In this document: piece by piece, positions 1 through 42,415 of the stretch
How the letters are laid out: the number at the start of each line of letters is the position of its first letter
Position numbering within the stretch: the first letter of the stretch is position 1
Source: an uncultured Desulfuromonadales bacterium
Lineage (GTDB): Bacteria; Desulfobacterota; Desulfuromonadia; Desulfuromonadales; Trichloromonadaceae
NCBI GenBank assembly: GCA_945787285.1
Contig: CALZIC010000008.1
Coordinates: 1 to 42,415, forward strand
Direction of reading: 5' to 3'
DNA: 42,415 bases
The notes under the pieces: generated by a model
The model's input: the letters and a program-made list of their open reading frames with translations, nothing else
What the model was told of the DNA's origin: nothing
The model's database searches: none
Translations under genes and position numbers: made by a program

Positions 1-71
1 CGGATTCCATAATAGGCGCGGTAGATGAAACTGGACCCGTCAAGCAGGTACAGCTGAGGCGATAATTTCAC
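1..71 (-). CDS. polA: DNA polymerase I, N-terminal fragment (cut by window edge)
   Basis: Only the first 23 codons are inside the window. From a GTG at 71 on the minus strand the translation reads MKLSPQLYLLDGSSFIYRAY followed by YGI. This is the characteristic start of the 5'-nuclease domain of bacterial DNA polymerase I; LxDGSSxxYRAY includes the first metal-binding Asp of that domain. A strong AGGAGA Shine-Dalgarno sequence lies 4 nt before the GTG and supports this start. The gene is divergent from the histidine kinase at 363. Polymerase and exonuclease functions cannot be judged because the rest of the gene is outside. The call rests on a short but distinctive stretch. Confidence 0.85.
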   Translation of the reverse strand, partial: MKLSPQLYLLDGSSFIYRAYYGI

Positions 72-75
72 GTTC

Positions 76-81
76 TCTCCT
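76..81 (-). promoter_or_regulatory. Ribosome binding site of polA (GTG start)
   Basis: AGGAGA on the minus strand, 4 nt upstream of the GTG at 71. It decides the start of the truncated polA reading frame. Confidence 0.7.
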
Positions 82-168
82 GACGTGCGCATCTTTTCTT
101 GAGATTCTGCTCTCTTCAGATCGAGGCTAGAATCGCACATCCTGAAAATTGATCAATATCTTTTTAGC

Positions 169-222
169 AGGAGGCTGTCGGGCTAGCAGGGCTGCAACTA
201 AAAAGTCTAAGTTTGGGACCAG
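169..222 (+). repeat. Repeat family A, diverged left-half copy
   Basis: Begins AGGAGGCTGTCGGGCT, the same end as the copies at 6436 and 25615. It aligns without gaps to the first 54 nt of the 25615 copy; by hand count 40 of 54 positions match, ending in a shared GACCAG. No matching right end is visible downstream, so this looks like a decayed or truncated copy. Confidence 0.55.
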
Positions 223-362
223 CTCCGCGAGAGTCTTCATTGCGGATAACCGTTCTTTGCCAAAATACCCGGGTGACTAATTTGGTAAATCTGTTAAAAA
301 TGAATAGAGAACTCGGCAAGATGCATGTTGTCAGAACAGAACATTAATTTCTTCTCCTGGGC

Positions 363-1967
363 ATGAAAGCTTCTATTCAGGGGGGCGAAATCTTTTTGAA
401 TTATTGGTCTGATTTCCCTAAAACAGCGGATGACCGACAGATGGTAAAAATGGCGCACGACATGGGTTTTCCAAACTCAGCGCAATCCCTGCAAGTCCTG
501 CTGGTGGAGGATTCGCCGACCCATGCTGCCCTGATCAGCGATGCATTCGCGTCGAGCGACAGGCCACTGCACCTGTCGGTAACGAGCTGCCTTGCCGAAG
601 CACGCGAATCGATTGCAAACCACCCACCGAACCTGCTCCTCGCCGACCTGCTCCTTCCCGACGGCCGTGGAACCGACCTGCTGCCCTCCCTTGCCGAAGA
701 TGTCGCTTACCCCGTGGTCATACTGACCAGCCACGGAGATGAGCAGGTTGCCGTCGAAGCGATGAAGCACGGGGCGATCGACTACGTGGTGAAATCGGCG
801 CAAACCCTCAGCCACCTGCCGCAGGTCTGCGAGCGGGCACTGCGGGACTGGGAGCATATCGCCGGGCGCCGGGAGGCGGAAAAAAAACTCAAAATGGCCC
901 TGGAAAAGGTGCGAAAAGACCGGGCCCGGCTCGATGCCATTCTCCAGTCGGTCGGCGACGGTCTCCTGGTCACCGATGAACGCAACCGCATAATCCAGAT
1001 GAGCATGGCGGCCGAATCGATGCTCGGGATCTCCCACAACCAGGCCATCGGACAACCGGTTTCCCGGGTGATCCCGTACAGGGAACTGGTGGAAAAAATC
1101 TGCCAGGCCGCCCAGGGGGAAGAGACCTGGGAACCGATGGACTGGACCCTGCCGAACTCCGACCCCCAATCCCCCAGAATCGTGCAGGTACGTACCTCGC
1201 TGGCCCTCAACCGGGAAAACCAGAGGATCGGGGTGATCACCCTGCTGCAGGAAGTAACCCGGGAGAGAGAAATAGAACGGATGCGCAACCAGTTCATCTC
1301 CACCGCCGCCCACGAACTGCAGACCCCCCTCACAGCGATTATCGGCTATTCGGACCTGCTGCTTCATCAGGACGAATACGGCGTCATCGACGCGGCGCAG
1401 CAGAAGGAATATCATTCTTATATCTGCAGCAAGGCAGAGCGTCTGTCCAGGATTGTCGATGACATGCTCGATCTCAACTGCCTGCAGGCCGGCAAGAAGA
1501 TCCCCCTCGAGATGGCTTGCTGCCCCATTGCCACCCTCGTCGAAAAAGCGGTCGCCCCGTGCAGAAGCGCCTCCGGCCGACACCGCTTCGACATCGAGCT
1601 TGACCCCGCCCATCCCACGGTCGAAGCCGACGGCCAGCGGATCGTGCAGGTTCTCGACAACCTGCTGAGCAATGCCGTCAAGTATTCCCCCCAGGGGGGA
1701 CGGATCCGCATCAGCAGCCAGGCGAGCGAAGACCGGCTGCGGGTCACCGTCAGCGACCAGGGCCTCGGTATGACCCGGGAAGAGGTCGACAGAATTTTCG
1801 ATTATTTCTACCGTGTCGACAGCTCCGACACCGCCCAGGGGGGCCTCGGCCTCGGCATGGCGGTGGTTCGCAGCATCATTGAGGCCCACGGCGGCACCAT
1901 TGCCATCGACAGCGAACCGAACCGGGGGACCGCCGTCTCCTTCACCCTGCCGCTTCCCCCGCCATGA
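363..1967 (+). CDS. Response-regulator/PAS sensor histidine kinase (REC-PAS-HisKA-HATPase_c)
   Basis: A 534-residue soluble kinase with no membrane segment. Residues ~44-160 form a receiver domain: acidic pair E49-D50, phospho-acceptor D95 in ADLLLPDG, T122 and K144 all present. A helical linker leads to a PAS domain (~185-300). A HisKA dimerisation domain follows with the phosphorylatable H317 in AAHELQTPLT, then a HATPase domain with the N-box around N437, G1 box DQGLGM (465-470) and G2 box GGLGLG (493-498). The receiver precedes the kinase, so the protein probably receives phosphate or a signal from another kinase and then acts as a kinase itself. No output regulator is adjacent. In-frame ATGs at 441, 450 and 462 lie before the receiver; none, including 363, has a good ribosome binding site, so the true start is uncertain by ~33 codons. 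The stop overlaps the next gene's start (ATGA). Confidence 0.88.
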   Translation: MKASIQGGEIFLNYWSDFPKTADDRQMVKMAHDMGFPNSAQSLQVLLVEDSPTHAALISDAFASSDRPLHLSVTSCLAEARESIANHPPNLLLADLLLPDGRGTDLLPSLAEDVAYPVVILTSHGDEQVAVEAMKHGAIDYVVKSAQTLSHLPQVCERALRDWEHIAGRREAEKKLKMALEKVRKDRARLDAILQSVGDGLLVTDERNRIIQMSMAAESMLGISHNQAIGQPVSRVIPYRELVEKICQAAQGEETWEPMDWTLPNSDPQSPRIVQVRTSLALNRENQRIGVITLLQEVTREREIERMRNQFISTAAHELQTPLTAIIGYSDLLLHQDEYGVIDAAQQKEYHSYICSKAERLSRIVDDMLDLNCLQAGKKIPLEMACCPIATLVEKAVAPCRSASGRHRFDIELDPAHPTVEADGQRIVQVLDNLLSNAVKYSPQGGRIRISSQASEDRLRVTVSDQGLGMTREEVDRIFDYFYRVDSSDTAQGGLGLGMAVVRSIIEAHGGTIAIDSEPNRGTAVSFTLPLPPP

Positions 1968-2683
1968 TACTGCACTTTCTCGGCAGCCGCGGCTGTATCG
2001 ACCAGCGGTCTTCCCGCCACTGGCGGCACAGCGCGATGATGATCACCCAAGGGCGCGAGCGGATTCTGGTCGACTGCGGCGAGGACTGGCTGGACGAACT
2101 CGACAGCCTTCGCCCCGACGCCGTCATTCTCACTCACGCCCACCCCGACCACACCGGAGGACTCGAGCGAGGTGCCCCCTGCCCGGTCTGGGCCACCCCC
2201 GGGTGCTGGCAAAGCCTCGACGCTCTTCCCGTAGCCGAAAGGCGCCTGCTCCACCCCGGCCAGCCGACAGCGGTCGCCGCCTTGCAACTCACCCCCTGCC
2301 CCCTGGCTCATTCCGTCCGAGCCCCGGCCGTCGGCCTGCTGCTCGACGAAGGAGCGCACCGCATCTTTTACTCCCCCGACGTTGCCGAACTCTCCGACCC
2401 CGCAACGACGCTCCGAGACGTTTCGCTGTACATCGGCGACGGAGCGAGCTTCGACGCATCGCTGCTGCGTGTTGAAAACGGCAACCTGTGCGGCCACGCG
2501 CCAATCCCCAGCCAGCTCGACTGGTGTGCTGCAGCCTGCGTAAAACGGGCTCTGTTCACCCACTGCGGCGAGGAGATCGTTTCCGGAAGTCATGAAGAAA
2601 TGAACAAACGGTTGGAAAACTTGGGAAAAGAAAGGGGAATCGAGGCCGCGCTGGCCTTCGACGGACTTGAAGTCAAGTTCTGA
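1964..2683 (+). CDS. Metallo-beta-lactamase-fold hydrolase
   Basis: A 239-residue protein with the HxHxDH metal motif (H58-A-H60-P-D62-H63) after a short beta-strand core (ILVDCGEDW, 34-42), as in the RNase Z/PhnP-like branch of the metallo-beta-lactamase superfamily. Later metal ligands are plausibly D in FYSPDVAE and H in FTHCGE. It should bind two metals and hydrolyse a phosphodiester or similar ester in the cytoplasm; there is no signal peptide. The start codon overlaps the kinase stop by 4 nt, so the two are translationally coupled, but I know of no established partnership between them. The substrate cannot be told from sequence. The 3' end runs directly into a heptamer repeat array. Confidence 0.8.
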   Translation: MILHFLGSRGCIDQRSSRHWRHSAMMITQGRERILVDCGEDWLDELDSLRPDAVILTHAHPDHTGGLERGAPCPVWATPGCWQSLDALPVAERRLLHPGQPTAVAALQLTPCPLAHSVRAPAVGLLLDEGAHRIFYSPDVAELSDPATTLRDVSLYIGDGASFDASLLRVENGNLCGHAPIPSQLDWCAAACVKRALFTHCGEEIVSGSHEEMNKRLENLGKERGIEAALAFDGLEVKF

Positions 2684-2702
2684 GCTCTGAGTTCCAGCTT
2701 CA

Positions 2703-2813
2703 GCCTTCTGCCTTCTGCCTTCTGCCTTCTGCCTTCCGCCTTCCGCCTTCCGCCTTCCGCCTTCCGCCTTCCGCCTTCCGCCTTCTGCCTTCCGCCTTCC
2801 GCCTTCCGCCTTA
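2703..2813. repeat. Heptanucleotide tandem array (GCCTTCY)n
   Basis: Fifteen complete 7-bp units plus a partial one, in strict phase: four GCCTTCT, then GCCTTCC units with one GCCTTCT interruption. The partial last unit GCCTTA supplies, on the minus strand, the TAA stop of priA. The left side (2683-2702) carries looser related heptads such as AGCTCTG directly at the stop of the upstream gene. The array fills the whole convergent gap between two genes and shows no hairpin terminator. Confidence 0.9.
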
Positions 2814-5006
2814 CAACATATCCACCGGATCGACATCGACGGCTAATCCCACCCCCGCGGGGATCTGCTTTTTCAGCTGCGGCAACCGCACCAGCAGTCG
2901 CCTCAGCGGCATGCGTGCGGGGGCCTTAAGCAGAATCTGTACCCGGGTTTTTCCGCGCAGCCTCGCCAGGGGACAGGGGGCCGGACCGAGGACATCGACC
3001 TCTGCGCCAGCCTGCTCCAGCCCTTCGGCCAGCGCCTCGGCGGCCGCAGCGACCTTCTTGCCGTCATTGCCCGACAGCACCAGGTTGACCAGAAAACCGA
3101 AGGGGGGATAACCGAGTTCCTCGCGAAAGATGACCTCCTGGTCGAAAAACTGCCGGTAGTCGTGAGAGGCGGCACAGACCAGGGCATAGTGCTCGGGCGA
3201 GTAGGTCTGGATGAAGACCCGGCCGGGCAGGAGCCCCCGCCCGGCCCGGCCGGCCACCTGGGTCAGCAGCGAAAAGGTCCGCTCGGCGCTGCGAAAGTCG
3301 GGAAAGTTGAGGGTGGCGTCGGCGTTGACCACCCCGACCAGGGTAACGCCGGGGAAATCGTGCCCTTTGGCGATCATCTGGGTGCCGACCAGAATGTCGA
3401 TCTCATGCCGGGTCATCTGGTCGATCAACTGCTGGTGGGCCCCCTTGCGCGAGGTGGTGTCGCGATCCATGCGGGCCATGCGCGCCCCGGGCAGAAGTTC
3501 GGCCAGCTCGATCTCGAGCCGTTCGGTGCCGACCCCTTCGGGAAGGATGTTTCCTCCACGGCACTGGGGGCAGAGCTCGGGAGGGGTGTCGGTATAGTCG
3601 CAGTAGTGGCAGCGCAGGTGGCGCTGCTGCTGATGGTAGGTGAGTGTGATCTCGCAGTTCGGGCAGCGGAAGGAGGTGCCGCAGTCGGAGCAGAGAATGT
3701 ACGGCGCGAAACCGCGACGGTTGAGCAGGAGCAGCGACTGCTCGCCGCGCTCGAGGTTCTGGCGCAGCGCCTCGGCCAGGGTCTCAGAGAGATATTCACC
3801 GTACGGGGTGGCGGTCATATCGACCATCTCGACCTCGGGCAGGGGCCGGTCCTGAACCCGGCCGGTCAGCTCAAGGTAGGCGGTCTGGCCGCCGAGGGCG
3901 CGGTGAAAGGAGGTCACCGCCGGAGTGGCGCTTCCAAGCAGAACGGTGGCCGCCTCCATCTGCCCGCGCAGCAGGGCCAGGTCGCGGGCGTGATAGCGGA
4001 ACCCCTCCCCCTGCTTGTAGCTGGCCTCGTGCTCCTCGTCGATGACGATCACCCCCAGTTTGGGCAAGGGGGCGAAAACCGCAGAGCGGGCGCCGATGAC
4101 GATATGAACATCCCCGCGGGCAATGGCCCGCCAGGCGTCGTAGCGCTCGCCGTCGGAGAGGCCTGAATGCAGCACCGCGATGGAGGCGGCGCCGTCAACG
4201 AAACGGGCCCTGAAGCGCCCCACCAGCTGGGGGGTCAGGGCGATCTCGGGGACCAGCACCAGGGCCCGGCGACCCTTTTTTAGAGAGCTGGCGATGGCGC
4301 GCAGATAGACCTCGGTTTTGCCGCTGCCGGTCACCCCGTGCAGCAGCAGCGGGGAAAACTCCCCGGCGGCTAGGGCGGTTTCAATCCGCGACAGCACCTC
4401 CTGCTGCTCGGCTGTCGGCTCCACCGGGGTATCGGCGGAGACCGGGGTGGCCAGAAAAGGGTCGCGCACCCGCTCGACCTCGGCTTCTGTCAGAAAAGCG
4501 AGCTCCACCAGCCTCTTCAGGGGGGCGTGGGGGGCGTCGAACCGCTCCCGCAGTACGGAGAGGGGAACGTGACCCTGCTCTCGAACCAAGGCGAGGATTT
4601 GCTGCTGCCGGGTCCCCGACGGCTCGCCGCTCAAGGTGGTCGCTGAAAAAACCTTTTCGCGCAGGATGGAGACCCCCTCCCCCCGGCCTGAAAGCCCCGC
4701 CGGCAGGGCACAGCGGATCACCTCGCCGATGGGGTGGCAGTAATACTCGGCGGCCCGGGTGAAAAAGGGGACCATTTCGGCAAAAAAGAGGGGGGCCTCA
4801 TCGAGGACCTCGGCCACCGGCTTAAGCCCGGCATCATCCCCTTCGCAAATGGCGAGCAGGTAGCCGACCGCCTGCCGCCGGCCGAGCGGCACCTTCAGGC
4901 GCACCCCGACCCGAGCCCGCCCGATCAGTTCTGCGGGGATCGCGTAGGAGAGGGTCTTGTCGATGGGAGCGGCAACCGCCACGGTGGCGATGAGGGATTC
5001 GGTCAC
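2811..5006 (-). CDS. priA: Primosomal protein N' (PriA), replication restart helicase
   Basis: A 731-residue superfamily 2 DNA helicase that reloads the replicative helicase at stalled or broken forks. The N-terminal 3'-DNA-binding domain (TVAVAAPIDKTLSYAIP) is followed by a helicase core with Walker A GVTGSGKT (224-231) and Walker B DEEH (323-326). A zinc-binding cysteine cluster follows (CSDCGTSFRCPNC, CHYC and CPQC motifs), then the C-terminal helicase lobe (GTQMIAKGHDFP, QVAGRAGRG). Length is normal for the family. It starts 13 bp downstream of the symporter gene stop, on the same strand, so it is probably co-transcribed with that gene although the functions are unrelated. Its TAA stop is part of the heptamer array at 2703-2813. 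Confidence 0.96.
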   Translation of the reverse strand: MTESLIATVAVAAPIDKTLSYAIPAELIGRARVGVRLKVPLGRRQAVGYLLAICEGDDAGLKPVAEVLDEAPLFFAEMVPFFTRAAEYYCHPIGEVIRCALPAGLSGRGEGVSILREKVFSATTLSGEPSGTRQQQILALVREQGHVPLSVLRERFDAPHAPLKRLVELAFLTEAEVERVRDPFLATPVSADTPVEPTAEQQEVLSRIETALAAGEFSPLLLHGVTGSGKTEVYLRAIASSLKKGRRALVLVPEIALTPQLVGRFRARFVDGAASIAVLHSGLSDGERYDAWRAIARGDVHIVIGARSAVFAPLPKLGVIVIDEEHEASYKQGEGFRYHARDLALLRGQMEAATVLLGSATPAVTSFHRALGGQTAYLELTGRVQDRPLPEVEMVDMTATPYGEYLSETLAEALRQNLERGEQSLLLLNRRGFAPYILCSDCGTSFRCPNCEITLTYHQQQRHLRCHYCDYTDTPPELCPQCRGGNILPEGVGTERLEIELAELLPGARMARMDRDTTSRKGAHQQLIDQMTRHEIDILVGTQMIAKGHDFPGVTLVGVVNADATLNFPDFRSAERTFSLLTQVAGRAGRGLLPGRVFIQTYSPEHYALVCAASHDYRQFFDQEVIFREELGYPPFGFLVNLVLSGNDGKKVAAAAEALAEGLEQAGAEVDVLGPAPCPLARLRGKTRVQILLKAPARMPLRRLLVRLPQLKKQIPAGVGLAVDVDPVDML

Positions 5007-5019
5007 GGGGATTCGACTC

Positions 5020-6363
5020 TCAGAGATACTCTTCGGGGTTCTTCAGGGCCTGCCGGGTCGCCCTGACCACCACGCCGGAGAGACCGATCAGACCGATCAG
5101 ATTGGGAATGGCCATGGCCCCGTTGGTGGTATCGGAGAAATCCCAAACGAAGCCGACTTTCTGGAAAGCGCCGAGGGCCACCACCAGGCAGAAGACGTAG
5201 CGATAAGGCATACGCGCGCCGAGGCCGAAGATATACTCGATGCACTCCTCGCCGTAATAGGCCCAGCCGATCATGGTCGAATAGGCAAAGATGGCGATGC
5301 CGACGGTGACGATCAGCCCGCCGGGGCCGGGGAGCCCCATTTCGAACGCCTGGTAGGTCAGCGCGCTGGAGGTCTCGCCGCTGGTCCAGGCACCGGTGGA
5401 AAGGATCACCAGGGCGGTCATGGAGCAGACGATGATGGTGTCGAAAAAGACCCCGGTCATGGCGATCAGGCCCTGGCGCACCGGACTCTTGGTGCGGGCG
5501 GCGGCATGGGCGATCGGCGCGCTGCCCAGGCCGGCCTCGTTGGAGAAGACTCCGCGGGCGACGCCGAAACGGATCGCCGCCGAAACCGCCGCCCCGGCAA
5601 AGCCGCCGCTGGCCGCCGCCGGGTTGAACGCGTGGGAGAAGATCAGGGCAAAGGCCTCGGGCACCCTTTCGGCGTTGAGGACCAGAATGACCAGGGCACC
5701 GAGAACGTAGGCGATCCCCATGAAGGGGACCAGCTTCTCGGTGACCTTGCCAATGCGGCGGATGCCGCCGATGATGACGATCCCGGTCAGAGCCGCCAGC
5801 ACCACGCCGGTCCCGACCGGCGAGACGCCCCAGGTCTGCTCGAGGGCCACCGCCACCGAGTTCGACTGGACCATGCTGCCGATGCCGAAGGCGGCAATGC
5901 TGCCGAACAGGGCGAACAGCCAGCCGAGCCATTTGAGTCCGAGCCCTTCGGCGATATAGCGCATCGGCCCGCCCTGCATGGAACCGTCGGGGAGGAGTTG
6001 CCGGTACTCCACCGCCAGAACCGCTTCGGCGTACTTGGTCGCCATGCCGAACAGGGCGCAGACCCACATCCAGAAGATCGCTCCCGGTCCGCCCAGGTGA
6101 ATGGCGGTTGCCACCCCGGCGATGTTGCCGGTGCCGATGGTCGCCGCCAGCGCGGTGGTCAACGCCTGAAAAGGGGTGATATCGCCGTCGGCCTGCTCCT
6201 CGGGGGCCCTGGAGAAGACCAGGCGCAGAGCGCGGGGGAGCTGGACGAACTGAATGAAACCAAGACGAAAACTCAGAAAGGCCCCGGTTCCCACCAGAAA
6301 GGCCAGCATCACCGGGCCCCAGACAAAGCTGTTCAGAGCCGCCATAATCTCGGACAGATTCAT
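5020..6363 (-). CDS. Alanine/glycine:cation (sodium) symporter, AGCS family
   Basis: A 447-residue integral membrane transporter with about ten hydrophobic segments. It has the AGCS signature near residue 95 (ATIGTGNIAGVATAI), in which the GxGNI region contributes to ion and substrate binding, and later conserved stretches such as FSNEAGLGSAPIAHAAA and GWAYYGEECIEY. The family imports alanine or glycine with Na+ or H+. The start at 6363 is well supported by AGGAGG on the minus strand at the right distance. It is the first gene of a likely two-gene transcription unit with priA. The exact substrate is inferred from the family only. Confidence 0.93.
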   Translation of the reverse strand: MNLSEIMAALNSFVWGPVMLAFLVGTGAFLSFRLGFIQFVQLPRALRLVFSRAPEEQADGDITPFQALTTALAATIGTGNIAGVATAIHLGGPGAIFWMWVCALFGMATKYAEAVLAVEYRQLLPDGSMQGGPMRYIAEGLGLKWLGWLFALFGSIAAFGIGSMVQSNSVAVALEQTWGVSPVGTGVVLAALTGIVIIGGIRRIGKVTEKLVPFMGIAYVLGALVILVLNAERVPEAFALIFSHAFNPAAASGGFAGAAVSAAIRFGVARGVFSNEAGLGSAPIAHAAARTKSPVRQGLIAMTGVFFDTIIVCSMTALVILSTGAWTSGETSSALTYQAFEMGLPGPGGLIVTVGIAIFAYSTMIGWAYYGEECIEYIFGLGARMPYRYVFCLVVALGAFQKVGFVWDFSDTTNGAMAIPNLIGLIGLSGVVVRATRQALKNPEEYL

Positions 6364-6435
6364 TCGTTCCTCCTGGTCAATTCGGACAACGTGCCCCGGC
6401 AGAGCACTCGGCGCCGGATAAAGAAAGGGCCGACC

Positions 6436-6541
6436 AGGAGGCTGTCGGGCTTGGCGGGCCGAAACGAAAAATTGGATGGGCGAGAATTTGGACCGATCCG
6501 TCGATTTTGCAGTCGGCTCTTGTTAAGTCTGACAGCCTCCT
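6436..6541. repeat. Repeat family A, short complete copy (MITE-like, 106 bp)
   Basis: The left end AGGAGGCTGTCGGGCTT (6436-6452) and right end AAGTCTGACAGCCTCCT (6525-6541) are inverted repeats agreeing at 15 of 17 positions. The interior aligns with the first ~50 nt and last ~52 nt of the 164-bp copy at 25615 (41 of 52 by hand count at the right end); ~58 bp of its middle are missing. It is non-coding and sits in the gap between fprA and the symporter gene. Confidence 0.8.
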
Positions 6542-6576
6542 AAAGCCGGCCCGTATCAGATTCATGAACCTGCGGT

Positions 6577-7773
6577 CTATTTGGCCTCGAGCAACGCGGC
6601 AGCCACCTGCTCTCCGAGCTCGCGGCAGGCCTGGATATCCTCGTCGGTCGGGGCAAAACGGTAGTGCAATGGGGCGGCGGCCAGGGTGTACTTGAGCCCC
6701 TTGAGGCGCTCCTCGATCAGGTTGACCGCTTCGCCGCTCCAGCCGTAGGAACCGAACACGGCGCCGAGCCGGCCGCGCGGGGTGACGGTGGAGACCAGCG
6801 ACAGGGTGGCCCATACCGGCGGGGGGGCATCGCGGTTGATGGTAGGGACCCCGACCACCAGGGCGTCGGAACGCTCGATTTCGTCGCGCAGCTCATCCTG
6901 GCAGGCAACGGCGATGGCCTTCTCCACCACCTCGATGCCGCGGGCTTCGAGCCCTTCGCGAACGGCGGCGGCCATTTTGCGGGTGTTGCCGTGAGGGGAG
7001 AGGGTCAGCAGCAGGGCCCGCTTGCAGCCGGTATCCTCCACCGGAGCGGCCAGCTCCTTGTAGCGGGCGATGGCGGCCTTGGGATCGCGCCGCAGCAGCG
7101 GACCGTGGGAGGGACAGAGCAGCTCGATTTCAAGCCCTTCGACCTTGGCTACCGCCTCGCGGATCTTGTCCTTGAAGGGGCGCATGATGGCGTCGAAATA
7201 GTGCTCGAACTCGGCGCTAAAGTCGGCAACCTCGTCGTCAAACAGGCCGTCGCCGCAGAAATGGGCCCCGAAAGCATCGCAGGGAAAGAGGATCTTCGCC
7301 TCGGGCAGGTAGGTGAAGATGGTATCGGGCCAGTGCAGGTAGGGGGCAAGGATGAAGCGCAGGGTCTTGCCGCCAAGGTCGATCTCCTCCCCTTCGGCCA
7401 CCACCCGGGTCTTCATCGGCACGCTGTAAAGCTGCTGAAGAAAGTTGGCGGCCGACCGGCTGCAGCAGACGGTGATCTCCGGGTTGGCCTCGAGAAGCTT
7501 GCCGAGGGCACCGGAATGGTCGGGTTCGGTATGGTTGACCACCACCAGGTCGATCTGCTCCAGGGGCACCAGCGAGCTCAGACGCTCGAGATACTGTTCG
7601 GTGAACATGCCCTTGACCGTATCGATCAGCGCCACCTTCTCGCTGCCGCGCACCAGGTAGGCGTTATAGGTCGTGCCGTTGTGGGTGGGAAAGAGTTCGT
7701 CGAATATTCTCAGCTCGGGATGCCGGGCTCCCAACGAGTAGATTCCGGGGCCTATTTCTGCAATGCCGGACAT
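6577..7773 (-). CDS. fprA: FprA-family flavo-diiron protein (O2/NO reductase)
   Basis: A 398-residue A-type flavoprotein. The N-terminal metallo-beta-lactamase-like domain (1-~245) keeps the diiron ligands in the expected spacing: H81-x-E83-x-D85-H86, H147, D166 and H223. The C-terminal flavodoxin domain (~252-398) has an FMN phosphate loop TLSPHGNTRKMA. Proteins of this type reduce O2 to water or NO to N2O in anaerobes, taking electrons from rubredoxin or a similar carrier, and so protect cytoplasmic enzymes from oxygen. No rubredoxin gene is adjacent. The start has a GAAAGG ribosome binding site on the minus strand. It is divergent from the metallophosphoesterase at 7910. Confidence 0.93.
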   Translation of the reverse strand: MSGIAEIGPGIYSLGARHPELRIFDELFPTHNGTTYNAYLVRGSEKVALIDTVKGMFTEQYLERLSSLVPLEQIDLVVVNHTEPDHSGALGKLLEANPEITVCCSRSAANFLQQLYSVPMKTRVVAEGEEIDLGGKTLRFILAPYLHWPDTIFTYLPEAKILFPCDAFGAHFCGDGLFDDEVADFSAEFEHYFDAIMRPFKDKIREAVAKVEGLEIELLCPSHGPLLRRDPKAAIARYKELAAPVEDTGCKRALLLTLSPHGNTRKMAAAVREGLEARGIEVVEKAIAVACQDELRDEIERSDALVVGVPTINRDAPPPVWATLSLVSTVTPRGRLGAVFGSYGWSGEAVNLIEERLKGLKYTLAAAPLHYRFAPTDEDIQACRELGEQVAAALLEAK

Positions 7774-7893
7774 GTGATAGCACCTTTCGTCAAATTAAAT
7801 TAATCACAAAAGCCTATTTAGGTTAAGATACTCCATCCGGTGCAGGCTGACAAGGGGCAGCCCCCTGCGCGCCGAGACTAAAGCCGACAGACC

Positions 7894-7899
7894 AGGAGG
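7894..7899 (+). promoter_or_regulatory. Ribosome binding site favouring a TTG start at 7910
   Basis: AGGAGG, 10 nt before TTG 7910. The alternative ATG at 7952 has only a weak ACAGGA before it, so the TTG start is preferred although the alternative is not excluded. Confidence 0.5.
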
Positions 7900-7909
7900 C
7901 CCGGCCAGA

Positions 7910-8767
7910 TTGAAAGAATTGGAAGAACCCGCCAAGCCAGACCCGACAGGAATGTCCAGGCGCCGTTTCCTTGCGGCAGGCGCCACCGGCCTGGGAAGCC
8001 TCGTTGTCGGCGATGCGGTGCTTCTGGAACCCAACTCGTTCGTCGTCGAGGAGATCGCTCTGAAGGTGGCGAAGGTTCCTCCGGGCCGCGAGCTGCGCCT
8101 GGTCCACCTGTCGGACCTGCATATCCGCTCGTTCCACGGCTATCACCAGCGGGTCGCCGACACGGTCAAAAACCTGTCTCCGGACATGATCGTCCTCACC
8201 GGGGACTACCTGGAAAAAGAACGCAACCTCAAGGAGGTGCGCCGGTTCCTCAAGCTGCTCAAGGCGCCCGGGGGTGTCTTCGGAGTGCAGGGCAACTGGG
8301 AATACTGGGCGCGCCTCGAAGGGGAAAACCTGCGCCGGCAATTCGCCCGGGTCGGCACCACCTTGCTGATCGACCAGCGCCGGGACCTGAATATACGGGG
8401 GGTTCCCGTTTCGGTGCTCGGCCTCGACTACCCCTCTCCGGCCGACGCGCTGAAACGGCTGCAGAAAGCGGCCGACCCGGGCCGCCTCAATATCCTGCTC
8501 ACCCACGTGCCGGCCTTCGATCACACGGTACTCGATGACCGCCACGACCTGATTCTCTGCGGCCACACCCACGGCGGACAGGTCAGGATCCCTTTCGTTC
8601 GCCCCTTCTACCTGCCCCGCTACTCCGGAGATTTCGTTTCGGGCCTTTACCGCACGGGCCCGGGAGACACCCCCCTCTACGTCAACCGCGGCATCGGCAC
8701 CAGCGTCTTTCCGGTGCGCTTTCTGTGCCGCCCCGAAATCACCCTGCTGCGCCTGCAGGCGGTTTAG
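7910..8767 (+). CDS. Tat-exported metallophosphoesterase (YkuE-like calcineurin fold)
   Basis: A 285-residue protein. Residues 15-40 form a twin-arginine signal (MSRRRFLAAGATG), so export as a folded protein is expected. The catalytic domain carries the metallophosphoesterase motifs in order: D69-x-H71 (LSDLH), G98-D99, G128-N129-W-E, H199 and GHTHGG (218-223). Such enzymes use a two-metal centre to cleave phosphomonoesters or diesters; relatives act on lipid or nucleotide phosphates. The physiological substrate is unknown. A TTG start at 7910 with a strong AGGAGG is preferred; starting at ATG 7952 would put the twin arginines at the extreme N-terminus. It is convergent with the DAHP synthase gene, with repeat arrays between. 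Confidence 0.86.
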   Translation: MKELEEPAKPDPTGMSRRRFLAAGATGLGSLVVGDAVLLEPNSFVVEEIALKVAKVPPGRELRLVHLSDLHIRSFHGYHQRVADTVKNLSPDMIVLTGDYLEKERNLKEVRRFLKLLKAPGGVFGVQGNWEYWARLEGENLRRQFARVGTTLLIDQRRDLNIRGVPVSVLGLDYPSPADALKRLQKAADPGRLNILLTHVPAFDHTVLDDRHDLILCGHTHGGQVRIPFVRPFYLPRYSGDFVSGLYRTGPGDTPLYVNRGIGTSVFPVRFLCRPEITLLRLQAV

Positions 8768-8787
8768 AACAGCGGGGACTGGGGGCT

Positions 8788-8973
<186 letters not shown>

Positions 8974-8987
8974 CTGAATTCTGCCTC

Positions 8988-9998
8988 TCAATATCCCAAA
9001 TACTTCAGCAGCCCGGCAAACTCCTGCATCAGTTCGGCAAACCCCTCGCCGGTGAGGCTCTGGGCGCCGTCGCAGAGGGCCTTTTCCGGTTCGGGGTGGA
9101 CCTCGATCATCAGCCCGTGAGCGCCGGCGACCAGGGCGGCCTTGCCCATCACCGGCACCAGGGCGCGCACACCTGTGGCATGGCTGGGGTCGACGATGAT
9201 CGGCAGGTGGCTCATCTTGCGGATCAGCGGCACCACCGAGAGATCGAGGGTGTTTCGGGTCGCCTTTTCGAAGGTGCGGATCCCCCGCTCGCAGAGGACC
9301 ACCCGGTTGTTCCCCTCGGCGACGATGTACTCGGCGGCGGCAAGGAATTCCTCGAGGGTAGCGCTCATGCCGCGTTTGAGCAGCACCGGGTGATCGAGCT
9401 TGCCGACTTCCTTGAGCAGGTCGAAGTTCTGCATATTGCGGGCGCCGATCTGCAGGATGTCGGCGTAGCGGCAGACATCGTCAAGCTGCTCGATGCGCAT
9501 GACCTCGGTCACCACCGGCAGGCCCACCTCATCGCCGGCCAGGCGCAGGTGCTTGAGTCCCGGAACCCCGAGGCCCTGAAAAGAGTGGGGACCGGTGCGC
9601 GGCTTGAACGCCCCACCGCGCAATATGTGCCCGCCGGCGGCCTTGACCACCTTAGCCGAGGCGAGCATCTGCTCTTCGCTTTCAATCGAGCAGGGCCCGG
9701 CCATGATCACCGGCGGACAGCCGTCGCCGATGCGTACGCCGCCGACCTCCACTACCGTCGACTCGGGGTGAAAGTCCCGTGAAACCAGCTTGTAGGGCTT
9801 GCTGACGTGGATGCACTCGCGCACTCCGGGCAGCTCGCGAATAGCGCTGTCGTCGACGTAGCCCTGGTTGCCGAGCACGCCGATGGCGGTGCGCAGACTG
9901 CCGGGAATCGGCGAGGCCTGCAGCCCCATGGCCTCAACCGCCTTCTCCACCGCCTGAATCTGTTCTTCGGTCGCGCTGTGATGCATTACGATAAGCAT
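8988..9998 (-). CDS. aroF: 3-deoxy-7-phosphoheptulonate (DAHP) synthase, type I-beta with regulatory domain
   Basis: A 336-residue enzyme condensing erythrose-4-phosphate and phosphoenolpyruvate, the first step of the shikimate pathway. Residues 1-~70 are a ferredoxin-like regulatory domain ([17 protein letters not shown]), found in feedback-regulated Thermotoga-type enzymes. The TIM barrel follows with AGPCSIES (metal ligand C103), the PEP-binding [11 protein letters not shown] (from 132), [17 protein letters not shown] and the metal-binding DPSH and HPEPEKA regions. The start has AGGAGA 8 nt upstream on the minus strand. It lies 18 bp downstream of the aminotransferase gene and is almost certainly co-transcribed with it. 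Confidence 0.95.
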
Positions 9999-10016
9999 GG
10001 GTATATCTCCTGTAGT

Positions 10017-11177
10017 TTATGATTTTTCGCCGCGCTGACCGATAAAGCGTTCGATCCGGTCGAGGGCTTTCTTTATGTTTTCAAGGGAATTGGCGTAAGA
10101 GAAGCGCAGAAAGCCCTCGGCTCCGGGGCCGAAATCGATCCCCGGGGTCACCGCCACTCCGGTCTGCTGGAGGATCTCCATGGCCAGTTTTTGGGAATCG
10201 CCGTCCAAATGGCGGGCATCGGCCAGAACGTAAAAGGCGCTGACCGGGGTCGCCTGCACCCCCAGCCCCAGCTCGCGCAGCCTCTGGACCATGTAGCGGC
10301 GCCGGGCGTCGTAGGCCTTTCGCATCTGCTCGATCTCGGCCTGGCATTCAGTAAGGGCGGCGATGCCGGCTCTCTGCACGAAGTGGTTGGCGCAGATCAT
10401 GAAATTCTGGTGCAGGCTCTGCAGGGGGCGGATGCACGATTCGGGGGCGATCAGGAAGCCGAGCCGCCAGCCGGTCATGGCGTAGGTTTTGGAAAAACCG
10501 CCCAGCACGAAGGCCTCGTCGGTAAATTCGAGAATGCTGTGCTCTTCCCCCTCGTAGGTCAGGCCGTGGTAGATTTCGTCGGAGATCATCGGGACCGGCA
10601 AGCTCGAGAGCTCTTCGAGCCACCCGGCCGGAAGGACCGACCCCGCCGGGTTGGACGGGGAGTTGATCAGCACCCCGCGGGTGCGGGGAGTGAGCATGGC
10701 GGCCACCTCGGCGGGGCGGGGCTGGAAGCCGTCTTCAGGCCGGGTCCGCAGCCAGGTCGGCACGCCCCCGGCAAAGCGGATAAAGTTGGGGTAGCAGGCG
10801 TAGCTCGGGTCGGTGAGAACGATTTCGTCCCCCTCCTCGAGCAGGGCCGAAAAAAGGAGCAGCATCAGCGGGCTGGTCCCGGCCGAGACCAGGATGCGAC
10901 CCGGGTCGACATCGACCCCGTAGCGGTTCCGATAGTGGGCGGAGATGGCATCGCGCAGCTCTGGGAGGCCGAGGGAATGGGTATAGGAGGTCGCCCCCTG
11001 CTGCATCGCCCTGACGGCGGTATCGGTAACCGGCCCGGGGGTGGGAAAGTCGGGCTCGCCGAGGCACAGGTAGATCACATCCTTGCCCGCAGCTTCGAGG
11101 ACTTTGGCCTGCTCCATAACTTCCATGGCGAGAAACGGAGTCACTTCAAGGGAACGACGGGATAGGTTAATCGGCAA
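10017..11177 (-). CDS. PLP-dependent class I/II aminotransferase (probable aromatic or aspartate type)
   Basis: A 386-residue fold-type I aminotransferase. Visible are NSPSNPAG (172-179), D200-x-x-Y203 for the PLP ring, and the Schiff-base lysine K230 in GGFSKTYAMTGWRLG. I chose TTG at 11177, because AAAGGAGG lies 5 nt upstream and homologues start at this point. A longer reading frame from 11294 is open, but its start falls on the predicted promoter. Operon position upstream of DAHP synthase suggests a role in phenylalanine/tyrosine synthesis, but aspartate or alanine aminotransferase activity is equally compatible with the motifs. Confidence 0.93.
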   Translation of the reverse strand: MPINLSRRSLEVTPFLAMEVMEQAKVLEAAGKDVIYLCLGEPDFPTPGPVTDTAVRAMQQGATSYTHSLGLPELRDAISAHYRNRYGVDVDPGRILVSAGTSPLMLLLFSALLEEGDEIVLTDPSYACYPNFIRFAGGVPTWLRTRPEDGFQPRPAEVAAMLTPRTRGVLINSPSNPAGSVLPAGWLEELSSLPVPMISDEIYHGLTYEGEEHSILEFTDEAFVLGGFSKTYAMTGWRLGFLIAPESCIRPLQSLHQNFMICANHFVQRAGIAALTECQAEIEQMRKAYDARRRYMVQRLRELGLGVQATPVSAFYVLADARHLDGDSQKLAMEILQQTGVAVTPGIDFGPGAEGFLRFSYANSLENIKKALDRIERFIGQRGEKS

Positions 11178-11182
11178 GGGAG

Positions 11183-11190
11183 CCTCCTTT
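11183..11190 (-). promoter_or_regulatory. Ribosome binding site defining a TTG start
   Basis: AAAGGAGG on the minus strand, 5 nt before TTG 11177 of the aminotransferase gene. No comparable site precedes any other candidate start upstream. Confidence 0.75.
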
Positions 11191-11266
11191 GGCAAGGAAA
11201 CCAGCTTAGACCCGGCCAACCAAGAATTCAAGCATTTTCCCCCTCTGCTCTTCCCCGCAGCTGGGG

Positions 11267-11294
11267 AGTATAGTATGCTCGCGCCAACGACCAA
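11267..11294 (-). promoter_or_regulatory. Predicted sigma-70 promoter of the aminotransferase-aroF operon
   Basis: On the minus strand: -35 TTGGTC (11294-11289), 16-bp spacer, -10 TATACT (11272-11267). It lies ~90 bp upstream of the TTG start. Confidence 0.5.
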
Positions 11295-11323
11295 CAGCGC
11301 ACCCGGCAGGAGCAGACAAAACC

Positions 11324-11635
11324 ATGGACCTACCCTTCTTGAAAACAGCTACTTGCGCCATGATTCTCTGTTTCTCAAGCGTGGTCATGGCGCAGGAGAA
11401 TCCGGGCCTCGTCCTCGCCAACGGCCTCGGTTGCCGTGCCTGCCACCTGATTAGCGATAGGGGCGGCAATGCCGGCCCGCCCCTCGACGGCCTCGGCCGG
11501 CGGATGAGCAGAGAACAGTTGCAAGATGCCATTGCCCACAAGCACACGGAAAGCAGTCCCGAAGCCCTGCCGCACTACAGCCATTTGACCGGCCTCGAAA
11601 TCCGCCTGCTGACCGATTTTCTGGGCGGCCTCTGA
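11324..11635 (+). CDS. Small monohaem c-type cytochrome, secreted
   Basis: A 103-residue protein with a signal peptide (1-~23, cleavage near VVMA-QE) and a single haem motif CRACH (C37, C40, H41). The rest has the usual class I cytochrome c pattern: GPPLDGLGRR, then LTGLEIRLLTDFL as the C-terminal helix. It should be periplasmic and carry single electrons. Where the axial methionine of the family is expected (MPxYxxL), this protein has ALPHYSHL, so Met is replaced by Leu82, with His84 and His87 close by. The ribosome binding site AGGAG is 11 nt upstream. Redox partners are not evident from the neighbours. Confidence 0.85.
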   Translation: MDLPFLKTATCAMILCFSSVVMAQENPGLVLANGLGCRACHLISDRGGNAGPPLDGLGRRMSREQLQDAIAHKHTESSPEALPHYSHLTGLEIRLLTDFLGGL

Positions 11636-11683
11636 GCCCGAGGCCCGGCCTTTGCCCCAGGGCGCGCCCTGCGCGGGCGACTG

Positions 11684-11713
11684 TTGCCAAAAGCTCGAAT
11701 TCTATGCTAGTTT
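11684..11713 (+). promoter_or_regulatory. Possible sigma-70 promoter upstream of trmB
   Basis: TTGCCA (11684-11689), 18-bp spacer, TAGTTT (11708-11713), about 43 bp before the trmB start. The match is only moderate. Confidence 0.3.
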
Positions 11714-11755
11714 AGGCGAAAATTTGCCATTTACAGCGCAGGAGAAACAAAGCAC

Positions 11756-12457
11756 ATGACTCAGCGGATGATCGAAATCACATCCCCGGTTTTCATTACG
11801 GAGAACCAGATTCCCGCCGAAGGCGGTTTAGCCGCTCTTTTCGGCAACGACAGGCCGCTGGCCCTCGAAATCGGCTGCGGCATCGGCGATTTCATCGTAC
11901 AGCTGGCCCGCCAGAAGCCGGAGATCAACTTTCTGGCGATCGACATCTACAACAAGGGATGCGACAAAACCTGCAAAAAAATCGAGGCGGAGGGACTGCA
12001 GAACGTCCGCGTCATGCGCATCGAGGCCCGCTACCTGCTGGCCCACTATATTGCCAAAGAGAGCCTTGAAGCGATCTACATCAACTGCCCCGACCCCTGG
12101 CCGAAAAAACGCCATCGCAGCCGCCGCCTGGTCGGTCGCGAGTTCATGCAGACGGCCCTGTACTACCTGCGCCCCGGCGGAAACTTTTTCTTCAGCACCG
12201 ATTTCGACGACTACGGCGAGCAGGTGGCGGAAATTTTTCCGACCGTCGAGGGGTACGACAACAGCCTGCCGACCCCCTACGTCCACAGCCTTTGCGACTA
12301 CCCGATTTCCAAGTACATGCGCCGTTTTCTCGACCTGGGACAACCGATCTACTACGTTCACTATCGCAAGCAGGCTGACTTTGCGGTCGACGAATCGATC
12401 CTCCCTCCGCTCGACAAGGGGTTCCGGATCCGCTGGGACAGTGCCGGCAATGAGTAA
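11756..12457 (+). CDS. trmB: tRNA (guanine-N7-)-methyltransferase
   Basis: A 233-residue SAM-dependent enzyme that makes m7G46 in tRNA. It has the SAM-binding loop EIGCGIGDF (38-46), an acidic motif II near ID-IYNKG and the family signature CPDPWPKKRH (111-120) that positions tRNA and catalytic Asp. Length is normal. An AGGAG site lies 10 nt upstream of the ATG. The last 8 nt overlap the start of truD, another tRNA modification enzyme, so the two are translationally coupled. Confidence 0.96.
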   Translation: MTQRMIEITSPVFITENQIPAEGGLAALFGNDRPLALEIGCGIGDFIVQLARQKPEINFLAIDIYNKGCDKTCKKIEAEGLQNVRVMRIEARYLLAHYIAKESLEAIYINCPDPWPKKRHRSRRLVGREFMQTALYYLRPGGNFFFSTDFDDYGEQVAEIFPTVEGYDNSLPTPYVHSLCDYPISKYMRRFLDLGQPIYYVHYRKQADFAVDESILPPLDKGFRIRWDSAGNE

Positions 12458-13658
12458 CTACCTGACTGCCCGGCTCCCCGGCACCGGGGGCACCATCAAG
12501 GAGACCCCTGACGACTTCGTGGTTGAGGAGATTCCCCTCTACGCCCCATCCGGCGAAGGGGAACACCTCTACGTCGTGGTCGAAAAGCGGGGGCTCACCA
12601 CCTTCGACCTGCTGCACCGTTTTTCCAAGGCATTGGGCATCAGGGAGAGGGAGATGGGGTACGCCGGGCTCAAGGACGCCCGCGCCACCACGCGGCAGAC
12701 CCTCTCCATCCCCGGCGCCCGCCCCGAACAGGTCAGGGCAATAGAGATCGAGGGGGTGAAGATCCTCGCCACCGCCTATCACCGCAACAAGCTGCGCCCA
12801 GGGCATCTGGCCGGCAACCGTTTCACCATCCGCATCCGCCAACCGCAGGCGGCTGAGCCCTGCGAAAAGGCCCTCGACATTCTGCACGTCCTCTCCCAGC
12901 TCGGGGTTCCCAACCGCTTCGGCGAGCAGCGCTACGGCGCGCTGGGCAACTCCCACCAGGTCGGCCGGGCCCTGCTGCGCCACCAATACGACCAGGCGGC
13001 CCGCCTGGTCATCGGCGACCCCCGAACGATCACCAACGAGCGCTGGCGCGCGGCTGCAGCGGCCTTCGCAGAGGGCGACCTCGAGGGGGCGATGGCCGCC
13101 CTTCCCGGGCGGTTTCGCGACGAGCGCAAGATGATCGCGGCGCTGATCTCCGGAAAAAGCCCCAAGGAGGCGGTCCTCGGCCTGCCCCGCAAGCTGCTGC
13201 GGCTCTACCTTTCGGCCTGCCAGTCGGAACTCTTCGACCGCATGGTCGCCATGCGCCTCGACACCATCGACACCGTGTGGAACGGCGATCTGGCCTACAA
13301 ACACGACAACGGCGCCTGCTTCGTGGTCGAAAGCCCCGAGGCGGAGCAGGAGCGAGTCGAGCGGTTCGAGATCAGCCCGTCCGGGCCGATGTTCGGCTAC
13401 AAGCTGACCATGGCCCGCGGACAGGCCGGCCTGCTCGAGCAGGCCCTGCTCGACAAGGAAAAACTGAAACTCGAGGACTTCCGCCTCGGCGGCGGCCTCA
13501 GCATGGAGGGCGAACGCCGCCCGCTGCGCGTCCCCCTCGGGGGGGCCACCGCCCGCCTCGAAGAGGCCGACCTGGTGCTCAGCTTCTCCCTCCCCAAGGG
13601 GAGCTACGCCACCAGCGTGCTGCGCGAAATCATCAAGGACCCGGATTCCGTGGCCTGA
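12450..13658 (+). CDS. truD: tRNA pseudouridine(13) synthase
   Basis: A 402-residue TruD-family enzyme converting U13 of tRNA to pseudouridine. The start matches family N-termini: substrate-binding TIKETPDDFVVEEIP (15-29), then the catalytic motif GLKDARA with D76, and NRFGEQRYG typical of the family. The ATG at 12450 overlaps the trmB stop by 8 nt and has no independent ribosome binding site, so translation is probably coupled. The same frame is open far upstream inside trmB, but that part reads as out-of-frame trmB sequence. Confidence 0.95.
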   Translation: MSNYLTARLPGTGGTIKETPDDFVVEEIPLYAPSGEGEHLYVVVEKRGLTTFDLLHRFSKALGIREREMGYAGLKDARATTRQTLSIPGARPEQVRAIEIEGVKILATAYHRNKLRPGHLAGNRFTIRIRQPQAAEPCEKALDILHVLSQLGVPNRFGEQRYGALGNSHQVGRALLRHQYDQAARLVIGDPRTITNERWRAAAAAFAEGDLEGAMAALPGRFRDERKMIAALISGKSPKEAVLGLPRKLLRLYLSACQSELFDRMVAMRLDTIDTVWNGDLAYKHDNGACFVVESPEAEQERVERFEISPSGPMFGYKLTMARGQAGLLEQALLDKEKLKLEDFRLGGGLSMEGERRPLRVPLGGATARLEEADLVLSFSLPKGSYATSVLREIIKDPDSVA

Positions 13659-13690
13659 GACTGACCCGTTCCACTGGCAAGGAGAAGGAC

Positions 13691-14023
13691 ATGGCAGACG
13701 ACCAGGCTCCACCCACCCCGCCGCAGGACGACTACCGGGTCAACTTCTTTCGGCCGCGCCCCGGCTTCATGCGGCAGAAGGTCGTCTATACCTGGATACT
13801 GCTGGTCAGCTGGGCCTTTTTCACCTTCGGCTTTCAGTTTCTGATGCTCCTGGTGCAGCGCAACGAGTCTGGGGAAAGCCTGATCACCGACACGGTGGTT
13901 TTCGGGTTCCCCCTCCATTACTGGTTCAGCGGGCAGTTTCTCATCGTCTGGTTCATTCTGCTCTGCATTCTCTTCAATGTCTTTGTCGACCACCTGACCC
14001 AAGTCTACCGGAAACGGCGCTAG
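13691..14023 (+). CDS. Sodium:solute symporter small subunit (DUF4212 type)
   Basis: A 110-residue membrane protein with two transmembrane helices (~33-55 and ~77-99) separated by a short loop and a basic C-terminus (QVYRKRR). It fits the DUF4212 family of small subunits encoded directly upstream of SSS-family symporters. A strong AAGGAG lies before ATG 13691. It is 9 bp from the large subunit gene and surely co-translated. The same frame is open upstream inside truD, but the ribosome binding site and the start of hydrophobic family-like sequence favour this start. Confidence 0.87.
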   Translation: MADDQAPPTPPQDDYRVNFFRPRPGFMRQKVVYTWILLVSWAFFTFGFQFLMLLVQRNESGESLITDTVVFGFPLHYWFSGQFLIVWFILLCILFNVFVDHLTQVYRKRR

Positions 14024-14032
14024 GAGGGGTCC

Positions 14033-15547
14033 ATGCACCCAGAAGGATTCAAACTCGCCCCGGCCCTGCTGCTCGCCGCCATCCTAGGCATGACCCTGCT
14101 GGTCGGCCTGGCGAGCCGCACCCGCAAGGGCGAATACTATCTCGTCTCGGGGCGCTCCATCGGCCGCATGGGAATCGGCGCCGCGATCGCCTCCAACTGG
14201 ATGAGCGCCGCCTCCTTCCTCGGCATTGCCGGTATTTTCTACCTGCAGGGCTACATGGCCTTCGCCTACATCGCCGGCTGGACCGGGGGCTATGTACTGC
14301 TGCTGATCCTGATGGCAGCCCAGATACGGCGGTTCGGTAAATACACTGCACCGGAATTCGTCGACGCCCGCTACGATTCATCCATGGCCCGGCTCTGGTC
14401 GGCCCTGATCACCATCCTGATCACCCTGATCTACTGCGTGGCCCAGTTCAAAGGGATCGCCCTGGTCTTTTCATGGATCTTCGGGCTCGAATACCTGCCT
14501 TCGCTCTTTATCGGCTCCAGCGTGGTGATCTGCTACCTGGTCCTTTCCGGCACCCTCGGCGCTTCGCGCAACCAGCAGTTTCAGTACGGAATTCTGATCG
14601 TCTCGTTTGTTGTCCCGCTGATGTTCATCGCCAAAAAACTCGGTTACTTCTGGGTCATTCCACAGCTCGGCTACGGCGCAGCACTGCAGGAGCTCGCCTC
14701 GATCAGCCCCGGGGCCCATTCAACCGCCCCCTGGAATGTCTCCACCCCCTACCACTGGATCGCCCTCTGCTTCACCCTGATGGTCGGCACCGCCGGGCTT
14801 CCCCACGTCCTCTCCCGCTTCTACACCGTGCCCAATGTGCGCGATGCGCGCTGGAGCGTGGTCTGGGGGATCTTTTTCATCGGCCTGCTCTACTGGAGCG
14901 CCCCCGGCTACGCGATACTCGCCAAGATCTCCGAAGCGAGCGGGGCGATTCCCCAGAACCCCGACATCGCCGACCTGATCGCCATCAAGGCCGCCGAATG
15001 GGCCGGGCTCTCCCCGCTGCTGACCGGGGTGGTCGCCGTCGGCGCCATCATCGCCGCCTTCTCGACCGTGGTCGGCCTGCTGCTCACCGGGGCCAGCGCC
15101 CTTTCCTACGACATCTACTACCGCCTCATCAACCCGAAGGCCAGCCAGCGGCAATGCGTGACCATCGCCAAGGGCTCCACGCTGGCCCTCGCCCTGCTGG
15201 TGATCATACTTTCCGTCAATCCACCGGGGCTGATCGCCGAGATCACCGCGATCGCCTTCGCCCTGGCCGGCAACACCCTGTTCCCGGTCTTTCTACTCGG
15301 AATCTGGTGGGACCGCACCAACAAGTACGGTGCCATCGCCGGAATGACGACCGGCCTGGCCATCACCGTGACCCCTCTGCTGCTGGGAGAGGCCGTGCCG
15401 CTGATCGGAAGGATCCTTCCGGCCACGTCCTCCGCACTGATCGGCGCCCCCCTGGTGATTCTGGTCATGATCGTCGTTTCCCTGAACACCCCGCCGCCGC
15501 CGGAGCATATCCGGAAGTTTCTGGCCGAGGAGGTTCACGGCCCCTGA
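14033..15547 (+). CDS. Sodium:solute symporter, SSS family large subunit (ActP-like)
   Basis: A 504-residue transporter with about 13 transmembrane helices. Family features include GRSIGRMGIGAAIASNWMSAASFLG (helix 1-2 region), QGYMAFAYIAGWTGG, GTAGLPHVLSRFYTV (the conserved loop found in acetate-type SSS carriers) and the Na+-site region AAFSTVVGLLLTGAS. It pairs with the DUF4212 small subunit, as in the VC_2705 subfamily; in Geobacter-type bacteria such pairs are linked to acetate or other short organic acids. That substrate is inference. Start: TAGGAGG with ideal spacing. Confidence 0.92.
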   Translation: MHPEGFKLAPALLLAAILGMTLLVGLASRTRKGEYYLVSGRSIGRMGIGAAIASNWMSAASFLGIAGIFYLQGYMAFAYIAGWTGGYVLLLILMAAQIRRFGKYTAPEFVDARYDSSMARLWSALITILITLIYCVAQFKGIALVFSWIFGLEYLPSLFIGSSVVICYLVLSGTLGASRNQQFQYGILIVSFVVPLMFIAKKLGYFWVIPQLGYGAALQELASISPGAHSTAPWNVSTPYHWIALCFTLMVGTAGLPHVLSRFYTVPNVRDARWSVVWGIFFIGLLYWSAPGYAILAKISEASGAIPQNPDIADLIAIKAAEWAGLSPLLTGVVAVGAIIAAFSTVVGLLLTGASALSYDIYYRLINPKASQRQCVTIAKGSTLALALLVIILSVNPPGLIAEITAIAFALAGNTLFPVFLLGIWWDRTNKYGAIAGMTTGLAITVTPLLLGEAVPLIGRILPATSSALIGAPLVILVMIVVSLNTPPPPEHIRKFLAEEVHGP

Positions 15548-15598
15548 GGGCGGTGGCTGGTGACCCAAACAGGCCGCGAAAAGATTCTCTAAAGAAGA

Positions 15599-15627
15599 TT
15601 GACATGCACTGCCGCCCTTGCTAAAAA
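15599..15627 (+). promoter_or_regulatory. Possible sigma-70 promoter upstream of the TIM-barrel gene
   Basis: A perfect TTGACA (15599-15604), 17-bp spacer and TAAAAA (15622-15627), 45 bp before the next start codon. The -10 box is imperfect. The 125-bp gap after the symporter gene makes an own promoter plausible. Confidence 0.4.
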
Positions 15628-15672
15628 AGACCCGCTTTATAAAACCGTTCTACCAAACAAAAGAAGAACCTC

Positions 15673-16485
15673 ATGAAACTGGTCCTCTCAGCCGGAAGTC
15701 TGTACACCCTCCCCATGGAAAAGGTCTTCGAGATCGCCAGGGATACCGGCTTTGACGGCATGGAAGTGATCATCAACTACGACTTCCAGTACCAGGACAG
15801 CGCCGCCATCATCCGTGACCTCGAACAGATCCTGCCGATTCGCTCCCTCCACGCCCCCTTCATGCAGATCGACGGCTGGGGAAACAAAATCGACCAGGTC
15901 CACAAAACAACCCGGCTGGCCCTGAAAACAGGCATCCCCCTGATCAATTTTCACCCCCCCGCATGGATGGCCTTCGAATTCAAGTTCTGGCGCTGGCTGA
16001 ACCAGGTCCAGGACTTTCAGCGGGAAGTCGGACAGGACCAGGTCCTTATCACCATCGAAAACATGCCCTGCAGCGGCACCTTAAAGATCAACCCGTACCG
16101 TTTGGCACACACCTCGGCGATGATTCATTTCATGCAGGAACACAACCTTTTTCTCACCTTCGACACCGCTCACATGGGCTCGTCAAAGGCCAACTTCCTC
16201 CACGACTTTCATCTTTTCTACGACTCCGGGCAGATGCGGAACATCCACTTTTCAGACTACGGCTACGGCAGAGAGCACCTCATCCCCGGACACGGCACCT
16301 TACCGCTGACCCGCTTTCTCAACCACCTGCGCGAGACCGGCTACAACGAAGGGCTGACCCTGGAACTCTCTCCCCGCGAGTTCCCCGAAGATGAGGACGG
16401 CATCCGCGCCACCATGGCCGAAATCTTTGACTACCTCTGTGAGGAGACCCGCTGGGCGCCGGCCAAGAATGCTTCCGCCCCCTAA
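15673..16485 (+). CDS. Sugar phosphate isomerase/epimerase-like TIM-barrel protein (AP endonuclease 2 family)
   Basis: A 270-residue xylose isomerase-like TIM barrel. Metal-binding pattern residues are visible on successive strands: H in SLHAPF, H in NFHPP, E in TIENMP, D-x-x-H in FDTAHMG, H in NIHFSDYG, H in PGHG and E in LTLELSP. This is the AP-endonuclease-2/IolE-like arrangement. Members isomerise or epimerise sugar-like substrates or act as endonuclease IV; the endonuclease's characteristic C-terminal motif is not evident, so a metabolic enzyme is more likely. Substrate unknown. The gene ends just before a bidirectional hairpin. Confidence 0.83.
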   Translation: MKLVLSAGSLYTLPMEKVFEIARDTGFDGMEVIINYDFQYQDSAAIIRDLEQILPIRSLHAPFMQIDGWGNKIDQVHKTTRLALKTGIPLINFHPPAWMAFEFKFWRWLNQVQDFQREVGQDQVLITIENMPCSGTLKINPYRLAHTSAMIHFMQEHNLFLTFDTAHMGSSKANFLHDFHLFYDSGQMRNIHFSDYGYGREHLIPGHGTLPLTRFLNHLRETGYNEGLTLELSPREFPEDEDGIRATMAEIFDYLCEETRWAPAKNASAP

Positions 16486-16515
16486 AGGGGCTTACTGACC
16501 CCCCTCCCCAAACGG

Positions 16516-16549
16516 CAACAGCCCCGGCTCACGGGAGCCGGGGCTGTTG
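16516..16549. terminator. Bidirectional hairpin between convergent genes
   Basis: CAACAGCCCCGGCTC, 4-nt loop, GAGCCGGGGCTGTTG: a perfect 15-bp stem exactly between the convergent TIM-barrel gene and uspA. There is no strong U tract on either side, so termination strength is uncertain. Confidence 0.7.
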
Positions 16550-16571
16550 AAGACAAGGTTGAGCGGTACGA

Positions 16572-17024
16572 CTATCGGACGATATACACCGAACAGCGCG
16601 CATGCAGTGCGACCTTGGTGGAGACGCTGCCCAGGAAGGCCCGCTTGACCCGCCCGGCCCCTGAAGAACCGATGACAATGACGTCGACATTCTCCTGCTC
16701 GGCAAACGCCATAATCTCCTCTGCGGCGTCGCCGTAAACCACCTCCGGCTGGAGTTCAATGCCCGCTTCGGCGGCGGCCTTTTCGACCACGTAGAAGATT
16801 CGCTTGCGCTTCTCTTCCCAGTCGGGCAGTTCGGTGGCGACCGGGGTCGGAAAAAAATCGGTAAACGAGGGAACCCTCATGCTCGGCAGAGCCAGCAGGG
16901 CAAAGACCCTGCTCTTGAAACGGGGGCCCGTCCCTTTGGCCATGCGGATGGCCTCTTCGGCCGCCTTGTCCGACTGGGGAGACCCGTCAATGGCCACCAG
17001 AATTTTTTTTCCCAGATTCAGCAT
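16572..17024 (-). CDS. Universal stress protein, UspA family
   Basis: A 150-residue single-domain Usp starting MLNLGKKILVAIDGS. The ATP-binding signature GxxG-x9-GS/T is intact as GSSGAGRVKRAFLGSVST, followed by the family ending CSVYIV. Such proteins bind ATP and support survival under energy or redox stress. I chose ATG 17024 because GGGGAGAAGAAGG precedes it. The longer frame from 17060 would begin inside the predicted -10 box. The gene stands alone. Confidence 0.92.
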   Translation of the reverse strand: MLNLGKKILVAIDGSPQSDKAAEEAIRMAKGTGPRFKSRVFALLALPSMRVPSFTDFFPTPVATELPDWEEKRKRIFYVVEKAAAEAGIELQPEVVYGDAAEEIMAFAEQENVDVIVIGSSGAGRVKRAFLGSVSTKVALHARCSVYIVR

Positions 17025-17059
17025 GCCTTCTTCTCCCCTAAAATAATAACGGATGTTCA

Positions 17060-17088
17060 AGCCTAGCCTAAAGGTTCCGGGCTGTCAA
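17060..17088 (-). promoter_or_regulatory. Predicted sigma-70 promoter of uspA
   Basis: On the minus strand: perfect -35 TTGACA (17088-17083), 17-bp spacer, -10 TAGGCT (17065-17060), leaving a leader of ~30 nt before ATG 17024. Confidence 0.5.
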
Positions 17089-17145
17089 TATTGGGGATTA
17101 AAACCATGTGCCCAGGCGAAGCTGAACAAGATCTCACGATTCATA

Positions 17146-17174
17146 TTGACATTTTTAAAACACTATTTTATATT
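17146..17174 (+). promoter_or_regulatory. Predicted distal promoter of the IclR-type gene
   Basis: Perfect TTGACA (17146-17151), 17-bp spacer, TATATT (17169-17174): the best sigma-70 match in the window. It would give a ~165-nt leader before ATG 17345. Confidence 0.6.
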
Positions 17175-17270
17175 TTCTCAAAATAGAGCAAAAACAACCA
17201 CCCGAACCCCGGAGAATCGGCACGGCAACCCTGACTTCAGAAACAGATCTCGCAATATTTTCCATAACAC

Positions 17271-17298
17271 TTGACATGTTGTGTGAAATTTATAAGAT
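17271..17298 (+). promoter_or_regulatory. Predicted proximal promoter of the IclR-type gene
   Basis: Perfect TTGACA (17271-17276), 16-bp spacer, TAAGAT (17293-17298), 46 bp before the ATG. It is a second start site in tandem with the promoter at 17146. Confidence 0.55.
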
Positions 17299-17344
17299 GG
17301 GACGACCTGTGCTCTGAACATAATCCGAAGAGGGGAAGTGTACC

Positions 17345-18127
17345 ATGGCCAAAAAAGAGAAATCTGAATATATCATCCAGGCGGTATCCCACGCCCTGGA
17401 CCTGCTGGAGCAGTTTCACGGCGAAGTCGACGAGCTGGGTGTCACGGAGCTGAGCAAGCGTCTCAAATTGCACAAAAACAATGTTTTCCGCCTTCTGGCT
17501 ACCCTGGAGTCCCGGGGATATATCGAGCAGAACAAGGCCACCGAAAACTACCGGTTGGGTCTCAAATCCCTCGAACTGGGACAGACCTTCATCAAACAGA
17601 TGGGCCTGCTGCGCCAGGCCAAGCCGATTCTCGAAAGGCTGGTAGGCGAGTGCAACGAGACCTCCTACGTCGCCATTTTCAAGGAGGGACACGTCGTTTA
17701 CCTCGACGTGGTTGAAACCGACCTCACCGTGCGGGTCGTATCCCGGGTCGGCTCCCGCCTCCCCGCTCACTGCACCGCGGCAGGCAAGGTTCACCTGGCC
17801 CACATGACCGAAGAGGAAATCCAGGCGGTCCTCCCCGGCAAGGAACTCAAGGGGTACACCTCCACCACCTTCACCAGCCGCGAAGAACTCGCCAAGGAAC
17901 TTGAGCTCATCGCCGAGCAGGGGTACGCCATCGACAACGAAGAGATGGACCTGGGGGTACGCTGCGTCGCGGCACCGATCCGCGACTACACCCGCCGCAT
18001 TGTCGGCGCGGTCAGCCTCTCCGGCCCATCGATGCGCTTCACCGACGAGCGGATCGAAAAGGACCTGGTCCCGCTGGTCATCAAGGCCGGGGAAGACCTC
18101 TCGACCCGCCTCGGTTTTCACAAGTAG
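17345..18127 (+). CDS. IclR-family transcriptional regulator
   Basis: A 260-residue regulator. Residues ~10-75 form the winged helix-turn-helix (AVSHALDLLEQF..., LGVTELSKRLKLHKNNVFRLLATLESRGYI). Residues ~85-255 form the IclR effector-binding domain with LPAHCTAAGKVHLAH and the region LGVRCVAAPIRD, where the conserved Cys sits. Such proteins usually bind a small carboxylate or aromatic effector and control an adjacent catabolic operon or themselves. Here the neighbours (uspA, hydrolase) have their own promoters and terminators, so the target is not obvious. GAGGGGAAG precedes the ATG. Two tandem promoters suggest autoregulation. Confidence 0.92.
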   Translation: MAKKEKSEYIIQAVSHALDLLEQFHGEVDELGVTELSKRLKLHKNNVFRLLATLESRGYIEQNKATENYRLGLKSLELGQTFIKQMGLLRQAKPILERLVGECNETSYVAIFKEGHVVYLDVVETDLTVRVVSRVGSRLPAHCTAAGKVHLAHMTEEEIQAVLPGKELKGYTSTTFTSREELAKELELIAEQGYAIDNEEMDLGVRCVAAPIRDYTRRIVGAVSLSGPSMRFTDERIEKDLVPLVIKAGEDLSTRLGFHK

Positions 18128-18150
18128 CGGGTCGACCGGCACTGCTCCTC

Positions 18151-18183
18151 AAAAAATCCCCCGATCTCGGGGGATTTTTTTTT
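18151..18183 (+). terminator. Rho-independent terminator after the IclR-type gene
   Basis: ATCCCCCGA (18156-18164) pairs with TCGGGGGAT (18167-18175), extended by A and T runs, and is followed by nine T residues. It begins 23 bp after the stop. Confidence 0.9.
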
Positions 18184-18216
18184 GAGGCGGTGTGCCGGAT
18201 TCATTCCTCGGCGCGA

Positions 18217-18244
18217 TTGACTTCACCCCCTCCTCTGGTACAAT
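18217..18244 (+). promoter_or_regulatory. Predicted sigma-70 promoter of the alpha/beta hydrolase gene
   Basis: TTGACT (18217-18222), 16-bp spacer, TACAAT (18239-18244); each box matches the consensus at 5 of 6 positions. It lies 86 bp before the ATG. Confidence 0.6.
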
Positions 18245-18329
18245 ATCTATCTAGTTTCACTAAACAATTTCACCCAACTCGACACCGGTAACGACCGCGC
18301 CAACCTTTAAGGTCGCCCCTCAAGAAGGC

Positions 18330-19217
18330 ATGACGACGAAACCCGCGTACGATTCAGAATTCCAGCACAGGGACCCCGGGGTGGACCGTGGAGTCGACCC
18401 CGTCCGCACGGGTTTTGAGGCGATGCTCTCAAAAGCCCGACGCGAAGGGGTCGCGCGCCAGGAGAACCTGCCCTTTCTCCTCGAGCCGTCGTCTCCGGCC
18501 AAGGCGGCCGTGGTGCTGGTGCATGGGTTTACCGCCTCGCCATGGGAGATGCGCAAATTCGGAGAGGCGCTGGCAAAAGCGGGCTACCTGGCCGTGGGGG
18601 TGCGGTTGCCAGGACACGGCACCACCGCCAGGGACCTGTCCGAGCGCCGATATGAAGAATGGCTTGAAGAAGTCGATGCCACCTGCCGCCTGCTCCAGGG
18701 ACAAGGGCTCAAGGTCTTCGGAGCAGGCATGAGCACCGGCTCACTGCTCCTGCTGGCCTGCGCCGAGCGCCAGTTCGTCGACGGACTGGTCCTGATGTCG
18801 CCGTTTTTAAAACTGAGGCACCGGCTGGCTCCGGCGGTCGGCATCCTGCGTTTCGTAATGCGTTATCAGCACCGCACCCTGCCGGCCGATCAGGCTCACT
18901 TCTACTATGCGCAAAGGCCCCTGAACGGCGTCTATCAGCTGTACCGGCTGATCCGTCATGTCCGCTCGCATCTGTCCCAGGTCACTACCCCGTCACTGAT
19001 CCTCAGCGCCAGTGGGGACCAGACAATTCATGCGGCCAGCGCCAAAGACCTGTTTCAGCAGCTGGGGAGCTTTCGCAAGGAGTACCACCTGTTCGGACCG
19101 GAAGTCCCCCACGTGCTGACCACCGACGAGAACCCGCGCTGGCAGGAAGCCTTCGACCTCACCCTCGGTTTTTTCCGCGATCTGGAGGGGGAGACAGACC
19201 GGCCTGAAGCCGGTTGA
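18330..19217 (+). CDS. Alpha/beta hydrolase (carboxylesterase/lysophospholipase-like)
   Basis: A 295-residue serine hydrolase without a signal peptide. The oxyanion region VHGFTASPWEM, the LPGHG turn, nucleophile S135 in GMSTG, acid D230 in SASGDQT and base H261 in VPHVL form a complete catalytic triad as in Est30-type carboxylesterases. It should hydrolyse esters such as monoglycerides or short acyl esters. A ribosome binding site AAGAAGG lies before the ATG. Its last 225 bp are overlapped on the opposite strand by an open extension of coaE. The triad residues D230 and H261 lie in that overlap, so the hydrolase frame is the one under selection there. Confidence 0.87.
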   Translation: MTTKPAYDSEFQHRDPGVDRGVDPVRTGFEAMLSKARREGVARQENLPFLLEPSSPAKAAVVLVHGFTASPWEMRKFGEALAKAGYLAVGVRLPGHGTTARDLSERRYEEWLEEVDATCRLLQGQGLKVFGAGMSTGSLLLLACAERQFVDGLVLMSPFLKLRHRLAPAVGILRFVMRYQHRTLPADQAHFYYAQRPLNGVYQLYRLIRHVRSHLSQVTTPSLILSASGDQTIHAASAKDLFQQLGSFRKEYHLFGPEVPHVLTTDENPRWQEAFDLTLGFFRDLEGETDRPEAG

Positions 19218-19748
19218 AGAGTTCTCGATCACATAGTCGGCGCGGCGCACCTTTTCCGCCAGGGGCATCTGGGCCGCGATTCGGGCCCTGGCGGCCTGCT
19301 CGTCGAGACCGTCCCGCTCCTGCAGGCGCTTGAGCTGCTGGCCCTCGTCAACGTCCACTACCAGCACGGCATCCACCCGGCTTTCAGCGCCCGCCTCAAA
19401 GAGGAGCGGCGCCTCGTAAACGACCAGCGAAGCCGACCCCTGGGCCAGCTCGTTCAAACGCCGCACGGCCAGATCGGCGATGGCCGGGTGGGTTATCCCG
19501 TTCAGGTCGGCACGCGCCTGGGGATCGGCAAAGATCAGGTCGCCCAGGGCCTGGCGGTCGAGATGGCCGTCCGCCAGCAGAATGCCCCGGCCGAAGCGCT
19601 CAACCAGCCGGTCGAGAACAGCAGAGCCCGGAGCCACCACGTCCCGGGCCAGCTGATCGGCGCTGACCAAAGGCGCCCCCAGTTCGCTGAACATTCGGGC
19701 GACCGTGCTTTTTCCCGAGGCAATGCCGCCGGTAATACCAAGAATCAT
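18993..19748 (-). CDS. coaE: Dephospho-CoA kinase with aberrant C-terminal extension
   Basis: The last enzyme of CoA synthesis, phosphorylating dephospho-CoA. Start MILGITGGIASGKST contains the P-loop (GGIASGKST, 7-15). The CoA-binding region QAARARIAAQMP and the final conserved DYVIENS (171-177) are all present. I chose ATG 19748 because it matches family starts; the frame stays open to 19793. Normal CoaE ends ~20 residues after DYVIEN. Here the frame instead enters the antisense of the hydrolase gene at residue ~177 and continues for ~74 residues of non-family sequence to a stop at 18993. The usual C-terminal helix is missing. The enzyme may still work, since the motifs are intact, but the 3' end looks rearranged. 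Confidence 0.85.
   Translation of the reverse strand: MILGITGGIASGKSTVARMFSELGAPLVSADQLARDVVAPGSAVLDRLVERFGRGILLADGHLDRQALGDLIFADPQARADLNGITHPAIADLAVRRLNELAQGSASLVVYEAPLLFEAGAESRVDAVLVVDVDEGQQLKRLQERDGLDEQAARARIAAQMPLAEKVRRADYVIENSSTGFRPVCLPLQIAEKTEGEVEGFLPARVLVGGQHVGDFRSEQVVLLAKAPQLLKQVFGAGRMNCLVPTGAEDQ
19198..19214. other. Short hairpin at the hydrolase/coaE junction
   Basis: ACCGGC, 5-nt loop, GCCGGT: a 6-bp stem directly before the hydrolase stop and at the point where CoaE similarity ends. It could be a weak bidirectional transcription stop or a scar; no U tract follows. Confidence 0.35.
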
Positions 19749-19776
19749 CGTTAACCTCACGCGAAGGGGTAGCTTA

Positions 19777-19841
19777 TGTAGGAGCGGTTTCAACCGCGAT
19801 GGTGTTGCCGACCCCTGATCGCGAATGAATTCGCTCCTACA
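19777..19841. repeat. REPIN-like element: two inverted REP sequences
   Basis: Two 24-nt sequences (19777-19800 and 19818-19841) face each other across a 17-nt spacer. Both begin TGTAGGAGCG and end GCGAT when read inward. Each also contains its own small palindrome: GCGGTT-TC-AACCGC on the left and GCGAAT-GA-ATTCGC on the right. This GTAGGAGCG head plus internal stem is the architecture of REP doublets known in Pseudomonas and relatives. It lies between coaE (minus) and the acyl-CoA synthetase gene (plus). Confidence 0.85.
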
Positions 19842-19946
19842 GGCATAGCACTACTATCCAACCAGCAAACGGAGAACAACAGACCGCTATCATACAATTG
19901 CCGCCAGATCTGCGATACCTTTTTCCTGCAATCACAGGGAGGTCAC

Positions 19947-21782
19947 ATGAATACAACCCTTCCCCGCATGGTTTTCGACCGGGCCCGCCACTTCAATGAT
20001 CGGACGGCCCTGCGCTACAAGGACCAGGGCAGCTACAAAGATATCTCCTGGTCGCAGATGGCCGACAAGGTGCAGCTCTTCGCCAGGGGATTGCTGGCGC
20101 TGGGCGTCCGGCGCGGCGACCGTATCGGCATCATGGCTCCCAACTCCCCCGAATGGGTCTATGCCGATCTGGGTGCAATGACCTGCGGGGCGGTATCGGT
20201 CCCTGTCTATCATACCGAAGGGTTTTCCTCGATCCGCCACATCGTCGAAGACTCCCAATGCCGCATCCTTTTTGTCTGTTCGCCGCTGGTGGCGCGCAAG
20301 CTGGCGGCGAAGCGCTCCGACACCCCGCACCTCGAGCACATCGTCCTGCTCCACCCGGGGGCGGAATCCGAGGGGATCACCGGGTACGAGGCCTTCACCC
20401 GGGCCGCCGAACAGCTGCGGGACGCGGACCTGGCCCCCCACCTCGAAAAAGGCGCGGAATCCGACCTGGCGACCCTCGTCTACACCTCGGGCACAACAGG
20501 CCCCCCCAAGGGGGTGATGCTGACCCACGGCAACATCCTGTCCAACATCGACGCCTGCGCCCCCCTCTTCGACATTACCGGCAAAGACCAGTGTCTCTCT
20601 TTTCTGCCCCTCTCCCACGTATTCGAGCGCATGGCCGGCTACTACCTGATGCAGCACTGCGGTGCGGTGATCGCCTATGCCGAAGACCTCGACTCGGTTC
20701 CGGCCAACCTGGTCGAAGTCCGCCCGACCATTGTGATCAGCGTCCCCCGTCTTTACGAAAAAATGTACGCCCGGGTGATGGAGCGGGTACTGGCCGGCCC
20801 CTGGATCCGCAAGCAGGTCTTTTTCGGCGCCCTTAAATTCTGCCGGGCCTTTTCCGTTGACCATGCCCCCTCGGGCCTCCTGGAAGAGGCACAACAAAAG
20901 GTCGTCGGCCTGGTTCAGAAAACGATCTTTGCCCCGCTGCGAGAGCGCCTGGGTGGGAACCTGCGTTTTTTCGTCTCCGGCGGCGCCCCCCTGAGCCGGG
21001 AGATCGCCGAGTTCTTCCTGGCGGCCGGTGTACCGATCTACGAAGGGTACGGCCTGACCGAGACCTCGCCGGTGGTCGCCGTCAACACCCCTGCGGCGCT
21101 GCGACCCGGAACGGTGGGCCGGCCGGTGCCGGGCACCGAGGTGCGCATCGCCGAGGACGGTGAAATCGTCGTTTGCGGCCCCGGGGTTTTCCAAGGGTAC
21201 TGGAACCGGCCGCAGCAAACGGCCGAGGTGCTCGAAGACGGTTGGTTCAAGACCGGTGACATCGGCGAAATTGACGCGGGCGGCTTTCTGGTCATCACCG
21301 ACCGCAAAAAAGACCTCATCGTGACCGCCAGCGGCGAGAACATCGCCCCCCAGGTCATCGAAAACCATCTCAAGACCAACAAGTATGTCGCCAACGCCAT
21401 GGTCTACGGCGACCGGAAACCGTTTTTGACCGCGCTGCTCGTTCCAAACCTGGAAACCCTCGAGCAGTACGCCAGCCTGCAGAAGATCGACTTCCTGACC
21501 CCCTGCGACCTGGTCAGCCACCCGAAAATTCTCGAACTGATGCGCGAGGAAGTCAACCGCCTGCAGGCCCAGCTCCCGTCATTCCAGCGCATCAAGCGCT
21601 TTACCCTGCTCTCCCAGGACTTCTCCACAAAAGAACTCACTCCCACCTTGAAACTGAAACGCAAACTGGTGACCCGCCATTTCAACGAGATCCTGGAGGG
21701 AATGTACATCGCCCAGGATCACGGCATCCATGACAACGCATTCTGCATTGTCGAAGATCTCGACGAGAAGGAGAAGGACTGA
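19947..21782 (+). CDS. Long-chain acyl-CoA synthetase (AMP-forming, FadD15-like)
   Basis: A 611-residue ANL-superfamily enzyme that activates fatty acids to acyl-CoA via acyl-AMP. The AMP-binding P-loop is intact (YTSGTTGPPKGVM), as are the GYGLTETSP motif, the GWFKTGDIG hinge region and the DRKKDLIVTASGENIAP motif. The long insert and overall size match long-chain (FadD/FAA) rather than acetyl-CoA synthetases. Near the end LTPTLKLKRK carries the C-terminal catalytic Lys region. No transmembrane segment; it is probably membrane-peripheral. The start is preceded by GGGAGG. It is followed 2 bp later by the isochorismatase-type gene. Confidence 0.93.
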   Translation: MNTTLPRMVFDRARHFNDRTALRYKDQGSYKDISWSQMADKVQLFARGLLALGVRRGDRIGIMAPNSPEWVYADLGAMTCGAVSVPVYHTEGFSSIRHIVEDSQCRILFVCSPLVARKLAAKRSDTPHLEHIVLLHPGAESEGITGYEAFTRAAEQLRDADLAPHLEKGAESDLATLVYTSGTTGPPKGVMLTHGNILSNIDACAPLFDITGKDQCLSFLPLSHVFERMAGYYLMQHCGAVIAYAEDLDSVPANLVEVRPTIVISVPRLYEKMYARVMERVLAGPWIRKQVFFGALKFCRAFSVDHAPSGLLEEAQQKVVGLVQKTIFAPLRERLGGNLRFFVSGGAPLSREIAEFFLAAGVPIYEGYGLTETSPVVAVNTPAALRPGTVGRPVPGTEVRIAEDGEIVVCGPGVFQGYWNRPQQTAEVLEDGWFKTGDIGEIDAGGFLVITDRKKDLIVTASGENIAPQVIENHLKTNKYVANAMVYGDRKPFLTALLVPNLETLEQYASLQKIDFLTPCDLVSHPKILELMREEVNRLQAQLPSFQRIKRFTLLSQDFSTKELTPTLKLKRKLVTRHFNEILEGMYIAQDHGIHDNAFCIVEDLDEKEKD

Positions 21783-21784
21783 CC

Positions 21785-22357
21785 ATGACTGACAGACTCG
21801 CCCAACTGATGCTCGACCGCCAGGGGACGGCCCTGGTGGTCGTCGATGTCCAGGAGCGCCTGGCCCCCGCCATGAACCCGGAGGTTCTCGACAAGGTCAA
21901 AGGGAGCATAAGGGTCCTCATCGACGGCGTCTCGACCCTGGGGCTTCCGGTCATCACCACCGAACAATACCCCAAGGGGCTCGGTCGAACCATTCCCGAA
22001 CTCTTTCCGCAGCAGGGGGCCGAAGCAATCGAGAAAACGACTTTCAGCTGCTGCGGCGAAGCCGGTTTTGTCGAGGCCCTGGCCTCCAAAGGAATCCGCA
22101 CGGTTCTGCTCACCGGCATGGAAGCCCACGTCTGCGTCTACCAGACCCTGCTCGACCTGCTCCGCCACGGTTTCCGGGTCCACCTGGTCAGGGACGCCAT
22201 CTGCTCGCGCAGCAAGGAGAACTATCTCGCCGCCCTGCACAACGCCGCCCTGGCCGGGGCCACCGTCACCACCGTCGAAATGGCCCTGTTCCAGATGCTT
22301 CAGGACGCAAATAATCCTCACTTTAAAAAGATTTCCAACCTGGTCAAAAACCGTTAA
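21785..22357 (+). CDS. Isochorismatase-family cysteine hydrolase
   Basis: A 190-residue enzyme with the full catalytic triad of the family: D21 in VVVDVQERL, K84 in AIEKTTFS and C117 in GMEAHVCVYQT. A cis-peptide motif GMEAHVC is also present. Such proteins hydrolyse amides or vinyl ethers; the closest fit by length and pattern is the YcaC/nicotinamidase-related group of unknown substrate. Genuine isochorismatase or nicotinamidase activity is not implied. The ribosome binding site lies inside the end of the upstream gene, so the two form one transcription unit. Confidence 0.88.
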   Translation: MTDRLAQLMLDRQGTALVVVDVQERLAPAMNPEVLDKVKGSIRVLIDGVSTLGLPVITTEQYPKGLGRTIPELFPQQGAEAIEKTTFSCCGEAGFVEALASKGIRTVLLTGMEAHVCVYQTLLDLLRHGFRVHLVRDAICSRSKENYLAALHNAALAGATVTTVEMALFQMLQDANNPHFKKISNLVKNR

Positions 22358-22605
22358 ACCCAAATCCGCGGGACCGGGGTGAATAAAGAGTGTAAGTGCT
22401 TGGCCTGAATAAGGGCTTCAAAAAATACTGAGGCGCACCCAGCGGTTCGTCGGTGATTTTTTGATTCCTTAGGCATGTCAATGGCTTGCGCTATTTGTCG
22501 GCAAGACCCCGTGGATTTGAGTCAAACCGTATTTACAACGATGGCGCAAACCTTTATCATTGATCGGATAAGATCAGATCCCCTCGCCAGGAGAACAGCA
22601 CCTTC
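22358..22605 (+). other. Intergenic region upstream of the HEAT/HD-GYP operon
   Basis: A 248-bp gap with no hairpin terminator after the isochorismatase-type gene. It contains one good promoter near its right end (22532-22560) and an AGGAG site at about 22589. I see no small gene. Confidence 0.45.
22532..22560 (+). promoter_or_regulatory. Predicted sigma-70 promoter of the HEAT/HD-GYP operon
   Basis: TTTACA (22532-22537), 17-bp spacer, TATCAT (22555-22560); 5 of 6 matches in each box. It would give a leader of about 40 nt. Confidence 0.6.
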
Positions 22606-24186
22606 ATGCCGAACAGCGGCCAGACAACCGAACATATCGAAACGGCGCTGCGCAGCCTCGATATGCTCATCAAGGCAACCCGCTTTTACCCGCCCGGGCA
22701 CCCGGCCCACCAGAAGGCGGTCGAGCAGGCCCTGGCGCGGTTTGCGCCGCTGTTGCTCGGAGGGGCCCCGCTGGTGCTCACCGTGCGCAAAGGGGGCTTC
22801 GCCCTGGGGGATGAAGCGATCCTGCAGCAGAACCCTGTCCTGCAGAGCTTCGCCACCCAGCTTTTCGCCCGCCATGTACGCTCGCTGCTGATGCTCCCCG
22901 ACCTCACCGGCAGGGACCTGCGAACCTTCGCCGCCTGCCTGGCCCTGGAACCCCATGAAATCAGCGCCAAGGGGGGCATCGACCTGCTGTTGAAGGAAAA
23001 CCGGGTCGCAACGGTATGGGCCAACCAGATCGACCTCGAGACCATCCTTGCGCAAAAAGAAGAGATCGAGGAGCAGCAGGCACTCGAAGAGCAGGAACCG
23101 CTGATTTCCCCGGATCAGGCCGAGCCCCTCCCCGATGAGTCCACCCCGGCCGCCCGCAGGAGTCTAGCCGACATCCTGCAGATTCTGGAACAGAGCGTCT
23201 CCGACCAGCAGTTTCGTTCCCTGCTCAACGAGCTCGTGCCCGCCATCGAACAAAACATGACGGAAGAAAACCGGTCGCTGGTCGTGCGGGCCCTCTTTAT
23301 TCTCGGCCGTTATGCCGTCGACCGCAACGCCTCGATGACCCGCCAGCAGGGCAGCCAGCAGACCCTTGGCCAGCTGAACTCCGGTGCGCTCCTCGAATTT
23401 CTGGTCGACTCCGTTCGCAGCAAAACCCTGCCCGATGCACCACGACAGCAGCTGAACGCCATTCTGCCCATCTTTGCCGGCAAAGTCGCCAAGCCCCTTA
23501 TGCTAGGCCTGGGCAGCGAAAGCGACGCCCAGGGGCGCAAGTTTTTAGCTACCGCCCTCATCCGCCTGGGAAAGGCCTCCCTGCCGACGCTGATCGAACA
23601 CCTTGGAGACGAGCGCTGGTATGTCGTTCGAAATGCAGCCAACATCCTTGGCGAGATCCGCCATGAACAGGCCGTCGGGCACATGACCCCCCTGCTGCAC
23701 CACGACGAGGTCCGGGTCCGCCGGGAAGCCGTCCGCGCCCTGACCAAAATCGGGGGGAACAAGGCCGAAGGCATCCTGCTCTCGCTCGTAGAACAGAACG
23801 ATCAGGAAATGTCCCGTCAGGCGATACTCTCGCTCGGCGCACTGAAAAGCTCCCGCGCCATACCGGCGCTGATCGAGCTGATCAACCGCCGCGACCTCAA
23901 GGGGCACCTGGTTGACCTGAAAAAAGAGGCCATCAAGGCTCTGGGCGCAATCGGCTCCACCGAGGCGGTCCCCAAACTTCTGCACATTCTCAAGAAACGA
24001 CGCTTCTGGCTGCGTGCACGCCAGGACGAGCTCAGGGCATCGGCCGCCCTGGCACTCGGCAATATCGGCGACCCGACCACCCTCTCGCCCCTTCAATCGG
24101 TGGCGGAACACGCCCCGGACCTGGTCGCCAGGGCAGCCCGCCAAGCCCTTAACAGACTTGAAAAAACGGTTCGCCATGCAACTTGA
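22606..24186 (+). CDS. HEAT-repeat protein with N-terminal YPxxHP domain
   Basis: A 526-residue soluble protein. Residues ~20-112 form a domain with K23-x-x-R26-x-Y28-P29-x-x-H32-P33-A34 and D104-L-R-T-F108. This domain recurs at the start of the next protein and I cannot name it. Residues ~125-305 are helical and partly acidic (EEIEEQQALEEQ). From ~310 to 520 there are PBS-lyase-type HEAT repeats, e.g. LGDERWYVVRNAANILGEI and HDEVRVRREAVRALTKIG, which usually form a protein-binding solenoid. No catalytic motif is seen. It overlaps the HD-GYP gene by 11 nt, so the two are translationally coupled. An adaptor or scaffold role for its partner is inference. Confidence 0.85.
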   Translation: MPNSGQTTEHIETALRSLDMLIKATRFYPPGHPAHQKAVEQALARFAPLLLGGAPLVLTVRKGGFALGDEAILQQNPVLQSFATQLFARHVRSLLMLPDLTGRDLRTFAACLALEPHEISAKGGIDLLLKENRVATVWANQIDLETILAQKEEIEEQQALEEQEPLISPDQAEPLPDESTPAARRSLADILQILEQSVSDQQFRSLLNELVPAIEQNMTEENRSLVVRALFILGRYAVDRNASMTRQQGSQQTLGQLNSGALLEFLVDSVRSKTLPDAPRQQLNAILPIFAGKVAKPLMLGLGSESDAQGRKFLATALIRLGKASLPTLIEHLGDERWYVVRNAANILGEIRHEQAVGHMTPLLHHDEVRVRREAVRALTKIGGNKAEGILLSLVEQNDQEMSRQAILSLGALKSSRAIPALIELINRRDLKGHLVDLKKEAIKALGAIGSTEAVPKLLHILKKRRFWLRARQDELRASAALALGNIGDPTTLSPLQSVAEHAPDLVARAARQALNRLEKTVRHAT

Positions 24187-25510
24187 TCATGTAAAAAAAG
24201 TCCTTCTCGGATTCTCCGGCGCCTACAAAAGCCTGCGCCTCTACCCGGTGGAACACCCGGCCATCGAACGGCAGGTGCAGAACCTGGTCAACGACTTCCG
24301 CCCGCTGTTTACCCAGAAGCCCGCGGTGAAGGTCGGGGTCCTCGAAGGAACCCTCTTTTGCGACAACCACCTCTTTGTCACCGACGAACCGCATGTGACG
24401 GAACTGCGCAACCTGTTGCAGCGCTCCGGGCTCGAGGGGATCGAGTTCAGCAATGGGGTCGGCCTTGCCGAACTGCGCACCTTTCTCGGCATCTTCCACC
24501 AGGGACGCCTGGCGGGCAAAGCGCTGCAGCCGGCCCTTCAGAAACAGGGCGTTCGCCACATACGGGTTATCCCGCTACCCGATGAAGAGGACGAGGAGGC
24601 CGAAAAGCCCCATGCCATCTACCGCCGGGCTCTCAAGGTGGTCAGCCAGATCTTCAAAGACGTCCGGCTCGGCAAGATCCCCGAGACCAAAGAGGCGCTC
24701 GAGGTGGTGCAGAGCATGGCCAAAACGACCCTATCCGACCCCCACGCCCTGGTGGCCCTGTCCCTGCTGAAGGATTACGACAACTACACTTTTACCCATT
24801 CGGTCAACGTTTCGGTCATCTCCCTTGCGGTGGGACGGGCCTGCGGGCTGCCCGAAGAGAAGCTGCAGATGCTCGGACTCGGCGGCCTGCTTCACGATCT
24901 CGGCAAGCTGATCATTGACCGCGAGATCATCAACAAGCCGGGCCGTTTGACCGCCGAGGAGTTTGAAACAATCAAGCAGCACCCCACCTCCGGCGCCGAC
25001 ATCGCAAAGAAAATGGAAGGGGTGCCCGACGAGGTGATCGACATCATCCTCGCCCACCATTTGCGCTACGACCGCCAGGGCTACCCGGCCGACGCCCGCG
25101 GCAGAAGGGTTTCCATCCTGGCCGACATGGCCGCCATCGCCGACACCTACGACGCCATGACCACGTTGCGCTCCTACCAGCAGCCCATGACCCCGAAAGC
25201 AGCCATCCAAAGGCTGCGGGAACTGGCCGGGACGGCGCTGCATCCGAAGCTCCTGGAGCACCTGATCGACTTCCTCGGCGAATACCCCGTCGGCAGCCTG
25301 GTGCGTCTCGACAGCAACGAGATCGCCCTGGTCACCAAAGTCGGCATCGACAATCCGGAAAATATCGAGGTTAAGATCCTCTTCGACTCGGGCGGGACCC
25401 GCATGAACGAACCGCTCGACATCCAGCTCTCCGCAGAAGAAGCCGGAAGGATCGTCGCCGAAGTCGATCCCTTTATCAAGGGGATCAACCCGACCGATTA
25501 TTTCAAATAG
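24176..25510 (+). CDS. HD-GYP domain c-di-GMP phosphodiesterase candidate with YPxxHP domain
   Basis: A 444-residue protein. Residues ~14-107 repeat the N-terminal domain of the upstream HEAT protein (K18-x-x-R21-x-Y23-P24-x-x-H27-P28-A29; E99-L-R-T-F103). After an acidic linker the HD-GYP domain (~170-375) has H208, H240-D241, K244, H269, H294-H295, G302-Y-P304 and D324, all the residues expected for metal binding. The usual HHExxDGxGYP reads HHLRYDRQGYP. Active enzymes of this family hydrolyse cyclic di-GMP. A C-terminal part (~375-444) resembles the beta-rich tail seen on many HD-GYP proteins. I took ATG 24176 as start because the shared domain begins at once; the gene overlaps its neighbour by 11 nt. 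A strong terminator follows. Confidence 0.88.
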   Translation: MQLDHVKKVLLGFSGAYKSLRLYPVEHPAIERQVQNLVNDFRPLFTQKPAVKVGVLEGTLFCDNHLFVTDEPHVTELRNLLQRSGLEGIEFSNGVGLAELRTFLGIFHQGRLAGKALQPALQKQGVRHIRVIPLPDEEDEEAEKPHAIYRRALKVVSQIFKDVRLGKIPETKEALEVVQSMAKTTLSDPHALVALSLLKDYDNYTFTHSVNVSVISLAVGRACGLPEEKLQMLGLGGLLHDLGKLIIDREIINKPGRLTAEEFETIKQHPTSGADIAKKMEGVPDEVIDIILAHHLRYDRQGYPADARGRRVSILADMAAIADTYDAMTTLRSYQQPMTPKAAIQRLRELAGTALHPKLLEHLIDFLGEYPVGSLVRLDSNEIALVTKVGIDNPENIEVKILFDSGGTRMNEPLDIQLSAEEAGRIVAEVDPFIKGINPTDYFK

Positions 25511-25560
25511 CTTTGGAATGCTTCCCGAAGCCCCTCACCGCACAGATGTGCAACAGAAAC

Positions 25561-25596
25561 GAAAAACGCCGGACTCACAGAGTCCGGCGTTTTTTT
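25561..25596 (+). terminator. Rho-independent terminator of the HEAT/HD-GYP operon
   Basis: ACGCCGGACT (25566-25575), loop CACAG, AGTCCGGCGT (25581-25590), then six T residues; the stem is perfect. A preceding A run makes it potentially bidirectional. Confidence 0.92.
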
Positions 25597-25614
25597 GACA
25601 GAGAGGAAAAGACC

Positions 25615-25778
25615 AGGAGGCTGTCGGACTTGACGGACCGTAACGAGAAAGTGGATGTTCGAGACCAGATTTTCGAGAATTTGAGAGCGAATAGCAGGGC
25701 TATTTGTCGAAAATTGTCGAAAATATGGGCCGATCAGCCGATTTCACAGTAGGTTCATGTTAAGTCGAACAGCCGCCT
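25615..25778. repeat. Repeat family A, long copy (MITE-like, 164 bp)
   Basis: The left end AGGAGGCTGTCGGACTT (25615-25631) and right end AAGTCGAACAGCCGCCT (25762-25778) are inverted repeats agreeing at 14 of 17 positions. The middle contains a section absent from the 106-bp copy at 6436, with GCAGGGCTATTTGTCGAAAA and a repeated TGTCGAAAA. It is non-coding. Confidence 0.8.
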
Positions 25779-25942
25779 AGTGGGCTGTTTGGTTAATCGT
25801 GTCAGTTAATTCTGAGTCATTTTGGTTGCTGTCAAGGCGCGCCGACGCAGGCCTAGCCTTGCGTTAAGTCAAGGGAGGCGCAACGAAGACAGCGGCCAAA
25901 AGGGCCAGAATTAGTGGTCACGATTAACCGCACAGGTCACTA
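25778..25942. repeat. Inverted-repeat element B (about 165 bp), abutting repeat A
   Basis: The left arm (25778-25833) and right arm (25888-25942) are imperfect inverted copies of ~55 nt, about three quarters identical by eye. Shared blocks, read inward, include TAGTG, CTGT, GGTTAATCGTG, AATTCTG, TTTTGG and GCTGTC. The central part contains a further palindromic stretch around ACGCAGGC...GCCTTGCGT. It begins on the last base of repeat A and ends ~10 bp before the small HEAT gene stop. No coding capacity. Confidence 0.8.
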
Positions 25943-25952
25943 GCCAGGCCCT

Positions 25953-26519
25953 TCAGGTTTCGAGGCCGCCCAGGGCCCGTGCCGCCTCCAGGCGCACTTG
26001 CGCATCCGGGTGATCGAGGAGCGGGGCGATGACCCCTTCGGCCTCACCCGCTCCGATCCTGGCCAGGGAGCGCACCGCGGCTTTTACCAATTCGGTATCG
26101 GCAGCGGTCACCAGCACACCGAGATAAGGAACCAGCCGGGGGTCGCGAAATTCACCGAGAGCCTCGGCGGCGTGCACCCTGACCGCAGGGTGGCTGTCCT
26201 TGAGACACTGGGCCAGGTTCCCGATGACCTTCGGGTTCTTCTTGCGGCCGAGCACCTGGATCGCCGCCGAGCGCAGATCTTCGTCGCCAACCTTCAACGC
26301 CGCCAGCAGGGGGGCAAAGACCTTTTGCGATTGAATGCGTTCCAGGGCGAACAGCGCCTTGACTTTCTCCCCCCGACCGCCGCTCTTCAGAGAGGCCAGA
26401 ATCGCGGGGAGCTCCATGGCCGACTCGAGAGTCTCCAGCGACGCGGCCGCCGCCTGTCGCACCCCTGGATCGGCATCCTTCAGGCAGTGACGCAGTAACT
26501 GTTTACGTTTTTCAAGCAT
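25953..26519 (-). CDS. Small HEAT-repeat (PBS-lyase type) protein
   Basis: A 188-residue protein built almost entirely of five to six HEAT repeats, e.g. LKDADPGVRQAAAASLETL, LKDSHPAVRVHAAEALGEF and LDHPDAQVRLEAARALGGL. It lacks the N-terminal domain and catalytic motifs, so a protein-interaction role is likely. I prefer ATG 26519, where the first repeat begins; the frame is open to ATG 26570 and neither has a clear ribosome binding site. It is convergent with the HD-GYP operon, which encodes another HEAT protein; whether they interact is unknown. Confidence 0.8.
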   Translation of the reverse strand: MLEKRKQLLRHCLKDADPGVRQAAAASLETLESAMELPAILASLKSGGRGEKVKALFALERIQSQKVFAPLLAALKVGDEDLRSAAIQVLGRKKNPKVIGNLAQCLKDSHPAVRVHAAEALGEFRDPRLVPYLGVLVTAADTELVKAAVRSLARIGAGEAEGVIAPLLDHPDAQVRLEAARALGGLET

Positions 26520-26674
26520 CGTATCGATACACCATCCATGAATGGGCCTTAAAACCGGCAACTGTCCCATAATCAGGCCAGGCCCCCCTTACCGGGAGAC
26601 TACATATACTAGCCCGAAAAAGAATATGCGCCAAGAGGGTTTTATACCATCTGCCGGAAAAGAAGGGCCAAACG

Positions 26675-26714
26675 AAAAAAGCCCCCTGACGAAAGTGCTG
26701 TCGGCAGAGGGCTT
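26675..26714 (-). terminator. Rho-independent terminator of ssb
   Basis: On the minus strand AAGCCCTCTG (26714-26705) pairs with CAGGGGGCTT (26688-26679) across a 16-nt loop, followed by a run of T (26680-26675). It starts 30 nt after the ssb stop. Confidence 0.75.
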
Positions 26715-26744
26715 AAAGTTCAAGGTCGGCGGGTCAGCCGAAAA

Positions 26745-27251
26745 TTAAAACGGAATGTCGTCATCCGGGTTAAAGGGCGGATCGGAGAAGTTGTCCTGGG
26801 CCGGAGCGTTGTTCTGCGCGGGCCGCTGCGCCTGAGCCGCAGGCTGCTGCCCCCCCTGGCGGGAGTCGCCGCCACGCTGGCTATAACTGTTGTCGCGCTG
26901 GCCGTAACCCCCTTCATCACCGCCGCGACCGCCGAGCATCTGCATCTGATCGGCAACGATTTCGGTGATATAGCGTTTGTTGCCATCGCGGTCATCGTAA
27001 GATCGGGTCTGGATCTTGCCCTCGATGTAAACCTGCTTTCCCTTATGCAGGTACTTGCCGCAGATCTCGGCGAGGTTGCGCCAGACGACGATATTGTGCC
27101 ACTCGGTCTTCTCCTGCTGCTGGCCGTCCCGGTCCTTGTAACGCTCCGAGGTGGCGATGGAAAAGGTGGCGACCGCTGCACCGGAAGGGGTGTAGCGAAG
27201 CTCGGGGTCTTTGCCGAGATTTCCGACAAGAATAACTTTATTGACAGACAT
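26745..27251 (-). CDS. ssb: Single-stranded DNA-binding protein
   Basis: A 168-residue SSB. The OB-fold (1-~110) starts [20 protein letters not shown] and contains [14 protein letters not shown] and [12 protein letters not shown] flexible Gly/Gln-rich linker follows, and the protein ends in the conserved acidic tip DDDIPF that recruits PriA, RecQ, exonuclease I and other repair proteins. Start ATG 27251 is set by GGAGG on the minus strand and by family N-termini; the frame is open to 27329. It is a single gene with its own promoter and terminator, divergent from plsC. Confidence 0.96.
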
Positions 27252-27285
27252 AAACAGGTGCCTCCACTGCAATTTATTTGCAGGG

Positions 27286-27314
27286 AGTCTAGCGGAAATC
27301 CGCCACAGTGTAAA
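27286..27314 (-). promoter_or_regulatory. Predicted sigma-70 promoter of ssb
   Basis: On the minus strand: TTTACA (27314-27309), 17-bp spacer, TAGACT (27291-27286). The leader is ~30 nt. Confidence 0.6.
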
Positions 27315-27352
27315 GGAATTCCTCGCCACCCCCAGGGGCTGGAAAAATAGGT

Positions 27353-27381
27353 TTGACTCCCCCTGGCCCCTCCCGTAAACT
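27353..27381 (+). promoter_or_regulatory. Predicted sigma-70 promoter of the plsC-rnj operon
   Basis: TTGACT (27353-27358), 17-bp spacer, TAAACT (27376-27381), about 30 bp before ATG 27413. It is divergent from the ssb promoter. Confidence 0.6.
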
Positions 27382-27412
27382 AGCTAATTCTACAGCTTTT
27401 GGAGTTTTGAGG

Positions 27413-28110
27413 ATGGCACGCACCCTTTTTTATTATGTCACATTTATTCCCTGGACCCTCTTTGTCATTGCAACCGGTGTCCCCCTGTCATTCATCAACC
27501 CCGACTACCTGCACAACTACTGCCGGATATGGGCCCGTTTCGGGCTCTGGCTCGCCGGGGTTCGCATCCAGGTACAGGGACTGGAACACCTGCTCCCCGG
27601 CAAAACCGTTGTCTACATGGCCAACCACCAGAGCCAGTTCGACATCCTCGCGCTTTTTGCCGGAATTCCAGGTCAGTTCCGCTGGATCGCCAAGGAAGAG
27701 CTTTTCCATATCCCCCTGTTCGGCCTCGCCATGCGCCGCACCGGCTACATCCCCCTCGATCGCTCCAACAACAAAAAAGCCATGAAAAGCATGATCGAGG
27801 CCTCCCGCCGGATCAGCGACGGAACCTCGGTAGTCGTTTTCCCGGAAGGGACCCGCTCCCCCGACGGCACCCTGCTCCCCTTTAAAAAGGGGGGATTCAT
27901 TCTGGCCCAGAAGGCCGGGGTACCGATCATCCCTGTCACCATTGACGGCAGCGTTCGCATTATGCCAAAGGGGGAGCGGACGGTTCACGGCGGCACCATT
28001 GAACTGACCATCCACCCCCCGGTCCCCAGTGAAGGGATCGGCTCCGCGGAGCGCGAGGCACTGATCAGCGCGGTGCAACAACCGATTGCCGACACCCTTG
28101 GAGAAGCCTC

Positions 28111-28114
<4 letters not shown>
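27413..28114 (+). CDS. plsC: 1-acyl-sn-glycerol-3-phosphate acyltransferase
   Basis: A 233-residue membrane-associated enzyme that adds the second acyl chain to make phosphatidic acid. An N-terminal hydrophobic segment (FYYVTFIPWTLFVIATGVPL) anchors it. The catalytic NHQSQFD (NHx4D) is followed by the glycerol-phosphate-binding FPEGTRSPDG and the PIIPVTIDGS block. ATG 27413 is preceded by GGAG at 8 nt; a longer open frame from 27353 would overlap the predicted promoter. The stop overlaps the rnj start (ATGA). Confidence 0.94.
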
Positions 28115-29802
<1,688 letters not shown>

Positions 29803-29807
29803 GTATA

Positions 29808-29863
29808 AGCTGTCAGCATTCAGCCTGACCACTGACCACTGACCACTGACCACTGACCACTGA
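29808..29863. repeat. Heptanucleotide array ending in (CCACTGA)5
   Basis: Eight 7-bp units in register: AGCTGTC, AGCATTC, AGCCTGA, then five CCACTGA. It starts 5 bp after the rnj stop and ends 10 bp before the uppP start, filling the junction. The same opening units occur at 37423. Confidence 0.9.
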
Positions 29864-29873
29864 AAGCTTACAA

Positions 29874-30665
29874 ATGACTTTGCTGCAAGCGATGTTTCTG
29901 GGCGCGGTCCAGGGACTGACTGAATTTCTGCCCGTCTCCTCTTCGGGGCACCTGGCGATTGCCCAGCACTACCTTCCCAACTTCTCTCAGCCGGGAATTA
30001 TGTTCGACGTCATGCTTCATGTCGGCACCCTGGTGGCCGTGACGTTCTATTTTAAAAAGGAAATCGGCGCCCTCCTCTGGTCGCCGTTCAGCTCCGCGCC
30101 CGAATCGGCTCTCTATCGCCGCCTGCTGGTGCTACTCATTGCCGGTTCGATACCGACCGCGATCATCGGGCTGAGTTTCAAAGACTTTTTCGAAGGGCTG
30201 TTCGAGAACCTCACCGTCGTCTCGCTGATGCTGCTGGTCACCGGCGTTTTGCTCTTTGTCTCCGAGCGCTTTCGCCGCAAGGGGCGCCTCGAGGGGGAAT
30301 TGACCCTCTCCGATGCGCTGATCGTCGGCACGGTGCAAGGCTTCGCCATTGTTCCGGGTATCTCCCGCTCCGGCTCGACCATCGCCACCCTGCTGCTTAA
30401 AGGGGTCGATGGCGAAACGGCGGCAAGGTTCTCCTTTCTCCTCTCGCTTCCGGCCATCTGCGGGGCGGCGCTCCTCTCGCTGCGCGACCTCGAGCACATC
30501 TCCACCCAGCAGTTCTCCTTTTACCTGGCCGGGGCCGGTGTCGCTTTTGTCACCGGCATGTTGTCGATTCACTTTCTGATGGGCGTCATCCGCAACCGAA
30601 GGCTGTTCGCCTTCGCACTGTATTGCTGGATTGCCGGCGCAACGCTCTTTGCCTTTTCACTCTGA
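29874..30665 (+). CDS. uppP: Undecaprenyl-diphosphatase (BacA type)
   Basis: A 263-residue integral membrane enzyme recycling the undecaprenyl carrier for peptidoglycan synthesis. It has the family's two signature motifs, EFLPVSSSGH (17-26) and PGISRSGSTI (161-170), and about eight membrane helices. The ATG has no clear Shine-Dalgarno sequence; the sequence just upstream is the heptamer array followed by AAAGCTTACAA. It is followed 12 bp later by ftsK. Confidence 0.95.
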   Translation: MTLLQAMFLGAVQGLTEFLPVSSSGHLAIAQHYLPNFSQPGIMFDVMLHVGTLVAVTFYFKKEIGALLWSPFSSAPESALYRRLLVLLIAGSIPTAIIGLSFKDFFEGLFENLTVVSLMLLVTGVLLFVSERFRRKGRLEGELTLSDALIVGTVQGFAIVPGISRSGSTIATLLLKGVDGETAARFSFLLSLPAICGAALLSLRDLEHISTQQFSFYLAGAGVAFVTGMLSIHFLMGVIRNRRLFAFALYCWIAGATLFAFSL

Positions 30666-30677
30666 CCGGGATTCTCG

Positions 30678-32969
30678 ATGAGCGAAACCAAACCACCCTT
30701 GATAAGGGAACATCTGCAAAAAGAGATCGCCGGGGTTGTCTGCCTGGCAGCAGGGGTCTTTGTCCTGCTGAGCCTCCTCTCTTTTCATAACGGCGATCCG
30801 TCGTTCAACAACAACCTCGCTCCCGACACGGTGAAAAACTGGGGCGGGGTGGTCGGGGCAGGCCTCGCCGATCTCTTGATCCAGTCCCTCGGGATCGTCT
30901 CGTTTATCGTCCCCCTGGCCTGCTTTCTGTTCGCCTGGCGGCTGCTGAAGTTCCGCAACATCAAGGTCCGCCTGTACAAGTGGGGATCCTTTTTGATCCT
31001 GGCGCTTTCGCTCTCGGGGCTGATCGCCCTGCGCTTCAAAGAAGTCCACCTCTTCGGCCAACGGATCAGCGAGGCGGGGGGAGGAGCCGGCAGAATTCTC
31101 GCCGAAGCCCTTTCCCGCTACCTCAACGTGACCGGCGCGGCGATCTTTCTGCTGGTCTTCTTTCTCGTCTCGCTGATGCTCACCGCCCGCTTCTCCTTCG
31201 TTCTGTTTCTCGACGGACTTCTGGCGCGCCTTGGCACCCTCCTCGGCCGGCGCCGCGAAGTCCGCATGGCGAAAAAGGAACTCAAGGCGCGAGAGCGCAA
31301 GGAGCGCCTCGAAAAGGCGCCGATCATCGTCAATCCCGAGCCGAAACAGATCGCGGCAGCCGCCAAGCCGGCCCAGAAGAAGAAAAAGAAGAAGAGCGAG
31401 CCCCCCCCTTCCCAGGAAGCCTTCGAGTTTCTGGAGCTCTCCGGCGACTACCACAAGCCGTCCCTTTCGCTCCTCGACCACGAGGGGGACCCCCCTCCCC
31501 CGGTCGACCGCAACGCGCTGATGGCCAACGCCAAGATTCTCGAAAACAAGCTCAAGGACTTCAATGTCGACGGCGAGGTGGTCGAGGTCAAGCCCGGCCC
31601 GGTGGTCACCATGTACGAGTTTTCGCCGGCGCCAGGAGTTAAGGTCAACAAGATCGCCGGCCTCTCCGACGATCTTTCGATGGCCTTGCGGGCCCTGTCG
31701 ATCCGCATCGTCGCCCCGATCCCCGGACGCGGGGTGGTCGGCATCGAAATCCCCAACAAGGAGCGCGAGACGGTCTACCTCAAGGAGATCTTCGAATCGG
31801 AAGCTTTCCAGAAAAACGGTGGCAAGCTCCCCATGGCTCTCGGCAAAGACATCTTCGGCCACACCGTCGTCTCCGACCTGGCCAAAATGCCCCACGTGCT
31901 GGTGGCCGGTTCCACCGGCAGCGGCAAGTCGGTATCGATCAACACCATGATTCTCTCGCTCCTCTACCGGGCCACCCCCGAGGACGTGCGCATCATCATG
32001 GTCGACCCGAAAATGCTCGAGCTCTCCATCTACGAGGGGATCCCCCACCTCCTTCTGCCGGTGGTCACCAACCCCAAAAAAGCCGCGCTGGCCCTCAACT
32101 GGGCGGTTCGCGAGATGGAGCGTCGCTACAAACTGATGTCGGACAAGGGGGTCCGCAACATCGACGGCTACAACAAGAAAATCGTCAAGGAAGAGAAGGA
32201 AAAAGAGAAGCGCAAGGCGCAAGAGACAGTGGTGGTCGAAGAAGTCGATCTCGACATAGACGCCGAACTGCCGCCGGTTCAGATCGAGGAGGGAGAGGTT
32301 CTGGAGCACGGACATATCCCCCATATCGTGGTGATCGTCGACGAGTTGGCCGACCTGATGATGGTCGCCGGGAGGGAAATCGAGGAGTCGATCGCCCGCC
32401 TCGCGCAGATGGCCCGCGCCGCCGGCATCCACCTGATTCTCGCCACCCAGCGCCCCTCTGTCGACGTCATCACCGGCCTGATCAAGGCCAACTTCCCGAC
32501 CCGCATCTCCTTCAAGGTCTTCTCCCGCATCGACTCGCGCACCATTCTCGATTCGATGGGAGCCGAAACCCTGCTCGGCATGGGGGACATGCTCTTTCTC
32601 CCCCCGGGGACCGGGGCTCTGCAGAGGGTCCACGGCGCCTTCGTCTCCGAGCTCGAAGTTCAACGGGTGGTCGACTTTCTCAAGAAGCAGGGGGAGCCGG
32701 AATACGACAAATCGATCCTCGACGCTCCGCCTTCAAGCGAGGGGGGAAGCGATGGCGACGACGAGTACGACGAGAAGTGGGACGAGGCCCTGGCGCTTAT
32801 CGCCGATACCAAACAGGCCTCCATATCGATGCTGCAGCGCCGCCTGCGGCTCGGATACAATCGTGCCGCCCGGATGATTGAGAAAATGGAGCAGGAGGGG
32901 ATTGTCGGTCCCTCTGACGGCACCAGCCGGCCACGAGAGGTCTTCATTAACCAGATACCGCAGCCCTGA
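30678..32969 (+). CDS. ftsK: DNA translocase FtsK
   Basis: A 763-residue FtsK/SpoIIIE protein that couples chromosome segregation to division. Four to five N-terminal membrane helices (~15-180) are followed by a short charged linker. The RecA-like motor carries Walker A GSTGSGKS (411-418) and Walker [12 protein letters not shown]. The C-terminal gamma winged helix (~700-763, [22 protein letters not shown]) recognises KOPS-type polarity sequences. Within the motor is a highly charged insertion ([10 protein letters not shown] through an acidic stretch, ~510-545), not part of the core fold. The start is 12 bp after uppP; the ribosome binding site is weak. Confidence 0.95.
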
Positions 32970-33026
32970 GGGCCGGCCCATTTCTGAGGTGCCTCGCGCT
33001 GCACCGATAAGCATGTTATGATCGGA

Positions 33027-33042
33027 GGCGCCTGCGGGCGCC
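33027..33042. other. Hairpin between ftsK and the PilB-type gene
   Basis: GGCGCC, loop TGCG, GGCGCC: a perfect 6-bp GC stem 57 bp after ftsK and directly after a TATGAT box (33017-33022). There is no U tract; it could be a leader structure of the downstream gene. Confidence 0.35.
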
Positions 33043-33130
33043 AACAGCCAGCGTAGAAAACCGGATTTAAGGGGAAGCCCTCCCGGAAAAGGGCCGCACA
33101 GGATCCCACTCGTACCGGACAAGGACGGTT

Positions 33131-35401
33131 ATGACGCAAACACTGACACTCAAATTCATGGACGGGGAACATGTCGACGCCACACTGGCCGAACCTTTCG
33201 ACCCCAAATGCAACGCCATCGAGGTCTACCTTGCCGGGACCGACCTGCAGCTCACCTACCCGCTCCCCGACCTCTGCTACGTCTGCTTCCTGACGACCGA
33301 GCAGACCAACATGCCGCCGATCGGCAAGGCCGATACCAGCGGGGAGGTCGAAACCACCACCGACGAGTGCTTTCACGTCCGCTTCCGTCAGGAACCGCTC
33401 TTTACAACCGGTTTTTTCGCCCGCCCCGTCGAACCCGACGGCCCCTGCCAGGCCTTTTTCTTCTGCACCCACGGAGTCCGCGAGCGGCGCGACAAGAAGC
33501 GCCTGCTGGGCGATATCCTCGAAGACCAGGGACTGGTGTCACCGACCGAGATGCAGGACGCCCTCAAGGAACAGGAGCGGCTGCGCAACCGGCGGGTCGG
33601 CGAGATCCTCGCCGAACAGAATAACCTTCCGCAGGAGACGATCGACAAGACCGTCAACACCGCCATTGAAAAAGGGATCAACCCCGCCAAGGCCCGCATC
33701 GGCGACATCCTCGTCTCCGCCGGCCTGGTCACCCGGGATCAGGTCGAACAGGCCATGTCCAGCCAGAAAGAGGGGAAAAAGAAGCGCATCGGCGAACTCC
33801 TCATCGACCTGGGCCTGATCACCGAAGAGCAGCTGCTGTCGGCCCTGGCCGAAAAGTTCCGCATGCGCTATCTCGACCTCACCCAGTTCGCCCCCACCCC
33901 GCCGGCGCTGCAGGCGATGAACGTCGAGATGGCCCGGCGCCTGAAGGTGCTGCCGATCGACCTGGTCAACGACACCCTGATCGTGGCGACCTCCAGCCCG
34001 ACCGACCCGACCCTCCCCGACACCCTGCGCTTCAACACCAACTGCCGCATCGAGCTGGCGGTGGCCAGCAGCGCGCAGATCGCCGAGGCGATCGAAGAGC
34101 ATTACGTCCAGAGCGAGGACAATGTGCAGGCCCTGATCGGGGAGATGTCCGAAGAGATCGTCACCGTGGAGGAGGAGGTCGAGGACAACAAGTTCTCAGA
34201 ATCGGACTCCCAGATTATCCGCCTGGTCAACAACGTGTTGCTCGATGCCTTCCAGAAGGGGGTCTCCGACCTGCATTTCGAGCCGGGGGGCGGCAATGCC
34301 CCCTTCACCATCCGCTACCGCATTGACGGCATCTGCCGCATTGCCCACAAAATATCCGCAACCTACAAGCACGCCATCCTCTCGCGCCTTAAAATCATGG
34401 CCCGCCTCGACATCGCCGAGCGCCGCCGCCCCCAGAGCGGCAAGATCCTGATCCGCGCCCAGGACCGCAACATCGAATTCCGCCTCGAAATCACCCCCAC
34501 GGTCGGGGGCCAGGAAGACGCGGTGCTGCGCCTGCTCAGCGGGGCCACCGCCCTGCCGCTCGAGGTGATGGGTTTTTCGGACAGCAACCTGAGAAACTTT
34601 AAGGAGATCATCGCCAAGCCTTACGGCGTGGTGCTGTGCGTCGGCCCGACCGGTTCGGGAAAAACGACCACCCTCCATTCGGCGCTGGCCCAGATCAACA
34701 CTCCCGAGCGCAAGATCTGGACGGCCGAAGACCCGGTCGAAATCACCCAGGCCGGCCTGCGCCAGGTACAGGTAAACGCGAAAATCGGCTTTACCTTCCA
34801 GAATGCCATGCGCTCCTTTTTACGCGCCGACCCCGATGTGATCATGATCGGCGAGATGCGCGACCCCGAAACGGCCAAGACGGCCATCGAGGCCTCGCTG
34901 ACCGGGCACCTGGTTTTCAGCACCCTGCACACCAACAGCGCCCCGGAAACCGTCGTCCGCCTGATCGAAATGGGGATGGACCCGGTCAACTTCGCCGAGG
35001 CGATGCTCGGGGTTCTGGCCCAGCGCCTGGCGCGCAAGCTCTGCTCCGAATGCAAACAGCAGTACCATCCGAGTCGCGAAGAATACGACGAACTGGTCCG
35101 CCAGTACGGCCCCGAGTGGTTCAAGGCGCACGGCCTTCCCGAATACACCGACGAGTTGAGCTTGATGCGAAAGATCGGATGCGGCCAATGCGAGGATACC
35201 GGCTACTCGGGCCGCGTCGGCATCCACGAGCTGCTGGTCGGCACCGAAAACCTGAAGAAGGGGATCAAGAAAGAACTTCCGGCCGACGAGCTCAAGGATC
35301 TCGGCCTGCAGGACGGCATGGCGACGCTGAAAATGGATGGCATTCGAAAAATATTCAATGGGGTCACCGATATCGACCAGATCCTGCGGGTCTGTCTGTA
35401 A
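33131..35401 (+). CDS. GspE/PilB-type assembly ATPase with four MshEN-like repeats
   Basis: A 756-residue secretion/type IV pilus extension ATPase. Residues 1-~118 form an extra N-terminal domain (beta-rich by appearance) that I do not recognise. Residues ~122-249 contain four MshEN half-repeats: KRLLGDILEDQGL, RRVGEILAEQNNL, ARIGDILVSAGL and KRIGELLIDLGL. MshEN domains bind c-di-GMP in MshE. The N2 domain follows, then Walker A GPTGSGKT (505-512), the Asp box TAEDPVE, Walker B VIMIGEMRD (570-578), His box and a zinc site C638-x2-C641 and C684-x2-C687. No pilC, pilT or pilin gene is adjacent, so it is an orphan here. Confidence 0.9.
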   Translation: MTQTLTLKFMDGEHVDATLAEPFDPKCNAIEVYLAGTDLQLTYPLPDLCYVCFLTTEQTNMPPIGKADTSGEVETTTDECFHVRFRQEPLFTTGFFARPVEPDGPCQAFFFCTHGVRERRDKKRLLGDILEDQGLVSPTEMQDALKEQERLRNRRVGEILAEQNNLPQETIDKTVNTAIEKGINPAKARIGDILVSAGLVTRDQVEQAMSSQKEGKKKRIGELLIDLGLITEEQLLSALAEKFRMRYLDLTQFAPTPPALQAMNVEMARRLKVLPIDLVNDTLIVATSSPTDPTLPDTLRFNTNCRIELAVASSAQIAEAIEEHYVQSEDNVQALIGEMSEEIVTVEEEVEDNKFSESDSQIIRLVNNVLLDAFQKGVSDLHFEPGGGNAPFTIRYRIDGICRIAHKISATYKHAILSRLKIMARLDIAERRRPQSGKILIRAQDRNIEFRLEITPTVGGQEDAVLRLLSGATALPLEVMGFSDSNLRNFKEIIAKPYGVVLCVGPTGSGKTTTLHSALAQINTPERKIWTAEDPVEITQAGLRQVQVNAKIGFTFQNAMRSFLRADPDVIMIGEMRDPETAKTAIEASLTGHLVFSTLHTNSAPETVVRLIEMGMDPVNFAEAMLGVLAQRLARKLCSECKQQYHPSREEYDELVRQYGPEWFKAHGLPEYTDELSLMRKIGCGQCEDTGYSGRVGIHELLVGTENLKKGIKKELPADELKDLGLQDGMATLKMDGIRKIFNGVTDIDQILRVCL

Positions 35402-35494
35402 CCAAGGAGGATACCGCCGCCCTGGTTTCTCCCTTGAAAAAGGATCATCAGCTGATATCTTTGACCATCAGCCCGCATTACGAAATGGAACAGC

Positions 35495-36253
35495 ATGAAC
35501 CCCAGCGACCTTAAAAGCCTGCTTACAGCCGTCAGCGAAGGGAAAACCAGCGTTTCCGAAGGGATGGATCGCCTGCGCCACTTTCCCTGCGAAGACGTCG
35601 GCATCGCCCGCATCGACCACCAGCGGGAACTGCGCCAGGGTGTTCCCGAAGTGATTTTCGGCGAAAGCAAGACGAGCGAGCAGATATTCACCATTGTCGA
35701 AAAAATGGCCGAGCGGGGGAGCAACATCCTGGTCACCCGCATTGACCCGGAGAAGAGCGCCCCCCTGCTGGAACACTACCCCGCCGGTCGCTACGACCAG
35801 GACGGGCGGACCTTCACCCTCAGGCAGCGCGAGTCTTCGGTCGCCACTCGGGGCAAGGTTCTGGTGGTCTGCGCCGGGACCTCCGACATACCCGTTGCCC
35901 GCGAGGCGACCGTGACCGCCCGCATGCTCGGCAACGAGGTGGAGGAGATCATCGATATCGGCGTCGCCGGCATCCACCGCCTATTCGCCCAGACCGAGCG
36001 ACTGCAGCAGGCGGCGGTGGTCATCGTGGTGGCCGGCATGGAAGGGGCCCTCCCCTCGGTAATCGGCGGACTGATCCAGGCCCCGGTCATCGCGGTTCCG
36101 ACCTCGGTCGGCTACGGCGCCGCTTTCGGAGGCGTGGCCGCCCTGCTCGGCATGCTCAACTCCTGCGCCAGCGGCGTTACCGTGGTCAACATCGACAACG
36201 GATTCGGCGCGGCCTATGCCGCAACGCGCATCAACCGGAACACGCCAACATGA
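35495..36253 (+). CDS. larB: Nickel pincer cofactor biosynthesis protein LarB
   Basis: A 252-residue pyridinium-3,5-bisthiocarboxylic acid mononucleotide (NPN) pathway enzyme. LarB carboxylates and hydrolyses nicotinic acid adenine dinucleotide to start the cofactor of lactate racemase-type enzymes. The PurE-like C-terminal part shows VCAGTSDIPVAREA, the catalytic Cys-containing region before it, GMEGALPSVIGGLI, PTSVGYGAAFGG and the LarB ending NIDNGFGAAYAA. It overlaps larC by 4 nt (ATGA). No larE (sulphur transferase) or larA is in the window. Confidence 0.94.
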   Translation: MNPSDLKSLLTAVSEGKTSVSEGMDRLRHFPCEDVGIARIDHQRELRQGVPEVIFGESKTSEQIFTIVEKMAERGSNILVTRIDPEKSAPLLEHYPAGRYDQDGRTFTLRQRESSVATRGKVLVVCAGTSDIPVAREATVTARMLGNEVEEIIDIGVAGIHRLFAQTERLQQAAVVIVVAGMEGALPSVIGGLIQAPVIAVPTSVGYGAAFGGVAALLGMLNSCASGVTVVNIDNGFGAAYAATRINRNTPT

Positions 36254-37422
36254 TCCTGTACCTCGACGCCTTCGCCGGCATCTCCGGCGACATGTTTCTC
36301 GGCCTGCTCATCGATCTCGGTCTGGACCTCAAGTCTCTTGAAAAGGAACTGGCCAAGCTCCCGGTCCCCGGCTATCGCATCGGCTCCGCCAGGGCCAAAC
36401 GCCAGGGGATCGAAGGGGTTCAGGTCGCTATCGACATCGACGAGCAGCACCACCACCGCACCTGGCTGCAGATCGACACCCTGCTCGAAAAATGCCCTCT
36501 CGATGCGGAGATCAAAGCTACAGCCCGGCGCATCTTCCACCGGGTCGGCGTGGCCGAAGCGGCGGTGCACGGGGTTCCCCTCGAGACCGTCCATTTCCAC
36601 GAAGTCGGCGCCGTCGATTCGATCGTCGACATCGTCGGGGCCGCCATCGGCCTGAAACTGCTCGGCATCGACCGGGTCATCTGCACCCCGCTGCCCCTGT
36701 CCCACGGCATGATCCGCTGCGCCCACGGCAGCATGCCGCTGCCGGCTCCGGCCACCGTTGAGATCCTCCGCGGCTTCCCGGTGATCGACGGCAGCTGCGA
36801 CAAGGAACTGGTCACCCCCACCGGGGCGGCGATTGCCGCCGAGATCGCCACCTTCGCCTCGATGCCGGCGATGATCATCGACCGCGTCGGCTACGGCGTC
36901 GGCGGCCGAACCCTCCAAGACCGCCCCAACCTGCTGCGCGGCATTCTCGGCAGTTCATCCGAGAAGACAGGGCTCGACAGCGACCGGGTCACCGTTTTAG
37001 AAAGCCACCTCGACGACGCCAGTCCCGAGTGGCTCGGCGCCCTGATCGAACGCCTGCTGAGTGAAGGGGCCCTCGATGCCGCCTGCTCGGCCCTGCAAAT
37101 GAAAAAGGGTCGGCCCGGGGTGTGCGTTACCGTCGTCTGCGAACCGCACAAGGCCGAGGCCCTGAGCCGCCTGCTGCTGCGGGAGAGCAGCGCTATCGGC
37201 GTCCGCCGCTACAGCGCCGATCGACTCAAGCTGCGCCGCCGCCAGGAGACGGTCAGCACGCCCATCGGCGATGCGACGGTCAAGCTGCTGTTTGAAGGCG
37301 ATACCCTGCTGCGGGTCACCGCCGAATTCGAAAGCTGCCGCAAACTGGCCGAAATAAGCGGCCGCCCCCTCCCCGAGGTCTACCGCCTCGTCGAACGGGC
37401 CGCCGACAAGTTTTTTGAGTAA
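36250..37422 (+). CDS. larC: Nickel pincer cofactor biosynthesis protein LarC (nickel insertion)
   Basis: A 390-residue CTP-dependent nickel insertase completing the NPN cofactor. The family start LYLDAFAGISGDMFLGLLIDLG is present, as are an internal His pair after DIDEQHHHR that may bind nickel, and VHFHEVGAVDSIVDIVG and ELVTPTGAAI. In Lactobacillus plantarum larC is split and needs a ribosomal frameshift; here it is one continuous frame. The stop is followed at the very next base by a heptamer repeat array. Confidence 0.94.
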   Translation: MILYLDAFAGISGDMFLGLLIDLGLDLKSLEKELAKLPVPGYRIGSARAKRQGIEGVQVAIDIDEQHHHRTWLQIDTLLEKCPLDAEIKATARRIFHRVGVAEAAVHGVPLETVHFHEVGAVDSIVDIVGAAIGLKLLGIDRVICTPLPLSHGMIRCAHGSMPLPAPATVEILRGFPVIDGSCDKELVTPTGAAIAAEIATFASMPAMIIDRVGYGVGGRTLQDRPNLLRGILGSSSEKTGLDSDRVTVLESHLDDASPEWLGALIERLLSEGALDAACSALQMKKGRPGVCVTVVCEPHKAEALSRLLLRESSAIGVRRYSADRLKLRRRQETVSTPIGDATVKLLFEGDTLLRVTAEFESCRKLAEISGRPLPEVYRLVERAADKFFE

Positions 37423-37468
37423 AGCTCTCAGCTGTCAGCTCTCAGCTTTCAGCCTGACCACTGACCAC
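37423..37468. repeat. Heptanucleotide array AGCTNTC.../CCACTGA
   Basis: In-register units AGCTCTC, AGCTGTC, AGCTCTC, AGCTTTC, AGCCTGA, CCACTGA and a partial CCAC. It begins on the first base after the larC stop and ends 9 bp before the pgpA start. Unit order matches the array at 29808. Confidence 0.88.
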
Positions 37469-37477
37469 AGGTTTTCT

Positions 37478-37933
37478 ATGCGCCATTTCATTCTATTTCT
37501 GTCAAGCAACGCTGGCCTCGGCTACTCCCCCCTGGCCCCCGGAACGGTCGGCACTTTGGCGGGGATTCCGGCATTCTACCTGATGGCTGCGCTGCCGGCG
37601 CCTCTCTACCTGGTCACCTGGACCGGCCTGCTGTTCCTCTCTTTCTGGGCCGCCGGCCAGGCGGGAAAAATCTACGGGGTTGTCGACGACGGCCGCATCG
37701 TCATCGATGAGCTGGTCGGCTACCTGGTCACCGTCGCCTTTCTCCCCTTCTCCTGGACCACGGCGATTCTCGGTTTTTTCCTCTTCCGCCTCTTCGATAT
37801 CAGCAAACCGCCTCCGGCCTCCTGGTTCGACAAAAAGGTGAAGAACGGATACGGGGTGGTTCTCGATGACGTGGTGGCCGGCCTCTACGGGGCCCTCGCC
37901 CTGCGGCTCGTCCTTTACCTGGTGGGGGCCTGA
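37478..37933 (+). CDS. pgpA: Phosphatidylglycerophosphatase A
   Basis: A 151-residue membrane phosphatase making phosphatidylglycerol. The family motif PLAPGTVGT is near the N-terminus (~19-27), the catalytic-site motif DDGRIVIDELVGY (~69-81) follows, and RLFDISKPPPASWFDK is the conserved cytoplasmic loop. Three to four hydrophobic segments. ATG 37478 fits family N-termini; its ribosome binding site is poor (CACAGG) because the repeat array occupies the upstream sequence. A longer frame from 37415 would translate the array. It lies 1 bp before cinA. Confidence 0.93.
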   Translation: MRHFILFLSSNAGLGYSPLAPGTVGTLAGIPAFYLMAALPAPLYLVTWTGLLFLSFWAAGQAGKIYGVVDDGRIVIDELVGYLVTVAFLPFSWTTAILGFFLFRLFDISKPPPASWFDKKVKNGYGVVLDDVVAGLYGALALRLVLYLVGA

Positions 37934-37934
37934 C

Positions 37935-39194
37935 ATGCAACGGACGATCGCAGTACTGACCATCGGCGACGAGCTTCTCAACGGTGAAATGGCCGACACC
38001 AATACAGCAGCGATTGCGGCCATCCTCGAACCTGAGGGCTACAGGGTCCGAGAGGCGCTGACGGTCAACGATGAGGAAGGGGATATCTGCGAAGCCCTGC
38101 ATTATCTCGCCAACCGCAGGGAGGTGGTAATCGTCACCGGCGGACTCGGCCCCACCGACGACGACCTGACCGCCCAGGCTGCGGCCCGAGCTTTCGGTCT
38201 GAAAACCACAGCGGACCCGGGCGCCCTCGAACAGATCAACCGGCACTTCTCGCGGCTCGGACTGCCGATGCACCCGGGCAACGCCAAGCAGGCCAGCATT
38301 CCCGTGGGGGCGGCCATCCTGCCCAACACCCGGGGCACCGCCCCCGGCTTTGAAATGCGCCAGGGCGAGACCGACCTCTTTTTCCTGCCGGGCGTTCCCG
38401 AGGAGATGACCGCCATGCTGCGGGGGGCGGTGCTCCCCGCGCTTCAACAGCGCGGCGGAAGCCCGGCCCCCCAGCAGGAGCGCATCCTCACCGTCTTCGG
38501 CCTCTCCGAACCGAAAACCGAATCCCTGCTCAAAAAACAGCCGTTTCCCGCAGGGGTAAACCTCGCTTTCGGAGTCGACTTCCCCCTGGTGCACGTCAAG
38601 CTGCGTGCCGCCGGCGAAGGGTCCCCCGGCCGGCTCGAGCAGGCGGAGGAGATGACTCGCAGAGCGCTCGGCGAATTCGTCGCCACATCAAACAAGGAAC
38701 CTCTGGCCGACTGCGTCGGACGACTGCTGACCGAGAGGGGGCAGACCCTCAGCCTGGCCGAGTCATGCACCGGGGGGCTGATCGCCAAGCTCCTCACCGA
38801 CCTCCCCGGAGCCTCGGCGTTTCTTGAGCGGGGGGCGGTCACCTATGCCAACAGCGCCAAAAAGGCCTGGCTAGGCGTCGGGGAGTCGCTTCTCGAAGAG
38901 CACGGGGCGGTAAGCGCCGAGTGCGCCCGCGCCATGGCCCAGGGCGTTCGGCAGGCCGCAGCGACCGACCTCGCACTGGCCGTCACCGGCATCGCCGGGC
39001 CGGATGGCGGAACGCTGGAAAAGCCTGTGGGAACGGTCTTTATCGCCATGGCCAGCCGAGACCAGATGTGGGTCAAGGGCTACCGCTTTGCCGGCGACCG
39101 CCAGAAGATCCGCCTGCTGACGGCCACCATGGCCCTCGACTGGCTGCGCCGGCACCTGACCGGGCAGCCGATAATCCGCCCGAGAAAGTCCTGA
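37935..39194 (+). CDS. cinA: CinA, competence/damage-inducible protein with nicotinamide-nucleotide amidase domain
   Basis: A 419-residue two-domain protein. Residues 1-~170 are the MoaB-like COG1058 domain (LTIGDELLNGEMADTN, VIVTGGLGPTDDD) with ADP-ribose pyrophosphatase activity in characterised members. Residues ~260-410 are the PncC domain (LAESCTGGLIAKLLTDLPGAS, AVTGIAGPDGGT) that deamidates nicotinamide mononucleotide in NAD recycling. It starts 1 bp after pgpA. CinA is often encoded next to recA; here two genes intervene. Confidence 0.95.
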   Translation: MQRTIAVLTIGDELLNGEMADTNTAAIAAILEPEGYRVREALTVNDEEGDICEALHYLANRREVVIVTGGLGPTDDDLTAQAAARAFGLKTTADPGALEQINRHFSRLGLPMHPGNAKQASIPVGAAILPNTRGTAPGFEMRQGETDLFFLPGVPEEMTAMLRGAVLPALQQRGGSPAPQQERILTVFGLSEPKTESLLKKQPFPAGVNLAFGVDFPLVHVKLRAAGEGSPGRLEQAEEMTRRALGEFVATSNKEPLADCVGRLLTERGQTLSLAESCTGGLIAKLLTDLPGASAFLERGAVTYANSAKKAWLGVGESLLEEHGAVSAECARAMAQGVRQAAATDLALAVTGIAGPDGGTLEKPVGTVFIAMASRDQMWVKGYRFAGDRQKIRLLTATMALDWLRRHLTGQPIIRPRKS

Positions 39195-39263
39195 TGCCTC
39201 GTCTTTATTGAGTAACGGCCTGCAGGTGCCAGCGCCTAAACCTGCCGACAGGGGGAACGAACG

Positions 39264-41378
39264 ATGGAGAAACCCCGATTTGCCTGCCGTAGAGTCTATC
39301 GAACCATAGCGCTCGGACTGCTCTGCCTTTTTCCGGCCATCGCCTGGCTCCCCCTGGCGAAAACGGGACTCCCGTCGAACATCGCCCCGGTCCTGCTACT
39401 GCTGATTGGACTTTGCTGCGCCACCGGGTTGCTCTACTCGAGCATCCTTTTGGCCCGAAGATACCGCTCCCTTTACCGCAAACAGCTGCGCCTGACCAGG
39501 GAAAACGCCACGTTGCGCAGGGACTGCCTGTTGAGCCAGCGACGCTGCCACCACCTGCTCGACCATGCCGGCGACGCCATCTTCTTTATCGACCCGCAAA
39601 CCGGCGCCCTGCTCGAAATCAACCGCCAGGCCGAAAACCTGCTCGGCTACCAGGCCTGCGAAATTCAGGACCTCCCCCTCGAATCGCTCTTCCCCGGCCG
39701 CCAGAAACGGCGCTACCTGCGCCTGGTGCGCAGGGTTCTCAAACAAGGGTCCGGCAAGGAGCCCAATCTCATCTTCCGCCGCAAAAACGGTACGACCTTC
39801 TACGGTGCGGTGCACGCCCGGCTCGGCGACCTCGGCGATGACCAGGTGGTGCATGGTGTGCTGCGGGACATCTCCGACATCAAGCAGATCGAAAAAGAGC
39901 TGCGCCAGAAAAACCGCGACCTGGCCCTGCTGAACCACATTGCCCACCAGGTGTCCGAAACATCCGACATCAAGCAGACCCTCAACCTGATCCTCGACCA
40001 GGTCGTGCAGAACGTCTCTGCCAGCGGCGGCGGGATCTACCTGCTGCGCCACGGAGGGACCGACCTGCACCTTCTCAACCACCAGGGAATCAGCGCCACG
40101 GTTCTCAAAGAGCTGCGCCGCATTGCACCGGGCCAGGGAATCATCGGTCAGGTCGCCGCAAACCGGCAACTGTACGCCTCGCCAGACCTGCAGCACGCCC
40201 CCGAATCCATCTCGCCAGCCGTCAGCGAGACGGGGTGGCAGGGCTTCTGCGCCGTCCCGCTGATTGCCAACGACCGCCCGGCCGGAGTTCTATTCCTGTT
40301 CACCTGCAACCGGCGAATCTTCTCCAGCGAGGAAAGGGGGCTGCTGCTGGCCATCGGCAAGCAGCTCGGAGCCGCGGTTCTCAGTGCGGAGCTCTTCGAT
40401 TCCCTCAACTGGCAGTACCGGCTCACCCAGGCCAGCAACCGGGAACTTGAAATCTCCCGCCGACAGCTGCACGCCAACCTGGAAAACCTCGCCCGCGCCA
40501 ACCGTGTACTCGAACAGCAGGAGCGTATCAAAAACAACTTTTTAACCCTGGCCTCCCACGAACTCCGCACCCCGCTTACCTACATCATGTCGGGCACCGA
40601 ACTGCTCTCCTTCACCCTCGGCGGACGCCTGACTGACGAAGAGAATCGCGTCCTCGCGGCCATCCGCGAGGGGGGGGACCGCCTTCACGACATCGTCCAG
40701 ACCCTGCTGGAAATCGCCCGAATCGAATCGCGCGCCATCTACCTGGAGCAGGAGGAGGTCCCCTTCGATGCCATTTTCGAAAACCTGGCCCAGCGCTACC
40801 GTCCCCTTCTCGAGCCGCGCTCTCTGCGTTTTTCCATCGCCCCCTTCCCAAAAACCTGTGCTTTCAGGGGCGACACCCTCCAGCTGATCAAGGTCTTTGA
40901 GCACCTGCTTGAAAACGCCTTTAAATTCACTCCGGCCGGAGGGGAGGTCGCTGTCCGGGCCTCCTTGAATACCCCCGAGCAAATCGACTCGATGAAGCAG
41001 CTCCTCGATCATTTCTCCCCCTCTTTTTTCGAGCAGACCGCCGCCGGCGGCTACCTGCGGATCACCATCAGGGATACCGGAGTCGGCATCGATCCGGAAG
41101 AACAGGTACGGATCTTCGACAAGTTCTACGAGATCGGCGACTCCAGCCGGCATTTCACCTCGCGCACCCGGTTCGGCGGCAAAGGGGTCGGTCTCGGACT
41201 CGCCCTGGTCAAGGGAATTGTCGAGGCCCACGGCGGCATGGTCTGGGTCGACAGTCCCGGGACCTCGCCCCAAGCCACCGGGGGGAGCGCCTTCCACATC
41301 CTGCTCCCCCTGCAACAGGACACGGAGGAAAACCAAGATGTCAGCGATCAGGGCCTTTCTGGCCATCCCCCTGCCTGA
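39264..41378 (+). CDS. Membrane-bound sensor histidine kinase (TM-PAS-GAF-HisKA-HATPase)
   Basis: A 704-residue kinase. Two membrane helices (~13-32 and ~40-64) enclose only a short outside loop, so sensing is probably intracellular or in the membrane. PAS domain ~95-215, GAF domain ~220-380, coiled-coil ~385-420, HisKA with H432 in ASHELRTPLT, and HATPase with N-box LENAFKFTP, G1 DTGVGI and G2 GGKGVGLGLA. No response regulator is adjacent, so the partner is unknown. The last 41 bp overlap thpR. AGGGGGAA precedes the ATG. It sits between cinA and thpR-recA. Confidence 0.92.
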   Translation: MEKPRFACRRVYRTIALGLLCLFPAIAWLPLAKTGLPSNIAPVLLLLIGLCCATGLLYSSILLARRYRSLYRKQLRLTRENATLRRDCLLSQRRCHHLLDHAGDAIFFIDPQTGALLEINRQAENLLGYQACEIQDLPLESLFPGRQKRRYLRLVRRVLKQGSGKEPNLIFRRKNGTTFYGAVHARLGDLGDDQVVHGVLRDISDIKQIEKELRQKNRDLALLNHIAHQVSETSDIKQTLNLILDQVVQNVSASGGGIYLLRHGGTDLHLLNHQGISATVLKELRRIAPGQGIIGQVAANRQLYASPDLQHAPESISPAVSETGWQGFCAVPLIANDRPAGVLFLFTCNRRIFSSEERGLLLAIGKQLGAAVLSAELFDSLNWQYRLTQASNRELEISRRQLHANLENLARANRVLEQQERIKNNFLTLASHELRTPLTYIMSGTELLSFTLGGRLTDEENRVLAAIREGGDRLHDIVQTLLEIARIESRAIYLEQEEVPFDAIFENLAQRYRPLLEPRSLRFSIAPFPKTCAFRGDTLQLIKVFEHLLENAFKFTPAGGEVAVRASLNTPEQIDSMKQLLDHFSPSFFEQTAAGGYLRITIRDTGVGIDPEEQVRIFDKFYEIGDSSRHFTSRTRFGGKGVGLGLALVKGIVEAHGGMVWVDSPGTSPQATGGSAFHILLPLQQDTEENQDVSDQGLSGHPPA

Positions 41379-41901
41379 TGAGATCGTGCACAAAGCACAG
41401 GAAGTTCAGGCGCAGCTCGGTTCGACTCACCGCAAAATCCGCTGGGTAAAACCGGACGCCATGCACCTAACCCTCAAGTTTTTCGGCGCAATCTCTGAAG
41501 AAGATCTTGAAAAAATAGGGCAAGTTATGCTATCGGTAGGAGATTCGCACACCCCCTTTGAGGTCCGCATTTCGGGACTGGGAGTGTTCCCTTCCCCGGC
41601 CAGGGCGAAGGTAATCTGGCTGGGCGTTCACGGGGAACCTTTCCTGTCAGCTCTTTATTCAGCATTCGACCAGGAACTCCAGGACATCGGCTTCCCCGGG
41701 GAAAGCCGGCCCTTCAGGCCCCATCTGACCCTGGGGAGAAGCCGTTACGGACTTTCTTTTCAACGGTCTGTCCTGGACAATTACCAGGACATCGATTGCG
41801 GCAGCCTGCAGGCGGAACGGGTTATCCTGTTCCAGAGCCTGCTTCGCCCCGAAGGGGCCGTGCACCTGCCCCTGAAAACAATACATCTCGGCGAAAACTG
41901 A
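41338..41901 (+). CDS. thpR: RNA 2',3'-cyclic phosphodiesterase (former 2'-5' RNA ligase)
   Basis: A 187-residue two-histidine phosphoesterase. Both catalytic HxT motifs are present: HLTLKFFG (from H43) and HLTLGRS (~125-131). The family hydrolyses 2',3'-cyclic phosphates at RNA ends. GGAGG lies 8 nt before ATG 41338, inside the end of the kinase gene with a 41-bp overlap. It is 56 bp upstream of recA. Confidence 0.93.
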
Positions 41902-41957
41902 CCGCCGAAAAAAGCACATCGCTTGCAGCAACCAGACAACCCCTTGGGAGGAATTCA

Positions 41958-42415
41958 ATGGCGGACAGCAACCGCGACCGGGCCATCGACCTGGCTATCG
42001 GCCAGATAGAAAAACAATTCGGCAAAGGGAGCATCATGCGCCTCGGCGAAGACACCACCCTGCCTGGAATTCAGTCCATCTCCACCGGGGCCTTGAGCCT
42101 CGACATCGCCCTCGGCGTCGGCGGCGTGCCGCGCGGCCGGGTCATCGAAGTGTTCGGACCCGAGTCGTCGGGCAAAACGACCCTGGCCCTGCACATCATC
42201 GCCGAAGCCCAGAAAACCGGCGGCATCGCCGCCTTCGTCGATGCCGAACACGCCATCGACATCAATTACGCCGCCAAGCTCGGCGTCAAAACCGACGACC
42301 TCCTCGTCTCCCAGCCCGACACCGGCGAGCAGGCCCTTGAAATCACCGAGACCCTGGTCCGCAGCGGCGCCATCGACGTGCTGGTGGTCGACTCGGTGGC
42401 GGCCCTGGTGCCGCG
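41958..42415 (+). CDS. recA: Recombinase RecA, N-terminal part (cut by window edge)
   Basis: The first 152 codons of RecA. The N-terminal helix and [12 protein letters not shown] lead to Walker A GPESSGKT (67-74), catalytic E97 in [21 protein letters not shown] and the start of Walker [14 protein letters not shown] 41958 has GGGAGGAA upstream. RecA carries out strand exchange and stimulates LexA cleavage. The 56-bp gap from thpR shows no LexA box that I can recognise, so an SOS operator, if any, is further upstream. Confidence 0.97.

Follow-up and report, generated by a model that had tools for sequence, protein, structure and literature searches.

An inverted pair of GTAG-1 REPs in a Desulfuromonadales genome, and the RAYTs that accompany such REPs in its relatives

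The GTAG-1 REPs and REPINs of Pseudomonas are among the closest described relatives of the element reported here. By the published definition, a GTAG-1 REP has a GTAG foot, extra bases of the form GW, a stem of 5 bp or longer, and a three-base tail (PMC3733652). One example is the class PF18 REP of the P. fluorescens complex, GTAGGAGCGAGCyyGCTCGCGA (PMC3686654). The Pseudomonas elements share with ours the GTRG foot, the GA before a short stem, the GAT or GAA tail, the arrangement in inverted doublets, and the many dispersed copies. Ours differs in its TTYA loop, in the two different stems of its arms, in its Desulfuromonadales host, and in coming from a genome in which no cognate RAYT was found. 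A GA between foot and palindrome has been noted as characteristic of the RAYTs of Pseudomonas and Xanthomonas (PMC2817692), and RAYTs of subclass 2.5 are reported to be confined largely to xanthomonads and pseudomonads (PMC6006769).

Marinomonas sp. MWYL1 carries the REPtron Mb, with a TnpA-REP of group 3. Here again one finds GTAG, two bases, stems of 5 bp, and a 4-nt loop, TTTA there and TTYA in our element (PMC8266576). In Marinomonas, however, the REPs are described as clustered near the gene (PMC8266576), whereas ours are dispersed and no gene was seen. Thauera shows that the Pseudomonas-like kind of RAYT and GTAG-1 REPs with 5-bp stems also occur outside the gammaproteobacteria (PMC2817692, PMC3733652), and one of its loci (L230) carries the 22-nt pattern, GTRGGAGCGNNTTNNNNCGCGA, of the window (the whole stretch of 42,415 nucleotides that was analyzed). 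Thauera is, of course, a betaproteobacterium, its RAYT is present, and for it a transfer has been claimed (PMC2817692, PMC3733652).

A further relative is the REPtron of Geothermobacter hydrogeniphilus HR-1, which belongs to the same order and has REPs of the window pattern. It also has a complete 2.5-type RAYT with REPINs on both sides, and its second arm carries GGCTTCAGCC in place of GGTTTYAACC. GTAG repeats of Geobacter uraniireducens (family 11) are already in print (PMC3733652). A literature search on REPs in Desulfuromonas, in Geobacter with a transposase, or in Deltaproteobacteria, outside of which lay most subscription journals, found nothing relevant. The feature extends a known system; it does not reveal a new one.

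An inverted REP pair between coaE and a ligase gene

An earlier note on this DNA had proposed that two facing 24-nt REP-like arms, each with an internal palindrome, form a REPIN here. An inverted-repeat search of the window found the arms exactly at the positions in Table 1, 83% complementary and 17 nt apart. Each arm begins with a T, the GTAG foot, and GA, then forms a 5-bp stem around the loop TTCA, and ends in the tail GAT; the stem is GCGAA/TTCGC in arm 2, unlike the GCGGT/ACCGC of arm 1. Folded singly, the arms give a 5-bp stem and a 4-nt loop, beginning two bases behind GTAG (z -3.0 and -2.4). These are the parts of a GTAG-1 REP (GTRG foot, GA, 5-bp stem, unpaired GAT tail), and two such REPs facing each other across a short spacer make a REPIN. 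The 10-mer head, TGTAGGAGCG, occurs seven times in the window at up to one mismatch against 2.15 expected, a number reached in none of 100 shuffles.

Table 1. Positions in the window of the REPIN, its parts, and the flanking genes
Feature	Position	Strand	Remarks
Presumed coaE (dephospho-CoA kinase) frame, left neighbour	18993..19748	-	Conserved beside the ligase
REP arm 1, TGTAGGAGCGGTTTCAACCGCGAT	19777..19800	+	Inverted-repeat finding, folding; 22-nt core recurs across the genome
REPIN spacer	19801..19817	.	17 nt between the 24-nt arms (19 nt between the 22-nt cores)
REP arm 2, TGTAGGAGCGAATTCATTCGCGAT	19818..19841	-	Faces arm 1; inverted-repeat finding, folding
Complete REPIN, heterodimer of two REP subtypes	19777..19841	.	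65 nt
AMP-forming acyl-CoA ligase (long-chain type), right neighbour	19947..21782	+	

The element is intergenic and lies between a divergent pair of genes. It stands 28 nt upstream of the start codon (19748) of the frame that we take to be coaE, and it is upstream of the ligase as well, 105 nt from that start codon (19947). The junction was compared across 39 genomes of the order, the host's own included. The ligase is present in 23 of the others, and coaE is divergently upstream of it in 22 of these 23. None of the 22 coaE-ligase gaps holds a REP at three or fewer mismatches. The gap measures 198 nt here, or 133 nt once the REPIN is subtracted, while the other 22 have a median of 120 nt (range 44-292). 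Because the REP is absent from the same junction in these 22 relatives, the REPIN between coaE and the ligase is, at the available resolution, a lineage-specific insertion. Alignment of intergenic DNA across genera was tried for the base-level flanks and the target site, and that DNA is too diverged. The insertion beside coaE is probably neutral; an effect on the expression of coaE or the ligase is possible.

A hairpin at such a place might, of course, be a static regulatory structure (a bidirectional terminator, an attenuator, or an mRNA stabilizer) that serves coaE or the ligase and does not move. The 65-mer does fold as one long hairpin, with z about -7 on either strand, and its closeness to coaE would suit such a role. 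Yet the hairpin is absent from the junction of the 22 relatives, the same sequence is present at many unrelated loci, and scans gave zero terminator-like sites and zero matches to Rfam families. A static hairpin is highly unlikely. Very probably, the 65-nt feature is a REPIN, two inverted GTAG-1 REPs that belong to a dispersed, non-autonomous mobile population.

The coaE frame has its own peculiarities. Over 18993-19217 it shares its sequence with the 3' end of an esterase-like ORF in the opposite orientation (18330-19217). Further, most other coaE proteins resemble it only as far as about residue 179 of 251, and the native end of coaE may therefore have been altered.

The REP population of the host genome

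The window's own genome (G000) is a draft in 517 contigs, 91.7% complete, with an estimated contamination of 5.8%; this one genome stands for its genus in all comparisons. Counting REP-headed 24-mers in it had been suggested as a check. The bare head is uninformative alone, occurring 23 times against 18 for its reversed control. The 22-nt pattern, in contrast, is decisive, with 36 exact copies against none for the reversed control, and 49 against 4 at up to two mismatches. Thus additional copies do exist, and the inverted doublet of the window is one member of a population dispersed across the genome, at a moderate copy number.

Pairing was analyzed for 43 of the 49 places at up to two mismatches (six two-mismatch places were omitted and one was kept). 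These 43 REPs are spread over 19 contigs. This bears on the suspicion, which the 5.8% estimate might raise, that the REP-bearing contigs are contamination from another bacterium that entered the bin. A distribution over 19 contigs argues against this. So do the coaE and ligase of the window contig, which are arranged as in genomes of the same family and order and are 69% and 56% identical, respectively, to those of G001, a genome of the same family. Contamination is hardly credible as the source of the REPs.

The 43 copies form 15 inward pairs, with 13-24 nt between their 22-nt cores. All 15 combine two different stems, where shuffling predicts 8.7 (p 0.0005), and 13 of them are GAA+GGT, the stem combination of the window REPIN. 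The spacers of 11 of the 15 pairs were compared. They fall into a long kind (seven) and a short kind (four), and within each kind they resemble one another more closely than any of 2000 shuffles produced; the spacer of the window REPIN belongs to the long kind. Because stems are consistently paired and spacers are related, the REP pair spreads as a unit.

Of the 36 exact REPs, 32 lay in loci that were retrieved, and in these the tails and flanking bases were scored. The tail is GAT in 27 of the 32. A T immediately precedes the GTRG foot in 31, and CT does so in 17, against 5.7% expected. By the crude proxy of ORFs of 150 aa or more, the REPs are mainly extragenic, 15 of 32 lying in such ORFs as against 81% of random 22-mers.

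In the proposed mechanism, REPINs move as single strands with the help of a subclass-2.5 RAYT (RAYT group 3), a TnpA-REP nuclease of the HUH tyrosine type. The enzyme would read the GTAG foot as a guide, together with the hairpin, and cut at the neighbouring CT. CT is the published cleavage dinucleotide of a RAYT acting on a single-stranded hairpin with a GTAG guide (PMC8266576), and the RAYT homology to PDB 4er8, a TnpA-REP, has an E value of 1.8e-12. By analogy, cutting and joining at the window REPIN would presumably follow the same chemistry.

RAYTs in the host and in its order

The presence of a REPIN had led the earlier note to predict a RAYT elsewhere in the same genome. This prediction was not borne out. 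Profile and protein searches found no subclass-2.5 RAYT in G000, although at 91.7% completeness in 517 contigs its absence is unproven; the cognate RAYT that a REPtron has in its genome was thus not found. A search for the Y1_Tnp family, which had been proposed as the way to look for a RAYT, is too broad for this purpose, being positive in 36 of 39 genomes.

G000 has two RAYT-like matches, on contigs C426 and C398, both of other kinds. That on C398 is partial. The long gene on C426 reaches 70 bits against NF047646, whose cut-off is 80, and its motifs (NHLH, FQ, YIHLNP) are of the subclass-2.1 kind, not 2.5. No REP lies on its 4.3-kb contig, which ends inside the gene and leaves the 3' flank outside the assembly.

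The order itself does contain RAYTs flanked by REPs of this kind. A profile of Pseudomonas-type RAYTs, run on 136 genomes of the order, found complete genes of the subclass-2.5 type in five (G019, G026, G039, G062, and G068). A protein search of four other genomes of the same family added, in G001, a fragment lying at the edge of its contig (L133, G001:C331). REPs of the window kind adjoin all six. The motifs of these RAYTs are DH[LF]H, WQ, and Y[LM]VxNP; those published for subclass 2.5 are DH[LF]H, WQ, and one like YI[VI]ANP (PMC6006769). The RAYTs of G039, G019, and G062 sit among REPs of the window pattern, while those of G026 and G068 sit among variants of their own, related to that pattern, as one would predict for a RAYT and a REP that evolve in step. 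G039 is Geothermobacter hydrogeniphilus; REPINs lie on both sides of its RAYT (contig G039:C64, NZ_PPFX01000068.1), whose stop codon falls within the downstream REP.

REPINs follow the G001 fragment, and their arms are GTAGGAGCGGTTTCAACCGCGA and GTRGGAGCGAATTTATTCGCGA. The first is identical to the core of window arm 1; the second has the stem of arm 2 with one loop base different. The tail, however, is GAA in all 31 retrieved G001 REPs as against mostly GAT in G000. Because the tails differ, the G001 gene would be a relative of the cognate RAYT and not necessarily the cognate itself. Nor does the heterodimer pattern extend to G001, since only 10 of its 20 inward pairs are heterodimers against 13.7 expected (100 of 110 places, among the matches listed, in a genome with 7% estimated contamination). 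In the assembly, the reading frame of the fragment is broken near its 3' end, a sign, perhaps, of gene decay or of misassembly.

Other RAYT-like genes were considered as REP carriers. Those at L098-L100 (G026, G001, and G060), presumably group-2-like by their motifs, have no window-pattern REP within 1.5 kb at three or fewer mismatches, save one single-mismatch site in L098. G073, a 100% complete genome in two contigs, has 147 exact window-pattern REPs; a profile search found no subclass-2.5 RAYT in it, although it has many long RAYT-like genes. The retrieved stretches around these genes, covering 20 of 26 matches, have a good REP in 2 of 13, a number informally judged to be near chance.

G073 thus resembles G000, where a full core was found in no RAYT-like gene but that of C426. 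From these one might argue that a different subclass of RAYT-like proteins supplies the mobilizer, for instance through the long, subclass-2.1-like C426 gene. Against this stand the C426 contig with its zero REPs, the near-chance count in G073, and PMC6006769, where subclass 2.1 is listed without REPs. This alternative is quite unlikely. Most likely, the RAYT that spread the population is a relative of the G001 gene, and is either lost or in the unassembled part of the genome.

A further idea is that REPIN populations of the Desulfuromonadales grow or persist with no subclass-2.5 RAYT in the genome, as the 36 REPs here and the 147 in G073 might suggest. This is unlikely, if less so than the involvement of another subclass. 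If true, another Y1 enzyme would be mobilizing them in trans, or they would depend on a RAYT that is present only at times.

Some RAYT loci show unusual arrangements. In L103 (G019:C33), L102 (G062:C5), and L179 (WSYB01000011.1, a Geobacteraceae MAG), the stretch of the RAYT gene that separates the HUH motif from the tyrosine motif contains in-frame REPs. These are 3 of 89 RAYT rows, all from one supported clade. A structure prediction for the G019 protein shows the insert as a loop of low confidence (pLDDT about 41-62), next to a core that mostly exceeds 90. REP insertions within the RAYT gene have been called unique to subclass 2.4 (PMC6006769); these three genes, in contrast, are of the 2.5 type. 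Behind the G026 RAYT (L130, about 1230-1370, G026:C9), a unit of REP end plus spacer stands in several tandem copies.

Breadth and origin of the system

Breadth was sampled in the best 80 of 561 RAYT relatives in GTDB genomes, a sample that leans to close matches. A strict REP (GTRG, GA, stem, GA) lies within 400 bp of the RAYT in 64 of the 80, at 29 of 41 loci in Pseudomonadaceae and at 35 of 39 elsewhere. The density of strict REPs is 4.6 per kb in the RAYT flanks against 0.3 per kb more than 700 bp away. The window's 22-nt pattern itself occurs at nine of these best 80 loci: Geothermobacter, Thauera, two Pseudomonas, Desulfobulbaceae, Methylobacter, an unnamed gammaproteobacterium, Geobacteraceae, and Sideroxydans.

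The likeness to Pseudomonas that had been remarked upon is therefore only partly apt. The architecture of GTAG, GA, stem, and GAW is indeed tied to Pseudomonas-type RAYTs, but the label is too narrow for a feature found at 35 of 39 loci outside the Pseudomonadaceae. Because strict REPs flank RAYTs well outside that family, the Pseudomonas-like head is the mark of a RAYT-REP class common to Proteobacteria and Desulfobacterota.

Did the system reach this lineage by transfer? One proposal is that a RAYT, since lost, entered together with these REPs from Pseudomonas or a different gammaproteobacterium. The 22-nt pattern is patchy, present in 15 of 98 order genomes (98 of the 136 having been searched) and in 11 of 395 phylum genomes, the host's own included in each. 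The RAYT is scattered too, found by profile in 5 of 136 order genomes, with the G001 fragment in addition. A transfer into Thauera, with Pseudomonas-like REPs, offers a precedent (PMC2817692).

The RAYT tree has 87 rows and leans to close matches, the scan of relatives having covered the best 80 of 561 (row L158 is a shortened translation); it places Desulfobacterota RAYTs at three positions. The branches between these, however, including the deep ones, are weakly supported, and a single clade of the seven Desulfobacterota rows is not rejected (p-AU 0.31). Further, any transfer looks old, because identity between the G068 RAYT and the best 80 of 561 relatives reaches no more than 62% (range 48-62%). 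The horizontal spread that the earlier note raised is thus plausible from the patchy distribution, and the tree does not single it out. An old transfer, or vertical descent with heavy loss, would each be compatible with the tree, and the arrival of these REPs from a gammaproteobacterium is a tentative proposal, somewhat doubtful on present evidence.

The distribution of subclass-2.5 RAYTs and REPs is patchy here and takes in Desulfuromonadales as well as a Desulfobulbaceae bin. This gives tests of REPIN/RAYT co-evolution a wider range of hosts. It also offers a complete genome, G073, for the question of whether a REPIN population can outlast its enzyme.

Follow-up and report, generated by a model that had tools for sequence, protein, structure and literature searches.

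The GGDEF, HD-GYP and PilZ domains are the classical machinery of c-di-GMP synthesis, breakdown and reception. Structural relatives of the phosphodiesterase described here are PmGH, V-cGAP3, PA4781 and Bd1817, the last a Bdellovibrio HD-GYP protein (PDB 3tm8, 3tmb and 3tmd). With the HD-GYP phosphodiesterases as a family it has in common the HD-GYP core, seven of the eight ligand positions and the GYP motif. What sets it apart from known HD-GYP proteins is an N-terminal domain without a Pfam or NCBIfam model and an obligate-looking HEAT gene partner that carries the same domain. REC, PAS, GAF and DUF3391 domains occupy the same place N-terminal to HD-GYP, but none of them shows a sequence match over this domain. 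The partner has the C-terminal helical-repeat solenoid of the HEAT and PBS-HEAT repeat proteins (HEAT_2; phycobilin-lyase-like proteins and alphaRep solenoids), from which it differs in adding an N-terminal alpha/beta domain common to a phosphodiesterase and in scoring far under the phycobilin-lyase cut-offs. Geobacter relatives use c-di-GMP and cGAMP to control their metal respiration and their biofilms (PMC6456294, PMC12285248).

The HEAT and HD-GYP gene pair

We analysed a window of 42,415 nucleotides (the whole of the stretch taken from contig CALZIC010000008.1, assembly GCA_945787285.1, an uncultured Desulfuromonadales bacterium), in which the pair and its surroundings comprise the following features.

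22532..22560, + strand: promoter-like site upstream of the pair, TTTACA-17-TATCAT (consensus scan, 10/12 matches)
22606..24186, + strand: HEAT-repeat protein with unnamed N-terminal domain, 526 aa (ORF; Pfam HEAT_2 1.8e-31; AF2 pLDDT 93.5)
22630..23031, + strand: N-terminal domain copy 1, HEAT protein residues 9-142 (profile-profile match E 1.1e-19; cross-match 8.7e-12; AF2)
23164..24180, + strand: HEAT solenoid, residues 187-525 (Pfam; fold matches to alphaRep, armadillo and karyopherin solenoids)
24176..24186, + strand: 11-nt overlap of the HEAT and HD-GYP genes (ORF coordinates; 62/73 related pairs likewise overlap)
24176..25510, + strand: HD-GYP protein with unnamed N-terminal domain, 444 aa (ORF; Pfam HD_5 1.5e-26; AF2 pLDDT 89.6)
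24182..24586, + strand: N-terminal domain copy 2, HD-GYP protein residues 3-137 (profile-profile match; cross-match E 7.1e-8; AF2)
24764..25279, + strand: HD-GYP catalytic core, residues 197-368 (alignment to PmGH, residue roles from PMC4159591)
25298..25465, + strand: C-terminal beta-rich extension, residues 375-430 (AF2 secondary structure; conserved in alignment)
25561..25595, + strand: intrinsic terminator hairpin downstream of the HD-GYP gene (scan; RNA folding energy -25.7 kcal/mol, z -7.6)
25953..26570, - strand: small convergent HEAT-repeat gene, 205 aa, without the N-terminal domain (Pfam HEAT_2 1.5e-27)

The initial annotation had described two genes overlapping by 11 nt behind one good promoter and before one terminator. 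The overlap follows directly from the ORF coordinates, with the HD-GYP frame starting at the ATG at 24176, and suggests translational coupling. The terminator is a strong hairpin whose sequence is symmetric, so that it possibly serves both strands. A moderate promoter-like site does exist, but two sites of this kind were found where 0.9 would be expected in the region, which makes the evidence weak. The small convergent HEAT gene is a conserved neighbour: of 69 related pairs, 52 have such a gene no more than 1 kb downstream. It may belong to the module as a third component with transcription of its own.

HEAT_2 matches the first protein with 108.7 bits (cut-off 27.7) in three stretches, and the solenoid is also present in its model; the second protein has its HD_5 match above cut-off and profile matches to 5z7c, 4mcw and 4r8z. 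A search of both proteins for membrane helices, using hydropathy and the models, found no long hydrophobic segment outside modelled helices: the maximum 19-residue mean is 1.68 in the HEAT protein, at residue 42 inside modelled helix 2 of its domain, and 1.05 in the HD-GYP protein. As neither has a segment of the membrane-helix type, we treat the two proteins as cytosolic.

The shared N-terminal domain

That the two proteins begin with the same domain had been proposed from a constant offset of five residues, and this is what we found. Their N-termini form one ungapped alignment of 100 residues at that offset with a score of 70, which none of 1000 shuffles reached (mean 28.3, sd 4.8), and blastp between them gives an E value of 7e-5. 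Equivalent residues (HEAT/HD-GYP) are K23/K18, R26/R21, Y28P29/Y23P24 and H32P33A34/H27P28A29, followed by F46/F41, P48/P43 and L49/L44, the three further matches claimed at the outset, and by LRTF at 105-108/100-103. Profiles built separately from 36 HEAT and 36 HD-GYP N-termini align in hhalign with a probability of 99.2 (E 1.1e-19, 127 columns), and each recovers the opposite copy in the window's own genome (copy 1 by the copy-2 profile, E 8.7e-12; copy 2 by the copy-1 profile, E 7.1e-8). Both N-termini are thus one profile family, an alpha/beta domain of about 135 residues, and profile searches and structure prediction alike give no split of the two into different folds; the shuffles, profile alignment, cross-matches and AF2 models rule out chance or convergence. 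Two details change. The limits first given (about 20-112 and 14-107) lie in the right region, but the domain is longer, about 9-142 and 3-137; and the LRTF that both N-termini reach is present in these two proteins but is not conserved literally in relatives, where the conserved position reads D/E-L-x-x-F. The signature of the domain is YPxxHP, located between helices 1 and 2.

The AF2 models of the two proteins were made from different alignments. In copy 1 the elements run alpha-alpha-beta-beta-beta-alpha-beta-alpha-alpha-beta, and both models show two helices, three strands, a helix, a strand, two to three short helices and a strand, after which a long helix spans residues 144/145-163/164. 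The element order is equal at an offset of +5 and, judged by predicted secondary structure only, the copies appear to share a fold.

Pfam and NCBIfam searches returned no above-cut-off match over the domain in either protein and sporadic weak matches only over 72 of its members, so that with no counterpart in these collections we rejected the idea of a known domain under another name. DUF3391 reaches the HD-GYP protein below cut-off (E 0.011), on the linker helix only (residues 135-174). Searching PDB sequences with the domain profiles gave chance matches, besides one to the artificial protein Octarellin V.1 (E 1.6e-8, 57 columns) that we judged a composition or repeat artefact. In fold searches with the full-length models, matches were taken up by the HD-GYP and HEAT parts. 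The structural alignment to Bd1817 covers 222-251 residues (Z 21-25) between about residue 52 and residue 368 of the model, and so could extend over the beta half of the HD-GYP protein's N-terminal domain; the domain profiles have no sequence match to Bd1817.

Conservation of the pair and spread of the domain

We collected 80 HD-GYP relatives from genome contigs whose labels are, with few exceptions, Desulfuromonadales, Geobacteraceae or Deltaproteobacteria. A HEAT gene lies directly upstream in 73 of these, with intergenic gaps from -23 to +29 nt and an overlap in 62 pairs (start codons chosen by rule). The domain is present in 56 of the 58 genomes from the order to which the window belongs, and at least 51 of the 58 have a tandem pair; in a sample of the phylum the domain occurs in 65 of 148 genomes, with 45 tandem pairs in 39 genomes among the matches listed. 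All 40 of the 45 that we examined have the domain with HEAT first and the domain with HD-GYP second; one HEAT gene of a tandem pair (L127) is interrupted after the domain. The pairing is therefore conserved in related genomes, and its recurrence in relatives, order and phylum rules out a local accident; the constant HEAT-then-HD-GYP order of overlapping or abutting genes agrees with the dedicated two-protein module first suggested.

Pairs come in two sizes, the short type of the window and a long type with a HEAT protein of about 740 aa and an HD-GYP protein of about 400 aa. Each type occurs once in the window's own genome, the long pair at L092 (G000 contig C145, 4328-7675), where the HD-GYP gene is split over two frames (6541-7035 and 6983-7675) by a sequencing error or because it is broken.

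Six HD-GYP relatives lack a HEAT neighbour, four of them from genomes that also have a pair, and some HEAT proteins with the domain (L163-L167) have no HD-GYP neighbour. As unpaired members of both kinds exist, each can work apart. At L039 and L045 an unpaired HD-GYP paralogue with the domain stands directly behind a sigma-54-dependent response regulator gene, and at L039 an NtrY-like histidine kinase also precedes it.

In a quick tree of 140 domain copies, which has many weak forks, the HD-GYP, HEAT and other copies fall largely apart, with 8 label changes compared to 56.8 when shuffled. This indicates, as far as such a sequence tree can, that the duplication of the domain is older than the diversification of the phylum and that inheritance has since been mostly vertical. 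This tree does not favour recent duplication or gene conversion between neighbours, because throughout the phylum HD-GYP copies group with one another and HEAT copies likewise. A search of plasmids for the domain found nothing significant. One contig labelled Chloroflexi (L041) has both domain copies inside Desulfuromonadales clades and is probably mislabelled or from a mixed bin.

The initial annotation had assigned the domain to the pair; it is on both partners but is not private to them, occurring also with GGDEF, PilZ and histidine-kinase domains. Five long proteins of the phylum (1213-1456 aa) have the layout GGDEF-AAA_16-domain-(domain)-HEAT: GGDEF, with its motif written AGDEF, and AAA_16 are Pfam-confirmed in two of the five examined (L175:2782-7053 and L177:2791-6429), and the other three (L171, L172 and L181) resemble these in length, domain and HEAT layout, with a GGDEF-like N-terminus in L171. 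The domain stands twice in tandem within one chain in four of the five. Proteins with the order domain-HEAT-cNMP_binding-PilZ (L176:4660-9729 and L180:4633-7491) are possible receptors for two messengers. Another member of the phylum has a domain-HisKA-HATPase kinase with a response regulator next after it, and the domain is also found beside a Ser/Thr kinase. Its company of GGDEF, HD-GYP and PilZ points to cyclic-dinucleotide signalling, of which, judged by these architectures, the domain is a general module in the phylum. A live network of this kind is to be expected in the window's own genome, given about 34 GGDEF matches above cut-off and five RNAs of the c-di-GMP-I riboswitch class (G000 contigs C5, C49, C66, C128 and C160).

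Catalytic residues and proposed mechanism

The HD-GYP protein keeps seven of the eight metal-ligand positions of PmGH (H208, H240, D241, H269, H294, H295 and D323), the GYP motif (G302Y303P304), the catalytic Asp202/Lys244 and Arg332. The eighth position, Glu185 of PmGH, is Tyr204, which places the protein in the Y/F subfamily, and the recognition position Lys317 is Gln335, mostly Gln in relatives too, so that from sequence either c-di-GMP or 3',3'-cGAMP may be the substrate. These two replacements, and the fact that Bd1817, a top structural match, is inactive (PMC3774798), are what speaks for a degenerate, non-hydrolysing receptor or adaptor domain like Bd1817, in which case the module would leave messenger levels unchanged. 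We consider this very unlikely. The Y/F subfamily with seven ligands is a normal half of the HD-GYP family and is predicted to be binuclear (PMC4159591), and Bd1817 differs in having non-consensus ligands (PMC3774798). Moreover, 60 close and 46 distant relatives all have the seven ligands, the HDxGK lysine, the structural Asp and GYP unchanged, and only two of these 106 lack the catalytic Asp, a pattern that argues for selection on catalysis. By alignment, every catalytic residue tested is intact, and the enzyme looks active as a phosphodiesterase.

The best explanation of the locus is a two-gene cytosolic module of cyclic-dinucleotide signalling. In this module one copy of a duplicated domain stands at the head of the HEAT solenoid and the other at the head of the HD-GYP phosphodiesterase, and the two copies would bind each other. 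The HEAT arm, positioned beside the enzyme, would then grip a target protein or receive a signal, and so localise or gate the predicted hydrolysis of c-di-GMP (or 3',3'-cGAMP). On GGDEF-HEAT proteins, PilZ-HEAT proteins and histidine kinases, the same domain may supply matching pairing or sensing modules for synthesis, reception and phosphorelay. We give about even chances to the central step, that the domain works in pairs and brings the target-binding HEAT arm beside the phosphodiesterase; the reasons are that the gene order is strict and the gaps are short, that both proteins have paralogous caps and that GGDEF-HEAT proteins carry such caps in tandem. Covariation between the two domains was computed from 113 paired sequences (about 91 effective), in which the within-domain signal is itself weak: the top inter-protein score is 5.3, random pairing reaches up to 5.5, and an excess of strong covarying pairs can stem from shared phylogeny.

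The layout of a domain that lies N-terminal to varied outputs (HD-GYP, HEAT and HisKA) and behind a GGDEF-ATPase is the usual one of a sensor module, and there are unpaired members, of which those at L039 and L045 immediately follow two-component regulator genes. The domain could accordingly sense a ligand or a state, having been duplicated onto two outputs that read one cue in parallel, are co-transcribed for dosage and form no stable complex. A pure sensor, however, needs neither the strict HEAT-then-HD-GYP adjacency of the 40 tandem pairs examined nor tandem copies in one chain, and we regard this reading as rather unlikely. Less probable still is a domain that homodimerises in each protein separately, with the pair kept by shared regulation or pathway only: HD-GYP and GGDEF enzymes are often dimeric, and the copies diverged long ago into largely separate clades, yet homodimerisation by itself gives no account of the same domain in the partner or of the lasting adjacency. 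The preferred reading, pairing between the two proteins, extends to a bolder one that we put forward tentatively and rate somewhat below even: that the domain docks HEAT scaffolds onto HD-GYP in trans and GGDEF in cis by one interaction code across the phylum.

HD-GYP and HEAT proteins are known kinds; the N-terminal domain, the two-protein arrangement and the spread of the domain over messenger enzymes appear, on sequence comparison, to be undescribed in Pfam, NCBIfam and the literature searched. Titles and abstracts gave no relevant link of HEAT repeats with HD-GYP, GGDEF or Geobacter; Wright 2020, which is said to deal with divergent HD-GYPs and cGAMP, stood outside that search. It has long been asked by what means a cell with many cyclases and phosphodiesterases prevents crosstalk between their signals. 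The domain occurs in proteins for breakdown (HD-GYP), synthesis (GGDEF) and reception (PilZ) as well as phosphorelay, and it is accompanied by a protein-binding HEAT arm. If the bolder reading were true, HEAT solenoids would be the platform on which synthesis, breakdown and reception come together, all by one interaction code. The domain offers a concrete candidate for local signalling on scaffolds in a group of bacteria to which Geobacter relatives belong.
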